Part shown: one piece after another, positions 1 through 64,000 of the stretch
Position numbering within the stretch: position 1 is the stretch's first letter
Layout: every line of letters begins with the position of its first letter
Source: Acidobacteriota bacterium
Lineage (GTDB): Bacteria; Acidobacteriota; Blastocatellia; UBA7656
Length of the DNA: 64,000 nucleotides
Direction: 5' to 3'
NCBI GenBank assembly: GCA_016201275.1
Contig: JACQDB010000038.1
Span: forward strand, 1 to 64,000
The notes under the pieces: model-generated
The model's database searches: none
The model's input: the letters and a program-made list of their open reading frames with translations, nothing else
Told to the model about the DNA's origin: nothing
Translations under genes and position numbers: made by a program

Positions 1-262
1 AACGGCAGTTGGGGGATGGTTAAAGTTCAGCCTTGAGCCTCGGGCAAGGTTGGACTTTAACTATCCCCCGATTGCCATCGGGGGGATTGGTTTCTCGTTG
101 GCAGCGTTTCGTAGGCTGAACTTTAACTATCCCCCGACTGCCGTCGGGGGGATTAGTTGAGGCTGCACGGCGTTTTGTAGGTTGGGCTTTAACTATCCCC
201 CGACTGCCGTCGGGGGGATTGGCAAGCTCGGTTCGCCTCTGAAAAATGTACAAAGTCGAGCT
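1..262. repeat. Palindromic repeat array, copy A
   Basis: Four units built on a hairpin of the form CCCCCGACTGCCGTCGGGGG joined to a TTTAACTAT tract, roughly 60 bases apart, with the first unit in the opposite orientation. The array ends at about 218-262 with a segment containing GGTTCGCCTCTGAAAA and TGTACAAAGTCGAGC. The same units and the same end segment recur in inverted orientation at 28207-28500. The unit spacing contains related, not unique, sequence, so this is not CRISPR. Nothing coding is supported here or in 263-527. Confidence 0.8.
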
Positions 263-527
263 AAGTAGCAGGCGGCTGTCTGAATTTCTCTCGACGCCAT
301 ATTTTCCCCACGCCGATGCGCGTGCGAATTTTTGGTTGACGGTTTTTTCCGGCGCTTGGTTTTCCCGCTTGGCTACTGGCAGCACGCCTTGACAAGCGCT
401 TGAGGATGCCGGACTATCTCAAGCGTGACTTGTGGCCTTTTCTACATTTCATCCTCGATGAGAGCAGCACATCCTATCAGCTAAAGCCGCAAACGCAGTA
501 CCGATCATACCAATTTCAAGGAGACTT

Positions 528-968
528 ATGAATCGAAAAACCTCTATCGTTCTCTTCCTGCTCATAGCGTTGGCCGCTATCGGCGCAACCTGTGAAGTCA
601 ATTATTCATCCGCCAAAATCTCGGACGCCACGCTGGCCAAAGAGGTGAACGCCAACAAAGAAGCGATTGACAATACCACTTCGTTTGACCCCGCCGTGCC
701 GGTCATTCATTGTGTGGTGAAACTCGCCAACGCCCCCGAAGACACCAAACTGAAAGCCAAATGGAGCATCGTCAATGTCGCAGGGGAAGAACCCAACACC
801 AAAATGGTGGAAAGCAATATTGATGCGGTAGGAAAAAATAATATTCTGGATTTCACCTTCACCCCCAGCGGCAAAGGCTTGCCTCCAGGTGAATACAAGG
901 TGGATGTTTATTTGAATCCGAAAGACGGCGATCAACCGACCAAGACCTTACCGTTTACCATCAAATAA
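528..968 (+). CDS. Hypothetical exported protein
   Basis: A 146-residue protein preceded by a good ribosome site (AAGGAG, 6-7 bases before ATG). Residues 1-20 form a typical signal peptide (basic start, hydrophobic LFLLIALAAIG). A cysteine at about residue 22 could be lipidated, but the preceding residues (GAT) are a poor lipobox. The mature part resembles an immunoglobulin-like beta sandwich: a central region around KAKWSIVNV and a C-terminal GEYKVDVYLN strand, as in proteins that carry modified Ig-like domains. I do not recognise a named family. It stands alone between a repeat array and a convergent small gene. Export is well supported; function is unknown. Confidence 0.75.
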   Translation: MNRKTSIVLFLLIALAAIGATCEVNYSSAKISDATLAKEVNANKEAIDNTTSFDPAVPVIHCVVKLANAPEDTKLKAKWSIVNVAGEEPNTKMVESNIDAVGKNNILDFTFTPSGKGLPPGEYKVDVYLNPKDGDQPTKTLPFTIK

Positions 969-1081
969 TTTTACTCAAGAGCAAATTCGTGCCTGACGGA
1001 TGACCGCAGCGGCGCTGTCATTTTTATGCCCACGGTTCGAAATCGCCCGGTTTCACAGGCTATTTTCACGAAGCAAAATCA

Positions 1082-1351
1082 TCAAGCGGCTTTCGGGTGA
1101 TGCCCCGCAAAGGGCTTTTGATCGCGGCGCGACAGCGGCGCAACCGGGCTTTCCATGGCAGCGTCCTGGCTTCGCAATTCGTGACTCAATTCGTAGCCAA
1201 TGATCAAAAACAACAACGCCGCCGCAAACGGGAACAGCGTATAAAGAGAACTGCCCAACAGTCTCTCATCATTGACGACGAGAAAGATTCCCCCACCGAC
1301 TCCGCAAAAGATGGTCAAAGCCATCATCAACAATATTCTGAATTTCATCAT
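1082..1351 (-). CDS. Small two-helix membrane protein
   Basis: The start is set by a GGAGGAGC ribosome site just upstream of two consecutive ATG codons at 1351 and 1348, giving 89 residues. Two hydrophobic segments are visible: one at the N-terminus (MMALTIFCGVGGGIFLVV) and one after residue 40 (LFPFAAALLFLIIGYEL), followed by a charged, proline-containing cytoplasmic tail. No family is recognised. It is convergent with the upstream exported protein and divergent from the pyruvate oxidoreductase gene. Short length keeps certainty moderate, but the ribosome site and clean membrane topology argue for a real gene. Confidence 0.6.
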   Translation of the reverse strand: MMKFRILLMMALTIFCGVGGGIFLVVNDERLLGSSLYTLFPFAAALLFLIIGYELSHELRSQDAAMESPVAPLSRRDQKPFAGHHPKAA

Positions 1352-1745
1352 GCTTGCTCCTCCGGTAAATTGGAATGCGTGAAGCCACACGGCGGAACCT
1401 GCAACTGCAAACTCCGCGCCAATTCACCTGTCGAAAAATCACACCATCATGGTGCCAACTTCGCGCCATTGCCGCAACGAGTGGGGATTCCTACGCACCT
1501 GCGGTTTTTACCATCGGGTAATTTTTCGCGTCTTTGTCAACCGATTAAATTTGCCAAGGTGCGGCGCAAGACCCACCGAAAGCCGCAACCATTTTGGCCG
1601 CTTCATTGAATTACAGAAATAATTTTCTGCCTTTGCCAACGCCACGGCAAGCGCTTCCCGGCGCGTTTTCGGCTCTGGAATAACGCTTGCTCTCTGCTCA
1701 ATTGTTTAACGCAGCGTCGCACCCTTTCGATAAAGTTGAGGAGAC
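1352..1745. other. Gene-free divergent spacer
   Basis: This spacer between the small membrane protein and the pyruvate oxidoreductase gene must hold promoters for both directions. I see no convincing -35/-10 pair, repeat or RNA. The only clear signal is the TTGAGGAGAC ribosome site immediately before 1746. Confidence 0.4.
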
Positions 1746-4700
1746 ATGAAACGCACTATGACGACCATTGACGGCAATGAAGCCGTCGCTTACGTGGCCT
1801 ATCGCACCAACGAAGTCATCGCCATTTATCCCATCACGCCATCTTCGCCTATGGGCGAATGGTCGGACGCCTGGGCATCGGCAGACACCGCCAACTTGTG
1901 GGGAACCATCCCTGCGGTCATCGAATTGCAAAGCGAAGGCGGCGCCGCCGGAACCGTTCACGGCGCTTTGCAGACCGGCTCTTTAACTACCACCTTCACC
2001 GCTTCGCAAGGTCTGTTATTGATGATTCCCAATATGTACAAAATCGCCGGTGAATTGACGCCTACGGTTTTTCACGTCGCGGCGCGTTCCTTGGCCGCGC
2101 AAGGGCTTTCGATCTTCGGCGACCACAGCGACGTGATGGCAACTCGTGCGACGGGCTTTGCGCTATTAGGCTCGGCCTCTGTGCAGGAGGCGATGGATTT
2201 CGCTTTGATTTCTCAAGCGGCGGCGTTGGAATCGCGCATTCCGTTTCTGCATTTCTTCGATGGTTTTCGCACCTCGCACGAAGTCGCCAAAGTCGAATTA
2301 CTCACCGAAGACGATATGCGCGAAATGCTCGATATGGATTTCGTTTTGGCGCATCGTGCGCGCGCTTTGTCGCCCGATCATCCGGTCTTGCGCGGCACTG
2401 CACAAAACCCCGATGTCTATTTTCAGGCCAGAGAAACCGTCAATCCGTTTTACAACCGTTGCCCGGAAATTACTCAGGCGGCGATGGACAAATTCGCCGC
2501 GCTCACAGGGCGCAGTTATCAATTGTTCGAATATCACGGCACCGCGAATGCCGAGCGCGTCATCGTGTTGATGGGTTCGGGCGCAGAGACGGTTCACGAA
2601 ACGGTAGATTATCTCAATGATGGTGGCGCAAACGTCGGCGTCTTGAAAGTGCGCCTCTATCGCCCCTTCGACGTGCAACGCTTTATCGAAGCCTTGCCTG
2701 CGACAACCAAAGCCTTGGCGATTTTAGACCGCACCAAAGAACCGGGCAGCGGAGGCGAGCCGCTCTACCTTGATTGCATAGCCGCGCTGCACGAAGGCAT
2801 TCAAAACGGTTGGGGCGAGTTGGAAGATATGCCGAAGATCATCGGCGGGCGTTATGGCTTATCGTCCAATGAATTCACGCCGGGAATGGTCAAAGCGATT
2901 TACGACAACTTGGCGCTCAAGCATCCGAAAAATCATTTCACCATAGGCATCAACGACGACCTGACGCATACCAGCCTCGCATACGATGAAAATTTTTCGA
3001 CTGAACCGGCCAACGTCATACGCTCCATGTTTTATGGTTTGGGTTCGGATGGCACGGTGGGCGCGAATAAAAATTCCATCAAGATCATAGGTGAAAACAC
3101 CGACAATTTCGCGCAAGGCTATTTCGTTTATGACTCCAAGAAAGCCGGAGCGATTACGGTTTCGCATCTGCGTTTCGGGCCGCTGCCAATTCGCTCGACC
3201 TATTTAATCACGCGAGCCAATTTCGTCGCCTGTCATCAACCGAATTTTCTGGAGCGTTACGATATGCTGGCATCGTTGATTGACGGCGGCACTTTTCTGT
3301 TGAACACACCGTTTGACCGCGACGCCATCTGGCCTCAACTGCCGCGTCAAGTGCAGCAGCACCTCATCGAAAAACGTGCGAAGTTTTACGTCATCAACGC
3401 CACACGAGTGTCAAGGGCAAGCGGCATGGGCAATCGCATCAACACCGTGATGCAGGTCTGTTTCTTTGCGCTCTCCAACGTGCTGCCGAAAGCCGAAGCC
3501 ATAGAAGCCATCAAATATGCGATTCAGAAAAGCTATGGCAACAAAGGCGAAGAAACTGTAGCGCGCAATCTGAAAGCCGTAGATGACGCGCTGGCGCATC
3601 TGCATGAAGTTACCGTGCCGGATGACATTACCAGCGCCTTCAATATGCCGCCTGCGGTTTCGCCGCTTGCGCCGGAGTTTGTGCGCGAAGTCTTGGGCAA
3701 GATGATAGGCGGTTGCGGCGACGCGCTGCCGGTCAGCGCCTTGCCTTGTGATGGCACCTATCCGACAGGCACGGCGAAGTGGGAAAAACGCAATCTCGCT
3801 TTAGAGATTCCAGTATGGGACACAGAGGTTTGCATACAATGCGGCAAATGCGCGATGGTCTGTCCGCACAGCGTCATACGCATCAAGGCATATGACGAAA
3901 AATTTCTCGCCGCTGCACCGCCGACTTTCAAAGCTTGCGACGCTCGTGACCGCGAATGGGCAGGCTTGAAATACACTATTCAAGTCGCGCCCGAAGATTG
4001 CACGGGCTGCGCCATTTGCGTTGATGTCTGTCCGGCCAAGAACAAATCAGAAACTCGTTTGAAGGCCATCAATATGCAACCGCAATCGCCTTTGCGCGAC
4101 GCTGAACGCGATAACTGGGATTTCTATTTGAGCATACCGGAGATGGATCGCCGCTTGGTGAAGAACTCAACGATTCGCCAGCAACAGGCGCAGGAACCGC
4201 TGTTTGAATTTTCGGGAGCCTGCGCCGGATGCGGCGAAACGCCTTACATCAAACTGGTGACGCAACTGTTCGGCGACCGCGCCGTGATTGCCAACGCGAC
4301 CGGCTGTTCGTCTATTTACGGCGGCAATCTGCCGACCACGCCTTACACGGTGAACGCCGAAGGACGCGGCCCCGCTTGGTCGAATTCGCTCTTTGAAGAC
4401 AATGCCGAATTCGGTTTAGGCTTTCGCGTCTCGATTGATAAGCAGACCGCGTTTGCCAAAGAACTGCTCAACCAAGTCGCGCCGCTGGTTGGCGACGAAT
4501 TGACGCAGGCGATTCTTCAGGCGATGCAAAACGATGAAGCGGATATTTATGAACAGCGCGAGCGCGTCAGCGAATTAAAAAATCGCTTGTTGAACATTGG
4601 CTCGTTGGCAGCCAGGCAGCTTTTGAGTCTGGCGGATTTGCTGGTCAAAAAGAGCGTATGGATTATCGGCGGCGACGGCTGGGCGTATGACATAGGCTTT

Positions 4701-5336
4701 GGCGGTCTCGATCATGTGATGGCAAGCGGGCGCAACGTCAACATACTGGTGCTGGATACGGAAGTTTATTCCAACACCGGTGGGCAGATGTCGAAAGCTA
4801 CACCCAGAGGCGCGGTGGCGAAATTCGCTGCCGCTGGCAAGCCCGCCGCGAAAAAAGATTTGGGCTTGATTGCCATGACTTACGGCAATGTCTATGTGGC
4901 GCGTGTGGCGATGGGCGCGAAAGACGAACACACGCTCAAGGCGTTTCTTGAGGCCGAAGCCTATGACGGGCCGTCGTTGATTATCGCCTACAGTCATTGC
5001 ATAGCGCACGGCATCAATATGACAACGGCTATGCAGAATCAGAAAGCGGCGGTCGAGGCCGGACAATGGTTGTTATATCGCTTTCATCCAGACCGCGCCG
5101 AAGTCGGCGAGAATCCTTTGCAACTGGATTCCAAAGCGCCCAAGATTGCGCTGGAAAAATATTTGTACCTGGAAAATCGCTTCAAGATGCTGACCACGAG
5201 TCACCCGGAAGACGCCAAGCGTTTGCTCAACGAAGCGCAACAGGATGTCTATACACGCTGGCAGTATTTCGAGTATCTGGCGGCGCGCAAGATGAACGCG
5301 CCAACCAACGGCAAAGAGCTAACGAAGTTGAGTTGA
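1746..5336 (+). CDS. nifJ: Pyruvate:ferredoxin (flavodoxin) oxidoreductase
   Basis: A 1196-residue single-chain enzyme, the usual size for the homodimeric type. It decarboxylates pyruvate to acetyl-CoA with TPP and passes electrons through iron-sulfur clusters to ferredoxin or flavodoxin. The N-terminal pyrimidine-binding domain (YPITPSSPMGEW) comes first. Two 4Fe-4S motifs follow: CIQCGKCAMVCP near residue 696 and CTGCAICVDVCP near 752. The C-terminal TPP domain has CAGCGETP near 826 and GGDGWAYDIGFGG near 975 with the Mg/TPP-binding NTGGQMSKATP. All cluster cysteines are present. It is followed on the same strand by a dihydroorotate-dehydrogenase-like gene, a pairing also seen elsewhere, and then citrate synthase. 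Confidence 0.97.
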   Translation: MKRTMTTIDGNEAVAYVAYRTNEVIAIYPITPSSPMGEWSDAWASADTANLWGTIPAVIELQSEGGAAGTVHGALQTGSLTTTFTASQGLLLMIPNMYKIAGELTPTVFHVAARSLAAQGLSIFGDHSDVMATRATGFALLGSASVQEAMDFALISQAAALESRIPFLHFFDGFRTSHEVAKVELLTEDDMREMLDMDFVLAHRARALSPDHPVLRGTAQNPDVYFQARETVNPFYNRCPEITQAAMDKFAALTGRSYQLFEYHGTANAERVIVLMGSGAETVHETVDYLNDGGANVGVLKVRLYRPFDVQRFIEALPATTKALAILDRTKEPGSGGEPLYLDCIAALHEGIQNGWGELEDMPKIIGGRYGLSSNEFTPGMVKAIYDNLALKHPKNHFTIGINDDLTHTSLAYDENFSTEPANVIRSMFYGLGSDGTVGANKNSIKIIGENTDNFAQGYFVYDSKKAGAITVSHLRFGPLPIRSTYLITRANFVACHQPNFLERYDMLASLIDGGTFLLNTPFDRDAIWPQLPRQVQQHLIEKRAKFYVINATRVSRASGMGNRINTVMQVCFFALSNVLPKAEAIEAIKYAIQKSYGNKGEETVARNLKAVDDALAHLHEVTVPDDITSAFNMPPAVSPLAPEFVREVLGKMIGGCGDALPVSALPCDGTYPTGTAKWEKRNLALEIPVWDTEVCIQCGKCAMVCPHSVIRIKAYDEKFLAAAPPTFKACDARDREWAGLKYTIQVAPEDCTGCAICVDVCPAKNKSETRLKAINMQPQSPLRDAERDNWDFYLSIPEMDRRLVKNSTIRQQQAQEPLFEFSGACAGCGETPYIKLVTQLFGDRAVIANATGCSSIYGGNLPTTPYTVNAEGRGPAWSNSLFEDNAEFGLGFRVSIDKQTAFAKELLNQVAPLVGDELTQAILQAMQNDEADIYEQRERVSELKNRLLNIGSLAARQLLSLADLLVKKSVWIIGGDGWAYDIGFGGLDHVMASGRNVNILVLDTEVYSNTGGQMSKATPRGAVAKFAAAGKPAAKKDLGLIAMTYGNVYVARVAMGAKDEHTLKAFLEAEAYDGPSLIIAYSHCIAHGINMTTAMQNQKAAVEAGQWLLYRFHPDRAEVGENPLQLDSKAPKIALEKYLYLENRFKMLTTSHPEDAKRLLNEAQQDVYTRWQYFEYLAARKMNAPTNGKELTKLS

Positions 5337-5387
5337 TAGAAGAAAGCGCGTGACTGAGTTTGCCCAGCTACTTGCTGTTGATGCCTT

Positions 5388-5551
5388 TTGCGGCTATGCC
5401 GCTTTGATGTGCGGAGAGCCTGCGGCTCTCCGACAAGTCGAGAAATAAACGATTGCGGCTACGCCGCCAATTTGGGGCATAGCCCCAAAAACACTGGCTG
5501 TGTTCCGGCGGGGCAAAGCCGCCGCCGCACATCAAAGCGGCACAGCCGCAA
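5388..5551. repeat. 164-bp nested-hairpin element in operon spacer
   Basis: The ends form a 27-bp inverted repeat (5388-5414 and 5525-5551) with one mismatch, starting TTGCGGCT. Inside are four further small hairpins (GGAGAGCCTGCGGCTCTCC, ATTGCGGCTACGCCGCCAAT, TTTGGGGCATAGCCCCAAA, GGCGGGGCAAAGCCGCC). It fills nearly the whole gap between nifJ and the next gene and would fold strongly in the transcript. Confidence 0.8.
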
Positions 5552-5565
5552 CACGAGGAACCGTC

Positions 5566-6567
5566 ATGGATTTACGCACCACATATCTTGGCTTGCCGTT
5601 ACGCACTCCGCTGGTGGTTTCAGCATCGCCGCTTTCCGAAGAACTCGACAACATCAAACGCATGGAAGATGCCGGGGCGGCGGCTATCGTTCTGCATTCG
5701 CTGTTTGAAGAGCAACTGACCAACGACAGCCTCGAACTCGATTTTCATCTTTCGCATCACACCGAATGCTTTGCCGAAGCCTTGACCTTTTTTCCTGAGC
5801 CGCAAAAATTTCATCGCGGCCCCGACGAATACCTCAACCATATACGCAAAGCTAAACAAGCGGTGCAGATTCCCATCATCGCCAGCCTCAACGGCTCGAC
5901 GCTGGGCGGCTGGACGGCTTACGCCAAAGAGATGGAACAGGCCGGAGCCGATGCCATTGAATTGAACATCTATCACATACCGACGGACACAGAGATGCCC
6001 GGCGTCGAAGTCGAGCATACCTATCTGGACATCATCGAGATGGTCAAGCCGCATATCAAGATTCCGGTCGCTGTAAAAATCAGCCCGTTTTTCAGCAATC
6101 TGGCACACCTGGCAAAAGAGTTCGTCAACGCAGGAGCCGATGGCCTGGTCTTGTTCAATCGCTTTTATCAACCCGACATCAATTTTGAAACCCTGGAGAT
6201 TCAACCGAATATTATTTTCAGCACGCCACAGGCGCTGCGTCTGCCTATGCGTTGGATTGCCATTCTCTACGGCAGAATAAATTGCAGCTTGGCGGCAACC
6301 AGCGGTATCCATACGGCGCAGGATGTGATAAAAATGCTTATGGTTGGAGCCAATGTCACAATGCTGTGTTCGGTTCTTTTCCGACGCGGTATTGAACACC
6401 TCAGCATGATTGAGCGCGATATGATCCTCTGGTTGAGCGAACACGAATACGACTCGGTGCGCCAGTTACAGGGCAGCATGAGCCAAAAATACTGCGCCAA
6501 TCCCAGTGAATTTGAACGCGCTCAATATGTGCGTGCGCTCCACAGCTACAAACCTGCGCGCTATTGA
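5566..6567 (+). CDS. Dihydroorotate dehydrogenase-like flavoprotein
   Basis: A 333-residue TIM-barrel FMN protein of the dihydroorotate dehydrogenase superfamily (MDLRTTYLGLPLRTPLVVSA at the start, IIASLNGST, AVKISPF, DGLVLFNRF). The start at 5566 is chosen because GAGGAA lies 6 bases upstream; a longer frame opens in the repeat element and has no ribosome site. Proteins of this subgroup are usually annotated as dihydroorotate dehydrogenase-like and often sit beside nifJ, rather than in pyrimidine operons. No pyrimidine gene is near. It may be an auxiliary electron-transfer flavoprotein; its substrate cannot be read from the sequence. Confidence 0.85.
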   Translation: MDLRTTYLGLPLRTPLVVSASPLSEELDNIKRMEDAGAAAIVLHSLFEEQLTNDSLELDFHLSHHTECFAEALTFFPEPQKFHRGPDEYLNHIRKAKQAVQIPIIASLNGSTLGGWTAYAKEMEQAGADAIELNIYHIPTDTEMPGVEVEHTYLDIIEMVKPHIKIPVAVKISPFFSNLAHLAKEFVNAGADGLVLFNRFYQPDINFETLEIQPNIIFSTPQALRLPMRWIAILYGRINCSLAATSGIHTAQDVIKMLMVGANVTMLCSVLFRRGIEHLSMIERDMILWLSEHEYDSVRQLQGSMSQKYCANPSEFERAQYVRALHSYKPARY

Positions 6568-6613
6568 TTGCGGCAGCGTGGCAGGGGAAAAAGCAAAATT
6601 ACAGGAGAACTTC

Positions 6614-7903
6614 ATGAGCGCCAACACCTTGACCATCACCGACAATCGCACTGGCAAACAATACGAAATCGCTATCGAAAACGGCACCATCAAGGCCATA
6701 GATTTGCGGCAGATCAAAACCGACGCCGACGATTTCGGCTTGATGACCTACGACCCGGCCTTCACCAACACGGCCTCCTGCAAAAGCCGCATCACCTTGA
6801 TTGACGGCGACAAAGGCATACTGCGCTATCGCGGCTACCCTATCGAACAACTTGCCGAAGGCAGCAACTATCTGGAAGTCGCCTATTTGATTTTACATGG
6901 CGAATTGCCCACCGCCGCGCAGCTAAAAGATTGGAGCTTTAACATCACGCATCACACCTTTATTCATGAAAACATCAAGAAGTGCATAGACGGCTATCAT
7001 TACGACGCCCACCCTATGGGGATGTTCATAGGCACGGTGGGAGCGCTTTCAACTTTTTACCCGGAGGCCAAACAGATTTTCGATGCAGAGGCGCGGCGCA
7101 AACAGATTCATCGGTTGATTGCCAAAGTCGCCACCATTGCCGCCTTCGCCTATCGTCACCGCATGGGCTTGCCGTATTCCTACCCCGATAACGATTTGAG
7201 TTTCACCGGCAACTTCTTAAACATGATGTTCAAGAAGACTGAGTTGAAGTATCAACCAAACCCGGTTTTGGAAAGAGCTTTGGAAGTGTTATTCATACTG
7301 CACGCCGACCACGAACAGAATTGCAGCACCAACGCCATGCGCAGCATAGGCAGTTCCGAAGCCGACCCGTATTCGGCCTTGGCAGGCGCGGCGGCAGCTT
7401 TGTACGGCCCCTTGCACGGCGGCGCAAATGAAGCGGTGTTAAAAATGCTCAATGAAATCGGCACGATTGACAAGGTTCCCGATTACATCAAGCGCGTCAA
7501 GGCGGGCGAGTTCCGCTTGATGGGTTTCGGCCATCGCGTCTATAAAAATTACGACCCGCGAGCGCGCATCATCAAACAGGTCGCCGATGAAGTCTTCGCG
7601 GTGACCGGCAGAGATAAATTGCTGGATGTGGCTTTGGAGTTGGAGCGCATCGCTTTGGAAGATGATTACTTCGTCAATCGCAAGCTTTATCCCAACGTCG
7701 ATTTTTATTCGGGAATTATTTATCAGGCGATGGGGTTTCCAGTGGATATTTTCCCTGTGCTGTTTGCCATACCGCGCACCTCCGGGTGGATTTCGCAATG
7801 GCAGGAGATGCTGCTCGATGACGAACAAAAGATCGCCCGTCCGCGCCAGATTTATTTAGGCAGCGAGGTCAGAGATTATGTGCCGATAGAGCGGCGCGGA
7901 TAA
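6614..7903 (+). CDS. gltA: Citrate synthase
   Basis: A 429-residue type I-like hexameric citrate synthase, condensing acetyl-CoA with oxaloacetate. Catalytic motifs are intact: LHGGANEAVLKML (active-site His), FGHRVYKNYDPRAR (His/Arg for oxaloacetate) and NVDFYSGIIY (catalytic Asp). An N-terminal beta-rich segment (TLTITDNRTGKQYEIAIENG) is typical of this type. The start at 6614 follows CAGGAGAACTTC; the frame is open further upstream without a better ribosome site. It lies 46 bases after the dihydroorotate-dehydrogenase-like gene, so acetyl-CoA production by PFOR and its entry into the TCA cycle are probably co-transcribed. Confidence 0.96.
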   Translation: MSANTLTITDNRTGKQYEIAIENGTIKAIDLRQIKTDADDFGLMTYDPAFTNTASCKSRITLIDGDKGILRYRGYPIEQLAEGSNYLEVAYLILHGELPTAAQLKDWSFNITHHTFIHENIKKCIDGYHYDAHPMGMFIGTVGALSTFYPEAKQIFDAEARRKQIHRLIAKVATIAAFAYRHRMGLPYSYPDNDLSFTGNFLNMMFKKTELKYQPNPVLERALEVLFILHADHEQNCSTNAMRSIGSSEADPYSALAGAAAALYGPLHGGANEAVLKMLNEIGTIDKVPDYIKRVKAGEFRLMGFGHRVYKNYDPRARIIKQVADEVFAVTGRDKLLDVALELERIALEDDYFVNRKLYPNVDFYSGIIYQAMGFPVDIFPVLFAIPRTSGWISQWQEMLLDDEQKIARPRQIYLGSEVRDYVPIERRG

Positions 7904-7979
7904 AGTTGGCAATCAATTGAAGCAGCGGTGAATGACTACCCTCGTGTGTTGCTTTTCCTGAAAACAAGTGTGCCGCTTT

Positions 7980-8054
7980 TCAAATCACGCCCAATTGTTT
8001 GCCAACTTTATCGAAAGCGGCGAGGGCGCGGTCTAAATCCTTACGAGTACCTGA
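7980..8054 (-). pseudogene. Orphan 3' end of a second glycine C-acetyltransferase gene
   Basis: Reading leftwards this stretch encodes [18 protein letters not shown] then LGVI and a stop. The last 22 residues of the intact kbl gene (9459-10688) read [18 protein letters not shown] then LAVI, so 18 of 22 residues agree, with the stop codon in the same place. Similarity fades upstream of about 8054. There is no start or remainder of the gene. Most base differences are synonymous, so this is a diverged paralogue end, not a recent exact duplication. It flanks the AT-rich cassette on the side opposite to kbl. Confidence 0.85.
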
Positions 8055-8079
8055 GTGGCACACAGACAGCTACAATTCA

Positions 8080-8460
8080 TTATTGACTTTGAGCTAAAAG
8101 TACCCGAATCACCTTTTTGGTTTTATCATTAGAGAAAATTTGTTGTAAGGCTTTAGTGAATTCTTCTTCTGATTTTGCAATTATCGGATCGCCCTCCCAA
8201 CTTATTTTGAGTGGATAAATGTCTATCGGGTAATGAACCGAAAACAAATGATATTTATAGTGTTTTAATGCCGGTGCTATAAGGTAAAACTTGTAATTAA
8301 AATTGTTGTCTATACCGGCATCAGAGATTTCCCCTTCAACAAGGTTTTTGGTCTTTTGCCCAAGCAGTGCGGCTTGCTCTTTTAGTATGCCTACGGGTGT
8401 TGAAATATCATTTACTACACCAATATCATTAGGCCACAAATCTCGATTCAGGTTTTCCAT
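8080..8460 (-). CDS. Small hypothetical protein paired with EEP nuclease gene
   Basis: A 126-residue soluble protein, start supported by AAAGGAG 6 bases upstream and located 15 bases after the stop of the EEP-family gene. No signal peptide or membrane segment. The sequence is rich in Lys, Ile and Asn (for example GIDNNFNYKFYLIAPALKHYKYHLFSVHYPIDIYPL) and clearly more AT-rich than neighbouring chromosome genes. A conserved-looking core is a beta-strand region followed by a C-terminal helix with SEEEFTKALQQIF. I do not recognise a family. Tight coupling with a nuclease/phosphatase-fold gene suggests a partner such as an inhibitor, adaptor or substrate-recognition subunit, but this is inference. 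Confidence 0.7.
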   Translation of the reverse strand: MENLNRDLWPNDIGVVNDISTPVGILKEQAALLGQKTKNLVEGEISDAGIDNNFNYKFYLIAPALKHYKYHLFSVHYPIDIYPLKISWEGDPIIAKSEEEFTKALQQIFSNDKTKKVIRVLLAQSQ

Positions 8461-8475
8461 ATCACGCTCCTTTCA

Positions 8476-9424
8476 TCAAAAGTTCAAGGTAAACAAAATC
8501 GGCAAATGATCTGAACCTCCATCTTTATCTGGCAATCCTTTATCAGTCATTAAAGACTTGCCTGAGCACGCCGTTAAAATTTTCAAATCATCATTGCGAA
8601 AAAATGGTAACACATCAGGGCGTAGCATTACTTGATCAAAAAGATTCCAGAAATAGACATCATGTTCGGCTTTCTCGTAATAATAGGTTCCAGCAGGAGT
8701 TTCGTTGGCATCGCCCCAATGCCCCCACATCGGATTATAAAAAAATGGGTATGGTTTGTCTTGAACCATTCGCTCTCTTCTCAATGTAATATCCTTGGTC
8801 ATCACTGCGTGCAACCCGTTTGCCGCAATCACACCATACTCAAAAGGATTCATATTGAAGTCACCTACCAATACAGTTTTTCTATGCCCAAGCTTTTCTT
8901 CCACCTCACGAATTGCGTTAGCAAGATTGATACACTCAGAGATTTGGCTCTTCTCTGAAAAATGTAGTTTGCTCGGCATATGAACGGCAGTCAACAAAAA
9001 CTCCGCCCCGGAAGGCAAAACGACTTGTCGAATCGTGATTCTATGACTTTCATACAGAGGGCGGATAAACTCGCCAGAGAAACCAGTGTAAATGGCAATC
9101 TTTTCACAATTACTGAAAGGAAAGTGAAACTGCACTTCTTGGCGATTTAATACGGAGAGCATTTCACCTGCCGGTATTTCACTTTCTACCAGAATTAATA
9201 CAGCAACTTGGTGTTTCTCAACCAATAATGCGAATCAAGAGTTGAAAAATGTCCGCGCTGAAAGGAAAGGACTTATCAACCCGGCTTTTGGGTTTTTGCC
9301 CAGATGTCGCCTGTAAATCGTTGATTCTTTATCGCTGATTTCAACTCTTGATTCGCATCAATAGACGAATCATATCTGTCAGGGGTTTCTTGTTCATGTT
9401 CCAAAAGAGAAAGGTTGTCATCAC
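8476..9424 (-). pseudogene. Endonuclease/exonuclease/phosphatase (EEP) protein, split by insertion
   Basis: The EEP fold is shown by LILVES (metal-binding Glu), VLVGDFNMNP (Asp and Asn) and GGSDHLPI (catalytic Asp-His). The first motif, FLFWNMN (Asn ligand), lies upstream at about 9421-9364 after a GTG/ATG start and a GAGGAG ribosome site. Between the two parts sits a 131-bp inverted-repeat element with duplicated target CAATA. Removing it and one target copy restores a continuous frame (IRLL joined to VEKHQ), about 269 residues. The insert plus target is 136 bases, which shifts the frame. The remaining 249-residue frame from a TTG lacks the first metal ligand and has no ribosome site of its own, so activity is probably lost. 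AT-rich, probably transferred. Confidence 0.85.
9228..9358. mobile_element. 131-bp MITE-like insertion with 20-bp inverted ends
   Basis: Perfect 20-bp terminal inverted repeats, ATGCGAATCAAGAGTTGAAA at 9228-9247 and its complement at 9339-9358, enclose about 90 bases with no coding capacity. Direct repeats CAATA at 9223-9227 and 9359-9363 are the target duplication. The element interrupts the EEP-family gene, which proves that it inserted. No transposase is present in the window, so it would have moved in trans. No second copy was noticed here. Confidence 0.9.
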
Positions 9425-9458
9425 AATTCACTTACTCCTCAAGCAATTTCTACTCATA

Positions 9459-10688
9459 TCAAATCACAGCTAATCTCTTACCGACCTTATTGAAAGCGGC
9501 AAGGGCGCGGTCTAAATCCTCTCGCGTGTGTGCGCCAGAAATTTGTGTGCGTAATCGCGCTTCGCCTTTCGGCACCACCGGATACCACAAGCCTTTGATA
9601 TACACGCCCTCTTTCAAAAGCTCTTGACTCATGTCTTGCGCGACTGCCGCTTCGCCCAACATCACAGGCACTATCGGGTGATTGCCCTCGATAATAGTGA
9701 AGCCTAAATTGACGATTTCACGGCGAAAGTAAGCGGTGTTCTCTTGCAGTTGCGTAACTATCGAAGGATCATTTTCAATCAAATCAATTGCTGCAATTGA
9801 CCCAGCGACCACAGACGGCGGCATGGTGTTTGAAAAAGTGTAAGGGCGAGATTTCTGTCTGAGAAATTCGATCAACTCCTTGCGCCCTGCGATGAAGCCC
9901 CCCGAGGCACCGCCCAAAGCTTTGCCAAAAGTTCCGGTGATGACATCTATTTCGCCAAAGACATTTTGCTCTTCGGGAGTGCCGCGTCCGCTCTTGCCCA
10001 TCACCCCTGTCGAATGCGAATCGTCAACCACCAACAACGCCTGGTTTTCTCGCGCTATGGCGACCAACTCCGGCAAATGCGCCAGCTCGCCTTCCATAGA
10101 AAATACCCCGTCGGTGACGATGATTTTAATGCGGAAATTTTTATCGCGGTCGGCCAAAAGCATCTGCTTCAAATGCTCAAGGTCGTTGTGCCGATAAGGG
10201 CGCGAGATGGTAGGCTTGGCAATCGCTTTGCACAAACGTATACCGTCAATAATGCTGGCGTGATTAAGTTGGTCGCTGTAGATGGCGTCTTGATAATCCG
10301 TCTGCCCGAAATCATTTGCTAAGAGCGCCGAGAAAAACGCTTCGTTAGCAGCAAAACATGAGCTGTGCAGTATAGAAGTTTCGCAACCGACAAACTGCGC
10401 GATGCGACGTTCAAGCTCAAAATGAATCGGCTCAGTACCACACAAAAATCTCACCGAAGCCATGCCGTAGCCCCATTCATCAAGAGCGCGATGCGCTGCT
10501 TCTTTGACCTGCGGATGATTCGCCAAACCTAGATAATTATTTGCCGCCAGCATGACGACGTTTTGATGATTCACCGTGACGGTTCCGCCTTGCTCGCTTT
10601 CGAGCGGCACTTCGTATTTGAAAGTCTTTGCGGCTTTCAGGTTTTCAAGTTCACTGCCAAGCGTGCTGTAGAGTTCGTTGATATTCAT
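9459..10688 (-). CDS. kbl: Glycine C-acetyltransferase (2-amino-3-ketobutyrate CoA ligase)
   Basis: A 409-residue PLP enzyme of the alpha-oxoamine synthase family, close to the usual 395-400. It cleaves 2-amino-3-ketobutyrate with CoA to glycine and acetyl-CoA, the second step of threonine breakdown. Visible motifs: [10 protein letters not shown], the cofactor-stacking [12 protein letters not shown] region, [11 protein letters not shown] and the PLP lysine in [12 protein letters not shown] (Lys256). The start has AAGGAG upstream. A threonine-dehydrogenase-like gene lies 6 kb away on the same strand. Some members make aminoketones from other acyl-CoAs, so substrate range is inferred. A diverged copy of its last 22 codons occurs at 7980-8054. 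Confidence 0.93.
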
Positions 10689-10936
10689 GTCAATCTCCTT
10701 GCGAAGGTTTTAATATTGCAGGCGAAATTATAGTTGGGGAAAAGTGATTTGGGTAAGCCGTTGGATTTCATTTGAAAAATGAAGAAGCAAAAGAAGCTTT
10801 GAAAAACAATTTCAGACTTCGCCAAGATAACCACGATGGCTTGCAACGAAGGCGCAGGAGTTCGATAGCCTGAAGTTTGTCGAACCTCTCACACGACTGA
10901 TACACCACTCTAAAGGGTTGATTGCCACGCCAGCCA

Positions 10937-11560
10937 TCACTTCGCCTTTGCCGCAAGTTTTCTTTTTTGATAATGCGCGGCGGCTTTGGCGCGGTTGCCG
11001 CAAAGGTTCATGCTGCACCATCGGCGAGCGTGATTTTTTGAGGTGTCGTAAAAAAAGAGAACACAGGGCGGGTTCTCGCATTGTTTAATTAAAGAAAGAT
11101 CACCGTACCCAATCAAGTCGCAGGCAGCTTCCGCAATGGGCAATATCAAGTGAAGCGGTTCATCTAAACTGGAATGAAAACGCTTCTCGAAGCCGCCCTT
11201 CACACGCCGCAACTCTGCATAACCTAATTGCAAACGCAGCAAAGCGTTTATCGCATCAATGCTCTTTTGCTGAATCGTCCGTCCGTGGACGATTCTTTCG
11301 AAAAGCTGTTTTAACACCTCGCGAAATTCTACGACCTGCTGAAAGGCTGTGGCGCTTTCGGGGCTGTCGCTCCAACGCTTCAGAAACTCCTTCGCCTGCG
11401 CCGCCTCTATGACTTGCAGGGCGCTTAACCAATGCACGAAATCGGCAAAGCTCGCCAGTAAATCCACAGGCTTTTCACCATCCGAAACCAGCGTGTTGAC
11501 GAAGTCTATGCCCAAGTTATTGCCGATGAAATAAAATTGATCGCTTGTCTTCTCTGCCAT
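10937..11560 (-). CDS. CGNR zinc-finger transcriptional regulator
   Basis: A 207-residue protein with an N-terminal ABATE-type domain (GNNLGIDFVNTLV, a presumed ligand-binding stress domain) and a C-terminal CGNR zinc finger with cysteine pairs in CENPPC and WCSMNLCGNRAKAAAHYQ. The finger is expected to bind DNA. The start at 11560 follows GGGAGGGAAT; an upstream in-frame ATG lacks a ribosome site. It is divergent from a short-chain dehydrogenase, the usual layout for a regulator and its target. A pair of direct repeats in the shared spacer is a candidate operator. Confidence 0.88.
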   Translation of the reverse strand: MAEKTSDQFYFIGNNLGIDFVNTLVSDGEKPVDLLASFADFVHWLSALQVIEAAQAKEFLKRWSDSPESATAFQQVVEFREVLKQLFERIVHGRTIQQKSIDAINALLRLQLGYAELRRVKGGFEKRFHSSLDEPLHLILPIAEAACDLIGYGDLSLIKQCENPPCVLFFYDTSKNHARRWCSMNLCGNRAKAAAHYQKRKLAAKAK

Positions 11561-11607
11561 ATTCCCTCCCTCCCAATCGGCAATCAGTCTAACCCCTGAA
11601 AAAAGAT

Positions 11608-11680
11608 TTGACAAGTTAGAAAATTCTCTGTATAACCTACAAAGTCGGCTTTCGACAGTTAGAAAAATTTACATTAGAAG
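11608..11680 (+). promoter_or_regulatory. Promoter and duplicated operator-like motif
   Basis: TTGACA at 11608-11613, a 17-base spacer, and TATAAC at 11631-11636 form a near-ideal housekeeping promoter pointing at the SDR gene. The spacer motif GTTAGAAAATT is repeated about 40 bases later (GTTAGAAAAATTT near 11657), there overlapping a weaker TCGACA-17-TAGAAG pair. The repeats are a plausible binding site for the divergent CGNR regulator. Confidence 0.6.
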
Positions 11681-11807
11681 GCGTGAGCCAGAGGCGGTTA
11701 TACGCTATCGGTGGTTTTGCGAGGGAGTATTTTTTTGTCGCCATCACTGCGGCAGCGGGTTTTAACCTTATAGGCTCACATAAAAAACCAAAAGGAGTAT
11801 GGCAAAA

Positions 11808-12557
11808 ATGAATAAATTTTCAGGAAAGGTTGTGGTTATCACTGGTGGCAATAGCGGCATAGGGCTTGCCACCGCCAAAGCGTTCGCGGCTCAAGGAGCC
11901 AAAGTAGCAATTGCCGGGCGCGATAAACCGACGCTAAACGACGCCGCCAAGCAAATCGGCGGCGAGGTCTTGGCAGTGCAAACCGATGTCTCGAAGATCA
12001 GCGAGATTGAAGCTTTTTACCGACAGGTGGGTGACAAATTCGGCAACATTGACGTGCTGTTTGTCAACGCTGGCGTAGCGAAGTTCGCGTCGCTTGCAGA
12101 GACCAGCGAAGACTTACTTCATGAAATAATGGACATCAATTTTAAGGGAGCTTATTTCACTGTGCAAAAGGCTCTGCCGCTTCTCAACGACAACGCTTCG
12201 ATTATTTTTAATACCTCGATGCTTTATCAATTAGGTTTACTGACGACCAGCGTTTACGCCGCCAGTAAAGCGGCTCTGCGTTCGTTGGCAAGAACTTTTT
12301 CCGCAGAGTTGATTGACCGAGGCATACGGGTCAACGCGGTGGCTCCGGGTCCGATTGAAACACCTATTTTTGGACGCACGGGAATGTCGCCAGAAGCCGT
12401 CAACGAGTTGGCAGCAGGGGTTCTGGGGCGTGTGCCTATGAAGCGATTTGGCAGCGCCGATGAGATTGCCAAAGCGGTTCTATTTTTAGCCTCTACCGAT
12501 TCTTCATATGTGCTGGGAGTCGAACTCAACGTAGATGGCGGAATGGCACAGCTTTAA
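11808..12557 (+). CDS. Short-chain dehydrogenase/reductase
   Basis: A 249-residue classical SDR. TGGNSGIG is the NAD(P)-binding glycine motif, NAG the structural motif, a Ser in NTSMLYQ and YAASK the catalytic residues, and VLGVELNVDGGMAQL the typical C-terminus. ATG at 11808 is preferred because AAGGAG lies 10-11 bases before it; the in-frame ATG at 11799 is only 2 bases from the same site. Divergent from a CGNR regulator, so probably induced by a stress or xenobiotic signal. GRDKP after the second strand suggests NADP preference. Substrate unknown. Confidence 0.9.
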   Translation: MNKFSGKVVVITGGNSGIGLATAKAFAAQGAKVAIAGRDKPTLNDAAKQIGGEVLAVQTDVSKISEIEAFYRQVGDKFGNIDVLFVNAGVAKFASLAETSEDLLHEIMDINFKGAYFTVQKALPLLNDNASIIFNTSMLYQLGLLTTSVYAASKAALRSLARTFSAELIDRGIRVNAVAPGPIETPIFGRTGMSPEAVNELAAGVLGRVPMKRFGSADEIAKAVLFLASTDSSYVLGVELNVDGGMAQL

Positions 12558-12647
12558 CTTGCCCGTGTTGCCCAAGTCGTAGTTGATTTTCCAAAGGTCT
12601 TTGTTATTGGCAAGCGCCTGGTGATTACGGCTTGCTCCAAGCTTGCT

Positions 12648-12751
12648 TGAACCCTTCGCTCAAGCGCCTGGGTTCAAGAAGCTTTGCTAAGGTCGCAGAA
12701 ATGATGACGCCCTTTTCGCAGACTGCGTGAGCCGTCATTATTTCTGCGACC
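12648..12751. repeat. Two adjacent inverted repeats in spacer
   Basis: A small inverted repeat (TTGAACCC ... GGGTTCAA, 12648-12677) is followed by a 19-bp stem, GGTCGCAGAAATGATGACG at 12691-12709 paired with 12733-12751, with one mismatch. The loop contains another short palindrome (CGCAGACTGCG). It sits between the SDR and hydrolase genes and may act as terminator or be a repeat element; there is no T-tract. Confidence 0.6.
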
Positions 12752-12785
12752 CAACCGATAAACAGTAGGAAATTGCAGGAGTTTT

Positions 12786-13646
12786 ATGACCACCCATAAC
12801 TACATTGAAATTGAAGGTCTGAAAATTTTTTATCGTGAAGCGGGCGCTAAGGATGCGCCGACCATTCTCTTGCTTCATGGTTTCCCGTCCTCATCGCATA
12901 TGTACCGCGAGCTAATTCCCAACCTCGCAAACAACTTTCATTTACTTGCGCCGGACTATCCGGGCTTTGGTTACAGCGATGCCCCAAGCCCGGAGATTTT
13001 CACTTACACCTTTGATCATTTGGCAGAGGTGATGGAAAAATTCATTCAAGCTGTAGGGCTGCAACGCTTCAGTGTGTATATGCAGGATTATGGCGCGCCC
13101 GTAGGTTTACGCCTTGCTGCGCGGCATCCCGAATGGATAGAGGCGCTCATCACGCAAAACGGCAACGCTTACGCAGCAGGAATTTCATCAGCCTTCGAGC
13201 CGCTGAAGCCCTTCTGGGCAAATCGCAATGAGGAGACCGAGAAAGCCGCCAGAGCTTTGCTGCAATCTGAGACCACTATATTTCAATATACTCACGGCGT
13301 TCGCAATCCGCAGAAGATAAGCCCTGATGCTTGGACAATGGATCAAAGGTTTTTAGATCGTTCGGGCAACGCGGCGATTCAACTGGAGTTGTTGCACAAC
13401 TATCCGTCAAACCTCGCGCTTTATCCTGAATGGCATACCTACTTCCGTAAACATCAACCGCCGACGTTGGTGGTGTGGGGGAAAAACGATCCTTTCTTTA
13501 GTCAAGAGGGGGCGCTGGCATACAAGGAAGATTTGAAAAATATCGAAGTTCATCTTTTAGACACAGGGCATTTCGCGCTGGAAGAAGATGGTGAGGTGAT
13601 TGCCACTCTCATCAAGAATTTTCTCAAGGCTCAAGCGATTGGCTAA
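12786..13646 (+). CDS. Alpha/beta hydrolase, haloalkane-dehalogenase/epoxide-hydrolase type
   Basis: A 286-residue cytosolic hydrolase. HGFPSSSHMYREL holds the oxyanion region, and the nucleophile elbow reads YMQDYGAPVG with Asp101 as nucleophile, as in haloalkane dehalogenases and epoxide hydrolases, not Ser as in esterases. The catalytic His is in LLDTGHFALEED (His262). VVWGKNDPFFS marks the region carrying the acid. Ribosome site CAGGAG is 6 bases upstream. It is followed by a DUF1348 protein and a MOSC protein on the same strand. Whether it acts on halides or epoxides cannot be told from sequence. Confidence 0.88.
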   Translation: MTTHNYIEIEGLKIFYREAGAKDAPTILLLHGFPSSSHMYRELIPNLANNFHLLAPDYPGFGYSDAPSPEIFTYTFDHLAEVMEKFIQAVGLQRFSVYMQDYGAPVGLRLAARHPEWIEALITQNGNAYAAGISSAFEPLKPFWANRNEETEKAARALLQSETTIFQYTHGVRNPQKISPDAWTMDQRFLDRSGNAAIQLELLHNYPSNLALYPEWHTYFRKHQPPTLVVWGKNDPFFSQEGALAYKEDLKNIEVHLLDTGHFALEEDGEVIATLIKNFLKAQAIG

Positions 13647-13710
13647 AAGAAAAACAAGAAAATAGAATCTCAAGTTCGCGGTTGAGAGATGGTCTCTGAA
13701 CGCGAGGCTG

Positions 13711-13841
13711 GCGGTCAGAGACCGCCTCTCAACGAGGTTGATATTTTTGAATCAACTGACGGTCAGAGACCGCCTCTCAACAAGGTGATATTTTTGAATC
13801 AACTGACGGTCAGAGACCGCCTCTCAACAAGGTGATATTTC
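13711..13841. repeat. 47-bp tandem repeat with GAGAGGCGGTC core
   Basis: Two full 47-bp units start at 13741 and 13788 (ATATTTTTGAATCAACTGAC then GGTCAGAGACCGCCTCTCAA), preceded by a partial unit from 13711. The core CAGAGACCGCCTCTCAACAA is shared with the inverted-repeat elements at 26983-27099 and 59851-59946. A weaker opposite-strand copy (GTTGAGAGATGGTCTCTGA) begins at about 13681, so the tract can also fold back. Confidence 0.8.
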
Positions 13842-13878
13842 TTTACGCAAACTTGAAGCGCCATCAGGAAATAATTTT

Positions 13879-14286
13879 ATGAAGATCATCAAACCACCCT
13901 TCACCCAAGCGACGGCGCTTGCCAAAGTCAAAGCCGCAGAAGATGCCTGGAACACACGCGACCCGCAGCGCGTCGCTCTCGCCTACACAGAAGATTCCGA
14001 ATGGCGTAACCGCACAGAGTTTTTCAAAGGTCGTGAAGCGATCAAAGAATTCTTACAACGCAAGTGGGCGAAAGAGTTGGATTATCGCTTGATGAAAGAG
14101 CTTTGGGCTTACACAAATAATCGCATCTCTGTTAGATTCGAGTACGAGTGGCGCGATGAAAACGGGCAATGGTATCGCACACACGGCAACGAGCATTGGG
14201 AATTTGACGACCAAGGTTTAATGCGAAGGCGCGACATGAGCGCCAACGATTATCCCATCAAAGAAGCGGAGAGACGCATCAAATGA
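13879..14286 (+). CDS. DUF1348 / NTF2-like family protein
   Basis: A 135-residue cone-shaped NTF2-like protein. Characteristic stretches are [34 protein letters not shown] and [20 protein letters not shown], which match the DUF1348 family. These proteins are small and soluble and their substrate is unknown. The stop codon overlaps the start of the MOSC gene (ATGA), implying translational coupling. Its start has no strong ribosome site. It follows a hydrolase by about 230 bases of repeats. Confidence 0.87.
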
Positions 14287-14933
14287 AACTTATTTCTGTC
14301 AACGTAGGGCTGCCCCGCGAAGTCGTTTGGAAAGGTCACAGCGTCACTACAGGCATTTTCAAAGAGCCGGTTACAGGCGCTCACAAAGTTCGTAAGTTAA
14401 ATCTTGAAGGCGACCAACAAGCCGATTTGACGGTTCACGGCGGACGCGACAAAGCCGTTTATGCGTACCCTTCGGAGCATTACGATTACTGGCGCAAGGA
14501 ATTGCCTGAGATGGCGTTGCCCTTTGGAATGTTTGGCGAGAATTTGACCACCGAGGGCTTATTTGAAACTCAAGTCAACATCGGCGACCGTGTGCGAATC
14601 GGCACAACCTTGTTTGAAGTGACGCAGCCGCGAATGCCTTGTTATAAACTCGGAATCAAGTTTGGGCGTGACGACATCATAAAAAAATTCTTGCAAAGCG
14701 AACGCTCAGGAATCTATTTTGCGGTAATCGAAGAAGGCGAAGTCAAAGCCGACGATGTGATTGAGATCATCAGCCGCGATGAAAACCGAGTCACGGTCTT
14801 AGACATCGCACGGCTGTACACCAGCGAGAAAGAGAACCTTGATTTGCTGCGTCGCGTCATCCAAATCGCCGCCTTGCCCGAAGGTTGGCGCGAATATTTT
14901 CAGGAACGTCTGGAGAAGCACACGGCGCAGTGA
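14283..14933 (+). CDS. MOSC domain protein (YiiM-like)
   Basis: A 216-residue protein with a MOSC (molybdenum cofactor sulfurase C-terminal) beta-barrel. Typical residues are [20 protein letters not shown] at the start, [31 protein letters not shown] and the conserved cysteine in [15 protein letters not shown], with a C-terminal helical extension ([16 protein letters not shown]) as in YiiM. YiiM-like proteins reduce N-hydroxylated compounds in concert with molybdenum cofactor. No cofactor-synthesis gene is nearby. Coupled to the DUF1348 gene by a 4-base overlap. Confidence 0.9.
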
Positions 14934-14936
14934 GTA

Positions 14937-15004
14937 GGGGAGACGGGGAGAAGATGCGATGGAGAATTTTTCGACTGCTAAAAAATCTCCCCCACTCCCC
15001 GTCT
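14937..15004. terminator. Bidirectional terminator between convergent genes
   Basis: An outer stem AGACGGGGAG/CTCCCCGTCT (14941-14950, 14995-15004) encloses an inner stem GGAGAATTTTT/AAAAAATCTCC (about 14961-14990). It lies exactly between the convergent MOSC and metallo-beta-lactamase-fold genes, and the inner A/T runs would give U-tracts in either direction. Confidence 0.7.
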
Positions 15005-15008
15005 CTGG

Positions 15009-16310
15009 CTAATTTATTAGTCGCTTCTTCGTTTCGCTGATGCTGTAATCGAGCCAGCCGCGCTCGTTGGTGTTGCTGCATTTGGCGACCAATAACTCCA
15101 ACGCTTTCAGCCTTGTTTCAAGGGCTTTTCGATTTGTCGGCTCACCAGTCAAAACCATGTCCGTCAAATGTAAAGTCTCTATGGCTTGACCGGCTGCGAG
15201 TTTTTCTTGCGCCAGTTTGGTTATCGCGTCCGCGCCACCAGCAAGTTTGACGACATCTGCATAGACAGACGACGCAGATTTTTCATACATCGTCGCCGGG
15301 TTCAAATCGAAGTAGCCCGCGTAGCCGTCGTAGATGCCGCGAATTGACCAGGACAATTTGCCGTAGCTTTCGCCGATGTCTAAGGACTTTGGCAATTTGA
15401 TTTCATTCATCAACGTGAAAACGTCTTTACCGGTGTTCATGCCCTTCACGGTTTCATCGTGGACGTATTGAATGGCATCGCGGTATTGCGTCAATCGTTT
15501 CGTGATTTCGGCGTTGCCAACGATAGCTCTGCCGTGACTCGGTATGACCAGTTCAGGTTTGAGCGCGAGGACTTTATTCAACGAGTTGATGTAATCCAAA
15601 GCCCAGCGTGGTTGCGTGCCGCGCAAGGTGTAGATGTTCGGGAACGAGCCGTAATAATTATCGCCAGTGAAAGCGGCTTTGTATTTCGGAATCCACACGG
15701 TCAGGTGATCTGGCGTTTCGCCTGGAGTGCTGAGAATTTCAAACTTGACGCCGCCCAAAGTGAATTCGTATTTGTCATCGAACAAAATATTGGGCAGAAT
15801 CTTCGCGCCGTAATTGCCAGCCCAATCGCTTACAACAGGGCGCGGCAGAGAAAATTGTGCCGCGTTACGCAGCGCGAAAAATCCCGCGAGTCGCGTTTGA
15901 TAATGCAAGAACTCAGCGAAATTCTTTTGCGCGATGATCTTGGTATCCGGCTCTTTCCATAGCGCGATGCCGCCGGTGTGGTCGCCGTGTCCGTGCGTCA
16001 GGATGATGTATTTGATGGGCGCTTGGCTTACGGCTTTCAACAATTTGAGGTGCTGTGGAGCGCGGCTCACCAGCGAAGTGTCTATGATGACGTTACCTTC
16101 GGAAGTCGTCACCATAAAGGTGTTGCCGAAGCCTATGGCTTGAAAAATCGCTTCGTTGATTTTGAGCGCGTCTTTCTGATTCATCCCCTCGCGCACCAGC
16201 GTGATGGGATTTTCCGGCATCTGCGATTGTTGCGAACGCACTTCTTCAGACGCTGCAATGAAAAGCACAAACCCCAGACCGACGCATAGCCAATGCTTTG
16301 AATGTTTCAT
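15009..16310 (-). CDS. Exported MBL-fold hydrolase with alkyl-sulfatase-like C-terminus
   Basis: A 433-residue protein with a cleavable signal peptide (residues 1-26, ending near AASEEVRS). The zinc site is intact: THGHGDHTGG, plus later His/Asp in FTGDNYYG and SHGRAIVG. After residue 300 the sequence YDGYAGYFDLNPATMYEKSA and the following helical segment match the dimerisation domain of alkyl sulfatases. The usual SCP2-like third domain is absent, so it is shorter than SdsA1-type enzymes. It probably hydrolyses a sulfate ester or related substrate in the periplasm. Confidence 0.88.
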   Translation of the reverse strand: MKHSKHWLCVGLGFVLFIAASEEVRSQQSQMPENPITLVREGMNQKDALKINEAIFQAIGFGNTFMVTTSEGNVIIDTSLVSRAPQHLKLLKAVSQAPIKYIILTHGHGDHTGGIALWKEPDTKIIAQKNFAEFLHYQTRLAGFFALRNAAQFSLPRPVVSDWAGNYGAKILPNILFDDKYEFTLGGVKFEILSTPGETPDHLTVWIPKYKAAFTGDNYYGSFPNIYTLRGTQPRWALDYINSLNKVLALKPELVIPSHGRAIVGNAEITKRLTQYRDAIQYVHDETVKGMNTGKDVFTLMNEIKLPKSLDIGESYGKLSWSIRGIYDGYAGYFDLNPATMYEKSASSVYADVVKLAGGADAITKLAQEKLAAGQAIETLHLTDMVLTGEPTNRKALETRLKALELLVAKCSNTNERGWLDYSISETKKRLIN

Positions 16311-16442
16311 GCTTTCTCCTCAATCTTCGCAACAATTCTTTTATCGTCTTAGACAGGCTTACTTTTAGTCGCACTGCTCATTGAGAGCCAAAGCTTTGCT
16401 CTAGCTTAGAACGAACATATTCCAGGACTTTAAGAAAAAAGC

Positions 16443-17018
16443 TCAGAAATTGTATTTTATTTCTCCTCTAATCTGTTTCTTAAATGAAGTCTCAATTTTC
16501 TCAAGAAGGTTTGAGTAAGCCTCTTTCTTCTGTCTATTTAGTTCTATAACTTCTTCTATTATTTGATTATCAACATCTTCAAGGTAACGAAGGTTGCGTA
16601 ACTGTATTAGCTTTGCCTTGCCAAGATCGAATTCACCAAATTCCTCCAAGACCTTCTTCAAAGCAATATAATCCACATCTTCTATAAGAAGACTGCTCTT
16701 AGTCACTTGATCTTTTGTCTCTTTTAATTGGATGGAGAATCTTTTAGCACTCTGGATATTGGCACGTTCCCAAAGAGCATCACCTTTTATTTTAAGGTCG
16801 CACAGAGCACTCCAAAGTTCGTTGTAAAAATAAAACTGTTTTTCAGAATAACGTTTTACCTTTTCCAACTCGCTCTGATACTTAGCCTTGTCGGCTTCAA
16901 GAATTCTATCTGCCCATATCTTCCCTAGATAAGAGGAGAAAGCAATAACAATTGCACCTCCTCCGCCTAAAGAGAACACTACTGCGCCAACAGTCTTAAA
17001 AATATCCTCCCAAGTCAT
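16443..17018 (-). CDS. Membrane-anchored coiled-coil protein, AT-rich
   Basis: A 191-residue protein with one N-terminal membrane segment (TVGAVVFSLGGGGAIVIAFSSYL) followed by a long helical region rich in Lys and Glu (ADKAKYQSELEKVKRYSEKQ and ELNRQKKEAYSNLLEKIETS) likely to form coiled coils. Codon use is much more AT-rich than in both neighbours, suggesting acquisition by transfer. Similar single-anchor coiled-coil proteins are common in phage-defence and mobile contexts, but no partner gene is present here. It ends 132 bases from the MBL-fold gene. Function unknown. Confidence 0.75.
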   Translation of the reverse strand: MTWEDIFKTVGAVVFSLGGGGAIVIAFSSYLGKIWADRILEADKAKYQSELEKVKRYSEKQFYFYNELWSALCDLKIKGDALWERANIQSAKRFSIQLKETKDQVTKSSLLIEDVDYIALKKVLEEFGEFDLGKAKLIQLRNLRYLEDVDNQIIEEVIELNRQKKEAYSNLLEKIETSFKKQIRGEIKYNF

Positions 17019-17027
17019 ATGTCTCCT

Positions 17028-18206
17028 CTAATCTTTCGTTTCCGCATCCGGCACAAGCAGAAGTTTCACCGCTTGATGAGTGCGGACGCGCTCGAAGCCT
17101 TGTTCAAAATTTGCCAGTGGCACGGTTTCGCGTTCGATGATTTTTTCCAGTCGGGCTTTCAATCCGGTACTCTCGGTTGCCAGCATATCCAACATCGCGT
17201 ACCACGTTTCAAACATTCGTCTGCCAAAAATGCCTTTCAAAGTCACGCCTTTCCACACCGCGTACTTGCCGAAATCAAACGAGCGCAGTGGTCTTGCGGG
17301 AATCCCCAGCAACAAAATTTCGCCGCCGTTTTTCACTAGAGCGCCAGCGTCGTTGTAAGCGCCTTCGGCTCCGCTCATCTCTAAAATTACATCTATGCCG
17401 CCGCCGTGTTCGTTACGCGCTCGGTCAAATAATTCCAGCTTTTGTCCCGGCGCGGCTTCTTCGTTGGTGTCGAAACAGAAATCGGCTCCCAACTCCCGCG
17501 CCGTTGCAAAGCGATGCGCCAGATGTGCGGCGCTGAAACCACCATCGGGATTCGAGTAATCGGTAATATAAATGCGCGCCGCGCCCAAGGTTCGCGCTAC
17601 AGCAGCAGCCATCAAACCTTGTGCGCCGCAACCTAAAATGGCTACGGTTTTTCCGGCAACATCGCCTTCCATCACGGTGTGGACGCCGTTGCCTAGCGCG
17701 TCAAGGAAAGCCCCGAAGCGCGGCGGTATGACTTCGCGTCCACCAAAGCGTTCAAGGTTGACGACGTTGGTGGCGGGGACTGAGACATAATCGGCAAACG
17801 CGCCGTCTAGGTGAACGCCTTTAACGCGAATGTTCATACAGATGTGTTGATTGCCGCTGCGACATTGTTGGCAATATCCGCAAGCGATGTGCATTTCGCT
17901 AGTGACATAATCGCCGACTTGCACCAGTGCGGTGTCCACGTCTTCGCCCAACTCTACGACTTCGCCGCAAAATTCATGCCCGACAACAATGGGTTGATAG
18001 CCGCTGACATCGCCGCCGTTGTGGATAAGCATTTCGTCGCGCATCCCTTGCCGCGAAGTGATTTGATAGATGCTCTGGTCGGTGCCGCAAATCGAAGCGG
18101 CAGTCACTTTAATTTTGACATCGAAATGCCCTACGGGAGGTTCCGCTTGGTCTGTAACGTAGTGCAATCCGTCTTCGAGTAAGCTCTCTTTTTTTAGTGC
18201 TTGCAT
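17028..18206 (-). CDS. Zinc-dependent alcohol dehydrogenase, threonine-dehydrogenase-like
   Basis: A 392-residue medium-chain dehydrogenase. Catalytic zinc ligands are in ICGTDQSIY and [18 protein letters not shown]; structural zinc is bound by the four cysteines of [15 protein letters not shown]. The Rossmann motif is [21 protein letters not shown] and the overall layout resemble L-threonine 3-dehydrogenase, and kbl lies on the same strand about 6 kb downstream, so a role in threonine degradation is plausible; related sugar-alcohol dehydrogenases are the alternative. The start at 18206 follows GGAGAAG; an upstream open frame lacks a ribosome site. Confidence 0.87.
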
Positions 18207-18267
18207 TTTTTCTTCTCCATAAAAAAATCGGCGCAAGCTTTGTGAGCCTGCGCCTCGTACAATGAAT

Positions 18268-18621
18268 TTATGTTTCTCTGGTAATGGTTTCTCTAATCTT
18301 TTTCGGCAATTTTGCAACAACCATGTCGTAAGAATTTTTGACTAAACTTTTAATCTCTGCGTCGCTCAAAGCATCGAGCCTTTCCAGCGTCACCCATTTA
18401 TTGCGCGCCATATAAGGCGCAGGGATGATGCCCGCTAACTCAATCAACTGATCAAATTTTTCCGGCGTACACTTGAAGGATAAACGAGTGGGCGTGATTT
18501 CCAAGCTGACGACAGCGAAAATTTTATTGCCGACGCGAAACAACAAATCGTTGTCCCATTGAATGCCCTCGGTGGCGTGCGGCAACGAGAGACAATAAGC
18601 GCGTATTGATTCGATGTCCAT
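18268..18621 (-). CDS. MmcQ/YjbR family protein
   Basis: A 117-residue protein of the MmcQ/YjbR double-wing fold. Diagnostic stretches are [20 protein letters not shown] near the start, [22 protein letters not shown] and [20 protein letters not shown]. YjbR relatives bind DNA weakly or are of unknown role. It lies 14 bases downstream of a Uma2 family gene and upstream of the dehydrogenase on the same strand. The family match is strong; function is not established. Confidence 0.88.
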
Positions 18622-18635
18622 AAACAGATTGATGA

Positions 18636-19208
18636 TTAACGCTCGCGGAAAATGCTGCTCAACTTTAAGCGCAAGCCTTTCAAAACAGTTGAGGTCAATT
18701 CGTCTTCGATACCAAAAGTAGCAGCCAATTCCAGTCCGCGTTTCCTCAACTTGTAAACCTGTATGGTGCGATTTTCCGTGTCAACAATCCAATATTCCCG
18801 GACTTTGTACAGGCCATAGAGTTGCCGTTTGATGCTGCGGTCACGCTTCTCGTTCTCGGCTCCCGGCGACAGAATTTCGACCACTAAATCCGGCGTGCCA
18901 TACACTCTCTCGCTGGTCGCTATCTTTGCAATTCGTTCGTTGCTGATGAAGATCAGGTCTGGAATCACGCCATTGAAATCATCAAAGATGACACCCAATC
19001 CGGGGCGCAGAATGCCTACAGGTGACTCCCGCAAAAACGACTCTAAATCAAATTGCAAATAATGAAGCGCGCTTTGATGTTTATTCGTGGGTGAACGAGA
19101 CATATAAATCGCTCCTTCAATTAATTCGTACCGATTGCCATCATCGGGCATCGCATCAAGGTCGGCGATGGTCAAGACGGGTTCAATTATGCGTTTTAAG
19201 TTTTTCAT
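18636..19208 (-). CDS. Uma2 family (DUF820) putative restriction-endonuclease-fold protein
   Basis: A 190-residue protein with the PD-(D/E)XK-like core of the Uma2 family: YELIEGAIYMS, VIPDLIFISN (catalytic Asp) and DLVVEILSPG then KREYW-like VREYWIVDTENRTIQVY, with Glu in VEILSP. Start at 19208 follows GGAGGGCTGC; an ATG nine codons earlier lacks a site. Such proteins are abundant in cyanobacteria and Acidobacteria, and their biological role is unclear despite the nuclease fold. Confidence 0.9.
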   Translation of the reverse strand: MKNLKRIIEPVLTIADLDAMPDDGNRYELIEGAIYMSRSPTNKHQSALHYLQFDLESFLRESPVGILRPGLGVIFDDFNGVIPDLIFISNERIAKIATSERVYGTPDLVVEILSPGAENEKRDRSIKRQLYGLYKVREYWIVDTENRTIQVYKLRKRGLELAATFGIEDELTSTVLKGLRLKLSSIFRER

Positions 19209-19269
19209 GCAGCCCTCCATCATTTGCCTGTTCAATAAGCAAACATGGTCATCTTAGCACAATCAGTCT

Positions 19270-20238
19270 TTACGGAATGAGCAGCACTTTGCCGGTGGTC
19301 TTTCTGCCTTCGAGTTGGCGATGGGCTTCGGCGGCTTCGGCAAGCGGGAAAGTTTTTTCGATTCGCAACTGCAATTCGCCAGACGCCACCCAACTTAAAA
19401 CTTCACCGGCTCGCCACTCCAATTCTGCGCGGGTTGCGCTGTAGTGAGCCAAGCTGGGGCGGGTCAAAAATACCGAGCCTTGTTGCGCTAAAAGCGCCGG
19501 ATTGACAGGCTCCACAGTACCGCTTGATTGCCCGAACAAAGCCAGCATTCCACGCGGCGCAAGGCATTTTAGACTTTTCAAAAAAGTTGTTTTGCCAACC
19601 GAATCATAAACCACCTGCACACCCTTACCATCAGTGATGCGCTTTACTTCTGCTTCAAAATCCTGCTCGGTGTACAAAATAATTTCGTCGGCTCCCGCAT
19701 CTTTGGCAAGCTCGGCTTTGGCTTGGGTTGACACCGTGCCGATGACCCGCGCCCCGATTTGCTTGGCCATTTGAATCAACAACAGCCCCACGCCACCCGC
19801 CGCCGCGTGAACCAATGTGCTATCGCCACGCTTGAGCGCGTAAGTTGAAGTGACCAAATAATGCGCCGTCATGCCTTGCAACATCGCAGCAGCCGCGCTC
19901 GATTCATCAATGTTTGCAGGAAGCTTTATCAAGCGTTCGGCAGCCACACAAGCATACTCGGCATAGGAACCGGGGCTGCTCGCATAAGCGACGCGGTCGC
20001 CAACAGCTAGACCGTTGACGCCTGCGCCCAACGCCTCGACCACGCCCGCGCCTTCACTGCCGGGCGTAAACGGCAGCGCCATCGGGTAAAGCCCTGTGCG
20101 ATGATAAACGTCTATGAAGTTCAAACCTATCGCGCCGAGCTTCACTAACGCTTCTCCTGCTTTCGGCGTCGGTGTTTCAACATCGCGATACTGCAAAACT
20201 TCATCGCCGCCGTATTGCTCAACGACAATTGCTTTCAT
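19270..20238 (-). CDS. NADPH:quinone oxidoreductase
   Basis: A 322-residue zinc-free member of the medium-chain family (QOR/zeta-crystallin type). MKAIVVEQYGGDEVLQYRDV is the typical start, GLNFIDVYHRTGLYP the substrate region, and VHAAAGGVGLLLIQMAKQIG the NADPH-binding motif. Zinc cysteines are absent, as expected. The start has AAGGAC in position; that sequence directly adjoins a heptamer repeat tract. It reduces quinones by one- or two-electron transfer and is usually linked to oxidative stress. Confidence 0.92.
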   Translation of the reverse strand: MKAIVVEQYGGDEVLQYRDVETPTPKAGEALVKLGAIGLNFIDVYHRTGLYPMALPFTPGSEGAGVVEALGAGVNGLAVGDRVAYASSPGSYAEYACVAAERLIKLPANIDESSAAAAMLQGMTAHYLVTSTYALKRGDSTLVHAAAGGVGLLLIQMAKQIGARVIGTVSTQAKAELAKDAGADEIILYTEQDFEAEVKRITDGKGVQVVYDSVGKTTFLKSLKCLAPRGMLALFGQSSGTVEPVNPALLAQQGSVFLTRPSLAHYSATRAELEWRAGEVLSWVASGELQLRIEKTFPLAEAAEAHRQLEGRKTTGKVLLIP

Positions 20239-20251
20239 TGCTTTGTCCTTT

Positions 20252-20345
20252 GTTACTGGTTATTTGTTACTGGTTATTTGTTACTGGTTATTAGCAGCTT
20301 ATTCGCTATGACCAATAACAAGGAACAAATAACCAGTAACAAATA
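20252..20345. repeat. Heptamer repeats with inverted halves (ACCAGTA family)
   Basis: Left half: three copies of TTGTTACTGGTTATT. Right half: AACAAATAACCAGTAACAAA, the complement. Between them is a short loop with GACCAATAACAAGG. The tract fills the gap between the DUF1080 stop and the quinone reductase start and can fold as one hairpin. The same heptamers occur at 26892-26962 and 27151-27210. Confidence 0.8.
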
Positions 20346-20346
20346 A

Positions 20347-21291
20347 TTATTTGATAATCGGCGTAACCGTGACTTTGCGAAACCAGACTCTGCCGTGGTC
20401 GCCTTGCAGCATGATGGGGCCGGGTTTGCTTTCCGCGCTGTCCAGAGCGCCGCCGGTAACGCCATCAATGATTTGATTATCGTGAACTTTCTGGCCGTTC
20501 AAAAAGACCGTGACGCGATTGCCGACGATGATGGCTTCCATCTCCTGCCATTCGCCTGCCGGTTTGCTGGCGTTGACTTGCGGAGCGACGCGACTGTAAA
20601 TGGCCATGTGGCCGTGACTCTCTGGCGCTTTGCCGTAATCGTCGAGGACTTGCAATTCATAACGTCCGCGCAGATAGATGCCGCTGTTGCTCTGCGCTTC
20701 GAGTTTGTATTCGGCGTGAATCTTGAAGTTTTGAAAGGTTTGTTTAGAGACCAGATTATTCGCGCCCGCCTGGTTTTCCATCACCCCGTTCACCACCGAC
20801 CAACCGGAAGGCTTGCCTTTCATTTCCACGCCCCAAGTTGACTCGATGCTTTTGCCGTCGAACAAGTCCACTGGTTTGCCGTAGGTGTGTTTGGCGTTGG
20901 CATCGGCTTTGCCCCAACGCGGCGCACGCACGCCTACCCAATTAATGGTCTCGGTTTTATTGGTCTTTTTATCGGTGAGCGTCAAAGTGCCGATGAGTTT
21001 GCCGCCCACCAGTTTGGCTTTGTGTATCTGCGTCATGCCAGGTTGCGAAGCGTCAAAAACCAGTTCGTTGTTTTCCAAGCTGACTTTGGTAAGCGGATAG
21101 ACACTGCCCCAGCGATAGAGAAAACTTCCGCTAAGTTGACCGTTGGTTTCTTTCACTTCCAGCCAGCAGACTTGATGGCTATCCAGCGTGGTCGCCGTGA
21201 TGTCCCATTTGCCCACATACGGATTGCTTTTCGCAAAGCCTGTGGAGATAAATAAAAGCGCCAGAAATACCGGCATGATACGTTTCAACAT
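20347..21291 (-). CDS. Exported DUF1080 (3-keto-disaccharide hydrolase-like) protein
   Basis: A 314-residue protein with a signal peptide (MLKRIMPVFLALLFISTGFA). A C-terminal concanavalin-like DUF1080 domain starts near residue 135: PVDLFDGKSIESTWGVEMKG, NLVSKQTFQNFKIHAEYKLE, NSGIYLRGRYELQVLDDYG and a final WFRKVTV strand. This domain occurs in glycoside hydrolases acting on plant-type or 3-keto sugars in Acidobacteria and Planctomycetes. The N-terminal 110 residues form a separate beta-rich region (WDITATTLDSHQVC). Predicted secreted carbohydrate-active protein; substrate not readable. Confidence 0.88.
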   Translation of the reverse strand: MLKRIMPVFLALLFISTGFAKSNPYVGKWDITATTLDSHQVCWLEVKETNGQLSGSFLYRWGSVYPLTKVSLENNELVFDASQPGMTQIHKAKLVGGKLIGTLTLTDKKTNKTETINWVGVRAPRWGKADANAKHTYGKPVDLFDGKSIESTWGVEMKGKPSGWSVVNGVMENQAGANNLVSKQTFQNFKIHAEYKLEAQSNSGIYLRGRYELQVLDDYGKAPESHGHMAIYSRVAPQVNASKPAGEWQEMEAIIVGNRVTVFLNGQKVHDNQIIDGVTGGALDSAESKPGPIMLQGDHGRVWFRKVTVTPIIK

Positions 21292-21420
21292 GGCTCCTCC
21301 TGATTGATATTGTGAAAAAGTTTACTGGCCGCAAGCGTCAAGCACAGCCAAACGCGCAGTATAACGAAAGGCCCAAAAGCCATGCAATGCAGACGCTTGA
21401 ATTGCCAGTTTCAAGCTCGG

Positions 21421-21473
21421 CAGGAACCGCAGAGGCCGCTGTACAATGGAACAGCGGCCTCTGCGGTTTCCTG
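21421..21473. other. Strong hairpin downstream of histidine kinase gene
   Basis: CAGGAACCGCAGAGGCCGCT (21421-21440) pairs with 21453-21473 to give a stem of about 22 bp with a single bulged base and an 8-base loop. No T-run follows on either strand, so it is not a classical intrinsic terminator, although it lies 37 bases after the kinase stop. It may stabilise the 3' end or be a repeat element. Confidence 0.65.
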
Positions 21474-21509
21474 CGGCGCACCAGAATTCGCTAGCCCAAG
21501 TCTAGCGAT

Positions 21510-24041
21510 TCAGGACACCGGACCTAGCGGCGTGCTGGATTCGGCAAGGTTGGCGATGGCGGTTATCAACTCAAACGGCTCGACCGGTTTCGGCACGAAC
21601 ATATTGTAGCCCGCCGACAAAGCGCGGGCGCGGTCTTCAACTCGCACATAGGCCGTCAACGCCAGACTGGGAATGGCTCTGCCACCGGCGGCTTCCAGAG
21701 CGCGCACTTGATCTATCAACGAGTAGCCATCTTCTCCGGGCATAGCCAGATCCGAGACCAGTATGTCCGGCTTGAACCATTCGATAGTCTCAAGCGCTTC
21801 GGCAGTAGATGTGGCCAACTGCACTTCGGCTTGGCATTCGCGCAGCACCACCAGCAGCATTTGCAAACTATCGGCATCGTCGTCAACCAACAGCACACGC
21901 AAACCGGCAAGCGAGGGCAAAGACGGTTTACGCGGCGTGGTTTCGTAATACAACTTTGCCGGTTGCTCGACGTGGCGCGCACTGCGATTGCGGTCGGCAA
22001 CGACGGCCAGCGGCAGGCGTATGGTAAAAGTTGCGCCCAACCCTTCGCCGCGACTATCGGCCTTGACGGTGCCGCCATGCAGATCAACCAGATGACGCAC
22101 AATCGCCAAGCCCAACCCCAAGCCGCCGTGTCGGCGCGTGCTGCTGCCATCGGCCTGCCGGAAGCGATCAAAAATAAACGGCAGAAAATCGGCGCTGATG
22201 CCTTGGCCGGTATCGCTGACCGAAATTTGCACATCGCCATCGGCGCGCTCGACGCGCACCTCTATGCGTCCGCCAAGGGGCGTGAATTTGATAGCATTGG
22301 ATAACAGGTTCCAGATAATCTGCTGAAAGCGGCTGGCATCGCCGGAGATGTGGCGCACCGCAGGGTCGAGGATTACCGCCAATTGAATCGTTTTGGCGTC
22401 TGCCGCCAGTTGTATCGAATCTATCGCCGCGTTAATCGCCAGGGACACATCAACCGGTTCGATGTTGAGGCGCAATTTGCCAGTAACCACCCGCGACATA
22501 TCCAGTATGTCTTCGATTAATTGCGCCTGCGATTTGGCATTGCGCCCAATGGTTTCGATGGCGCGCCTCATGGTCTCTTCATTGAGGCGGCCATCGCGCA
22601 GCATATGCGCCCAGCCGATGATGGCATTCAAAGGAGTACGCAATTCGTGCGACACGGTAGCCAAAAATTCGTCCTTCATGCGATTGGCGATTTCGGCTTC
22701 GGCTCTGGCCAACTGCTCCTGCACCAGCAACTGCTGGCGCTCGGTCAATTCCTCTTGCACCTGCCGATGCAGACGAGCGTTCTCGATAAAATCCACCGCC
22801 ATGCGCGCATATAAATCCATCAAGCGCATTTCACGTTCCGTGGGTTTGTACGACTGACGAAAATGCACCGTCAGCACGCCGATCAGATGACCATTGCGAG
22901 TAATCAAAGGGGTGCTGTGACAGGCGCGAAAACCGGCCTTGCGGGCGGCTTCCCGATACGGCGCAAAGATCGGGTCGCTTTCCACATCCTCAACGATGAC
23001 GCGCCGCTGCTCTTGATAAGCTGTACCGCACGCGCCGCCGCCCGGTGGCACCCACTCGACCACCTTGAGAAACTCCTCAGCGAAACCGCTGTGAGCCTGA
23101 AGTTGCAGGCCGTTGCCCTGTGCGTCGCACAACGACAGCAAACCCAGCGAAGTCCCATGCACAGTCATCGCCGCTCGCAACATCTCTTGCAAGATGGCCT
23201 CCATATTCAGCGTGCCGGTCAATCTCAAACTCATCTCGTGCAGGCGGCGCAAATCCTCGACCTGCAATTCCAGTTCATCTTTCACAACGTGCAGCGCTGC
23301 TTCCATGTTTTTGCGCTCGGCAATCTCGGCTTCCAGGGTTCGCGCCTTCTGCTGCAATTTGATGATGGCGCGCAAGCGCTCGTCAGGATTGGTCAACTGC
23401 GAATAACTTTCGGCAGGGATAACTTGCGAGTGCGTAGCACAAACCTCTTGCAAAGATGCGGCGTGCGCTTCGCTGCCAAAGCCGCTCATCGGATAGGCGC
23501 AGTACAGTTGAAAAGTTTTGTGGCGGCGCAAATCGTTCCACATCTCTTCGAGACGAATCGCGCCGTCATAATTTCCCGACGCCCACAAGGTCGCCACCAT
23601 CTCGCCGAAAACCCGCACCCGCCGTCCGCCTTGCGCGGCGCGATCAAGCACGCCCCCGACAAATTCGGCAAACCGCCCAGGCTCAGGCTTGCCGTCCACC
23701 ATGAAGCGAGGCAAGGCTTCGTGTTCATCAACCGACAGATATTGATTGTCAGCCTTGAGGGCGCACACATTCAGACCGCCTCTCTGCAAGCGTTCTTCCA
23801 GTTGCTGACGATGCGCCGTGGTAGCAATCACCACACAGGCATCTCCGGCCTCCAGCCCCGCACTGATAAATTCATTCAGCGAATCCAGCAGGTAGCTATC
23901 CGTTTCGTAAAACTGCACAAAGTGTGCAGGCTCATGGGCGCGATTCAAAATCTCGGTTGGGGTCAGCGTTTGCACCATCCCGTTAGCGGTTGGGCAGGCG
24001 TCGAGCGCGTGAGTCAGGCTATTATGTTTCATTGCTTTCAC
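21510..24041 (-). CDS. Hybrid sensor histidine kinase (MEDS-GAF-HisKA-HATPase-REC)
   Basis: An 843-residue cytoplasmic kinase with no membrane segment. Residues about 30-200 form a MEDS domain (HEPAHFVQFYETDSYLLDSL), otherwise found in DcmR-type and methanogen sensors. A coiled coil (KLQQKARTLEAEIAERKN) leads to a GAF domain at about 280-430. The phosphoacceptor His is in SHELRTPLNAIIGW near 464. HATPase motifs are NLLSNAIKF, VSDTGQGI and GLGLGLAIVRHLV. A receiver domain follows from about 717 (VLLVDDDADS, phosphoacceptor Asp in VSDLAMPGEDGY, conserved Lys in VPKPVEP). It has no adjacent response regulator, so output presumably goes to a distant partner. Confidence 0.95.
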   Translation of the reverse strand: MKAMKHNSLTHALDACPTANGMVQTLTPTEILNRAHEPAHFVQFYETDSYLLDSLNEFISAGLEAGDACVVIATTAHRQQLEERLQRGGLNVCALKADNQYLSVDEHEALPRFMVDGKPEPGRFAEFVGGVLDRAAQGGRRVRVFGEMVATLWASGNYDGAIRLEEMWNDLRRHKTFQLYCAYPMSGFGSEAHAASLQEVCATHSQVIPAESYSQLTNPDERLRAIIKLQQKARTLEAEIAERKNMEAALHVVKDELELQVEDLRRLHEMSLRLTGTLNMEAILQEMLRAAMTVHGTSLGLLSLCDAQGNGLQLQAHSGFAEEFLKVVEWVPPGGGACGTAYQEQRRVIVEDVESDPIFAPYREAARKAGFRACHSTPLITRNGHLIGVLTVHFRQSYKPTEREMRLMDLYARMAVDFIENARLHRQVQEELTERQQLLVQEQLARAEAEIANRMKDEFLATVSHELRTPLNAIIGWAHMLRDGRLNEETMRRAIETIGRNAKSQAQLIEDILDMSRVVTGKLRLNIEPVDVSLAINAAIDSIQLAADAKTIQLAVILDPAVRHISGDASRFQQIIWNLLSNAIKFTPLGGRIEVRVERADGDVQISVSDTGQGISADFLPFIFDRFRQADGSSTRRHGGLGLGLAIVRHLVDLHGGTVKADSRGEGLGATFTIRLPLAVVADRNRSARHVEQPAKLYYETTPRKPSLPSLAGLRVLLVDDDADSLQMLLVVLRECQAEVQLATSTAEALETIEWFKPDILVSDLAMPGEDGYSLIDQVRALEAAGGRAIPSLALTAYVRVEDRARALSAGYNMFVPKPVEPFELITAIANLAESSTPLGPVS

Positions 24042-24467
24042 CGGGAAATCCGTGCAGGGATTTCCATCAAGGCAAAGAGGTTCAGTAAAAAAAACAATAG
24101 ATTATGGTTGGCTTACCTTGAATGGAGGTCAGCCGCAGGTCTCGCTCGCCCCCACATTGTAAGCGGCTGGCAAAGTAAACGCCAGACAAAGTGAAGCATT
24201 TTTTTCAACCAACGAACGCCGTAACACAAGGCCGTATATCGGCTTCGCCAGCGTCAATAGAAACGCTAGTCAACGATGAACACCGCGCAAAAAAAGAGCG
24301 CAGCTTGACGCGCTCATTTCCTCCGCGCTTTGCTGCCTGAGCCAGGCTCCTTCACGATTTGAACAAAAATTTAGCGCCACCAAAGCAGCTTGTCGGCGCA
24401 CAAGAAACACCCCCTTGCAAGGTGGTAATAAATTTCAATGTAGTAATACGCTGGGACGATTTTTCTT
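24042..24467. other. Gene-free spacer
   Basis: The stretch between the histidine kinase start and the helicase stop shows no credible gene, repeat or RNA. The kinase promoter should lie at its left end. A short GAGCGC-rich palindromic patch near 24290-24325 is weak. Confidence 0.4.
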
Positions 24468-26891
24468 TCACGCTTTTTCAAGTGCCGCGAATTTCGCTAC
24501 GAATTTCTTTTGCCCGTAGCCCGGAAAACTCACCGTCAATTTTGCTTCGTCGCCCACCCCTTCGACTTTCAAGACCATGCCTTGCCCGTACTTCGCGTGT
24601 CGCACGCGAGCGCCGACTTTGAATTTTGCGCCGGAATCCGATGCCGACGCAACGCGAGGCGGCGGAGAACCAGCGCTGGCTCCACCGGCACGCCCTTTCG
24701 CCGCGTCAACTGGTTTTGGCGTCCCCGCCTCTCTGGCTTCAGCTTCCTGGATGCGACGTTTGAAAAAATCGTTGACGCTGTCAACGGAGTTATAAGTTTT
24801 GCCTGAAAAGTTGGAAGTCTTCTTCACCGCAGGCGGCGCTTCGCCGCGCAAGGCGGCAGCGGCTTCGCGGTTATGTTTGGTTTCCGGTCGGGCGGCAAAC
24901 TTCAACCACGAAGGCCCCAGCGAAACATCCTGCATCAACGTCATCGGTATCTCGTTCAAAAACCGCGAAGGCTCTGCCGCCAATTCCTCGCCCCAGGTGC
25001 GTCGCCGCATGGCGTGCGTGATGTACAGATATTTTTGCGCCCGCGTGATCGCCACATAACAAAGTCGGCGCTCTTCTTCCAAATCCTTTTCGCTGGAAGC
25101 AGCGCGGGAATGCGGAAACAGATTCTCTTCTAGGCCAACCATGAAGACGACAGGAAATTCCAGACCTTTCGCCGCGTGTATGCTCATCAAGGTGACCCGC
25201 GCATCTTCTTTGTACTGGTCGGTGTCGGCAACCAATGCCGCGTGGTCTATGAAATCGCGCAAGGTTTCGCCTTGATTTTCGGCTTCGACGGCGGCGCTGA
25301 CCAACTCTTCGATGTTGTAGAGACGGCCTTCGGCTTCTTCGGTTTTCTCTTCCTGCAAAGCGCTAACATAGCCGGTATCGGCGGCCACTGCCTTGACGAT
25401 TTCCGACAGCGCTTCGTCAGCATTGACGCGCTCGCGTATGGCGCTCATCACGCGGCGAAAGCCGTCAAGCGCCAGCATCGCCCGCGTATTGATGGTTTTA
25501 TTAGCAATCGCTACGCCTATGGCTTCCCACATCGAAACCCCCAAATCCTGTTGTTGCGTGTGCAGGATGTCGAGGGTTGCTTTGCCGATGCCACGCGGCG
25601 GCGCATTGATGATGCGCGACAACGCCATGTCATCATGCGGATTCATAGCCAACTTCAAATAGGCGATGAGGTCTTTGATTTCGGCGCGTTCATAAAACGA
25701 AAAGCCGCCGACGATGTTGTAAGCAAGGCCGCGCCGCCGTAAAGATTCTTCAAACAAACGCGACTGCGCGTTGGTGCGATACAACACGGCGCAACGCGTG
25801 TGGGGATCGCGGCGCAAATGCTCTTGAATCTTTTCGCCAACAAACGACGCTTCGCCATCGCCGTCATACGATTGATAGTAGCGAATCGCCTCGCCCTGCC
25901 CCAAGGCATCGGTCGCATAAAGCGTCTTCGGCAAACGCTGGGTGTTGCGTTCGATGATTTTGTTAGCAGCTTCGAGAATGGTCTGCGTCGAGCGATAGTT
26001 CTGTTCGAGCTTGATTAATTTCGTGCCTTGGAAATCTTTTTCAAAATTCAGGATGATGTTGAAATCCGAGCCGCGAAAGGCGTAGATGCTCTGGTCCAAA
26101 TCTCCCACTACGCAAAGGCTGCGACCTTTCCATAACTCTTCTTCGTTAATCTTCGCCTGCTCAATTTTGGTTGCGCCCACGGCAATCAAGCGCGTGAGTT
26201 CGTATTGAATGGCGTTGGTGTCCTGAAATTCGTCCACCATGAGGTGCGCGAAACGCTCGTGATAATGAGCGCGCACGTCGGGAACCTGGCGTAACAACTC
26301 GACGGTTTTAATCAGCAAATCGTCAAAGTCCATCGCGTTGGCCTGGGCGATGCGTTGCTCATATTGCCGATAAATCTGGGCGATTTTCTCGGTTTTTTCC
26401 GAAGCGTAATCGGCTTGATTGGCGTAAGAGGTCGGCGATTGTCCACGATTCTTTGCGCCGCTGATGACCGATAAAGCTAGTCTCGCGCTCAAAGATTTAT
26501 CATCAAAGCCCAAGTCTTTCATGATAGTTCGCACCAGACGAGTCTGGTCGTCGGTGTCATAAATCGTGAAGTCGCGAGTGTAGGCGCTCTGCATCTTTTC
26601 GACATCGCGGCGCAGTATGCGAACGCATAACGAGTGAAAAGTGGAAATCAGCGGCGCGGCAATCTGTCGTTGATGGCCGAGCATTTTGTGTATGCGCTCT
26701 TTCATCTCTTGCGCCGCTTTATTGGTGAAAGTGACGGCGAGTATGCGATCCGGTCGCACGCCGGTTTCAATCAGATGCACGATGCGATAAATGATGACGC
26801 GGGTTTTGCCCGACCCCGCACCCGCTAAAATCAACAGCGGCCCTTCAACGGTTTCGACAGCTTCGCGTTGTTCGTGGTTTAAGTTTTCCAT
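24468..26891 (-). CDS. pcrA: UvrD/PcrA family 3'-5' DNA helicase
   Basis: An 807-residue superfamily 1A helicase. Walker A is AGAGSGKT (residues 23-30); other motifs include AVTFTNKAAQEM (Ia), DEFQDTN (II), VGDLDQSIYAFRGSD (III), LEQNYRST (IV), TLMSIHAAKGLEFPVVFMVG (V) and EERRLCYVAITRA (VI). The C-terminus carries the PcrA-type tudor module (FKVGARVRHAKYGQGMVLKV). It unwinds DNA during repair and clears RNA polymerase and recombinase filaments. The start codon abuts a heptamer repeat tract and no ribosome site is visible upstream. Confidence 0.96.
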   Translation of the reverse strand: MENLNHEQREAVETVEGPLLILAGAGSGKTRVIIYRIVHLIETGVRPDRILAVTFTNKAAQEMKERIHKMLGHQRQIAAPLISTFHSLCVRILRRDVEKMQSAYTRDFTIYDTDDQTRLVRTIMKDLGFDDKSLSARLALSVISGAKNRGQSPTSYANQADYASEKTEKIAQIYRQYEQRIAQANAMDFDDLLIKTVELLRQVPDVRAHYHERFAHLMVDEFQDTNAIQYELTRLIAVGATKIEQAKINEEELWKGRSLCVVGDLDQSIYAFRGSDFNIILNFEKDFQGTKLIKLEQNYRSTQTILEAANKIIERNTQRLPKTLYATDALGQGEAIRYYQSYDGDGEASFVGEKIQEHLRRDPHTRCAVLYRTNAQSRLFEESLRRRGLAYNIVGGFSFYERAEIKDLIAYLKLAMNPHDDMALSRIINAPPRGIGKATLDILHTQQQDLGVSMWEAIGVAIANKTINTRAMLALDGFRRVMSAIRERVNADEALSEIVKAVAADTGYVSALQEEKTEEAEGRLYNIEELVSAAVEAENQGETLRDFIDHAALVADTDQYKEDARVTLMSIHAAKGLEFPVVFMVGLEENLFPHSRAASSEKDLEEERRLCYVAITRAQKYLYITHAMRRRTWGEELAAEPSRFLNEIPMTLMQDVSLGPSWLKFAARPETKHNREAAAALRGEAPPAVKKTSNFSGKTYNSVDSVNDFFKRRIQEAEAREAGTPKPVDAAKGRAGGASAGSPPPRVASASDSGAKFKVGARVRHAKYGQGMVLKVEGVGDEAKLTVSFPGYGQKKFVAKFAALEKA

Positions 26892-26962
26892 TTTCTGGTT
26901 ATTGGTTAATTGGCTATTGGTTATTGGTTACTGGTTATTGGTTATTGGTTATTGGTTATTGG
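26892..26962. repeat. Heptamer repeats (GGTTATT family), left tract
   Basis: About nine near-identical units of GGTTATT/GGTTACT run directly up to the pcrA start codon. The complementary tract lies at 27151-27210, so the two can pair across the inverted-repeat element between them. Confidence 0.85.
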
Positions 26963-26982
26963 GCTTTCGACTTCTCCAACCT

Positions 26983-27099
26983 TATAGCGGCTTGCAGATG
27001 TGTGCGATTTGTTGAGAGGCGGTCTGTGCCCGCCGCACGGCGGTCACAGACCGCCTCTCAACAAGGTGTCGTGGTCGCGGACAAATGAAATTCGCTATA
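26983..27099. mobile_element. MITE-like element, GAGAGGCGGTC family, copy 1
   Basis: Ends are TATAGCG at 26983-26989 and CGCTATA at 27093-27099. Inside are the shared segments GGCTTGCAGATGTG, GTTGAGAGGCGGTC, GACCGCCTCTCAACAAGGTG and ACAAATGAAATT. The central GC-rich hairpin is longer than in copy 2 (59851-59946). If the outer TA is the target duplication, the ends would be of the TA-inserting type; this is inference. Confidence 0.85.
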
Positions 27100-27150
27100 T
27101 AGTCAGTAACTTCCAGCATAAAAGAACAGGAAATAGCGTTTAGTATTTCT

Positions 27151-27210
27151 TCAACCAGTAACCAGTAACCAGTAACCAAGAACCAGTAACCAGTAACCAA
27201 TAACCAGTTC
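27151..27210. repeat. Heptamer repeats (AACCAGT family), right tract
   Basis: Seven to eight units of AACCAGT/AACCAAT run up to the stop codon of the isochorismatase gene at 27212. They are the reverse complement of the tract at 26892-26962. Confidence 0.85.
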
Positions 27211-27211
27211 C

Positions 27212-27769
27212 CTATTTGATTAAACTTTGAATGGCTTTGAAGTGCGGCGACTCGGCGGTTCGCAGCAACTCGAATAGCGCCATCTCTAAATTGGAGACCA
27301 CGGCTCCGGCCTGCGTCAAGCGAGTCAGCGCGACCTCTTTGCTGTCGCGCTTGCGTGCGGTGATGCAATCAACCAGCAGATGCACCTCTAGTCCCTGAGC
27401 GAGCAAATCCAGCACGGTTTGCGTGACGCAGATGTGCGCCTCGATGCCGCAGACAATAGCCTGTTTGATATTGCGACGGATGAAGAGTTGTTGAAACTCT
27501 TCGACGCCACACGAACTGAAGCAAAATTTTTCGATGGTGTTTGCCGTTGGCGGCAGGTGCGGCAAGATTTCGGCGGCGGTGTGCTTCAAACCTTTCGGGT
27601 ATTGTTCGGTGACGATGATGGGAACTTCCAGGAGTTGCGCGCCCTGCACGGCTTTGCTGATGCGGGTGGCGACTTCGGTGAACTCCTGTATGACCGGACG
27701 AAACGCCTCCTGCATATCAATGACGATAAGGGCGGCGTGTTCGCGTGACAGACGACGGATTGATGTCAT
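27212..27769 (-). CDS. Isochorismatase family cysteine hydrolase
   Basis: A 185-residue protein with the complete catalytic triad of the family: Asp18 in VIDMQ, Lys81 in IEKFCFSSCG and Cys114 in GIEAHICVTQTVLDL. The length matches the single-domain YcaC/nicotinamidase-like branch and there is no carrier-protein domain. The nearest described relatives are general amide hydrolases; no siderophore genes are nearby, so a role in isochorismate chemistry is unlikely. It lies downstream of nothing obvious and upstream of pcrA on the same strand. Confidence 0.9.
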   Translation of the reverse strand: MTSIRRLSREHAALIVIDMQEAFRPVIQEFTEVATRISKAVQGAQLLEVPIIVTEQYPKGLKHTAAEILPHLPPTANTIEKFCFSSCGVEEFQQLFIRRNIKQAIVCGIEAHICVTQTVLDLLAQGLEVHLLVDCITARKRDSKEVALTRLTQAGAVVSNLEMALFELLRTAESPHFKAIQSLIK

Positions 27770-28017
27770 ATAAAAAATCCTTGCGCTGGGCTAAACAAGA
27801 ATATAGCAGCGCCCACATGAAAGAGCCAACAACGAACCATAGACCAGAGGCGTGCGCCCACCTTTCTCAACTACGATTCGCCTCGCCATCAAGACCATCG
27901 GCCAAGCACGAATGAACCCCTGTGAGCCTCAAGAAAAGGCCGGGCGAAACGGTCGCGGCTTTTCCATCCGTTTGATCGAGGTTCACTGATGCTTCGTCTT
28001 CCCTGCGCGTTTTAGAC
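27770..28017. other. Gene-free stretch upstream of isochorismatase gene
   Basis: No coding region or recognisable repeat. It presumably contains the isochorismatase promoter. It begins a 1.25-kb gene-free segment that is otherwise filled by the repeats listed next. Confidence 0.4.
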
Positions 28018-28157
28018 TCTGTTGTAACTCTTTAGAAATGTCCTCTGTAGAGCAAGATAATTGAGGCAACTCTAGGTTTGCTCTACAGAGGACATTTCTA
28101 AAGAGTTAGAGGACATTTCTAAAGAGTTAGAGGACATTTCTAAAGAGTTACAACAGA
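28018..28157. mobile_element. 140-bp element with 29-bp inverted ends and 21-bp tandem repeats
   Basis: The left end 28018-28046 (starts TCTGTTGTAACTCTTTAGAA) is a perfect inverted repeat of the right end 28129-28157. The right side carries three consecutive 21-bp copies (AGAGGACATTTCTAAAGAGT plus T) at 28087, 28108 and 28129. The inner part also has GCTCTACAGAGGAC paired with its left complement. Repeated end motifs and TG...CA termini resemble the multiple transposase sites of IS21-like elements; the family assignment is inference. Confidence 0.8.
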
Positions 28158-28206
28158 AAATTTTGGTAGTGCTAAAAAAGTAAAGCTCGACCGGCGATCA
28201 GCTTCG

Positions 28207-28500
28207 CAGCCTTACCTCGACTTTGTACAATTTTCAGAGGCGAACCAGTCTTGTTAATCCCACCGACGGAAGTCGGTGGATACTTAAAGTTCGGCCTACG
28301 AAAGGCAGCCAAAGATCAACTAATCCCACCGACGGAAGTCGGTGGATAGTTAAAGTCCAACCTTGCTCGAGGCTCAAGGCTGGACTTTAAGCATCCCCCA
28401 ACTGCTGTTGGGGGGATTCAGATGAATGGCCAAACCGCCTCGGCTCTCCGTTGGGGGATTCAGATGAATGGCCTAACTGCCCCGGCTCTCCGTTGGTAGA
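28207..28500. repeat. Palindromic repeat array, copy B (inverted relative to copy A)
   Basis: Begins with CTCGACTTTGTACA and TTTTCAGAGGCGAACC, the complement of the end of array A, followed by CCACCGACGGAAGTCGGTGG hairpins joined to TTAAAGT tracts. The segment 28347-28400 is the reverse complement of bases 5-75 of array A with few differences. From about 28411 two 43-bp tandem units (GGGGGATTCAGATGAATGGC...) follow, then another TTTTTCAGAGGCGAA end. Confidence 0.8.
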
Positions 28501-28544
28501 TTTTTCAGAGGCGAAGTAGCCTGATTTCATAGGCTTTTTCAACC

Positions 28545-28595
28545 CTTGGAGTTATTGAACCTCACCTCAACAAGCTGAGGTTCAATAATTCCAAG
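28545..28595. repeat. 20-bp-stem hairpin
   Basis: CTTGGAGTTATTGAACCTCA at 28545-28564 pairs with 28576-28595 with one mismatch and an 11-base loop. It lies just beyond array B; a further GTACAAAGTCGAGCT end motif of the array family follows at about 28638. Confidence 0.7.
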
Positions 28596-28789
28596 CGCGA
28601 ACCGCAACGTCAGCCCTTGATTGGTGTGGTTCAATCTGAAATTGTACAAAGTCGAGCTTACAGCGGGTTGCTAAACCATGTAGTGAGTTGAGAAGTGGTC
28701 TTTGACTTCGGCGGTCGCGGTCGGAGATTGCGGCTCAACCAGCTTTCAGTGCAGACAATCGAAAGCCGCTCCAAACACAGGCTCACTCG

Positions 28790-28917
28790 TTAGGATTGAA
28801 AATAAAATCAGTTTCCTAACCACGAAGAACACCTAGACCACGAAGGTGCTTGATTGATTCGTGGGCTTGGTGATCTTGGTAGGCTTCGTGGTGCAGTGCT
28901 TTCGTGGTGGATCCTTC
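28790..28917. repeat. ACCACGAAG repeat element, copy 1
   Basis: Starts with AATAAAATCAGTTTCCTAAC and continues with several ACCACGAAG/CTTCGTGGT units in both orientations. The same unit set together with the complementary flank (GGGAAACTGATTGTATTTTT) occurs at 45737-45846, so the homology extends beyond the short unit. Confidence 0.75.
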
Positions 28918-29017
28918 CGTCTTACGTTTTTCGCACCGCCGGTTTTCGCTTGTTTGTGGTTTTTGAATCAGGCAAGATGCTGGCGACGATTTTCATACCC
29001 TGCAAAAGGAGCAAACC

Positions 29018-29836
29018 ATGAGCGCACCATATCAAGCCTTGCGCGTGACGAAAACCGAAATGCTTTGCGAAGTGGTGTTGCTTGGCCCCGGTAAAGGCAA
29101 CGCTATGGGGCCGGAGTTCTGGCGCGAAGTGCCGGAAGTTTTCGCTGCGCTTGACCGCGATGAAGAGGTGCGCGTCATCCTCGTTCGCGGCGAGGGCGCG
29201 CAGTTCAGTTACGGGCTGGACTTGCTGACCATGACAAATGACATCGGCGCGCAGGGCGCAAACCTTGCCGCTGAACGCACGCAATTTTTAGACAAGTTAT
29301 ATGCGTTGCAAAAAGCTTTCGATGCGGTGTTCTATTGTCGCAAGCCAGTCATCGCGGCCATCAACGGCTGGTGCATAGGCGGCGGTCTGGATTTGATTTC
29401 GGCCTGCGACATTCGCCTCTGTTCAGACGATGCGCGCTTCAGTTTGCGCGAAGTGCGTGTGGCGATGGTCGCCGATTTGGGCAGCCTGCAACGCCTGCCG
29501 CACATCATCGGTGAAGCGGCGACGCGGGAACTCGCGTACACAGGCAAAGACCTTGAGGCGCAGCGCGCTTTACAAATTGGTCTGGTCAGCGCGGTTTATG
29601 ATTCGCCGGAAGCACTGCTGGCGGCGGCGAAAACCTTAGCGCAGGAGATTGCCGCTAATCCTCCTTTGGTGGTGCAGGGTATCAAGCAGGTAATGAATCA
29701 ACGCATCGGTCAGCAAGTAGCCGAAGGCTTGCGTTATGTGGGCGCGTGGAATGCCGCCTTTCTGCATTCGGAAGATTTACAGGAAGCGATCACTGCCTTC
29801 AAAGAACGTCGCAAAGCGAATTTCAAAGGCCGCTAG
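29018..29836 (+). CDS. Crotonase family, dienoyl-CoA isomerase-like
   Basis: A 272-residue enoyl-CoA hydratase/isomerase fold protein. The oxyanion hole glycines are in GAQFSYGLDLL and WCIGGGLDLI. Residues Asp125, Glu145 and Asp153 (in GGGLDLIS, SLREVRVAM and VADLGSLQRLP) have the same spacing as the catalytic triad of delta3,5-delta2,4-dienoyl-CoA isomerase ECH1. This favours double-bond isomerisation of unsaturated fatty acyl-CoA over simple hydration. The ribosome site AAAGGAGC precedes ATG. It stands alone, after the repeat-rich stretch and before a GNAT gene. Confidence 0.9.
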   Translation: MSAPYQALRVTKTEMLCEVVLLGPGKGNAMGPEFWREVPEVFAALDRDEEVRVILVRGEGAQFSYGLDLLTMTNDIGAQGANLAAERTQFLDKLYALQKAFDAVFYCRKPVIAAINGWCIGGGLDLISACDIRLCSDDARFSLREVRVAMVADLGSLQRLPHIIGEAATRELAYTGKDLEAQRALQIGLVSAVYDSPEALLAAAKTLAQEIAANPPLVVQGIKQVMNQRIGQQVAEGLRYVGAWNAAFLHSEDLQEAITAFKERRKANFKGR

Positions 29837-29949
29837 TTGCAACCTCCGGCGGCCAAATCATCCGCGCAAAATTTTTCACAAACTTGCCCGAAACCTCGGT
29901 CATTTGCCATTTTCGTTCTGTGTACAGCGAAACGGCACTTGGTTGAATT

Positions 29950-31029
29950 ATGTCGCCCTATCCCATAAAAAATGAATTTGTGTTGCGCGAAGCTGTCGCC
30001 GCAGACCGCGCAACGATCATCGCCATTGTCTCGAAGATGTGGGGCGAAGACATCACGGCGCGTTATGAATGGCTCTATCTGGCGAACCCGCACGGACGCG
30101 CTTTGACCTGGCTTGCGTTTGAACCCGCAAGCGGCGAAGCCGTGGGCTGCACCTCTATCTTTCCGCGCAAAGTTTTAGTTGACGGCATCGAACGCCTCGG
30201 CTCGATAGGCGGCGATTGCTACATTGATCCACGCGCCAGACGCCGTGGTTTGGCGACGGCGCTGCATCGTTTGAGTTTTACAGAGATGCGACAGCACGGC
30301 GTAGATTTCATGTACGGTCCGCCCAATCCGAATAATTTTGCCGCGCTCATCAAAGCCGGTTCGCGTGGCATCACGACCTTCAAAAGATTTGTTCGCCCCT
30401 TGAAAGGCAGTTCGGTTTATCGCTTTGCCTTCGACCGCGCGCCCTCCAAATTGGAAGCGCGGCTGGCAGGCTTGCCGATAAAATTTTTAGACCGCGTGAC
30501 GAAAGTTGAAGTAGAAGGCTTGCGGCTGGAAGCGGTCAGCGAATTTTCCGCAGAGTTTGACGCCCTGTTTGCCGAAGCCGATACCCGCCAAGGGGTTGTG
30601 CTGGTGCGCGATAGTCAGTATCTGGCGTGGCATTACCGGCACGGCGCGAAGGGCAAGCAACAACCCTTTGCCATTCGCCGCGACGAAAAACTTGTCGGAC
30701 TAGCGGCGCTTGAATTGCGGGATGACTATGCAGCGCTTGTCGAATTGTTCACCACCGGTGCAGTGAAGTTAATAGACGCGACCCTACAGCTATTGCTGAA
30801 TCAGGCGCTGACGATGGAGTGCGCGAGTCTGGAAATCAGTTGCACGCCGTGTGGTTTGGTGGCATCGCGTTTATCAAGGCTAGGGTTTATGGGACGCTCG
30901 GAGCGCGGTTTTCAATTAGCCCTTTCCGCTAGTGACCCGCAAAGGAACACTCTGCTGAATGCGGCAAGTTGGAATTTCCTCGCTGCCGACCAGGACATGG
31001 ATTCGTTCTACTCATTGATGCCTGGATAA
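29950..31029 (+). CDS. GNAT family N-acetyltransferase
   Basis: A 359-residue protein with an N-terminal GNAT domain. The acetyl-CoA site is in IDPRARRRGLATALHRLSF and the preceding beta strand is GSIGGDCY. MYGPPNPNNFAALIKAG is typical of the long GNAT proteins often found in polysaccharide or exported-polymer clusters. A second, weaker GNAT-like half spans about residues 190-350 (VVLVRDSQYLAWHYRHGAK). No ribosome site is obvious before the ATG. Acceptor substrate unknown. Confidence 0.83.
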   Translation: MSPYPIKNEFVLREAVAADRATIIAIVSKMWGEDITARYEWLYLANPHGRALTWLAFEPASGEAVGCTSIFPRKVLVDGIERLGSIGGDCYIDPRARRRGLATALHRLSFTEMRQHGVDFMYGPPNPNNFAALIKAGSRGITTFKRFVRPLKGSSVYRFAFDRAPSKLEARLAGLPIKFLDRVTKVEVEGLRLEAVSEFSAEFDALFAEADTRQGVVLVRDSQYLAWHYRHGAKGKQQPFAIRRDEKLVGLAALELRDDYAALVELFTTGAVKLIDATLQLLLNQALTMECASLEISCTPCGLVASRLSRLGFMGRSERGFQLALSASDPQRNTLLNAASWNFLAADQDMDSFYSLMPG

Positions 31030-31302
31030 TTCAAACGAGCGAACCCGCACGATTGCACATTCTCTGGGCGCGTGGAGTTGTGGTAATAAAAGTTGCGCTC
31101 TCGGCTCTGCCACAGTTGTTGTATGGTGAGATAGTTGATAGGAAATGTAACTTTTCGATTCGGTCAAATCCGCCGGTTGGTAATTTGCCTTGTTTCATTA
31201 TGAAATACCTGCCCCCTTTAATCTCCTGATTTGGGGAATAAAAGACTTTCTTGCTCCCTAAACAGCGGTCTTTTGCTTGTGGCATTCCCATTGCTTAGTA
31301 GC

Positions 31303-31445
31303 TTACTTGTCAAGGTGACGTATGACCTTGTAGATAAAGCCGCTGAGACTACGGGGAACCGTCAGTTCAGATGAGTTAAGAAGTTGGGCTGGGTTCATCA
31401 CTGTAGGGGAAAGCGTAAGCCTGTCACCCAGAAGTTAGAGCCGTT
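31303..31445 (+). ncRNA. Candidate structured leader RNA of the pilin operon
   Basis: Within the 460-base gap before the first pilin gene, this segment can form at least three stems: CAAGGT/ACCTTG (31311-31330); ACGG-GGAA-CCGT (31351-31362) with flanking ACT/AGT; and CTGGGT/ACCCAG (31389-31394, 31426-31431) enclosing AGG/CCT. Unpaired purine-rich stretches such as AAGCCGCTGAG and GGGGAAAGCGTAAGCC lie between them. I could not match it to c-di-GMP, cobalamin or other riboswitch consensus from memory. The rest of 31030-31302 shows nothing. Confidence 0.4.
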
Positions 31446-31478
31446 TTTCAAATGGAATTTTTTCAGTCATTTTTACCT

Positions 31479-31484
31479 GGAGGT
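31479..31484 (+). promoter_or_regulatory. Ribosome site that sets a TTG start
   Basis: GGAGGT lies 9 bases before TTG at 31494. The upstream in-frame ATG at 31452 has no ribosome site. Starting at the TTG gives a nine-residue prepilin leader ending in Gly, the normal length. Confidence 0.75.
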
Positions 31485-31493
31485 AAGCAAGAA

Positions 31494-32063
31494 TTGAGAA
31501 CCGCACAGAAACAGAAAGGTTTTTCGTTAATTGAAAGCGCGGTGGTGATTCTCTTGATATCGATTGTGGCCGCGATGGCCGTGCCTAAGATTTCTAAAGG
31601 GATGCGCCAATATCGCCTCAATATGGCCGTTCAGCGCATGAGAGATTTGATTCAAAAGGGTAAAGCCGAAGCGGTTGCCGAAAATCGCTCGGCGTCGCTG
31701 GTGGTGGATGAAACCAACAGGCAGTTTGGACTGATCGTCTATGATAGCAATGCCAATGCCTTGCGTACCGATTATGTTCCCTTGCCTGATGGCGTAACCT
31801 TTTCTTATCCGGCCAGTGTGACCGCGCCCATGACGGGAGCGCCGACAGCAAAGGCCATTTCGTTTCCGGCACAGGGTACATCAACTACTGTCTATCAACA
31901 AAATTTTACGTCCCGTGGTTTTCTCGCGGTCGCCACTCCCGGCGCGATCAACGCGCTCTACTTCGGCGATGGCAAGGATTTTCGCGCCATCACGATCAAT
32001 AGCGTAGGCGGCACCCAGACTTGGGTATGGAAATCGGATGAATGGGTAGATTCGCGCAAGTAA
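31494..32063 (+). CDS. GspH/FimT-type minor pseudopilin
   Basis: A 189-residue prepilin: short basic leader RTAQKQKG, cleavage before FSLIESAVVILLISIVAAMA with Glu5, then the hydrophobic N-terminal helix and a globular domain. The region MAVQRMRDLIQKGKAEAVAE is the amphipathic helix of GspH/FimT proteins, which initiate pilus assembly. Start chosen at TTG 31494 for the ribosome site at 31479. It is the first of four genes (GspH/FimT, PilV, PilW and PilX types) that together should form a minor-pilin tip complex; no assembly ATPase or secretin is in the window. Confidence 0.88.
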   Translation: MRTAQKQKGFSLIESAVVILLISIVAAMAVPKISKGMRQYRLNMAVQRMRDLIQKGKAEAVAENRSASLVVDETNRQFGLIVYDSNANALRTDYVPLPDGVTFSYPASVTAPMTGAPTAKAISFPAQGTSTTVYQQNFTSRGFLAVATPGAINALYFGDGKDFRAITINSVGGTQTWVWKSDEWVDSRK

Positions 32064-32097
32064 AACGCGCAACGCAAGCGGGTGCGGAAAGGACGAT

Positions 32098-32589
32098 ATG
32101 CTGAACAACAAACCGATCACAACTAATATAACCGGGCAAAATACTGAACGCGGCTTCACGCTGATGGAAGTTGCAGTAGCTTCGCTCATCACTATGGGGG
32201 GCTTGGTCTTTCTGGCTTCGCTGCTCACACTGGCGATAGGGCAAAATCGCCACGTCAAGCAATCTACGGCAACCACCATGATTGCTCAACAAAAGATGGA
32301 AGAGATGAATACTTTAGAGAAGACCGATACGCGGTTGACCATCGGCGGCGGTACAGACGAAGCCACCAAAAAAACCGGCTACTGGGATCAAATCTATGTC
32401 AAGGACTCTGGCCTCATCACCACAGACATTCCGGCAGGCGAGACGCCGCACTATCTGCGCTATTGGAAAGTTGAAGCAGACCCGACCTTAGACCGCACAG
32501 TGATTATCAGTGTGCGGGTGGTCGCGGTGCAGCCTGCAAAAGGCCGAAAGAGCGAGGAGACGACACTGGCATCGGTGCGCTCGTGGTAA
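32098..32589 (+). CDS. PilV-type minor pilin
   Basis: A 163-residue prepilin with leader ending in NTERG and mature start FTLMEVAVASLITMGGLVFL containing the conserved Glu5. MIAQQKMEEMNTLE in the first part of the globular domain is typical of PilV/GspI proteins. It follows the GspH-type gene by 34 bases with AAAGGA upstream of ATG. Its leader is long (about 19 residues). Expected role: bridging minor pilin in the tip complex. Confidence 0.85.
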   Translation: MLNNKPITTNITGQNTERGFTLMEVAVASLITMGGLVFLASLLTLAIGQNRHVKQSTATTMIAQQKMEEMNTLEKTDTRLTIGGGTDEATKKTGYWDQIYVKDSGLITTDIPAGETPHYLRYWKVEADPTLDRTVIISVRVVAVQPAKGRKSEETTLASVRSW

Positions 32590-32647
32590 ACCGCCAGACG
32601 ACGCGAACGGGTCATGGTCAGCAGGAAAGAAAAGGGTGAATAGCGAA

Positions 32648-33685
32648 ATGATGAAACCGATTGAACAGATGGAAAACCACCGGGAAAGCGGCTTTACGCT
32701 TCTCGAATTGATGATTGCCGCACTGATTACGGTGGGCTTGATGGGAGTAATTTTTTCGCTCATCAACCGCAACCAACAAGTTTTCGTCAGTGAGTCTGGC
32801 GTCACCGACATGAATGAAAATGTGCGCTTCGCCGCCGACCTCATGACGCGAGACATTCAATCCGCCGGAATGGGATTGCCGCGCATCAATGGCAGCTTTG
32901 CCGCAATCTTTTATACGGATGGTCCGAGCGGCGCGCCCGATCAACTGATGATTCTCAATGGCAATCCTTATGCGCCCATCGCCGAGGTAACCGACCGCGC
33001 TGCCGGTAGCGCCGAGTTCTTTGCCCTTCAGCCACCAGATGTGACAGTGACCGGCAATGGCTCCAATCAGGTTATGACTTATAAAGATCCAAATGGTCAG
33101 TCCAAGCCGATTTATAAGGATAGCGCCACCAACCCAGGCCAATATATCGTCTATGATGACACCAAGGCGATGATCTTTGAGTTGACCAAAGACGGGCAAA
33201 TCGTTGGCAGTGGCGGCAGCGCTCGCCTCAAACTGCAACACAACCCGACCAGCTATCTGAATCCGCCGGGCATTTTTGGCAGCGTTCTGGATGGCGGCGA
33301 GCCGGATTATGCCAATGCAAAAATCTCTATGCTAGGCTCCATGATTGGCTACAGGGTGAACCAGCAAACCAAAGAGTTGGAACGTACCGACGACCTGAAG
33401 AATTGGTATTCCATCGCACGCGGCATCCTGAATTTACAGATTGAATATCGCGTGGTCAACAAAAACAACAGTGGCGCACTTGTCGAAACCGTATCCTCAG
33501 CGCCCACGGATCGCAAAAATATCCGCTCGGTCATCGTCACCATCACGGCGGAAACGCCGGACATCAATTCGGTGACCAAAAGCTATAGGCAAGTGACTCA
33601 CAAGTTTGAAACCGCTCCCAGAAACTTTAACTTATTGAATAACACTAACCTGAGTTCCAACACCAAAGGAACTTGGCAATTCTAA
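32648..33685 (+). CDS. PilW-type minor pilin
   Basis: A 345-residue prepilin. The leader ends ENHRESG and the mature N-terminus is FTLLELMIAALITVGLMGVI with Glu5. VRFAADLMTRDIQSAGMGLP is a PilW hallmark. The C-terminal domain is beta-rich and ends TYRQVTHKFET-like (SYRQVTHKFETAPRN). Start at 32648 taken from the first of two ATGs; a longer frame overlaps the PilV gene and is not credible. Its 3' end precedes the next start by 11 bases. Confidence 0.87.
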   Translation: MMKPIEQMENHRESGFTLLELMIAALITVGLMGVIFSLINRNQQVFVSESGVTDMNENVRFAADLMTRDIQSAGMGLPRINGSFAAIFYTDGPSGAPDQLMILNGNPYAPIAEVTDRAAGSAEFFALQPPDVTVTGNGSNQVMTYKDPNGQSKPIYKDSATNPGQYIVYDDTKAMIFELTKDGQIVGSGGSARLKLQHNPTSYLNPPGIFGSVLDGGEPDYANAKISMLGSMIGYRVNQQTKELERTDDLKNWYSIARGILNLQIEYRVVNKNNSGALVETVSSAPTDRKNIRSVIVTITAETPDINSVTKSYRQVTHKFETAPRNFNLLNNTNLSSNTKGTWQF

Positions 33686-33696
33686 ACAGGAACAGC

Positions 33697-35769
33697 ATGA
33701 GCAAAGAATTTGCAGCGCACCGTGAAAAAGGGATGGCCTTAGTTACCGCTTTGTTGGCGATGACCATCTTGTTGACCTTGGGAACAGCCGTAATTTTTTC
33801 TGCGGTCACCGATACCATTACCACCAAAACGCAACGGACTGGCGAACAATCGTTCTTTGTCGCTGACGCCGGCATCGGCATCGCCCGCCGGGCCTTGTCG
33901 CAAGCCTTGAACGAAGAGATTGAAAAAATCCGTACCGGCGAGACGCCCTTCTATAGCAAACCGGCCATTCAAGCAGGGAGCTTTCCTGATGTACAAGTCG
34001 TACCAGACCCGGATTTGGTTCCCAATGATCCCTTCTATCAACGGGTAAACGCACGCGCTCAGGAACTCACCCAAGTGGCGGCTCGTAATGATCGCTTCCA
34101 GCAACTGAACGGCTCGGCGTTTACCATCACCTTCAAACCTCTGACCGGCAGCGTCTCGCTGATCAAGCAAGATGCCACCCACGCAACCCAGGCAATAGTT
34201 TTTCGCTATGCCATTCAGGTCAAAGGGAAGACCGATGCCGGCGGCAGCGCTCAGGTGAACGAAGTGGGTCGCTTGTCCGCCAACGTCAACATGGTGATTG
34301 GCTCTTCTTCCAGCAGCACCCGCGATCTGAGCTTTTCTGCCTTTGGCACGTTCTTTGATCGTGGCGATGACGCCGGTCTCAATTATGTCTTGGTGCCGGG
34401 AGTCTATTCAGGACTGGTGCATACCAACACGCATCTGGCGTTTTACTCGAAATGGCAATACACCTTCCGCAATCAAGTCTCTCAGGTTGACCCGAAAATT
34501 CGTTATATCGTCAGCACCAATAATATGGGGAACTACATAGACATCCCCAACAGCAGTGTCACCGGCATCAACCTGAGCACCGAAGGCTACAAACAGGCGA
34601 ATGCGGTGGCCTTGCCGAACAACTCCTTTTCGCAGGAGTTTGCGGTGATCAATTCTACCGGCGTGCGTGATCTGGATGCGAGTGGTAAACCAGTTGATCC
34701 GCCCAGCGTCGTGCCGACCGATAATCAGGGAAACCCGCTGCCGGTATTTGACGCCAGTGGGCGCGTCACCCCGGAAGCGTTGGCTGCCAATCTTCGCGCC
34801 GTAGATAATCAAGCACCCAAAGTCACCGGGCAGACCCTCGAAAATGGCGTTTTCATTCCTTCCTCTGATGGTGTGAATATCACCGGCGCGGGCATTTATG
34901 TCAGTGGTGATGCCTCAGATGCTCAAGTGTATGCCGATACCAATGGCGATCAGGTTTATGTCATCAGCCAAAAGAAAGGCAACTCCACGACCACTACCAC
35001 CGTGCGCGTGGATTATACTCACAAGCAAACCACTATCTCGTCGGGTTCTCAAACGGTGACTTATAACGGCGTTCCTACAGACAAATCGAATGATCCCACC
35101 GCTGGCAAAACCGATGCCTCCAAGCATCGCCCTGGCGTCTCGTTGTATGTGCGTGGCAGCATTGACAGCCTGCGTGGTGGCAAAGACACCTCCACCGGAC
35201 AGAATCTGCCAGCGATTGCTTCACAAACAGCGCTCACCATCACGGCAGAGCGCAATATCCGCGTCACTGGCGATTTGAAATATGCCGACCCGGTAGCCAA
35301 TTCGGATGGCACGCCGGTCACCAATATCAGCAGCGTCAAGAATGTGCTGGGCATCTTCACCAACGACGGCAATGTCTTTTTGGATGCCAAGAGCCAATAT
35401 GTTTCGGGGCCGGGGTTAGGCATTACGATGGAGGCCGCCTTTTGTGTGTTTGATAGCAATACCACCAACAACGGCAGTCAGTATGAAGGCGGCATCACCT
35501 CCTACACCGGCTCTGGGCACCAAACGCCTGGCTCGAATGATCGCATCAGAATGGTCGGCAGCGATGTCGAAAAACGCAATAGCTCAGTGGATTACAATTA
35601 TGGCGATACCTATTTTGATGTGCGGTTCTCCGGCGGTGCCTTCCGACCTCCGTTCTTTCCGGGAACCAAATACTCGCTGAACGTGGCACCGGTTCTTGAC
35701 ACCATCACGATCTCCACCATAGATACGCCAGCATCAACGGCTATGTCGTGGTTTGTTGATAATAAGTGA
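33697..35769 (+). CDS. PilX-like pilus protein with large DUF4900-type region
   Basis: A 690-residue protein. Its N-terminus (REKGMALVTALLAMTILLTLGTAVIF) is PilX-like, without the strict Phe-Glu prepilin motif. SFFVADAGIGIARRALSQAL is the usual first helix. The remaining 600 residues are repetitive, Ser/Thr/Asn/Gly-rich and beta-strand dominated (NITGAGIYVSGDASDAQVYA, LTITAERNIRVTGDLKYADP), matching DUF4900-type extensions. This is several times the size of proteobacterial PilX, suggesting an adhesive tip protein that replaces PilY1. Ribosome site AGGAAC before 33697. Confidence 0.82.
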   Translation: MSKEFAAHREKGMALVTALLAMTILLTLGTAVIFSAVTDTITTKTQRTGEQSFFVADAGIGIARRALSQALNEEIEKIRTGETPFYSKPAIQAGSFPDVQVVPDPDLVPNDPFYQRVNARAQELTQVAARNDRFQQLNGSAFTITFKPLTGSVSLIKQDATHATQAIVFRYAIQVKGKTDAGGSAQVNEVGRLSANVNMVIGSSSSSTRDLSFSAFGTFFDRGDDAGLNYVLVPGVYSGLVHTNTHLAFYSKWQYTFRNQVSQVDPKIRYIVSTNNMGNYIDIPNSSVTGINLSTEGYKQANAVALPNNSFSQEFAVINSTGVRDLDASGKPVDPPSVVPTDNQGNPLPVFDASGRVTPEALAANLRAVDNQAPKVTGQTLENGVFIPSSDGVNITGAGIYVSGDASDAQVYADTNGDQVYVISQKKGNSTTTTTVRVDYTHKQTTISSGSQTVTYNGVPTDKSNDPTAGKTDASKHRPGVSLYVRGSIDSLRGGKDTSTGQNLPAIASQTALTITAERNIRVTGDLKYADPVANSDGTPVTNISSVKNVLGIFTNDGNVFLDAKSQYVSGPGLGITMEAAFCVFDSNTTNNGSQYEGGITSYTGSGHQTPGSNDRIRMVGSDVEKRNSSVDYNYGDTYFDVRFSGGAFRPPFFPGTKYSLNVAPVLDTITISTIDTPASTAMSWFVDNK

Positions 35770-35789
35770 TCGGGGTTTTCTGTTGCTGT

Positions 35790-35830
35790 AAATAAAAACC
35801 GGCTGAGGCGATCTCAGCCGGTTTTTATTT
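35790..35830. terminator. Bidirectional intrinsic terminator
   Basis: AAAAACCGGCTGAG-GCGAT-CTCAGCCGGTTTTT forms a perfect 14-bp stem with A/T runs on both sides, placed between the convergent pilin operon and haem/copper protein gene. Confidence 0.92.
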
Positions 35831-35865
35831 GCTGTTGAAGACTCGCGCCAAACGCTGCCGCTGGA

Positions 35866-37173
35866 TTATGGTTGTTTGCCTGCTGTGGGTGCGGAAACCG
35901 TGTGGCCTTTTTTGACCGCCAGGTTCAGGTTCTCGTCTGCCGATTCGTAAAAGATGCGGCCCTGCATCATTTCATCTGTGGTCTTTTCCCCCCAATGCAC
36001 TTCTTTGGTCGGGTCTGGATTGAATCGGTTTTTGGCGCTGTTGTCATAGGTGCCGATGAATTCTACCGAAGTGCCTTTCGGCACGCGCATCGGTTCACTC
36101 AGCATATACACACGCTGCCAGTTGAAATCATAACGCGGCACCGTCAGAACATCTTCGACGCGGCCATCCGGGTAGGTAAAACGCATCACATATGATTTGC
36201 CGCGCAGGTGCATATGCACATGGAAAAAGCGAATCACCGCATCGGTATTGAAAGTCTGTTTAGCGGTGAGCGAATAATTTTCTTCACCGGGCGGAATTGC
36301 TACATCTTTTCTATCGCCGAACAAAACGCGCAGATTCTTTTTCACGATGCCATCGGCGAAATACAAACCAATTTGCGTTTGATCCACGCGCTCTTGTTCG
36401 GCAGGAGCGTAGTGAATCTGTATGCCAAGCCTCATGCCTTTGGGAATTCTGACCGCCGTACCTTCCGGCAACATCACGCCATCAACGCCCGGTGCCCATC
36501 CGGCGATCATAATCGTGCCGCGTGCGCCGGGGTCGAAATCCCCAGCAATGTAGCCGTCTTCGGGAACTTTGAAGTTCGGCGGAATCAAGTGCGTGTTGGC
36601 GTGATGCACGGCTTTCAAATTGCCGGGATGGGTATCCACAGAGCGAATCCAGGTGTCTTCGGGAAACACATAATCGAAGACGAAAAAGACATACTGATCT
36701 TTTTGACTGGGCTTGATGAGGTAAGGCTTCTGCACTTTGATCAGCAAATCCGGCTCGCCGTTTTTCCAAGCGGTCTTCCAGATTCTTGGCGCAGGCAGGT
36801 CTTTGACATCGCCGCGTGGCGCACCGCTATCAACCCAGCGGCTAATTGTGGCGATCTCTTCATCGGTCAAACGCGGGTCGTTGTGATAACGCCCGACCGC
36901 ACCAATAGCATGAAACGGCGGCATCTCGCGTTTGATGGTTTTCTCTTTGATCGCCCTAGCCCACGGGCGCGCCTCTTCATACTTCACCAGCGACATCGGA
37001 GCCATGCCGCCGGTGCGATGGCACTCTTCGCAACGCTTCTGAAATATCGGCGCAATGTGTTTGGTGAAAGTGACCGCCGCTTTATCTTTGCCGTTGTTGC
37101 CCGACACCGAAGTGAACAAGACAAATGCCAAACCAAAGGCGGCAGTGAGGGTCAAGAGAAAAAGTTTTTTCAT
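35866..37173 (-). CDS. Exported c-type cytochrome fused to copper monooxygenase-like domain
   Basis: A 435-residue protein with a signal peptide (MKKLFLLTLTAAFGLAFVLF). One haem-c motif CEECH (Cys48, Cys51, His52) opens a short cytochrome domain resembling the planctomycete-type (GGMAPMSLVKYEEARPWARA). The larger C-terminal part has paired His motifs VHHANTHL, IQIHYAP and HVHMHLRGKSY plus a late Met (TTDEMMQGR), the arrangement of copper centres in ascorbate-dependent monooxygenases such as PHM. Such fusions are frequent in Acidobacteria. The natural substrate is unknown; periplasmic location is well supported. Confidence 0.85.
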   Translation of the reverse strand: MKKLFLLTLTAAFGLAFVLFTSVSGNNGKDKAAVTFTKHIAPIFQKRCEECHRTGGMAPMSLVKYEEARPWARAIKEKTIKREMPPFHAIGAVGRYHNDPRLTDEEIATISRWVDSGAPRGDVKDLPAPRIWKTAWKNGEPDLLIKVQKPYLIKPSQKDQYVFFVFDYVFPEDTWIRSVDTHPGNLKAVHHANTHLIPPNFKVPEDGYIAGDFDPGARGTIMIAGWAPGVDGVMLPEGTAVRIPKGMRLGIQIHYAPAEQERVDQTQIGLYFADGIVKKNLRVLFGDRKDVAIPPGEENYSLTAKQTFNTDAVIRFFHVHMHLRGKSYVMRFTYPDGRVEDVLTVPRYDFNWQRVYMLSEPMRVPKGTSVEFIGTYDNSAKNRFNPDPTKEVHWGEKTTDEMMQGRIFYESADENLNLAVKKGHTVSAPTAGKQP

Positions 37174-37316
37174 AGGTTGCAGTTCCTTTCAAACGGGAAT
37201 GCGTTGGCGATTGATAAGAGTAGCACCAATCACGACATTCTGAAAATCATTAAGAAACACGGGCAATTCTGCATTTCAATCACCAAGTCACACGACTCTC
37301 TGCAAACGCAATAGAA

Positions 37317-37425
37317 AGGAACCACAGATGCACACAGATGAATACAGATGAATACAGATGAATGCGGAAACGGTAGTTGCAATTGTTTTTTGATCTGTGT
37401 GTATCGGTGTGCATCCGTGGTATTC
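37317..37425. repeat. CACAGATG repeat element
   Basis: Left arm ACCACAGATGCACACAGATG followed by two further ATGAATACAG units; right arm TCTGTGTGTATCGGTGTGCA then TCCGTGGT, its complement with changes. Together they fold back on each other. Located between a membrane-protein gene and the haem/copper gene. Similar CACAGATGAA repeats are widespread in environmental genomes. Confidence 0.75.
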
Positions 37426-37449
37426 GCTTTTCATTACCATCGCAGCGCA

Positions 37450-38520
37450 TTATTTTTTCACTATCCATTGCGCCAGCAATTCGCCAACGACGCGCTGCAA
37501 GATAAACAACGTGATGGGAACCAGAATCGAAACCAGCAGCTTGCGAAGCATGGGACTGGTGAACGGCCATTCGGGGGCTTGGTCTATGCGTTTTTCGTAG
37601 GTCAACCAAGCGTTAGTCGTCGGTGCCATTTTGATTAAAGCTTCCGAATGACCGTGCGGCGTTTCTTCCTGCAATTTATTATGCAGCACCGCAAGGTGTT
37701 GTCTGGCGAGGCGTAATTCGCGCAGCTTGGTGCGCCGCATCACCGCGTGGGTGTCGCGCATACTCAAAAAGAAAATCGAAATTGCCGCCAGAATAATCAC
37801 ACCGTTGATAATCACGCCGCGCATATCTTGACTGGGAATGAAGAAGAGGCCGAGCGTGATGCCGCCGATTAACACCAGCGCATAAAACAGGCTGCGCTGC
37901 GCGATGGGTTCAAGCGGCGTCATATCGAAGACATTAAGATTCAGCGGACGGCGGTGCAAACGGGCAAGGAAGCGCGCTCCGGTGAGCGACGTATAAATCA
38001 CCGTACCGATCAAGCCGCACATGATGCCGGTCAGAAGGATGCGATAGCCTTTGCTCCAATACAGCGTGATGGCATCTTGTGCTGTCCACGGGCGCAAGAG
38101 GAATTCGCCGAACAACGCGCTCAGAAAAAACACCGCCCATTCGCGTCGTCGGTCGAGCGGCAGATACTCGTCAACGAAAGCGTTGAACTCTTCGGCAGGC
38201 ATCTTGACCAGTGAGCGAAAAGCTTCGATGGCTTCGCGGCGCAGGCGGCGAATTTGCGGATGCGTGGCAAAAATATAAATCACTACGGCGGGGCCAAGCA
38301 GCGTGACGCGCCAGAACTTTGCCGCAAACGGCAAAGCAAAAACGCCGTCCAGATATGCGGTCAGCAACAACGGCAGAAGCAGAAGAATACTGATCAGCAG
38401 ATTGACTTTCGGCCACGACAAACGGCTGCGCTCCACCCAACTTTCTAAAATCGTGTAGGGCGCAAAGATGCGATTGGCTTCAGCTTTCGCCAAGTCTGCT
38501 TGACGGCGTTGTGCATTCAT
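37450..38520 (-). CDS. Hypothetical multi-pass membrane protein
   Basis: About 356 residues when started at MNAQRRQADL. Hydrophobic segments include VNLLISILLLLPLLLTAYL, a second at VTLLGPAVVIYIFA, later ones around AVFFLSALFGEFLL, ILLTGIMCGLIGTVIYTSL, LFYALVLIGGITLGLFFI and NGVIILAAISIFFLSM, and a last one near the C-terminus (LLVSILVPITLFILQ). No catalytic motif is seen. The start overlaps the end of the radical SAM gene by about 40 bases and has no clear ribosome site, suggesting translational coupling. No family recognised. Confidence 0.7.
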   Translation of the reverse strand: MNAQRRQADLAKAEANRIFAPYTILESWVERSRLSWPKVNLLISILLLLPLLLTAYLDGVFALPFAAKFWRVTLLGPAVVIYIFATHPQIRRLRREAIEAFRSLVKMPAEEFNAFVDEYLPLDRRREWAVFFLSALFGEFLLRPWTAQDAITLYWSKGYRILLTGIMCGLIGTVIYTSLTGARFLARLHRRPLNLNVFDMTPLEPIAQRSLFYALVLIGGITLGLFFIPSQDMRGVIINGVIILAAISIFFLSMRDTHAVMRRTKLRELRLARQHLAVLHNKLQEETPHGHSEALIKMAPTTNAWLTYEKRIDQAPEWPFTSPMLRKLLVSILVPITLFILQRVVGELLAQWIVKK

Positions 38521-39529
38521 TGAGGTGAAAATCAGCGATGTCTTTGAAAGGCGTTTTGGCATCGCCGAAATCGGGGCGATAATATTCCGCCGCGCTGTCA
38601 AAGTCCTGTTGCCAGCCTTCCTCCAGGCCGAGCGCTTCCAATTGCTCTAAAGCTTCGAGCCATTCGCGCCAACGAATCTTACGCGAAATCAGCGGATAAC
38701 GATCTAAAGCAACTTTATTCGTCGGAAAATATTGCGCCATCAAACTGACAGCAACCTTCGGCGACAACTCTGCTCTGATCCATTGCAGCGATTCGTGTAT
38801 GCCGCCTATGTCATTGGGCAAGACCAGCAGACGTATGACCAATCCGCGTTGCAGCAAACCGTTGTCATCATAAACCAGTTCATCGCCGGTCTGGCGAAAC
38901 ATCTCTTTGAGAGCGGCTCTGGAATGGGTGACATATTCGCTGACTTTAGAATATTCGCGCCCCATTTCGTTATCGCTGTATTTCAAATCGGGCAGGTAAA
39001 TATCCACTATACCGTCGAGCAATTTCAGGACTTCCACGGAATCGTAAGCGTTGGTATTGTAAACCACCGGCAAACGCAAGCCGCGCGCGGCGGCAAGCAA
39101 TAAAGCTTTGGCAAGTTGCGGCGCGAAGTGTGTAGGCGACACCCAATTGATGTTGTGACAGCCGCGCTCCTGTAGTTCTAAAAAAATCTCCGCCAAGCGC
39201 TCGAAGGAAATTTCGTTTTGATGTTGCTGCTTGAAAGTCTGGCTGATTTGATAATTCTGACAATAGACGCAGCGCAGATTGCACAAGCCCAAAAAGACAT
39301 TGCCTGCGCCGTGTTGGCCTACGAGTGCAGGTTCTTCGCCAAAGTGCGGCGTGTAAGACGACACGATGGGCAGGAAACCCGAATAACAGGCCGCCAGTTC
39401 ATCCTGCAAGCGATTGTTGTCGCAATCACGCGGACAGACGCGGCATTTGGCCAGCATATTTATCAGGCGTTCGACCCGCCCGACCAATTCACCGGTCTCG
39501 AATAGATGCACATAAGACGGCTGCTTCAT
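38480..39529 (-). CDS. Radical SAM protein, PflX/pyruvate formate-lyase activase-like
   Basis: A 349-residue enzyme. The 4Fe-4S/SAM site is CNLRCVYCQN (Cys83, Cys87, Cys90, spacing CX3CX2C). An extra N-terminal cysteine set (KCRVCPRDC and a later AACYSG) is characteristic of the PflX group. GCHNINWVSPTHFAPQ and the central YLPDLKYSDNEMG are conserved in that group. No formate-lyase-like glycyl-radical enzyme is nearby, so the protein probably does not activate PFL; the function of the group is unknown. Confidence 0.9.
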   Translation of the reverse strand: MKQPSYVHLFETGELVGRVERLINMLAKCRVCPRDCDNNRLQDELAACYSGFLPIVSSYTPHFGEEPALVGQHGAGNVFLGLCNLRCVYCQNYQISQTFKQQHQNEISFERLAEIFLELQERGCHNINWVSPTHFAPQLAKALLLAAARGLRLPVVYNTNAYDSVEVLKLLDGIVDIYLPDLKYSDNEMGREYSKVSEYVTHSRAALKEMFRQTGDELVYDDNGLLQRGLVIRLLVLPNDIGGIHESLQWIRAELSPKVAVSLMAQYFPTNKVALDRYPLISRKIRWREWLEALEQLEALGLEEGWQQDFDSAAEYYRPDFGDAKTPFKDIADFHLNECTTPSSRLGES

Positions 39530-39832
39530 CAGTCGAAATTGTACAGATAAGCCGCACGCCCTTCAAACGATGACCGCGATTTGCGTGCGCGCATCGAGCA
39601 AAGAAAAAATTTGCGGGTCGCCAAAACGGCGTGCGCGGGTGGTCGCACCAAGGTGCCATAAAAATGTTTCGCAACCGCCTTCGGCAAGCGGCGGTCATGA
39701 ATCCGAAGTGGAAAAGCGCTGCGTATTGGTTGGGCGTGTTTCACCAAAAAAGCTTGCGCTGCATTCATCAGGAAATCAACGCCGGAGTTTGGGCAAAAGC
39801 TTCATATCTATAATCAGAGGAGAGTCTTTACC
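39530..39832. other. Gene-free spacer before cupredoxin gene
   Basis: A 303-base divergent spacer between the radical SAM and cupredoxin genes. A short palindromic patch (CGCCTTCGGCAAGCGGCG) near 39681 is the only structure. An AGAGGAGAG ribosome site precedes 39833. No coding sequence is supported. Confidence 0.4.
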
Positions 39833-40204
39833 ATGAGAAAATTTCTTGCAGTCGTATTATTGAGTTTGCTTTCGGTGGTTGCCGTCAACGCCAAGCCGTT
39901 GGTCAAAAAGTCTGCCGCCAAAGGCACGCCGAAAGCCGCCGCCAACAAAGTCACCGTCACCGTTACCAGTTTTCAATTCACCCCCAAGACCATCACGGTT
40001 GCCGTAGGCACTACCGTTGTATGGTTCAACAAAGAAGGCCGTCACACCATAGAAGCCGATAAAGGAGAGTTCAAGTCAGAGGTTTTGACCGATGGCAAGA
40101 GCTTTGAATTCACCTTCAGCAAGGCCGGAAAATATGCCTATCACTGCGGCTTTCACGGCGAAGCGGGGGGCAAAGATATGGCTGGCACGGTCGTCGTAAA
40201 ATAG
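39833..40204 (+). CDS. Plastocyanin/cupredoxin-like copper protein
   Basis: A 123-residue exported protein with a signal peptide (MRKFLAVVLLSLLSVVAVNA). A basic Lys/Ala linker leads to a single cupredoxin domain. Type 1 copper ligands are His71 (GRHTIE), Cys105 and His108 (YHCGFHG) and Met116 (GKDMAGTV). This Cys-X2-His then Met spacing fits plastocyanin-like electron carriers. It stands alone, with a hairpin downstream. It may serve periplasmic electron transfer, potentially to the terminal oxidase fed by the alternative complex III encoded at the window's end. Confidence 0.92.
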   Translation: MRKFLAVVLLSLLSVVAVNAKPLVKKSAAKGTPKAAANKVTVTVTSFQFTPKTITVAVGTTVVWFNKEGRHTIEADKGEFKSEVLTDGKSFEFTFSKAGKYAYHCGFHGEAGGKDMAGTVVVK

Positions 40205-40335
40205 CTCTGTAGTGCCGACCAGCGGCGCTTGGTGTCGCGAGCAAGTCGCGTCGGTACAGTTGTCGGCAAGAGCAAATTCGGCATCCGCGCAAAGCCTGTT
40301 GGTCTGTTTCCGTCGGTTCCGCAAGTTGACACAAA

Positions 40336-40368
40336 CGCGCTGTGGCTCTTATTCTCAGCCACAGCGCG
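40336..40368. terminator. Hairpin downstream of cupredoxin gene
   Basis: CGCGCTGTGGCT and AGCCACAGCGCG form a perfect 12-bp stem with a 9-base loop, 130 bases after the cupredoxin stop. No T-run follows, so termination would need help. Confidence 0.55.
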
Positions 40369-40415
40369 ACCGTTGCGGTGGCGCGATGATTTTATCGTTA
40401 GCCAAAGAGGGCGGC

Positions 40416-41171
40416 ATGAACAGACAGAACTTTGCAGGCTTTTCGCCAACGCTATTTCAATTTTTCCGCGACCTGGCCGCCAACAATAACAAGGTCTGGT
40501 TCGATGAGCATCGTCAGACTTATCAAGCGCAGGTTCTGGAGGTGATGAAAGCGTTTGTCACGGATTTCGCGCCGATTATGCAAATGCTCAATGACGATTT
40601 TGAAACCGAACCCCGCGTAGGCCGCACCATCAGCCGCATCAACAACGATATACGCTTTCATAAAAATCGCCCTACTTATCGCCCTTTTATGTATGTTAGC
40701 TTCCCGCGCCGCCATACCAAATGGAGCAGCGAAGCCTTGTTGTACGTCGGCATCTATTCGCACGGCGTCGGCGTGGGATTTTATCCCGGCGGTTATCGCA
40801 AACTTCGCAAAGCGCCTTTGCAGGAGAATATCCGACAAAACCCGCGCCTGTTTCAACGCTATCTGAAGGAACGACAGATTGCCGAAAAGTATTTTGAGTT
40901 GACCGATGGCGAAAGCACCGAGGTGCAAAAATGGCCGCTGCCGAAAACGGCCAGGCGCTGGGTCAATCTGGAAAGTTTTTCGGTCGGCGAATACTTCAAG
41001 GCCGATGAAGTCATTCGTATGAAGCGCAAATTTTTAGATCGCGCGCAGGCCATTCTCCTGGATGTTTACCCGCTGTGGCTGTTTGCCATGAGTGAAAATG
41101 TCAAAGACGATTTTGCGTTGTATGAAGAAAACGTCGAGTTGCTGGCGCGTCCACTTACCCGGTCGGCGTGA
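40416..41171 (+). CDS. DUF2461 family protein
   Basis: A 251-residue soluble protein. FAGFSPTLFQFFRDLAANNN, KVWFDEHRQTYQAQV, ISRINNDIRFHKNRPTYRPF and YVGIYSHGVGVGFYPG are the conserved blocks of DUF2461. The start at 40416 follows GAGGGCGGC; the frame is open upstream but without a site. Proteins of this family are common in bacteria and fungi with no known biochemical role. Confidence 0.9.
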   Translation: MNRQNFAGFSPTLFQFFRDLAANNNKVWFDEHRQTYQAQVLEVMKAFVTDFAPIMQMLNDDFETEPRVGRTISRINNDIRFHKNRPTYRPFMYVSFPRRHTKWSSEALLYVGIYSHGVGVGFYPGGYRKLRKAPLQENIRQNPRLFQRYLKERQIAEKYFELTDGESTEVQKWPLPKTARRWVNLESFSVGEYFKADEVIRMKRKFLDRAQAILLDVYPLWLFAMSENVKDDFALYEENVELLARPLTRSA

Positions 41172-41216
41172 AAAACTTTTAGCCGTTCCCGCACACTGCA
41201 AGTTTTTTTTCGTAAC

Positions 41217-41315
41217 TAGCGCGTGTCGCAGAGTTCCAGAAACCTCTATATGTTGTAGATGATTAAACTATCACATACAATATATGGACAGAACATCCAT
41301 TTCCGCGACCCCCTT
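41217..41315. mobile_element. Degenerate copy of the 102-bp TA-flanked MITE
   Basis: The stretch ATATGTTGTAGATGATTAAA and the following CACATACAATATATGGACAG align closely with the complete element at 48908-49009. The outer inverted repeats have decayed (GCGTGTCGCAGA versus TCCGCGACCC). It lies between convergent DUF2461 and YihY genes. Confidence 0.8.
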
Positions 41316-41327
41316 TAGTTACTTTTT

Positions 41328-42197
41328 TCAATCGTCGCAGGATTCTTTTTCTACCGGCTCGTGATTCAAAGCGTGTTCGATTTCGGCATTGATTTCGCCG
41401 CCAAACAGAATCACCAGCCCGAAGATATAGAGCCAGAGCATCAGGACAATGACCGCGCCGAGGCTGCCATAGGTGGCGCTGTAGCTCGGCGCATAACGCA
41501 GATAAATCGAGAAGAGCAGCGAGCCGATGATGATGGCCAGCACTGCAAAGACGCTGCCCACCGAGGTCCAACCCCATTTCTGTTTGAGGTTCGGCCCGAA
41601 AAAATATACCGCTTCGACGCCCAACAAAAGCATCAACAGGCCTAAAATATAATCCACGACATTCCATAAAACTTTTAAGGTGGTGCCGTGTCCTAAAGCT
41701 GCGCCAAGCCAGGCGCTGAAGCGGTCGCCGAACATAATCAGCGTGGTGCCGACGATGATGAGCAGCGCCAAGCCCACGGTCAGCGCTATGGAAATGAGGC
41801 GCTGTTTCCAGAACGAGCGGCCTTCTCGGACATCGTAAGCGATGTTGAGCGAATCCATCAGCGACACGACGCCGCTTGACGCCGACCACAAAGTGCCGAT
41901 GATGCCGAACGACAGCAAGCCGCCGCTGCGTTTTGCCGTAACATCCTCTAGCGTGTTGGCAATCAAGCGCAGCGCGTCGCTCGGCAGCACGGTGGCCAGA
42001 GCGCGCAAAATATTGGTTTGCAGGTCGGGCATAAAACCCACCAGGCTGGTTAAAAAAATCAGCATCGGAAAGAGCGCGAAGAGAAAGTAATAGGCCAGTT
42101 CCGCCGCCGACCCCAAGACCTTATCCTGCATAGCTTCTTTACCGGCGCGTGTCGCCAGTTGAGTTACGGAGAGACCGCCGAAAAGATGATTCCGCAT
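41328..42197 (-). CDS. YihY/BrkB family inner-membrane protein
   Basis: A 289-residue protein with six predicted membrane helices. AAELAYYFLFALFPMLIFLTSLVGF is the family's first conserved helix; LWSASSGVVSLMDSLNIAYDV, FGPNLKQKWGWTSVGSVFAV and VLMLWLYIFGLVILFGGEIN are further signatures. The family was once misannotated as RNase BN. Its role (transport or envelope integrity) is unproven. It is convergent with the DUF2461 gene and divergent from the S24-like gene. Confidence 0.92.
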   Translation of the reverse strand: MRNHLFGGLSVTQLATRAGKEAMQDKVLGSAAELAYYFLFALFPMLIFLTSLVGFMPDLQTNILRALATVLPSDALRLIANTLEDVTAKRSGGLLSFGIIGTLWSASSGVVSLMDSLNIAYDVREGRSFWKQRLISIALTVGLALLIIVGTTLIMFGDRFSAWLGAALGHGTTLKVLWNVVDYILGLLMLLLGVEAVYFFGPNLKQKWGWTSVGSVFAVLAIIIGSLLFSIYLRYAPSYSATYGSLGAVIVLMLWLYIFGLVILFGGEINAEIEHALNHEPVEKESCDD

Positions 42198-42423
42198 AAA
42201 CCTTTGTGCCTCAAATGCTCTCTGAATTTAGCCCCGAAGAGGCTGCGATTTCGGGATGCGTTGACCTGCAAAACGGAAGCTTGAATTTAGTTTATCACAC
42301 TCGACAAATTTACCTGCTGGCCATCTCGATGCGAGTTTCACGATTGACAGGCAGCGCTTTACCCGATTCAATAACTGCTTCTCGAAAAGGAAATTTGAAT
42401 TTCAGGTGGTAAAGAAAAAGGCT

Positions 42424-42789
42424 ATGGAAAACAACGATATTGTGGAAACTGATGACAGCCGACGGACGCAACTTTACATAGACGATGAAGACGTCATGGT
42501 GCGGATTTTGAAATTACCGGAAGGCGATTATGAAATCGTCAAAGTCAACAGTTCATGGATGGAGAGAGGCTTTGTGGAAGGCGATGTGATTTTATTCGCC
42601 GATACCGTCGAAGCCGCAGATGGCGACATCGTGTTAATCGAAGAAGACGGCTTGACTCGTCTGGGCGTCGCCTCGGCACCGGGCTATTTATTAACCGTGC
42701 AGGGGCCGCGACCGCTAGACCCCGGCGAAACCATCGTCGGCGTCGGCATGGGACTCGCCCGCCGCTTACGCAACGCTGCACCGCAGTAA
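42424..42789 (+). CDS. S24/LexA-like fold protein, apparently catalytically inactive
   Basis: A 121-residue protein whose core SSWMERGFVEGDVILFADTV, AADGDIVLIEEDG, TRLGVASAPGYLLTV matches the peptidase S24 (LexA/UmuD) beta fold. In active members a Ser precedes Met in G-S-M and a Lys follows in the V-K-R strand; here the sites read SSWM (Ser displaced) and LTRL (no Lys). No DNA-binding domain is fused. ATG at 42424 (AAAGG just upstream) or GTG at 42406 could be the start. Divergent from YihY. Probably a regulatory or binding protein, not a protease. Confidence 0.7.
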   Translation: MENNDIVETDDSRRTQLYIDDEDVMVRILKLPEGDYEIVKVNSSWMERGFVEGDVILFADTVEAADGDIVLIEEDGLTRLGVASAPGYLLTVQGPRPLDPGETIVGVGMGLARRLRNAAPQ

Positions 42790-42970
42790 ACAAAGGAAAA
42801 GATTAAGGGTCAAACGCCACGTCAACAGCAAAGCCGCAACGGTACATGGCACCGCCATAGCGACTGGCGCGAAACTGCGTATCGGCAGCTACAAACCTTC
42901 CGTTAGCCGTATTCGCGGAAGCGGCTAGTGACACGATGTCGGCTGTTCCCTGTTCATCATCCACTTATTT

Positions 42971-44053
42971 TTAGGCGGCGGCTTCTTCGGTGCTGGCGTT
43001 GAGTTTTTCGGCTTGATAATGCGCCAACAAGGCGCTGAGTAAATCGCCGATGTCGCCTTCCATAAACAAATCCAACTGATGCACGGTGTAGCCTATGCGA
43101 TGATCGGTGACGCGGTTGTCTTTGAAATTATAGGTGCGAATCTTTTCCGATCTATCGCCTGAACCCACCATAGAACGACGCTCGCTGGCGATGGATTCGT
43201 GTTGTTTGGCCTGCTCCATTTCCAGCAATCTGGAACGCAATACGCGCATGGCTTTTTCACGATTCTTGATCTGCGATTTTTCGTCCTGCATCGAAACCAC
43301 GGTGTTGGTAGGTAGGTGCGTCAAGCGCACCGCCGAATATGTAGTGTTGACCGATTGGCCGCCCGGCCCTGATGAGCAAAAGGTATCTATGCGTAAATCT
43401 TTCGGGTCAATCTTGATGTCCACTTCTTCGGCTTCGGGCAACACGGCGACGGTGATGGCCGAGGTGTGTATGCGTCCGGAGGCTTCGGTTTGCGGCACGC
43501 GCTGCACCCGATGGACGCCCGATTCGTGCTTCAACTTGGAATACACCTTGTCGCCTTCGATGAGCAAGATGGCTTCTTTCAAACCGCCAATGCCGGAATC
43601 GGAAGCGTCTAGCAATTGCACCCGCCAGCCTTGGCGTTCGGCATAGCGCGTGTACATACGCATAATCTCGGCGGCAAACAAGGTCGCTTCGTCGCCGCCA
43701 GTGCCCGCACGAATTTCGAGGATGACGTTCTTTTCATCGTTCGGGTCTTTGGGAATCAACAGAACTTTTAAGTCGTCTTCCACACGGACGCGCTTCGCTT
43801 CCAATTCGGCAAGCTCGGTTCGCGCCAACTCCAACATCTCTTCGTCGCTTTCGAGTTCAAGCATCTCTTTAGAATCTTTGATGCCTTGTTCGATAGCGCA
43901 AAACTGCCGGTACTTCGCCACGATTTCTTCGAGGTCGCGGTGCTGTTTGGTGGTCTTCGTATAACGCTGTTGATCGGCAAGCAACTCTGGGTCGCTTAAC
44001 TGCATGGTCAACTCTTCGTATTTTTTTTCAATGCCTTCCAGTTTATCTAACAT
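42971..44053 (-). CDS. prfA: Peptide chain release factor 1
   Basis: A 360-residue class I release factor, reading UAA and UAG. The GGQ motif that triggers peptidyl-tRNA hydrolysis lies at residues 231-233 ([20 protein letters not shown]). The N-terminal helical domain and the [15 protein letters not shown] block fit RF1. It lies downstream of DUF1385 and rpmE in the order seen in many bacteria. The ribosome site (AAGGA) appears to be supplied by the heptamer repeats directly upstream. Confidence 0.96.
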
Positions 44054-44054
44054 T

Positions 44055-44174
44055 ACTTTAGTCCTTAGTCCCTAGTCCTTAGTCCCTAGTCCGTGGCTTG
44101 GAGTCTTTAGTGCATCGGCTGGCGCGCAAGGCGTAAGTCAAAACTAAGGACTAGGGACTAAGGACTAAGGACTA
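44055..44174. repeat. TAGTCCY heptamer repeats, inverted halves, between DUF1385 and prfA
   Basis: Five units of TAGTCCT/TAGTCCC at 44060-44095 and the complement (ACTAAGGACTAGGGACTAAG) at 44143-44172 flank about 45 unrelated bases. The right tract ends at the stop codon of DUF1385 and the left tract lies just before the prfA start, where its complement supplies AAGGA. The layout parallels the AACCAGT tracts but with a different heptamer. Confidence 0.85.
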
Positions 44175-45248
44175 TACGGTTGGTTCCAGTTTCAATGCCT
44201 CTTTCAAAGAATAGATGGCGACTTCCAGTTGCGCGTCGTCCGGTTCTTTGGTGGTGATGTTCTGCAACCAGAGGCCGGGTCTGGTGATGATGGCAAAGAA
44301 CCATTGCAGCTTGCTTTTTGCCGAGGCGCGGATGATTTCGTAAGAGATGCCTGCCACCAATGGCATCAATAAAACGCGCACCAGAAAATTAAAAAACAGC
44401 GAGTCGAATTTCACTACCGAAAAGGCGATGATCGAAACCAGCATCACGACCATCAGAAAACTGGTGCCGCAACGCGGGTGCTGGCGCGGTTGGCGACGGG
44501 CGTTTTCAACCGTCAACTCTTCGCCTGATTCCCAGTTGTACACGACCTTGTGTTCCGCGCCGTGATACTCGAAGACGCGGCGTATGTCGCGCAAAAACGA
44601 GAAGCTGGTAATCATCAGCAGAAAAAACGTCATGCGAATCAGGCCGTCCACCAGATTGAACATGATGGACGGGCGCACCGGATGCAGCGCCGCTTGTAGC
44701 CACGCCCAGGCGTCCGCATACCAATGGCCGTTCGCTGATTGCGCGTTGAGGGTGCCGCCACCCAAATAAACGAACAGCATATTGGTCAAAAGCAACGGCA
44801 ACACGATAAATAAAAAGACGTTGAAGATAATCGCAAAAACCATAGAGCCTGCCGCTGCCGCCGTGGTCGTCTTCTTGGCTTCTTTGACCGCAGGTTGCGC
44901 GGCAACCGCAAGCGTGGCGTTGGCTTTGAGGTTGGACGGTGCGGCAGTCAGTGTTTCGTTGACGGCTGCGGCGGCTTCCGCTTCGCCGTTGTCTTCGTGA
45001 AAGGCTACGTTGGCGGAATAATTCAGGGCTTTGATGCCGAGAATCATGGAGTGAATCAAAATGCCAGCGCCGCGCAGCACAGGGACTTTCAACAGCGGAT
45101 ACTTTTCGGCAAGCGAGGGCAGGCGTTCGGCTTTGGCAACGATTTGTCCGTCGGCTCTTCGCACCGCGACCGCATAAGAATGCGGAGCGCGCATCATCAC
45201 GCCTTCGATGACCGCTTGTCCGCCGACGATGATCTGTTCATCTTTCAT
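44172..45248 (-). CDS. DUF1385 membrane protein
   Basis: A 358-residue protein starting [20 protein letters not shown], the signature of DUF1385 (YqhQ-like). It has several membrane segments ([61 protein letters not shown] and [17 protein letters not shown]). The conserved [20 protein letters not shown] and [17 protein letters not shown] metal-site-like motifs are intact. An Ala-rich charged insert (residues 95-145) is unusual. Start at 45248; the open frame extends upstream without a site. Position between rpmE and prfA is widely conserved. YqhQ may be linked to membrane regulation; function uncertain. Confidence 0.92.
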
Positions 45249-45302
45249 AGTTGGTGACCTCCACGCCTTTTCAGTGTACCGCGAATCGTCAAGCAATAAA
45301 TA

Positions 45303-45394
45303 AAAAAATCGGTAGCCGTTGGATGCACCTCGTCTGCAAATCCGTTGAATGAAGGATTGAGCAACGAGAGCCGTCGAACGACTACCGATTTTGA
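45303..45394 (-). terminator. Long-loop terminator or attenuator after rpmE
   Basis: On the minus strand AAAATCGGTAG pairs with CTACCGATTTT across a 68-base loop that itself holds CTCGT/ACGAG and CAACGG/CCGTTG pairings, followed by TTTTTTTATT. It lies between rpmE and DUF1385, so it could end the rpmE message or control read-through into the downstream genes. Confidence 0.65.
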
Positions 45395-45406
45395 GTTGTA
45401 ATAAGG

Positions 45407-45619
45407 TTAAGCTTCGGTGGTTTTGCGACCGTACTTGCGATTGAAGCGCTCGACGCGCCCCGCCGTGTCCACCAATTTCTGTTTGCCGGTGAAGAACGGA
45501 TGACAGTTCGAGCAAATCTCAAGACGAATCTCCGGTTTGACCGAACGGGTTTCCCATTGCGCGCCGCACGCACAATGCACCGCGCACTTCTCATATTTCG
45601 GATGAATATCTGCTTTCAT
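45407..45619 (-). CDS. rpmE: 50S ribosomal protein L31
   Basis: A 70-residue ribosomal protein, zinc-containing (C+) type. Cysteines lie at 12, 16 and 18 (KCAVHCACG) and in CSNC at 36 and 39. [12 protein letters not shown] and [20 protein letters not shown] are diagnostic. Start at 45619; a much longer upstream frame has no support. It leads the rpmE-DUF1385-prfA group. Confidence 0.96.
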
Positions 45620-45736
45620 TATCGTACTGGCTCCTGTCTGAAAATAGTCTCTTATCGAAAACAGTAATGATACGGGCTTGCTACACGGCGTGTCAAGCAT
45701 ACTGATTTTCCGCGTCATCGAGGGCAACTCTTTAGA

Positions 45737-45846
45737 AGCAACCACGAAATCACTCCACCACGAAGACCTAGAAGCCATAGAACCCCTCAAGCACTTTCGT
45801 GTTCTTGGTGGTCTTCGTGGTTGGGAAACTGATTGTATTTTTAATC
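45737..45846. repeat. ACCACGAAG repeat element, copy 2
   Basis: CAACCACGAAATCACTCCAC, then CACGAAGACCTAGAAGC, then opposite-strand units ending GGTCTTCGTGGTTGGGAAAC and TGATTGTATTTTTAATC. It matches copy 1 (28790-28917) in inverted orientation including the AT-rich flank. It abuts the 3' end of the amidohydrolase gene. Confidence 0.75.
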
Positions 45847-45851
45847 TTGAG

Positions 45852-47420
45852 CTATTTTGCCGCTTTGGTTTTGTTTTCGGCTCGCGCTTTGGCGACCATC
45901 TCTTTGATTTCACTTTTCAAGGTCGGCACCGAATATGGGATGCCGTCTTTAATCGTCCATTCGATGCCGCCGGTGCGTATGGTCTTGCCGTCGCGGAGTG
46001 CTTCGACGCCGGTCGGATAAAGGACTTTCAAATTTTCAAGCGGGTTGCCGTTGACGACAATCAAATCGGCGGCAAAGCCTACGCGCACGCGGCCTAGTTT
46101 ATTTTCCTGACCTAAAATTCTGGCGTTGTTGCCGGTCGCCTGCTGTATGACTTTCAAGGGATGAAATCCGGCTTCCTGTTTCAATTCCAGTTCGCGTAGC
46201 AAACCGAAGCCGTACATCTGATAGATGAACCCGGCGTCTTCGCCTGCGCCAATCAAGCCGCCGCGTCGGTCAAACTCGCGCAGCGCACGCATCCAGATTT
46301 GATAATTCTCTTTCCAGAAAGTTTCATCAGTCGAAGTCCAGCCGATAAAATACGAGCCGTGATTGGCCGGATTGGGGCGGAAGTATTCTTCCAAGGTCGG
46401 GTGCAGGTATTCGGCAAACGCCGGATTCGATTGCGCCCGTTGTAAATCGCGGCTCGCCTCGTAAATATCGAGGGTCGGGTCCCACGCCACGTTCGCCGCC
46501 ACCATGCCATCCAGCACTTTCAGCAAGCGTTCCCAATTGGCTTCACGCCACAGATGCCCTGCATAACGAAAGCGGTCAACCTCGTTGTTGTAGTTGTAAC
46601 TGGCAGGAAAATTCTGTCTGCCGCTTTCAATAGCGGCATCCGGTATGCCGTACCAATGCTCTATGCTGGTGGTGCCGAAGTTGATGTCGTCCCAGGCATT
46701 GGTCTCTTCGACGCCAGCGTGATGCGCGATGCGAAGTCCCTGTTGATGCGCTTCGTCGGCAAAGGCCGCAAAGAGGTCTCTGTCCATGCCGAAAAACTTG
46801 ATGCCGTCGCAACCCAAGGCTTTCAAGTCGCGCACTCGCTGGCGCGCTTCCTCGGCGTGGCGCGGCACGGGCGGTGTGCTGAAGACGCCATAGACAAATA
46901 AGCGCGGCGCGATGATGTCGCCTTGCAAACTTTTGTCGCGCAGGGCAAGCGTCTTTTTCGTATCGCTGCCGACATCGCGCACTGTAGTAATGCCGCAGGC
47001 CAGCCACATCTTCAAACAATAATCGAGCGGTTGCGGCAATCCGCCGCGCTCTTCCTGTACGTGGCCGTGCAGATTAATCAAACCCGGCAGAACGTATTTG
47101 CCGGTCGCATCAATCTCTGCGTCGCCCGTCGGACGTTTGGCCTTGCCGTCTTTGAGCGCCACCGGGTCAAGCGAGACGATTTCGCTGATCGTATGGCCTT
47201 CGATAACGATGTCTTTCGGCCCCGATGCCGGAGTGCCGTTGCCATCCACCACCATCGCGCCGCGAATCACCAGGCGTGGCGCACGTTTCCCATGCGTAGG
47301 CGCTGGTTTGAGCGTCTGCGCTGAAGGCACAGGCGCAAGCACAGCGCAAATCATGAGCGCCAGAATCATTCGAGTGATTATTTTTTGTGCGGACAGGCGC
47401 AGCGAATAAGTAGTCTGCAT
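45852..47420 (-). CDS. Exported amidohydrolase family protein
   Basis: A 522-residue metal-dependent hydrolase of the imidazolonepropionase-like group. The start at 47420 follows AGGAGAAGAGCT and opens a signal peptide ([23 protein letters not shown]). Metal-binding His are in [19 protein letters not shown] and TTSIEHWYG; the C-terminal Asp is in [35 protein letters not shown] is the family's typical end. Such secreted amidohydrolases are abundant in Acidobacteria and may cleave peptides or xenobiotics. Substrate not deducible. Confidence 0.9.
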
Positions 47421-47483
47421 AGCTCTTCTCCTTGTGAATCCGTGGGGGAAAAGATACTCGCAAACCGTTTTTTGCACAAATAC

Positions 47484-47520
47484 AAAACGAGCGCGATTTC
47501 TGAGATGAAATCACGCTCGT
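47484..47520 (-). terminator. Intrinsic terminator of the FA-hydroxylase-like gene
   Basis: On the minus strand GAAATC-type stem: CGAGCGCGATTTC (47488-47500) pairs with GAAATCACGCTCG (47507-47519) with one mismatch and a 6-base loop, followed on the minus strand by TTTTGTATTTG. It lies 46 bases after the stop at 47566. Confidence 0.75.
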
Positions 47521-47565
47521 CGTGAAGCGCTCCAAGTAGCTGATCGCTGTTGAACCATAGCCTGG

Positions 47566-48249
47566 TTACGCGGAAGCATCGGCGGCTTGTTCGCGTTGCA
47601 TATCGGTGGCTTCGCGCCAGCGGTCAATCAATTCCTGCACGCGGTCGGATGTCGGCTGCAGATAACCGAGCCGCAACATTTCGCGTATGTCGGCTTGGGT
47701 CGGCTGCGCTTTGGTGCGAAACAGAAAATCGGCCAGCGGCAAAACGACGTTGTAATTTTTATTGCTCTTGCGATGGTGCATGAAATGATTTCGCGCCAGG
47801 TAGCGAAACAACGCCCAATCTTTGAAGAAGACATTTTGCGGAATGTGCATCTGGCGATGCAGCACGTTCCACAAACGGTTGTGAATGATGATGGCTGCCA
47901 GAAAAATACAGCCGCCGGAGATCGAAACGAAAAACATCCACACCCAGAGCGGTGCGGTGCTGATGGTCATCACCACGGTCTCGGTTACTTTGATGTCGAG
48001 ATTTTCCTGGCGTCCGTAATCATCCGGCTCGTAATCGAATTCCTTGTACCAACGGGCATGATGACGCACCGCGTGCGCTTCAAAAACTGATACCAGGTAC
48101 GGGAAAATTTTATAAAGGGCATTGAACAGGCGCTTGCGATGCATGAAATGTTTATGAATTTGATGCTCGCCTATCGAGATGAAAAGATAACTGAAGAGTA
48201 GCCAGCCCAAACTGGCCAACAGAAAAAATGCTGCGTTCTGTAGTTCCAT
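47566..48249 (-). CDS. Fatty-acid hydroxylase/sterol desaturase superfamily protein
   Basis: A 227-residue membrane di-iron protein. Histidine boxes: GEHQIHKHFMH near residue 27, AHAVRHHARWY near 59 and NHFMHHRKSNKNYNVVLPL near 155, with HNRLWNVLHRQMH between. Membrane segments are FFLLASLGWLLFSYLFI at the start and WVWMFFVSISGGCIFLAAII in the middle. Probably hydroxylates a lipid or carotenoid. The gene stands between the amidohydrolase and the broken VOC gene. Confidence 0.87.
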   Translation of the reverse strand: MELQNAAFFLLASLGWLLFSYLFISIGEHQIHKHFMHRKRLFNALYKIFPYLVSVFEAHAVRHHARWYKEFDYEPDDYGRQENLDIKVTETVVMTISTAPLWVWMFFVSISGGCIFLAAIIIHNRLWNVLHRQMHIPQNVFFKDWALFRYLARNHFMHHRKSNKNYNVVLPLADFLFRTKAQPTQADIREMLRLGYLQPTSDRVQELIDRWREATDMQREQAADASA

Positions 48250-48483
48250 GAGTCCTCCGAAAAGATGGGAAGATGAGGAGCAATAAGCGGCAGCATGACA
48301 TTTCTATGATTCATCGAACTCGCAGTGACTTCGCAAAACATCGGTAAAGCATCGCCAACCAGCATCGCGCATCAACGTCCACAGTAATATAACCACGAAT
48401 CGCGCTTCGATTGGAAGGTAAATCGCAAAGGCCGCTGATTATTTTCTCTCGCGGGTCAGGCAAAAGACGAGAAACGACCGCCC

Positions 48484-48884
48484 TCAACCAAGTGATTCCG
48501 GCAAGCGCCACGGCGGGTTGATGCGATTTTCTCCGGCGTAAAACAGACAGATGGTGTTGCCATCAGGGTCTTGCAAATAGGCTTCGCGCCACAACCAACT
48601 CTGATCTTGCGGGTCTTGTTCAAAGACATAGCCGCTGGCTTTCAACTGGCTTTCAACTCGCTAACTTTGTCATCGAGATTGTCGCACTCGAAATAGACGG
48701 TTGTGGTGGAATGCGGTTCGCCGAAATTCATCTTCTCAATCGAAAAGGTGGAGTCGCCTGCGGGGCATAAAAACCTGGCGTAATGATTGGTGCCACCGAC
48801 GATTTGAATCAAGCCCAGCCCTCGGTAAAACTTGACCGCCTGATCAATATCGGTGACGCGAACCGTGACTTGATTGAGCCTCAT
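48484..48884 (-). pseudogene. VOC (glyoxalase-like) protein, frameshifted by an 11-bp duplication
   Basis: Starting at 48884 (AGGAAATCAAT upstream), MRLNQVTVRVTDIDQAVKFY and FYRGLGLIQIVGG are typical of the vicinal oxygen chelate fold. The frame stops at 48642 after ELKAS. There the 11-mer CTGGCTTTCAA occurs twice in tandem (48635-48645, 48646-48656). Removing one copy restores the frame into SGYVFEQDPQDQSWLWREAY and LQDPDGNTICLFYAGENRI, the expected VOC C-terminus (DPDGN), ending at 48484. The intact protein would have about 129 residues. A recent mutation, or an assembly error. Confidence 0.88.
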
Positions 48885-48907
48885 ATTGATTTCCTCGTTT
48901 ACTACAT

Positions 48908-49009
48908 TAGAGCGTCTCGTAGAATTCCCAAGACAATCCATATGTTGTGGATGATTTAACCATCGCACACAATATATGGACAGAAAACCCATTTATGCGA
49001 GACGCTCTA
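48908..49009. mobile_element. 102-bp MITE-like element with TA ends
   Basis: Perfect 12-bp inverted ends TAGAGCGTCTCG and CGAGACGCTCTA, with an inner palindrome TCCATATGTTGTG / CACACAATATATGGA. The outermost TA on each side could be a TA target duplication, as for IS630/Tc1-type elements (inference). A degenerate relative is at 41217-41315. It lies in the promoter region of the broken VOC gene. Confidence 0.85.
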
Positions 49010-49129
49010 AATATCAAGATGTCTTTCGCTATCAGCCAACTCCCGCTCTCCTCCTTGCTCCACTACCCAAAATTCATCTGTGCCATGATTTTGCGAGGCA
49101 TCAAAATCATGGCACATCAATATTCCGGT

Positions 49130-51286
49130 TCACTTCTCCTGATTCGGCCTCAGAGTTGCTGACTTAGCGTTTGCCGCATCGTCAAAGCGTTTGCCGGTTT
49201 CGCGGTCAAAGACGCCGTTGCGTACAAACTGCTCGGTTGTCCAAGGGGGCGCGTCGCCGCCTAGATATTTATGGAACCACTCCAGATGCGCCGTGTAGTA
49301 CAACGCCATTTCATACGCGCTTGGCCAATGTCCGGCGTTCGCGTAAATCAGCAAACGCGACGGCACCTTCATCTTCTGCAAGTCTGTGTAAAAATGCAGC
49401 GCCTGCGTATAAGGCACACGATAATCGCGCTCGCCGGAAATCACCAGGCAAGGCGTTTTGAAATTCTTTGCATAACTTGATGGCGACAAAGTTTCATATA
49501 ACTTTGAATTCCACGGCTGGCCTTTTAAGTCCCATTCGGGAAACCATAACTCTTCGGTCGCGCCGTAAAACGAAGACAAATCATATAAGCCCATCATCGA
49601 AGCGATGGCTTTGAACCGCGTCGTGTGGCCTTCAAACCAGTCCATCATATAACCGCCATAAGACCAGCCCATCGCGCCCATACGGTTTTTGTCCACATAG
49701 GGCAGCTTCTCCAGTTCATCGCTCACCTTCATCAAATCTTCAAAGACCATCCCCGCCCAATCGCCGGAAATCTCCGCCGTGAAGTCCTGCCCGTAGCCGG
49801 TTGAACCATGCGGATTGCAAAACGCTACGACATAGCCCGCGCCGGGATAGATTTGCCAATCGCCACGGAGCGCGTCCGACCATTGCGATTGCGGGCCGCC
49901 GTGAACATTCAAAATCAACGGATATTTTTTGTTCGGGTCAAAGTTGTGCGGCTTGACGATGAAGGTCTGAATCTTCGCGCCGCCCGCGCCGGTAATCCAC
50001 AACTGCTCGGCGGGGCGTATGTCAACTTCGCTGGCAATCGCTTCGTTGAGGTTTGTCAGTTTCGTCGGCGCAGAAGTTTTGTCGCCTTCAATATTGACGC
50101 TGAAAAGTTCTACAGGGTCGCCCGTCGAACGGCGCAGATAAATCAAGTGCCGGTTGTCTTCGCTGATGGCGAAAGCGTCTATGGTTTTGTCGCGCACCAG
50201 GAGCGAGATTTTTTTCGTCGCGATGTCAACCTTATGAATCGGCTGCTCACCCTTCAAAGGCCCCGTAAAATATAGGGATTTCGCATCGCTTGCCCATTCG
50301 TAATCCTCGACCCAATTGCGATAGCTTTCGGTCAACACTTCGCTCTTGCCAGTGGCGCGGTCATAAAGCGCCAGGCGAAAGAGATCGGATTCATAACCCG
50401 GAATCTTCTGCATACGATAAGCGATGTAGCGACCGTCGGGCGAATATTTCGGGCTGCCATCATAAGAAAGATTGGCCGCAGTGATGTTGCGTGGTTTGGC
50501 GTTTGGGTCGGTCAACGACAACAACCACAAATCATTGTTGGTTGACGATTCGGGATGCGGGTCGTGATTGGAAACATAGACCAGTTCTTTGCCATCCGGC
50601 GAAAAGCCATACTGCACAGGGCCGCCAAGTTGAAAAGGCGGCGCATCGAAATCGCCCGGCGTCACATCGCGCACCGCGCCGGTTTCAATATTGGCGACGA
50701 AGACGTGCGTGCGTTTGCCGTCTTTCCAATCCGTCCAGTGACGATACAACAGCGAGTCGGCCAAGTGAGCGCGCAGCGGCCCTTTTTCCCAACGCTCGGC
50801 TATGCGTTTGTTGCAGGCGTCGTCGCCGTTGCATTCGGGAAAAACGTCCGACGCGAAGGCCGCCATCTTGCCATCGTTGGACCACACGACATCAGCAACG
50901 CCTGTGGATAATTTGGTGAGTTGTTTCCACTCGCCGCCCGTCACCGGCATCGCCCACAGATTGACGTGGCCATCTTTGGCGCTGAGAAAAGAGATCCATT
51001 TGCCATCGGGGGTGAAGGCCGGAGAGAACGCGCCGCTGGCGATAATCTGGTGCGCGTTTTTGCCGTCGGCGTCCATCAACCAGACGCTTGCGGCGCGTTT
51101 GGCGCGAGGGAGATCCGTCACGCCTACAGAATAGAGAATGGTTTTTCCGTCGGGCGAAAATTGAATGTCGGCAAGTGCCTTGATGCGGTAGAGGTCTTCA
51201 ATGGTGAAGGCGCGTTTGTCGGCGAAGACCGAAGCCGTCAGCATTGCCAAGAGCAACAACAGTAAAAAGATTTTTTTTGTCATCAT
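49130..51286 (-). CDS. Exported S9 family prolyl oligopeptidase-type peptidase
   Basis: A 718-residue secreted peptidase with a signal peptide (KIFLLLLLLAMLTASVFA). The N-terminal half is a WD40-like beta propeller with repeated TolB-like units (DIQFSPDGKTILYSV, GSPKYSPDGRYIAYRM). The C-terminal alpha/beta-hydrolase domain has the serine in GWSYGGYMMDWF, Asp in ISGERDYRVPY and His in NAGHWPSAYE. It resembles dipeptidyl/acylaminoacyl peptidases. Peptide scavenging in the periplasm is likely. Stands alone. Confidence 0.94.
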   Translation of the reverse strand: MMTKKIFLLLLLLAMLTASVFADKRAFTIEDLYRIKALADIQFSPDGKTILYSVGVTDLPRAKRAASVWLMDADGKNAHQIIASGAFSPAFTPDGKWISFLSAKDGHVNLWAMPVTGGEWKQLTKLSTGVADVVWSNDGKMAAFASDVFPECNGDDACNKRIAERWEKGPLRAHLADSLLYRHWTDWKDGKRTHVFVANIETGAVRDVTPGDFDAPPFQLGGPVQYGFSPDGKELVYVSNHDPHPESSTNNDLWLLSLTDPNAKPRNITAANLSYDGSPKYSPDGRYIAYRMQKIPGYESDLFRLALYDRATGKSEVLTESYRNWVEDYEWASDAKSLYFTGPLKGEQPIHKVDIATKKISLLVRDKTIDAFAISEDNRHLIYLRRSTGDPVELFSVNIEGDKTSAPTKLTNLNEAIASEVDIRPAEQLWITGAGGAKIQTFIVKPHNFDPNKKYPLILNVHGGPQSQWSDALRGDWQIYPGAGYVVAFCNPHGSTGYGQDFTAEISGDWAGMVFEDLMKVSDELEKLPYVDKNRMGAMGWSYGGYMMDWFEGHTTRFKAIASMMGLYDLSSFYGATEELWFPEWDLKGQPWNSKLYETLSPSSYAKNFKTPCLVISGERDYRVPYTQALHFYTDLQKMKVPSRLLIYANAGHWPSAYEMALYYTAHLEWFHKYLGGDAPPWTTEQFVRNGVFDRETGKRFDDAANAKSATLRPNQEK

Positions 51287-51501
51287 CAGTTCCTTATGGT
51301 TTCAAGTCGCAGTCAAAAATTCTGCGGATAGCCAATTATCAAGGATTTTTATGCAGATTCCCAGCGGATTAGACAGGTGCTGCGGATCAGGGATGGATGA
51401 AGTGCGCGAGTTGGCTACCACGATTTCAAGCACAGGGACGGGAACTGCTTCAATGCAGCGTTCGGTAATTCGACAAAGCGTTGGTGAAAAAATTTATCGG
51501 C

Positions 51502-52359
51502 TCACGAATTCAAGCCGGTCAATTGTTCGCTGACCTGCCAAAGCCTGCGCGCCGTTTCGTCGTCCTGCGCGGCGTGCGAAGGGGCTTTCTCCTGTTGCTT
51601 CTCGAAATACTTTCCGGTGATGCCTGCGACTTCCTGCGAGGTTGCCAGATAAACCGAAGTCAGCGCGCCTTTTTCGGGACTCATGGTGAATAGTTTGATT
51701 AACCATTCAATTGGTTTGAGGGTATTGCGAAAGATGCCGGTGGCGACTGCGCCGGGGTGCAAGGCGTTGGCCGTGACCGGTGTGCCAGCGAGGCGGCGCG
51801 CCAGTTCGCGGGTGAACAAGATGTTCTCCAATTTTGAATTGCTGTAGGCCGGAATGCCTTTGTACAGGCGCTCGCCTTGCAGGTTGTCGAATTCCACCTT
51901 GCCGTATTGGTGCGCCGCACTTGATACATTGACGATGCGCGACGGGGCGCTTTGTTGCAACACCTCAAGCAATAAATTGGTCAGCAGAAAATAGGCCAGA
52001 TGGTTGACCGCGAACGTCGTCTCTAAACCATCAACGGTGAGCGTGCGTTTGGGAATATAGACGCCAGCGTTGTTGAGCAGAACATCGAGCCGATGATATT
52101 TGGCTTTGAACTGATCGGCGAGTTTATGAATCTCGGCTTGCGAAGATAAATCGGCAATCATCAATTCAATATGTTGATTGCCGCTTGTGGTTTTAATTTC
52201 CTGAAGCGCGGCTTCGCCCTTGTGCCGATTGCGACAGACCATCACCACGTTTGCGCCCATTTCGGCGAGTCTTCGCGCCGCCACTTTTCCTATGCCCGTA
52301 TTCGCGCCGGTAATCAGACAGAGGTTGCCGTTCATATTTGCCTTTATGTTGGTTGTCAT
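51502..52359 (-). CDS. Short-chain dehydrogenase, retinol-dehydrogenase-like
   Basis: A 285-residue SDR. CLITGANTGIGKVAARRLAE is the cofactor motif, NNAGVYIPKR the structural motif, and VNVSSAAHQYG plus YSNSKLEN the catalytic Ser-Tyr-Lys. The extended C-terminus (EWLIKLFTMSPEKGALTSVY) matches the animal retinol-dehydrogenase/WWOX-like branch, common in bacteria. It lies 21 bases downstream of the winged-helix/TPR gene and may be co-transcribed. Substrate unknown. Confidence 0.9.
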   Translation of the reverse strand: MTTNIKANMNGNLCLITGANTGIGKVAARRLAEMGANVVMVCRNRHKGEAALQEIKTTSGNQHIELMIADLSSQAEIHKLADQFKAKYHRLDVLLNNAGVYIPKRTLTVDGLETTFAVNHLAYFLLTNLLLEVLQQSAPSRIVNVSSAAHQYGKVEFDNLQGERLYKGIPAYSNSKLENILFTRELARRLAGTPVTANALHPGAVATGIFRNTLKPIEWLIKLFTMSPEKGALTSVYLATSQEVAGITGKYFEKQQEKAPSHAAQDDETARRLWQVSEQLTGLNS

Positions 52360-52380
52360 ACCTGCTCAAGATACTGAAAT

Positions 52381-54345
52381 TCACGGCGTCAGTCCAACGC
52401 GCCGCGCCAGGTCGGCAAAGCGCGGGTCGCCGTGCAGCCTGTCAAAGAACGGCACGACGTTGAGAAAAATGATCAACCCGCTACGCTCGGCAAGCGCTTT
52501 TTCCAACCACGCGAAGGCAGCCTCAGCGTTGTTCAATTCCGTATAAATCCTCGCCATTCGCCAACTGTTGACGCGCCCACTTTGCATCTGTTCAGTTGCC
52601 CGCGCCAATTCTTTTTGCCAATAGCCCGACGCGCCCGACGAATGAAAAACCTGCCGCAGCGCTTCGGTCTCTTGTGGGCTTGCGCCTGAAAGCGTTTTGC
52701 TTTTCAGGAATTCGTCTATGGCTTCGGCGTGCATTCCTTTTTGATAATAGGCATTGCCTAAATCCTGATGCGCGAGGGTAAAGTTCGGGTCTAATGCCAG
52801 CGCTTGGCGATACCACTCGATGGCGTCGTCATAGTTGCGTTGGTAAAAATAGACCCAGCCGACGGCGTTGACCATAAACGGATTGACCGGATCAATTTCC
52901 AGAGCGCGCTTTCTTGCCGCAAGCGCTTCGGCAAATCTGCCCGTTGCCAACAACAGCGCGCCGTATAGATTATGGGTCTTGGTATCATTCGGATTGAGTT
53001 CGAGCGCACGGCGAATCTCTTGTTCGGCTTCGACAAAATTTCTGTCGTAAAATAATTTGCTTTCGGCCAATGCCGAATAAGCTTCGCCTATGCTGTTGTC
53101 GAGTTCCACAGCCTGCAACGCCGCCTCTTTGCTTTTCGGGTAGGCTTCGGTTGGCGGCAAAAAATTGAGATAACCCATGACGGCATACGAATCGGCTATG
53201 CCGGTGTAAGCGAGCGCGTATTTCGCATCTATTGCCAGTGCCTGCTTAAAACTTTCGATGGCTTTCTGCAAAGACTCGCGGCTCCATTTGCTCCAATAAA
53301 ATCGCCCACGCAAATAGGCTTGATAAGCTTCCGGGTTGTCGGTGTAGCGGCGGACAAAGCGGCGCTTTTCATCTGCCGAAAGCTGCACCTCTAAAGCGCG
53401 TGTCACCTGTTGAGCAATCGAATCCTGCACGGCGAAAATACTGGTGAATTTCTCATCGAAGGTCGCGCCCCACAGCGGCTGTTGGTCTTGTACCTTGAGC
53501 AAGCGCACGGTGATGCGTATGCGGTCATCAATTTTTTGCACGCTGCCTTCAAGCACCGCTTCGACCTGTAATTCGCGCCCCACTGTAGCCGGGGTGGGCG
53601 CTTGTTCCAGATAGCGATGCACGGCGCTGGTCGGGCGCACGAAAATTTGCCGCGCATTGCTGAGATGCGTAATTAGCGCATCGGCCATACCGAGTTCCAA
53701 GTAGTCATCATGATTTTCTGCGCCTACGACTTTGAAAGGCAGGACAGCGATGGTTTTAATCGCGCCATCGGTTTTCGGCGGTGGTTTGAGGATCAGCCAG
53801 ACAGCGATGCAGAGAGCGCTTACGGTGAGCAACGCGGCGACAGCAAGCCAGCGTCGGCGCGAGAAATTTTTCTCCGGCGTGGTCGCAGCGAGCAGCGGCG
53901 CGGCGAGCGTTGTCGCAAGATTTATCATTGGCCTCGCGCTGTCGTTGTCTTCGCTCTCGGCAATGGTTACGTTGGCGACGGTGTGTTTTTCAAAGACGAT
54001 GCGGGTCGGGCGGTCTTCGATTTTCTGGACGAGGGCTTTGAAACGATAGCCGCGTTTGGGTACGGTCTCGATGCAGTTCGCGCCCTCAGGAGTTGCGGCC
54101 AGTATCTTTCTGAGGATGGAAATGGTGTAGGTCAAATTGCCTTCTTCGACAAAACTATCAGCCCACACGCGATTCATCAAAGCCTCGCGTTCAACGATGT
54201 GACCGTGGTTTTCCACCAATATCAACAGCGTATCGAAAACCTTTGGAGCCAGCGCCAAGGGTTGGTCATCGCATAATAAAACGCGCTCCGAAGGGTCTAA
54301 GCGAAAGCCGCCGAATTCATAAAAATGCTTTGTTTGCAGGCTCAT
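52381..54345 (-). CDS. Winged-helix, TolB-like and TPR transmembrane regulator
   Basis: A 654-residue protein. Residues 8-105 are an OmpR/CadC-type winged helix (LAPKVFDTLLILVENHGHIV, TVPKRGYRFK). A single membrane segment near 170-190 (WLAVAALLTVSALCIAVWLI) places the rest outside the cytoplasm. IAVLPFKVVGAENHDDYLEL to about residue 345 is the TolB-like amino-terminal module seen in such proteins. TPR units run from about 350 to 590 (YALAYTGIADSYAVMGYLNF and LAHQDLGNAYYQKGMHAEAI). This design is expanded in Acidobacteria. Signal and targets are unknown. Confidence 0.9.
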   Translation of the reverse strand: MSLQTKHFYEFGGFRLDPSERVLLCDDQPLALAPKVFDTLLILVENHGHIVEREALMNRVWADSFVEEGNLTYTISILRKILAATPEGANCIETVPKRGYRFKALVQKIEDRPTRIVFEKHTVANVTIAESEDNDSARPMINLATTLAAPLLAATTPEKNFSRRRWLAVAALLTVSALCIAVWLILKPPPKTDGAIKTIAVLPFKVVGAENHDDYLELGMADALITHLSNARQIFVRPTSAVHRYLEQAPTPATVGRELQVEAVLEGSVQKIDDRIRITVRLLKVQDQQPLWGATFDEKFTSIFAVQDSIAQQVTRALEVQLSADEKRRFVRRYTDNPEAYQAYLRGRFYWSKWSRESLQKAIESFKQALAIDAKYALAYTGIADSYAVMGYLNFLPPTEAYPKSKEAALQAVELDNSIGEAYSALAESKLFYDRNFVEAEQEIRRALELNPNDTKTHNLYGALLLATGRFAEALAARKRALEIDPVNPFMVNAVGWVYFYQRNYDDAIEWYRQALALDPNFTLAHQDLGNAYYQKGMHAEAIDEFLKSKTLSGASPQETEALRQVFHSSGASGYWQKELARATEQMQSGRVNSWRMARIYTELNNAEAAFAWLEKALAERSGLIIFLNVVPFFDRLHGDPRFADLARRVGLTP

Positions 54346-54552
54346 AACGAATCCAAGCTTTTCCTAAGAACTTTCCAAGTTTTTCCAAAGGACTTTAACC
54401 CGCCCTTGCCTTTATGCTCTGCCGCGTAGTGAACGAGTGACGTTGGCGATACGACAATCTGGCAGTTGACGGATTGCCGGACCGTCGTTTGGCGACCGCT
54501 AATCTCTGCCCTCGGCTCGTGGCGCTGCACCTGGCAACTATCGTAGAGGTAC

Positions 54553-54795
54553 ATGATGACCGGCAAAATCACCACCATTCACATTGAAACGCATGAAGTT
54601 GTGCGGGTGCGTTTCGATGGCGCACTGCTTCGCAGTTGGTGCGCCCAGTGCCAAGACTTCACTGGGCTGCTGCGCGTTGAAGATGCGGTGGTGGTCGGCG
54701 TAAGTCGAGAAGCCATCCACTCAACCCCGCACCTGCATTTGCTTGAACGTGCCAATGGCGCGGTCTTCATGTGCCTGAACTCATTACTGAAATAG
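54553..54795 (+). CDS. Small protein with CXXC and excisionase-like helix-turn-helix
   Basis: An 80-residue protein (or 79 from the second ATG). KITTIHIETHEVVRVRF leads to a CAQC pair near residue 30, then EDAVVVGVSREAIHSTPHLH, which resembles a MerR/excisionase-type helix-turn-helix, ending MCLNSLL. I recall similar short proteins in Acidobacteria with Trp-Cys-X2-Cys and a C-terminal VCLNSLL, usually unnamed. Ribosome site GAGGT before ATG. Divergent from the winged-helix/TPR gene and 62 bases before an exported protein gene. Confidence 0.7.
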   Translation: MMTGKITTIHIETHEVVRVRFDGALLRSWCAQCQDFTGLLRVEDAVVVGVSREAIHSTPHLHLLERANGAVFMCLNSLLK

Positions 54796-54857
54796 ACGAA
54801 AAGGAAGTTCCCTATGAACAGAAACTTTTTCAACCTGACCATGCAAGGAGAATCCTG

Positions 54858-55379
54858 ATGAGTATGAAAAAAATTATCGCAACCCTCATGCTGATTGGCT
54901 TACTGTCGGTCATAACCAACGCCCAAGCGCAATTGAAGTCAACCGCCGATCCGCAATTGGATTTGAAGTCAACCGGCGAGCAACTTTTGAACGCTAAAGC
55001 CAAGACCATCACCGGAACCTGGCTGCTGACAATCACTCCGGATGAACCGGGCGCGCCATCGTTTCCGGGTCTCTACACCTTCACCTCGGACGGCATCGCG
55101 CTGTTTTCTTCCGTCGGTCCGCCGATTCCCGGTCTAGGCAATCCCGGTCATGGCGTGTGGGAAAAAACCGGTGCGAATACCTTCGTCGTCACCTGGAAGC
55201 AATTTACCTTCGACGACATTTTCACCACTAACGGCGCGCTCGTCGTCAAATCAAACATCACTTTGACCGGCGCGGATACCTTCACGTCGCGGGACACCGG
55301 CAAGATTCTTGATCTTGATGGCAATCTCATCGTCTCGATCAGCGGCAGCATACAAGCGCGCCGCATGAAAATTGAATAG
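54858..55379 (+). CDS. Exported beta-rich protein
   Basis: A 173-residue protein with a signal peptide (KKIIATLMLIGLLSVITNAQA). Start at 54858 is set by AAGGAGAATCCTG. The mature region ITGTWLLTITPDEPGAPSF, YTFTSDGIALFSS, HGVWEKTGANTFVVTWKQF resembles small lipocalin-like or calycin-type domains with a repeated strand pattern. A proximal KSTADPQLDLKSTGEQ linker contains a short duplication (LKST). Followed by a clear terminator. Function unknown. Confidence 0.82.
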   Translation: MSMKKIIATLMLIGLLSVITNAQAQLKSTADPQLDLKSTGEQLLNAKAKTITGTWLLTITPDEPGAPSFPGLYTFTSDGIALFSSVGPPIPGLGNPGHGVWEKTGANTFVVTWKQFTFDDIFTTNGALVVKSNITLTGADTFTSRDTGKILDLDGNLIVSISGSIQARRMKIE

Positions 55380-55401
55380 CCAGCGGCGACACCGAGGTTT
55401 T

Positions 55402-55444
55402 GCGAATGGCAGCTTAAAAATGCCAAGCTGCCATTCGCTTTTTT
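55402..55444. terminator. Intrinsic terminator
   Basis: GCGAATGGCAGCTT (55402-55415) pairs perfectly with AAGCTGCCATTCGC (55425-55438), then TTTTTT. It ends the exported-protein transcript and lies between convergent genes. Confidence 0.92.
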
Positions 55445-55457
55445 CAGGTTGCAAAAC

Positions 55458-56615
55458 TTAATCCTCTAACGCCTGACGGAAATCTTCGATTAAATCTTCT
55501 GTGGCTTCTATGCCAACCGAGACGCGAATCAAGGTGTCAGTGATACCGGACTGCTGGCGATCTGCGGCAGACATACCGGCGTGCGAAGTGGTGGCAGGGC
55601 GTGTCATCAAGGTTTCGACGCCGCCCAGGCTCGGCGCGATAATCGGCAACTGTACCTTCTGCATAAAGGCTTCGGCTTGGGCCACATCGCCTTTGAGTTC
55701 AAAACTCAGAACGCCGCCAAAGCCTTCGAAGAGTTCGCAAGCGCGTGCATACGATTCACTGCTCTCCAAGCCTGCATAATAGACGTTGGCGACTGCCGGA
55801 TGGGCAGCTAAAAATTGCGCCAGTTGCAGGGCGTTTTCGTTATTTTTAGCGACCCGCAGCGCCAGCGTTTTCAAACCGCGATGCAACAGAAAAGCGGCGT
55901 GCGGATCAAGCGAGCCGCCCAAGTGATTCAGCTTGTGGCGAATCTTTTCAATCCATTCGGCGCGCCCGATCACCGCGCCTGCAACGATGTCCGAATGCCC
56001 GTTCAAATATTTGGTGGCACTGTGCAAGGAAAGATCAAAGCCCCATTCGGCGGGGCGAAAATTCACCGGGCTGGCAAAAGTATTGTCAATCATGGAAACC
56101 AAGCCGTGCGCTTTGGCAAACCCGGCGACGGCTTTGAGGTCGGCGACTTGTAGCAAAGGATTGGTCAGGGCTTCGACATAAATCGCTTTGGTGTTCTCTT
56201 GGATCTGCGCCGACCAACTCGCCGGATCATCGCCTTTGATGAAGGTATAAGCCAGCCCGAAATCCTGGAAGTCTTTGGTCACTAAATCATGCGTGCCGCC
56301 ATACAGACAGTCCTGCATCAAGATGTGATCGCCCGCCGACAAGACGGTAAACAAAGCCGTAGAGATTGCCGCCATGCCGCTGGCGGTGACTACAGCGGCG
56401 GCAGCGTTTTCCAGCGCCGCCAGTTTTTCATGCAGCGCTACATGATTAGGCGTGTTGTTCAGGCGTATGTATTTGATGTCGTGATAACTGGCTTCACCGC
56501 TGTATTCAAACGTCGCCGATTGAAAAATCGGCAAGGCAACCGCGCCGTTGATGCGCGGATGGGGTTCTCCGGCGTGAATCAATTTGGTTTCCAGGCTCTT
56601 ATATTTTTTGCTCAT
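55458..56615 (-). CDS. Cys/Met metabolism PLP enzyme (cystathionine gamma-synthase/lyase-like)
   Basis: A 385-residue trans-sulfuration enzyme. SATFEYSGEASYHDIKYIRL, ALENAAAAVVTASGMAAIST, DCLYGGTHDL, MIDNTFASPV and the PLP lysine in LHSATKYLNGHSDIVAG are conserved. SLGGVETLMTRPATTSHAGM is the C-terminal Arg-containing substrate loop. Gamma-synthase, gamma-lyase and O-acetylhomoserine sulfhydrylase are hard to separate by sequence. No other sulfur genes are adjacent. Ribosome site AGAGAAG precedes the start. Confidence 0.92.
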   Translation of the reverse strand: MSKKYKSLETKLIHAGEPHPRINGAVALPIFQSATFEYSGEASYHDIKYIRLNNTPNHVALHEKLAALENAAAAVVTASGMAAISTALFTVLSAGDHILMQDCLYGGTHDLVTKDFQDFGLAYTFIKGDDPASWSAQIQENTKAIYVEALTNPLLQVADLKAVAGFAKAHGLVSMIDNTFASPVNFRPAEWGFDLSLHSATKYLNGHSDIVAGAVIGRAEWIEKIRHKLNHLGGSLDPHAAFLLHRGLKTLALRVAKNNENALQLAQFLAAHPAVANVYYAGLESSESYARACELFEGFGGVLSFELKGDVAQAEAFMQKVQLPIIAPSLGGVETLMTRPATTSHAGMSAADRQQSGITDTLIRVSVGIEATEDLIEDFRQALED

Positions 56616-56929
56616 AATCTTCTCTCTGTTTGGGATGATTTCTTGCGGCTGCCCCGCACGAACAACTGATAATAGCCTAAGCCCTGCTTGCAGCGATAGA
56701 GCGGCAGGAGGGAAACCAAGATTCCCGTTTATATCGGCAACCGTTTGCCCAACCGGTTAGCGTCCGTGGCCGCACGACGTAAGCGTTGGCATCAGAAAAA
56801 TGATGAATCGGCATTATTGCTGATCCTTTATGCAAGGCGCAAAAATATAAAAGGACACACAAGTCCGCTAGTGGCAGTGGAAGCAAGTTTATCTGCATCG
56901 GCGATGCCGACAGCGATGGAGGAATAATT
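56616..56929. other. Gene-free divergent spacer
   Basis: A 314-base spacer between the trans-sulfuration gene and a small exported protein. I see no repeat or RNA. A GGAGGAATAATT ribosome site precedes 56930. Confidence 0.4.
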
Positions 56930-57325
56930 ATGAAACGATTTATCTTGGCTTTTTTGATACTGGCGATGATGGGTTTTGCCAGCACCTTGCCGCTATCTGG
57001 ACGCGCCGAAACGGTGCGCCGCGATGAAGCGGTGGTGGAATTTCCGGATACCGTTAAACTGGTCAATGTTTTATTGAAAGGGCGCTATCGCGTGGTTCAC
57101 GATGAAGCGCGTATGGCCGAGGGTTTCCCCTGTCTCTATGTTTATGGTTTCAAAGACGGGCAAGCCAATGACCTGGTGGTGTCGTTTCATTGTCAGCACC
57201 AGGAGCGTCAGACAGCCAACAAATTTACGGTGACGCTATCGAACCGCAAATCGCCTTATGATTTGCCGGAGGTGCAGGAGTTGCAATTTGCTGGCAGCGC
57301 CGATGGTCACGGCGTGCCGAAGTAA
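56930..57325 (+). CDS. Small exported protein, conserved-looking
   Basis: A 131-residue protein with a signal peptide (KRFILAFLILAMMGFAST). The mature part VEFPDTVKLVNVLLKGRYRV, VHDEARMAEGFPCLYVYGF, LVVSFHCQHQERQTANKFTV has two cysteines likely to form a disulfide. I recall similar proteins in Acidobacteria without a named function. Strong ribosome site. It is followed by a YwiC-like gene 121 bases later. Confidence 0.75.
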   Translation: MKRFILAFLILAMMGFASTLPLSGRAETVRRDEAVVEFPDTVKLVNVLLKGRYRVVHDEARMAEGFPCLYVYGFKDGQANDLVVSFHCQHQERQTANKFTVTLSNRKSPYDLPEVQELQFAGSADGHGVPK

Positions 57326-57446
57326 TCCATCTTTGAATGATTCAATCGGCGCGATTCTATGGCGTGACAATAGTCATCGCCCTGCGTTTGAATTCAGGGT
57401 TTCATGAGGATGCCGGAAAACTCAACATCAAACGGAGGGAAAAATC

Positions 57447-58256
57447 TTGAAACGGCAACCGCCCATTCCAAAAGAACACGGGGCGTGGGCAATGCTCTAC
57501 GCTCCTTTGTTGATTGCTCTGCTTTTCGCAGGTCGTTTTGAAATACCTGCCTTGTTATTCGTGGTGGTCGTAACTCTGGCTTTTTTAGCCCACGAACCGC
57601 TTGCCACGCTGGCGCGTTTTTATAGCGCCCAAGCGACTCGCAAAGATCAACTTCAACAGGCGCGCACCTGGTTAATGATTTATGCCTTCATCGCTGCACC
57701 TGCTTGCGCCCTCCTATTATTTTCCTACAGACGCTGGCATCTGTTGACCATCGGGGCGCTCTTATTGGTGTTGCTCGGTCTGCATACGTACCTGACCGCC
57801 AAGCGCCTTGAGAGACAATTCATCGGTGAGTTTCTTGGCGTCTTGAGTCTGACCTTGACTGCACCCGCCGCGTATTATGTAGCCCTTGGACAATTCGATC
57901 AGCGCGCTTTGTGTTTATGGATGTTGAATCTGCTCTATTTCAGCAGCGCGGTTTTTTATATCAAGATGCGCGTCAGTCGCTCAATCAAAAAATCGAATGC
58001 CAGTCAACTCACCTGGCAATGCGCTGGGTATCACGCAGCGTTGCTTATAGGCATCAGCCTATTGGTCTGGCGCGGCGGGTTTTCGCTGCTTGTTTTGCTG
58101 GCGTTTGTGCCGGTCATCGGGCGCGCCTTTTCGGCAATGAGGCTGGAAGAACAACGCTTAAACCTCAAACGCATAGGCATAGCGGAAGTCGGCTACACGC
58201 TGGTCTTCATGCTGTTTTTAGTTTTCGGTTTGCGGGCGTCTCAAGTTTTTGGGTAA
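57447..58256 (+). CDS. YwiC-like membrane protein
   Basis: A 269-residue polytopic protein beginning PPIPKEHGAWAMLYAPLLIA, the diagnostic YwiC-family opening. Hydrophobic segments follow at about 30-45, 75-95, 95-115, 135-150, 190-215 and 235-265. YwiC sits beside anaerobic nitrate/nitrite genes in Bacillus, which is of interest because a NarK-type module is encoded 3 kb away. Function unknown. The gene precedes the nitronate-monooxygenase-like gene by 115 bases and may share a transcript. Confidence 0.85.
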   Translation: MKRQPPIPKEHGAWAMLYAPLLIALLFAGRFEIPALLFVVVVTLAFLAHEPLATLARFYSAQATRKDQLQQARTWLMIYAFIAAPACALLLFSYRRWHLLTIGALLLVLLGLHTYLTAKRLERQFIGEFLGVLSLTLTAPAAYYVALGQFDQRALCLWMLNLLYFSSAVFYIKMRVSRSIKKSNASQLTWQCAGYHAALLIGISLLVWRGGFSLLVLLAFVPVIGRAFSAMRLEEQRLNLKRIGIAEVGYTLVFMLFLVFGLRASQVFG

Positions 58257-58371
58257 AGCACTTCGCGGGGCTCTCTACAAGAGTGACAGAGCCAAGAATA
58301 ATCGTGGTCATCGCAAGCTAATCGGTTAGAGAGGTGGTCTGCACGGCGCATCAGAAATGCAGGAGTTGAAC

Positions 58372-59829
58372 ATGAATTTGCCGATGATTATTCAAGGCGG
58401 CATGGGCGTAGCGATTTCGGATTGGCGATTGGCGAAAGCGGTTTCGCAATTGGGGCAGTTGGGCGTGGTTTCGGGAACCGGATTGAGTCGCGTGTTAATC
58501 AGTCGCTTGATGGACGGCGACTTTGCCGGACACATACGCCGCGCCTTGAACCATTTCCCTATTCCTGAAGCGGTGCAAAATATTTTGCAGCGTTATTTTA
58601 TTGCCAAAGGAAAAGCGCCGCAGCAAGCCTACAAAACCCCGCCGGTTTATAGCATCCGTCCCCCGAAGGTTCTCGATCAACTGACGGTCATCGCTAATTT
58701 TGTCGAGGTCTTTCTTGCCAAAGAAAATCATAGAGGTTTGGTTGGCATCAACCTGCTTGAAAAAGTGCAGATGCCAAACCTGGCGTCGCTTTATGGAGCG
58801 ATGCTCGCTGGTGTGGATTTCGTCTTGATGGGCGCGGGCATTCCCACGCAGATTGCCGGGATATTGAACCAACTGGCAAGCCACCGCCCGACGAAATATC
58901 GCCTCAATGTTTTGGGCGCAAACCACGACGACACCTACGATATTCATTTCGACCCGCCGCAGATTTTCTCTAATATTGCCGCCGTCATAGGAGAACTCAA
59001 GCGTCCGCGTTTTCTGCCGATTATCGCTTCGACGGCGTTGGCGCAAGCTCTGCTCAAACGCAGCGAAGGCAAGGTGGATGGTTTCGTAATCGAAGGTCAC
59101 AGGGCTGGCGGACACAATGCGCCGCCGCGTGGCGCATTAAAACTCAATGAGCAAAGCGAACCAATTTACAGCGACAAAGATGTGGTGGAGTTAGAAAAAA
59201 TTCGGCAGTTGGGCTTGCCTTTCTGGTTGGCGGGAGGGTATGGGCATCCAGAGCAATTACAGAAAGCTTTGGACGCCGGGGCAACAGGCATTCAAGTAGG
59301 AACAGCCTTTGCCCTGTGCCACGAATCAGGACTGGAGCCGGAATTGAAAACGCGCTTGCTCGCCCAGGCGCTTCACCAGAAGGCAAAGGTCAGCACCAGT
59401 TTCAACGCCTCGCCGACCGGCTTTCCTTTCAAAGTCGCGCAACTGGAAGGTACTTTGTCAGAGCAGGGAATTTATGAAGCGCGTCCTCGCGTCTGCGACC
59501 TGGGCTTTCTTCGCGCACTGTTCAAACGCCCCGACGGCACCTTGGGTTATCGTTGTCCGGCGGAACCTGTCGAGATGTATTTGAAAAAAGGCGGACAAAT
59601 CGCAGAGACTACCGGCAAGCGGTGTTTATGTAATAGCCTCGCAGCAACAGCGGGTTTCCCACAACGCCGCAAGAACGACTATCTTGAGCCGCCACTGGTG
59701 ACCAGTGGCGACGACCTCACGAATGTCTGGCAATTTCTGAGTTCCGGTAAGACCACTTACTCCGCTAAAGATGTCATCAATTATTTGCTTGGCGCAATCT
59801 GGCAGCGAGATGCTGCGCTCGCCGGATAA
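58372..59829 (+). CDS. Nitronate monooxygenase-like flavoprotein
   Basis: About 485 residues, an FMN TIM-barrel enzyme of the 2-nitropropane dioxygenase family but longer than the usual 320-370. MIIQGGMGVAISDWRLAKAV, GVVSGTGLSRVLISR, GINLLEKVQMPNLASLYGAM, VIEGHRAGGHNAPP (catalytic His region) and WLAGGYGHPEQLQKALDAGA plus GIQVGTAFALCHESG cover the fold. The extra C-terminal 100 residues contain a cysteine set (GYRCPAEP, KRCLCNS). This longer class may act in polyketide or lipid metabolism instead of nitronates. Start at 58372 follows GCAGGAG. Confidence 0.85.
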   Translation: MNLPMIIQGGMGVAISDWRLAKAVSQLGQLGVVSGTGLSRVLISRLMDGDFAGHIRRALNHFPIPEAVQNILQRYFIAKGKAPQQAYKTPPVYSIRPPKVLDQLTVIANFVEVFLAKENHRGLVGINLLEKVQMPNLASLYGAMLAGVDFVLMGAGIPTQIAGILNQLASHRPTKYRLNVLGANHDDTYDIHFDPPQIFSNIAAVIGELKRPRFLPIIASTALAQALLKRSEGKVDGFVIEGHRAGGHNAPPRGALKLNEQSEPIYSDKDVVELEKIRQLGLPFWLAGGYGHPEQLQKALDAGATGIQVGTAFALCHESGLEPELKTRLLAQALHQKAKVSTSFNASPTGFPFKVAQLEGTLSEQGIYEARPRVCDLGFLRALFKRPDGTLGYRCPAEPVEMYLKKGGQIAETTGKRCLCNSLAATAGFPQRRKNDYLEPPLVTSGDDLTNVWQFLSSGKTTYSAKDVINYLLGAIWQRDAALAG

Positions 59830-59850
59830 CGCTCCCAGTCGAGTTTCCAC

Positions 59851-59946
59851 TATAGCGGCTTGCAGATGTGGGCGATTTGTTGAGAGGCGGTCGGAGACCG
59901 CCTCTCAACAAGGTGTCGTGGTCGTGGGCAAATGAAATTCGCTATA
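59851..59946. mobile_element. MITE-like element, GAGAGGCGGTC family, copy 2
   Basis: Ends TATAGCG and CGCTATA, 96 bp, near-identical to 26983-27099 except for a shorter central hairpin (GTTGAGAGGCGGTC-GGA-GACCGCCTCTCAAC). It lies between convergent nitronate-monooxygenase-like and complex III genes. Confidence 0.87.
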
Positions 59947-59976
59947 AGGGTAATTTTTGATAGCCCATTTTCATCC

Positions 59977-62352
59977 TCATCGTGCCGTTGCCGCTTCGTA
60001 AGGTTGGTCTTTGCGGCGCAGGAAAATAAAATAGTTCACGGTGAAACACATCAAGGCGAAGCCCGAAAGAAAGACAAAACCCAAGGTGTATGAGCCTGTC
60101 TGTCCACGAATCACGCCTAACACCAGCGGTGGGAAAAAGCCGCCGAGACCGCCCGCCGCGCCTACTAATCCGGTGATCGTGCCGGTCTCTTTCGGGAAGT
60201 ATTGCGGCACTAATTTAAACACCGCGCCGTTGCCAGCACCTAGCATAGCCGCGCATCCCAAAGCCCCTGCGGTAAAAATAATGATGTTTGAAGAAGTCAA
60301 TCCAAGCGCCAAAATCGCTATGCCCGCAAGCACAAAAAATAACACCAACGCGCCGCCATATCTGTCCGCCAAGCCACCGCCAAACGGACGCATCGCCGTT
60401 GCCACAATGACGAAGCCCGCGACACGCGCTCCCGCATCGGTCAGCGTCAAAGCGAAAATATCTTTAAGCAGCGTTGGCAAATAAATGCTCAAGGCAACAA
60501 AACCACCAAAGGTCAGAAAATAGAATAACGACAATACCCAAGCAATCGGCTCACGTTTCAAGATAGCGAAATACTCGCCAATTTTTTTGGGTTGCGTTTT
60601 CACAGATGCGTTGCGAGCGAACATCAAAAACACTACGCCGAATAAACCCGCCGCCGCGCCAAAGACCCAGAACGGCACACGCCAATTTCCTGTTGCCGCA
60701 ACCAAAGCGGGTGCGCCGAAAACGGCTATGGATTGCCCTATGTTGCCCATGCCGTAAACCCCAAGCGCGATGCCTTGTTGATGCGCCGGAAACCATTTCG
60801 AGGTGAACGACACGCCTACCGAAAAACTCATTCCGGCAAAGCCTAATAAAAAACCCCAAGCAATGAGCGAGGTGTAAGAGTTGCTGAAACTCGCGCCGAT
60901 TGCCGGAAGCAAGCAGAAGCACAACAGCAAGCCGAAGACTTTGCGCCCACCGAATTTGTCCGCCAAAATCCCTAAAGGCAAACGCCCAAGTGAGCCTAAC
61001 AGCACAGGCACGGCTATCAGCATGGAAGTTTGCCAAGGCGTCAGGTTGTACATCTCGCGAAAGCGCGGAGCCAGCGACCCCATCAATCCCCAGACCGCAA
61101 AGGTGACGGCGAAACCTATGGTTGAAAGCGCCAGAGCGCGATAAGCCTGCGCGTCCCACACCAGGTGTTCTTCGGGCGTTTCATAAGAATGCAGCGCCAG
61201 ACTCTCCGATAAATAGGGGTCGTGTTTGGGCAGCATCGCAGCTTTTTTTAGTCCATCGAGGAACGCCCAAACAAAGAGCGCCGCGAAGCCAATTACCAAA
61301 GCAAGGTCAACATAATTAGGCAACGCGGAAAGCCCTAGAGCAGGAAAAATCATGACGTACAAATCCACCCAATGACCTATCAAGACAATCGCGCAAGCCC
61401 ACAACAACAAGCTTTCGCTGCGTTTGGCGCGGCGCGAAATCAACAGCGCGAACGGCAACAGCCAATTCAAAAACAGGTTGAGCAGGAAGAGAAATTTCCA
61501 GCCGCCGGTCTGTGTTCGGCGTAGGTAATAGACCGTCTCTTCGGGAATGTTGGCGTAATAGATCAACAGGTATTGCGACAACCAGAGGTATGCCCAAAAG
61601 GTCGAAAAGGCAAAGACCAGTTTGCCCAAGTTGTGCAAGTGGTCTTCATTGAGTTGTGGCAACCAACCGCGACGACGCAGCAAGATGGCGACAATGGTAA
61701 TTGCCGCTACGCCACTTAGAAACAATCCTGAAAAACAGTAGAAGGCATAAATCGTGCTGTAAAATTCCGGCTCCAGCGACATCAGCCAATCGAAGCTTGC
61801 CAACGAAAAAGTCACCGCGAACACCGCTAGAAAAATCGCTGATAACTTCTTACTTCGCGTTGCGTGTTCAGGCGCTCCGTCTTCGTCTTGTTGACGCGAT
61901 TCTCTGACCATGAACCAGGCGAAGAAAACCCATAGAGCCAGCGCCACAAACATTCGCGCAAAGAAAAACGGCGTGTTCAAAAATGCCAGTTTCATTTGCA
62001 AACCGGCGCTTGCTCCTGCCCTTGAAAGATGCGTCCATTCATAAAGCGTGTGCCTGCCAAAAAAAATGGTCAGCATAGCGATTGCGCCAAACGGCAGGTA
62101 ATTCATCAAGGCTTCGGGGATGCGACGAATGACCGCGCTCCATCCGGCATTTGACACATGATAGATACTTAAAAAGACCATCGCGCCAAGCGCCAGCGTC
62201 AAAAAATAAAAAACGTTGAGCAAGACTCCCGCCCACAAGCGCGAGCTGTTTGCAAGAATGCCTATGAGCAAACCCGTTGCGCCAACCCCTAGCCCGATGG
62301 TCAAAATTTTTCGTTCGCGCTCTGCTATAAAAGAATTGTTTGGCATCATCAT
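59977..62352 (-). CDS. Fusion of complex III subunit ActF and NarK-type nitrate/nitrite transporter
   Basis: A continuous 791-residue frame with two full-length membrane modules. Residues 1-388 match ActF, the second quinone-site PsrC-like subunit of alternative complex III (VLLNVFYFLTLALGAMVFLS, LASFDWLMSLEPEFYSTIYA, LLIYYANIPEETVYY, and the typical C-terminus PKHDPYLSESLALH). A 15-residue linker follows. Residues 404-791 are a 12-helix MFS protein of the NarK family: FAVTFAVWGLMG, Arg457 in LGSLGRLPLG, nitrate signatures GVYGMGNIGQS and MLGAGNGAVFKLVPQYFP, and Arg655 in ATAMRPFGGGLADR. The two arginines align with the nitrate ligands of NarK. Start MMMP follows CGGAGTAATC. No stop, frameshift or second start separates the halves. 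Confidence 0.92.
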   Translation of the reverse strand: MMMPNNSFIAERERKILTIGLGVGATGLLIGILANSSRLWAGVLLNVFYFLTLALGAMVFLSIYHVSNAGWSAVIRRIPEALMNYLPFGAIAMLTIFFGRHTLYEWTHLSRAGASAGLQMKLAFLNTPFFFARMFVALALWVFFAWFMVRESRQQDEDGAPEHATRSKKLSAIFLAVFAVTFSLASFDWLMSLEPEFYSTIYAFYCFSGLFLSGVAAITIVAILLRRRGWLPQLNEDHLHNLGKLVFAFSTFWAYLWLSQYLLIYYANIPEETVYYLRRTQTGGWKFLFLLNLFLNWLLPFALLISRRAKRSESLLLWACAIVLIGHWVDLYVMIFPALGLSALPNYVDLALVIGFAALFVWAFLDGLKKAAMLPKHDPYLSESLALHSYETPEEHLVWDAQAYRALALSTIGFAVTFAVWGLMGSLAPRFREMYNLTPWQTSMLIAVPVLLGSLGRLPLGILADKFGGRKVFGLLLCFCLLPAIGASFSNSYTSLIAWGFLLGFAGMSFSVGVSFTSKWFPAHQQGIALGVYGMGNIGQSIAVFGAPALVAATGNWRVPFWVFGAAAGLFGVVFLMFARNASVKTQPKKIGEYFAILKREPIAWVLSLFYFLTFGGFVALSIYLPTLLKDIFALTLTDAGARVAGFVIVATAMRPFGGGLADRYGGALVLFFVLAGIAILALGLTSSNIIIFTAGALGCAAMLGAGNGAVFKLVPQYFPKETGTITGLVGAAGGLGGFFPPLVLGVIRGQTGSYTLGFVFLSGFALMCFTVNYFIFLRRKDQPYEAATAR

Positions 62353-62369
62353 GATTACTCCGAGAAAAG

Positions 62370-62658
62370 GTTTGGAGTACCGCCTGAAGGTTTTTTGAAA
62401 AATAATCCGACAATAGCCCGCGAAGCGGGTGCCAGCATAAAGCCCCGTTCGTCAGAGCGGGGTAGGCGGTGGTTGCAGGACTTCCGAGCCTGCGAAGCGG
62501 GCGATAGCCGATGGTCTATCGCCCGCTTCGCAGGCTCGGATATCTGGTTCGTTCGCTACCCAAGGTTCGCTATGCTTCACCTTGGGCTAAATGCTTACGC
62601 CCACCTTCGTGGGCTTGTCCGATTCATTCTTCAAAGATCATCAGGCGGTACTCCAAAC
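62370..62658. mobile_element. 289-bp hairpin-rich element with 18-bp inverted ends
   Basis: GTTTGGAGTACCGCCTGA at 62370-62387 is exactly complementary to 62641-62658. Inside is a perfect stem of about 25 bp (starting TCCGAGCCTGCGAAGCGGGC, roughly 62486-62543) and smaller hairpins (CCCGCGAAGCGGG, GCCCCGTTCGTCAGAGCGGGG, CCCACCTTCGTGGG). No coding sequence. It separates actE from the ActF-NarK gene within one operon. Confidence 0.85.
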
Positions 62659-62673
62659 TTCTATTTCAAACTT

Positions 62674-63234
62674 TTACTTCCCCTGCAATTGGCGTATGTA
62701 AAGAATCACTTTCCAACGGTCATCAACGCCGACTTGCGCGGCGTGCGCGGGCATATCTTTGCGCCCCAAGGTAATCGCATGAAACATCGCGCCGTCTGGC
62801 ACATTCTTTGAAGTTTCGGTTTTGTATGAAGGCGGGTTCGGATACTTGGGAATAATCGCGCCGTCACCGCCGCCACTCGCGCCGTGACACACCGCGCAAT
62901 AATTTGCAAAGACGTACTGCCCACGCGCCAGATTTTCCACCGTCGCCGCAAAGGGGTTTTTCAACTCGCGTCCGGCTCTTGCCGCTTCGTTTTCACTCGC
63001 GCCGTAATGAAAAGGTTGATAGCCTCTAGCGATAGTTCCGGCAATGGGCATCTGCCCGGTCATGTGATTCGGCAACACCGGATTTGTGGTCTGCGAAAGA
63101 TAAGCAGGCGAATATTGCATCTGCGTAGTCCACTCGCGATTTCGCACCGTCACCTCACGACCCAATAAATAAATGCCGCCGCATACGACTAGCGGCAAAA
63201 GCATGACTGCCAACCATGTGAGTGTTTTTCTCAT
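62674..63234 (-). CDS. actE: Alternative complex III cytochrome c subunit ActE
   Basis: A 186-residue membrane-anchored monohaem cytochrome. One N-terminal hydrophobic segment (TLTWLAVMLLPLVVCGGIYL) anchors it outside the membrane. The haem motif is CAVCH (in ANYCAVCHGASGGGDGA); a distal Met in RKDMPAHAAQV is the probable axial ligand. NPVLPNHMTGQMPIAGTIAR is characteristic of ActE. Its start overlaps the end of actD by 4 bases (ATGA). Confidence 0.93.
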   Translation of the reverse strand: MRKTLTWLAVMLLPLVVCGGIYLLGREVTVRNREWTTQMQYSPAYLSQTTNPVLPNHMTGQMPIAGTIARGYQPFHYGASENEAARAGRELKNPFAATVENLARGQYVFANYCAVCHGASGGGDGAIIPKYPNPPSYKTETSKNVPDGAMFHAITLGRKDMPAHAAQVGVDDRWKVILYIRQLQGK

Positions 63235-63773
63235 ACGAATTGATCTCCTTCAATGACGCGAATCGCCCCGTGTTTATTGAATATTTTTAACGCTTTTCGC
63301 ATATCGAATGCGGCATCGGCTTGTTTCAAGACCAACACGAAACGGTCGTCGGTGACGCGATCAAAGGTCAATTTTTTGCTGAACAACCACAGACGATTTC
63401 TAACTAACAAAACGCCAATGGCTATCAAACCCGAAAACAAAACCATCAACTCGAAGGTCACGGGGATGAATAGCGGAAACGAATTGAAGGGCTTGCCGCC
63501 GACGTTCAGGGGCCAATCGTAAGCCGAAGTCCAGACCTGCAAACCCAAGCCAAAGGTCAGCCCTACGGCTCCGGCTATGAAGGCTATCCAAGTCAATTTT
63601 GACCGCTTCAAACCGATGGCTTGATCCAAGCCGTGAACCGGAAAAGGGGTGAAGGCGTCGTGAATCTCAAAGCCCGATTCTCGCGCTTCAATCGCTGCCT
63701 CTTTCAAATCCTCTTGACGTTTGAAATAGACAGCGATGTAGCGCACGTTGATGGTATTTTTAACGGCGAGCAT
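63231..63773 (-). CDS. actD: Alternative complex III subunit ActD (DUF3341)
   Basis: A 180-residue protein with an N-terminal soluble segment ([40 protein letters not shown]), two membrane helices ([20 protein letters not shown] and [20 protein letters not shown]) and a C-terminal soluble tail, the layout of DUF3341/ActD. It bridges the membrane and peripheral parts of the complex. Start overlaps the end of actC by 14 bases. Confidence 0.93.
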
Positions 63774-64000
63774 AATGCACTACCCCCTTGATTTCACTCA
63801 TCGAGATGACCGGAAAGAGCCGCAGAAACAGCAGGAAAAAAGTGAAGAACATTCCAAAGCTGCCAAACATAATCGTCACCTCGGTAAGCGTCGGCGTGTA
63901 ACTCGCCCAACTTGAGGGCAGAAAATCGCGGTGCAGCGAGGTGACGATAATAACGAAACGCTCGAACCACATCCCTACGTTGACCAGAATCGAAAGCACG
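63760..64000 (-). CDS. actC: Alternative complex III subunit ActC (NrfD-like), C-terminal end
   Basis: The last 80 residues of a PsrC/NrfD-family quinone-binding subunit, cut by the window edge. [20 protein letters not shown] then [18 protein letters not shown] is the conserved ActC stretch near the final helices; [20 protein letters not shown] is the last helix. The rest of the operon (actB, actA) should lie beyond the window. Confidence 0.92.

Follow-up and report, generated by a model that had tools for sequence, protein, structure and literature searches.

A gene for an EEP-type nuclease in the window, the 64,000-nucleotide stretch of Acidobacteriota DNA analysed here as a whole, is interrupted by a 131-bp non-autonomous element of the MITE type. 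We are confident in reading this locus as an IS982-type MITE that was moved in trans into the EEP gene, duplicating CAATA and leaving an EEP null. In the proposed mechanism, a MITE of a 15-copy family would have been mobilised by an IS982-family transposase that recognises the common 19-20-bp end, and would have inserted at codons 20-21 of the EEP gene, where a staggered cut of the target followed by repair would give the 5-bp duplication (CAATA). The predicted outcome is a null allele, as translation from the native start would halt after 26 codons, and translation from an internal start would have neither a ribosome-binding site nor the FWN strand. The insertion illustrates clearly how an IS982-type MITE can disrupt an accessory gene, which is an ordinary kind of event. 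The MITE-type insertion, the exact duplication, the broken EEP gene and the full insertion sequence, found in a relative, all stand from the preliminary description of this DNA; the recency that it attached to the event, and its suggestion that the cassette was silenced, are kept here as presumptions.

The element and the broken EEP gene

The insertion site and the two parts of the gene are arranged as follows.

9228 to 9358, no strand assigned: non-autonomous element of the MITE type, 131 bp long and bounded by perfect 20-bp terminal inverted repeats
9228 to 9247, plus strand: left terminal inverted repeat; its first 20 bases equal the IS left end and 19 equal the IS right end
9339 to 9358, minus strand: right terminal inverted repeat; with the adjoining bases, 25 are identical to the IS982-type left end of the same genome
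9223 to 9227, no strand assigned: target duplication, first copy, CAATA
9359 to 9363, no strand assigned: target duplication, second copy, CAATA
9359 to 9421, minus strand: first 21 codons of the EEP gene, including the FWN motif, with the native ATG at 9421
8476 to 9225, minus strand: remainder of the EEP gene, a 249-aa open reading frame that opens at TTG without a ribosome-binding site

The two 20-nt arms (9228-9247 and 9339-9358) show 100% complementarity at a spacing of 91 nt, and no coding capacity was seen within the 131 bp. Perfect 20-bp inverted repeats between direct repeats of CAATA had been reported in the preliminary description, and both were located in the sequence. The element is thus short, has inverted ends, lacks a transposase, is bordered by a target duplication and is present in multiple copies, which are the features by which a MITE is recognised.

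Removal of 136 bases, corresponding to the element and one CAATA, gives a single open EEP frame of 269 codons, in agreement with the earlier claim that excision joins the two halves in frame. The native start is the ATG at 9421, with AGGAG in front of it; the end coordinate given earlier had implied a start at the GTG at 9424. In the interrupted sequence, the frame opened by the native ATG meets a stop after 26 codons, inside the element.

The joined window protein was aligned with eight homologs, which are 43-55% identical (alignment A1). F4, W7 and N8 are invariant and lie in the severed part, whereas the invariant E34, D142, N144, D259 and H260 all lie in the part that remains. We take N8, E34, D142, N144, D259 and H260 to be the catalytic set of EEP enzymes, and, judged from the alignment, the joined protein would carry all of the catalytic Asn, Glu, Asp and His columns. 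The first Asn motif had been described as cut off by the insertion and restored by joining, and this agrees with the position of N8 of the FWN in the severed part. As read from the sequence, then, the insertion deprives the gene of its FWN motif, and a loss of EEP activity is predicted. Against the Pfam EEP model PF03372, with a gathering score of 24.5, one of two homologs scanned scored 34.7 and the other 21.7; the 249-aa piece of the window alone gave weak matches to PF03372 and PF14529, reaching 12.7 against the PF03372 gathering score. The profile of the EEP alignment retrieved no relative of solved structure, and a plasmid search returned three weak, partial EEP matches.

The TTG at 9225 does open a 249-aa frame, which could be taken as a real gene starting at VEKHQ with the element simply lying upstream of it. 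This is hardly credible, because no ribosome-binding site precedes that TTG and because an additional N-terminal strand with the invariant F, W and N is present in all eight aligned homologs and in both viral EEP relatives. The preliminary description had named an EEP family that normally begins at VEKHQ as grounds for abandoning its reading; the eight homologs in A1 instead start earlier, with the FWN. A different alternative accepts the broken gene but holds that it was already dead or useless, so that the insertion was neutral and silenced nothing. The patchy distribution of the cassette lends itself to this explanation, as EEP homologs occur in 8 of 98 genomes comprising our own and its relatives, and in 3 of 297 genomes drawn across the phylum, with our own included in both counts. 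We nevertheless regard it as unlikely, since the rest of the EEP frame is open, the columns invariant in the eight homologs are kept and the start signal (AGGAG before the native ATG) is good.

The window also contains other inverted repeats. One, at 28018-28157, has on one side a 21-bp unit, AGAGGACATTTCTAAAGAGTT, repeated about three times in tandem. Other perfect 20-bp inverted pairs less than 300 bp apart lie at 20249-20345, 26918-27206, 44058-44168 and 62483-62540, and part of these are simple runs of tandem units.

Copies of the element and its presumed mover

A search of the element's own genome, as proposed in the preliminary description, retrieved 15 related copies, a recurrence that makes the insertion more than a product of chance. 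One other copy is 100% identical to the window copy and others are 85-99% identical to it. Four copies in this genome are identical among themselves and about 76% identical to the window copy. Perfect 5-bp duplications border 9 of the 15 copies (shuffled mean 1.13, maximum 7 in 100,000 shuffles), and the final base of the duplication is A in eight of these nine; the duplications at the remaining six have one mismatch in two cases and two or three in four. The copy identical to that of the window (contig C60, 2912-3042) has no matching 5-bp duplication, an absence that could be accounted for by a misjoin or by copies having recombined. The copy on contig C3 may also interrupt a gene, as 602 stop-free codons run across the element, but its flanks taken separately gave no single convincing gene. 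A copy of 131 bp was also found in a relative of another genus (genome G002), 78% identical and with TACTG on both sides, showing that the family is either older than the split of the two genera or has moved between them.

One copy in the own genome is 180 bp long (C57, 32256-32435; about 1757-1936 of locus L036). Its extra length comes from a subterminal unit of about 22 bases repeated in tandem, and its two ends share the same base change. This copy is somewhat like the BrickBuilt MITE of Porphyromonas gingivalis, which in the available text of its report contains a tandemly repeated unit of about 23 bases and is always intergenic (PMC4596501); the likeness noted is one of description.

The conservation of length could also be read as a sign that the element is a structured repeat with a role of its own, such as an RNA hairpin or a regulator, kept for its usefulness and found in the EEP gene only incidentally. 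The exact 131 bp is kept between genera at 78% identity, and a folding energy of -46 kcal/mol (z -6.35) was computed for the element strand. However, most of this fold is the 20-bp terminal hairpin common to any such element, the site showed neither a promoter nor a terminator above chance, and transposition agrees with the 5-bp duplications and with the presence of near-identical copies at unrelated positions. A kept structural role is thus very improbable, and the element is treated here as a transposed MITE.

Mobilisation was likely due to an IS982-family element. In the own genome, the 19-bp end adjoins pieces of an IS982-type transposase at six contig ends: two are left ends next to the IS982-like N-terminus (C68 and C144) and four are right ends next to the C-terminus (C102, C61, C110 and C101). 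Transposase fragments from this genome give partial matches of 41.4 and 56.8 bits to NF033520, and one fragment contains a stop. No complete IS982 copy is present in the own assembly, where fragments were found at contig ends only and the middle was not found, as would be expected of a repeat longer than the reads. AAAAA stands beside the end in both C68 and C61, a pattern that may reflect a single copy split by the assembly. A full insertion sequence with the same ends, the search for which had been suggested at the outset, was found in G002. This element is 938 bp long, with 19-bp ends, TGCTA on both sides and a 292-aa transposase that scores 142 bits on NF033520 (cut-off 130). An IS982-type transposase occurs in three of seven genomes of the family, our own included.

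The MITE shares 25 bases at its right end with the IS left end and only 19-20 at its other end, and in the comparison with G002 the interior beyond the ends shows no resemblance to the IS. Because of this unlike interior, the descent of the MITE from the IS is something that we infer from the ends. The G002 element falls within the ranges given for the IS982 family in the available text of PMC7335449 (length 845-1282, ends 11-32, duplication 2-10), with its 938 bp, 19-bp ends and 5-bp duplication, and its transposase lies above the NCBIfam cut-off. According to the same text, IS982 ends usually begin with AC (57 of 69 members), a typical and not a defining trait, whereas the ends of the G002 element and of the MITE begin with AT, so the IS982 membership of the mover rests on its transposase. 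Table 1 of that source includes no member from Acidobacteria.

The element is one more IS982-derived MITE, a kind already described in Cardinium, where MITECca01 derives from IS982/ISCca4 (PMC9769881). As far as the available text of that report goes, both elements are short, lack a transposase, have IS982-family ends with a few subterminal bases, occur in many copies and sometimes lie inside genes. They differ in that MITECca01 is about 240 bp long, with 169 copies in a host of another phylum, whereas here the element is 131 bp long with 15 copies; moreover, the presumed mover is present in the own assembly as fragments only, unlike in the case of MITECca01. The word "IS982" did not occur in a word search of the available text of a 2024 review of prokaryotic MITEs. 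A literature search with the end sequence gave two matches, both unrelated, and no other Acidobacteriota case of an accessory gene broken by an IS982-type MITE stood among the literature matches listed.

The 19-bp end in other bacteria

The exact 19-mer was found in at least 103 stretches of the genome collection (L066-L168), against an estimated chance expectation of about two in the whole collection; as these stretches were selected by the exact 19-mer, they do not report on the variability of the end elsewhere. Among the matches listed, 80 titled rows name some 50 assemblies by hand count, mostly Bacteroidota, with seven Bacillota, one Acidobacteriota and one Chlorobiota. A relative of the transposase lies on the locus in 13 of the 103 matches listed, and five longer transposase matches among these, besides UBA7656, are 38-41% identical to the Acidobacteriota transposase. 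In 54 other listed matches a second end was detected by a search within 500 bp that allowed up to 4 mismatches. Perfect 5-bp duplications border 24 of these 54 two-ended matches (shuffled mean 1.51, maximum 7). Fourteen rows of length 77 among the 54 come largely from one Prolixibacteraceae assembly and probably reflect, in most cases, a wrong inner partner; without them, perfect duplications are present in 23 of 40 listed matches (shuffled mean 1.33). The interiors of the two-ended matches form at least 23 clusters by blastn, mainly from Bacteroidota and Bacillota, and none is similar to the interior of the window element. One viral contig carries the 19-mer, where it belongs to an element of about 961 bp flanked on either side by TAGAA.

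Within the class, the 19-mer occurs in 5 of 162 genomes, and the reversed 19-mer, used as a control, gave none among the matches listed. The same insertion in relatives had been put forward as evidence against a recent event; the frames of the homologs are uninterrupted, and among the listed 19-mer places of the class there is no EEP locus other than that of the window. The searches yielded no second genome of the species and no empty site. A 153-bp element from another family of the class (L169, genome G107, from 1501) shares these ends, encloses a different interior and is bordered by TGATA on each side.

A nearly fixed 19-bp end of the IS982 type could be a mobilisation signal common to several phyla, so that MITEs would be movable by any resident IS982 relative. 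This proposal is tentative and, on balance, we lean slightly against it. If it were true, MITEs would not have to be derived from the element that moves them. Conservation of the 19-bp end beyond transposase similarity, on many unrelated small elements, makes the mobilisation of MITEs by a foreign IS testable.

The EEP-partner pair and its surroundings

The broken gene is one half of a conserved, unnamed pair, consisting of the EEP protein and a partner of about 126 aa, which is patchy in the phylum. The window features that bear on the pair are the following.

8080 to 8460, minus strand: intact gene for the 126-aa partner, 15 bp downstream of the EEP gene
9459 to 10688, minus strand: putative kbl-like gene that immediately precedes the EEP gene, 37 bp from the EEP start
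7983 to 8048, minus strand: second copy of the last 22 kbl-like codons, beyond the cassette and matching 9462-9527 at 52 of 66 bases

The gene at 9459-10688 is named kbl-like from its sequence, and its orthologs are 77-88% identical in the six other family genomes searched. In all six, the stretch around the kbl-like gene is without the cassette. Together with the repeat of the kbl end beyond the cassette, this makes insertion at the end of the kbl-like gene the probable route by which the cassette reached this locus. The kbl-end duplication was also considered as a target duplication of the MITE and rejected, because the repeat lies outside the whole cassette. A repeat of the end of the upstream gene was likewise rejected as a general feature of the cassette, as none is present in seven of seven relative loci (L216 not among them).

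The profile of the partner alignment gave one chance-level match against solved structures. Modelled alone, the partner reached a mean pLDDT of 49.4, and modelled with two viral relatives it reached 78.7. With the latter model, Foldseek retrieved nothing from PDB or BFVD at E <= 0.001, and the best VIA Z was 6.7, too low to be relied on by that tool's own guidance, so no fold is claimed. Neither the EEP piece of the window, nor the partner, nor one homolog matched PADLOC-DB.

A relative of the partner lies behind the EEP homolog in all eight loci examined and on both viral contigs. The pair is found less than 60 bp behind an open reading frame of the same strand in six of the six relatives for which the upstream region is listed (L216 and L218 not among them). 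Searches of the phage collection for a viral EEP relative, and of plasmids for a viral partner, found none. On viral contig L237, a gap of 49 bp separates the pair from the repressor (phrog_4) that precedes it. The place directly behind a phage repressor often holds protective genes expressed in the lysogen, and it is a reasonable guess that the EEP-partner pair is a protective gene pair of lysogens. On the other viral contig (L236), the pair stands beside an anti-repressor, with no co-directional gene upstream.

Follow-up and report, generated by a model that had tools for sequence, protein, structure and literature searches.

A clade-specific fusion of the alternative complex III subunit ActF to a NarK-type nitrate transporter in nar-linked operons of Blastocatellia

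Why should a subunit of a respiratory complex be encoded in one piece with a nitrate transporter? The question is raised by a gene in the 64,000-nucleotide stretch of Blastocatellia DNA analysed here (the window; contig JACQDB010000038.1 from position 1, genome G000), which a preliminary description, made from the sequence without database searches, had read as an uninterrupted 791-codon frame joining a complete ActF to a complete NarK. It had proposed that such a covalent link between alternative complex III (ACIII) and an anion transporter was undescribed, and had cited a nearby YwiC-like gene as support for a nitrate connection. The analysis below upholds a real, complete and apparently undescribed link, but not the argument from YwiC.

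The actF::narK reading frame

Positions 59977-62352 form a single frame with an ATG start and zero internal stops, as described, on the minus strand, which the description had left unstated (Table 1). The ActF half is complete over residues 1-388: residues 17-388 match the solved ActF of ACIII up to the last residues of both chains (6f0k_F, 2e-62; 6btm_F, 2e-60), with other matches to 6lod_F and 8k9e_F, and the C-terminal DPYLxESL tail is kept. No Pfam model matched this half, and therefore its identity rests on the PDB match, the fold and the neighbouring genes. It also keeps 11 of the 13 residues of the proton half-channel proposed from the ACIII structure, as well as Tyr284 (PMC5928083).

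The second half proved, by alignment and fold, to be the complete 12-helix NarK with nitrate signatures and two substrate arginines that had been claimed. Residues 393-723 match E. coli NarK and NarU structures in a sequence search of the PDB, R457 and R655 align with the substrate arginines of NarU/NarK, and both arginines and the glycine-rich nitrate signatures are invariant across six fusions. PF07690 matches with 166 bits, and TIGR00886 (NarK) spans residues 405-738, over the full model, with 226.6 bits against a curated cut-off of 311.7. As the transporter of the Paracoccus nirBD/nas locus (209.7 bits) and that of the Thermus nar operon (170.6 bits) fall below it too, this cut-off omits known kinds of transporter.

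An AlphaFold2 model built from 46 sequences had a mean pLDDT of 90.9, with both halves well folded and residues 389-397 below 50. Foldseek placed the halves with ActF chains (TMt 0.87-0.92) and NarK chains (TMt 0.74-0.80; 4u4w 0.76), respectively. The pTM of 0.59 leaves the mutual orientation of the halves undefined, which counts against reading them as a fixed assembly. A hydropathy scan found 10 + 12 helices and put the linker on the side with more positive charge, and the loops between the 10 hydrophobic segments of the ActF half contain more Lys/Arg on the side of both termini. In the Rhodothermus marinus ACIII structure ActF is peripheral, with both termini cytoplasmic (PMC5928083). Hence the end of ActF and the start of NarK lie on the same side of the membrane, and the topologies of the two halves are compatible, ActF ending and NarK beginning in the cytoplasm.

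Table 1. Features of the fusion gene and its operon (window coordinates unless stated)
Feature	Coordinates	Strand	Remarks
actF::narK fusion gene, 791 aa	59977..62352	-	stop codon 59977-59979
NarK half, residues 401-791	59980..61152	-	12 TM helices; predicted NasA/NarK1-type; R457 + R655
linker, residues 389-400	61153..61188	-	predicted disordered, cytoplasmic
ActF half, residues 1-388	61189..62352	-	PDB match, fold; 10 predicted TM helices
spacer actE / actF::narK	62353..62673	.	dispersed palindromic repeat
actE, monohaem cytochrome c subunit of ACIII	62674..63234	-	one CxxCH
actD	63231..63773	-	PF11821, 184 bits
actC, 3' end	63760..64000	-	continues to contig position 65274
actB, actA, narI, narJ, narH, narG, diheme cytochrome c, Rrf2	outside window, to contig 78227	-	

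Conservation and origin of the junction

The fusion is open, full length and stop-free in six of the seven genomes of the family, the five other copies being 69-84% identical to that in the window. A query spanning the junction (residues 330-480) was positive in 7 of 162 genomes of the class, namely these six and G402, from another family, and none of the 396 genomes drawn from the phylum held a further ActF::NarK junction. One more fusion, L050 (VFZK01000234.1), came from a scan of 84,980 species; as the seeds were two short, conserved peptides from ActF, distant cases may have escaped it. A search of plasmids for full fusions returned no record covering 80% of the query. The junction thus recurs in seven other copies, 65-84% identical (five from the family, G402 and the L050 contig), and relatives such as G002, G003 and G402 carry both the operon and the fusion, contrary to what the preliminary description had named as grounds for doubt. 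L050 itself is a full fusion on an 8.6-kb contig binned as Acidimicrobiia, with an ActC 83% identical to that of the window; a misbinned Blastocatellia contig and lateral transfer both fit.

It is scarcely credible that the gene is an artefact, whether a chimeric contig, a frameshift, or a NarK translated separately from an internal start. All the genomes are draft assemblies or MAGs, and the linkers of G004 and G006 contain an in-frame ATG after a purine-rich stretch. However, the same junction lies on different contigs of independent genomes at 69-84% identity, and these fusion-bearing relatives rule out misassembly and frameshift. The linker has no conserved in-frame ATG or GTG among the relatives, and those of G002, G003 and G005 have neither codon, ruling out an internal NarK start as the general case. 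Between the ESL motif of ActF and the ALxLST motif of NarK lie 22-24 residues in the copies measured, with in-frame indels only.

Two genomes of a second family bear on how the junction arose and what it is worth. G402 has an in-frame ATG AAG CGC at the start position of the nearest free NarK (L040), as a joining of two neighbouring genes would leave it. In G482, a draft genome with an N-run in actF (L143, G482:C28), TGA replaces the tryptophan codon of the linker and a large deletion removes most of the NarK half, whereas ActF reads on to its usual tail. The NarK half therefore appears to have decayed with ActF kept, and hence the tether seems useful but dispensable.

In the ActF tree, the G402/G482 pair branches separately from the family's fusions, and as it is sister to unfused Pyrinomonadaceae ActF, this tree needs two changes. 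In the NarK tree, the eight fused halves form one clade (SH-aLRT 92), sister to the NarK of the G049 nar operon (100). These trees fit either one fusion event followed by losses or a later transfer of the fused gene; it is less likely that NarK of one lineage was joined twice independently. The fused halves group with NasA-type importers, rather than with E. coli NarK or the Thermus nar-operon transporter, and are therefore predicted from sequence to be NasA/NarK1-like nitrate importers, not antiporters like that of E. coli. NasA and NarK1 are thought to be nitrate/proton symporters, although sequence predicts transport mode unreliably (PMC5217062). Candidates considered as references for Paracoccus NarK1/NarK2 proved to be assimilatory transporters adjoining nirB. 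The separate narK beside actF in the f5 genomes was rejected as a direct precursor, being of the Thermus-type clade (62% to the Thermus nar-operon transporter), whereas the fused half is NasA-like.

NarK has been joined to other partners. Eight Acidobacteriota genomes (G125, G374, G208, G256, G171, G409, G215 and G107; L125-L132) encode an N-terminal NarK, 52-56% identical to the window's half, followed by a membrane cytochrome-like domain of about 350 residues with CxxC pairs; most of these genes adjoin those for a NasC-like molybdoenzyme and a DmsB-type FeS protein, and the G000 counterparts are separate genes (L044). The NarK halves of this second kind form their own clade (100). NarK has hence become fused to membrane subunits of respiration on at least two occasions, an argument for tethering being beneficial. 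Long frames that resembled ActF fusions were set aside: of the NarK frames of 672-880 aa in other Acidobacteriota, these eight carry a different C-terminal membrane domain, that of G096 is a long stretch without stops preceding an unfused NarK, and in L060 no NarK accompanies the long ActF frame. A 948-aa frame (L111, G007:C116) has an N half like E. coli NarK and a C half like NasA, resembling the Paracoccus NarK1-NarK2 fusion with the order of the halves reversed.

The nar-linked ACIII cluster and its possible electron acceptors

The fusion is the last gene of a row on one strand, Rrf2 - diheme cytochrome c - narGHJI - actABCDE - actF::narK, of which narGHJI and the cytochrome lie beyond the window and were thus missed by the preliminary description. 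As these genes share the row, ACIII is probably nitrate-linked and the transporter probably serves the adjacent, cytoplasmic nitrate reductase. The actA-actE genes encoded with the fusion (L031) have PF11821, NrfD, Fer4 and cytochrome matches, ActA has five CxxCH motifs, and the diheme cytochrome c is C-terminally anchored. A PAS-LuxR regulator diverges from the cluster. The order of regulator, cytochrome, nar, act and fusion is common to G002, G003 and G402.

All four Nar subunits exceed their curated cut-offs (NarG TIGR01580, 1544 bits; NarH TIGR01660, 640; NarJ TIGR00684, 75; NarI TIGR00351, 129). NarG has no Tat-type leader at its start and resembles E. coli NarG along its whole length (1301 bits for the G002 copy), and therefore NarG should be cytoplasmic and nitrate must be imported. 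NarI keeps its four haem histidines, with Arg at the position of E. coli Lys86; with the haem ligands and a basic residue kept, NarGHI could itself oxidise menaquinol without ACIII, which counts against a respirasome.

The YwiC-like gene lies convergently on the opposite strand and is missing beside the locus in G002, and was accordingly rejected as part of the system. The spacer repeat, which lies outside the fusion and splits the operon before it in G000, counts against a functional tie to the complex, and might affect expression of the fusion. This palindromic repeat (62370-62658) has 77 matches in the genome, 44-nt terminal inverted repeats (62370-62413 / 62615-62658) and a 25-bp perfect hairpin (62483-62540); the G002 spacer is of similar length but is not homologous to it.

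Within the family, all six genomes with the fusion have narG (one of the six genes being cut by a contig end), and the seventh, G001, lacks both. Among the act loci compared, 19 clusters have nar and no coxA in the locus DNA examined, whereas 15 without nar have an adjoining coxA; in the operon, nar thus stands where the usual acceptor of ACIII would be. Clusters of ACIII with nar are widespread in both Acidobacteriota and Planctomycetota. Most of them lack the fusion, which counts against a tether being integral to such clusters: some have a separate narK between narI and actA (L069, L070, L077, L083, L086, L102), or after actF in another frame (L059, L065, L072).

The preliminary description had proposed looking for nar and nirK; narGHJI was found in the cluster itself, but the family has no nirK above the cut-off, no nosZ, and no credible nirS, only short low-scoring pieces. 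Denitrification downstream of Nar was therefore rejected as the family's outlet for ACIII. Within the family, nrfA occurs only in G000, G002 and G003, which likely reduce nitrate to ammonium. In G004, which is 100% complete and has the nar-ACIII cluster, none of nirK, nirS, nosZ or nrfA was found, leaving the ACIII cytochrome c with few known N-oxide partners except Nar. However, the fusion genomes also hold haem-copper oxidases as possible electron acceptors of ACIII, which counts against a respirasome. A second, conventional ACIII operon in G000 (L043, G000:C17) is followed by haem-copper oxidase genes.

The proposed role of the tether and comparison with known systems

The reading we favour, and consider reasonably probable, is that a clade-specific ActF::NarK fusion tethers nitrate supply to an ACIII working with NarGHI, as a nitrate respirasome. 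That the two proteins are tethered is evident at the level of the encoded sequence. ACIII genes often adjoin those of their acceptor, and as nar and a NarC-like cytochrome stand here, ACIII probably feeds electrons to NarGHI or is bound with it in a supercomplex. The gene order and known precedents lead us to infer this association or supercomplex, and proton coupling, if there is any, is likewise inferred. ACIII-oxidase supercomplexes are known (PMC5928083), in Streptomyces, Nar1 requires a complex III supercomplex and is purified together with it, with a theoretical 4 versus 2 H+ (PMC7931247), the diheme cytochrome NarC at the head of the Thermus nar operon binds NarI and is a proposed electron bridge (PMC7694296), and NarK2 binds the denitrification complex of Pseudomonas (PMC5658584). 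Under such an arrangement, ACIII would oxidise menaquinol and pump protons, with electrons passing from ActA/ActE to the diheme cytochrome and on to NarGHI, or, where a genome offers them, to other acceptors in the periplasm. NarK would be anchored by ActF, which is peripheral and leaves its C-terminus free in the cytoplasm, such that each ACIII would have one transporter delivering nitrate close to the NarG site in the cytoplasm. Stoichiometry, location in the membrane and co-assembly would be set by the tether, which, judging by G482, would be advantageous rather than essential.

A rival possibility, which we judge somewhat unlikely, is that adjacent actF and narK were joined neutrally by loss of a stop codon, with the halves working independently and only their expression equalised; ACIII would then feed oxidases or other reductases, and NarK would feed NarG. 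The disordered linker, the low pTM, the decay of NarK without loss of ActF in G482, and the in-frame ATG AAG CGC of G402 at the start site of L040 all speak for this, and the f5 genomes, with a separate narK directly after actF, demonstrate that adjacency arises easily. Against it, the single frame has persisted through at least five genera, with linkers of 22-24 residues and identities down to 65-69%, and with no conserved internal start, and the second, unrelated NarK-cytochrome-like fusion suggests that tethering has been repeatedly favoured.

Stronger couplings than a tether are harder to credit. An ACIII-NarGHI respirasome in which menaquinol oxidation by ACIII adds proton translocation before nitrate, and whose linked NarK imports nitrate with the complex's own protons, would be the first redox-driven respiratory complex to contain its own nitrate transporter, and is improbable. 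It is very improbable that protons from the ActF/ActC pump directly drive the nitrate/proton symport of the attached NarK. Retention of most proton-path residues (11 of 13, and Tyr284) and the position of the fused NarK among NasA/NarK1-type importers, predicted nitrate/proton symporters, are consistent with direct driving, but pumping through ActF is a structural proposal (PMC5928083), sequence is no guide to transport mode and NasA is without a known proton-carrying residue (PMC5217062), and the linker is flexible.

If the favoured tethering to a nitrate-linked ACIII is correct, building a substrate transporter into a respiratory complex would be a novel principle of organisation, and should there be an ACIII-Nar respirasome, these bacteria would gain more energy from nitrate respiration than NarGHI alone could yield. 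The covalent transporter assigns ACIII to nitrate respiration, points to ActF as the site of contact, and offers a testable handle on the role of so far unexplained nitrate-linked ACIII clusters. As the preliminary description had supposed, no account of an ACIII-transporter link was found in the open-licence literature, nor any paper there on a transporter fused to ActF or ACIII; nar beside act genes is already in print, and the covalent transporter is new as far as searched.

The locus can be compared with several known systems. It has the same six subunits, actA-F in order, as the ACIII of Rhodothermus marinus (6F0K) and Flavobacterium johnsoniae (6BTM), sharing an ActA with five CxxCH motifs, an ActB with CISM and FeS parts, two NrfD-like subunits, ActD, ActE and the fold of ActF (TMt 0.89-0.92). 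It differs in that ActF carries a covalent MFS transporter, and in that narGHJI and a diheme cytochrome, rather than a haem-copper oxidase, share the operon. In Planctomycetota MAGs, 13 instances of nar with six act-like genes were reported, in which actD was named but ACIII went unrecognised, and an NrfAH-like (nitrite) reductase role was proposed (PMC10732223). There, too, nar lies upstream of a pentahaem cytochrome, a molybdopterin-like/FeS protein, NrfD, ActD, a cytochrome and quinone-binding subunit 2, but no transporter fusion was reported. One of those MAGs, OFTM39 (L082), carries an act cluster with nar genes in our data; the 'novel NrfD-type complex' by nar in the OFTM MAGs (L082, L096) is ACIII by the matches obtained here. 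The Paracoccus NarK1-NarK2 fusion likewise places a linker-joined, covalent NarK within nitrate respiration, but joins two transporters together, with no subunit of a redox complex (PMC5217062). The Thermus narCGHJIK(T) operon is similarly headed by a diheme cytochrome c before narGHJI and ends with a transporter, yet has no ACIII, and its transporters are free (PMC7694296). Finally, Streptomyces Nar1 with the bcc-aa3 supercomplex also combines a nitrate reductase with a complex III equivalent, but does so through a conventional cytochrome bcc and separate genes, with no link to a transporter (PMC7931247).
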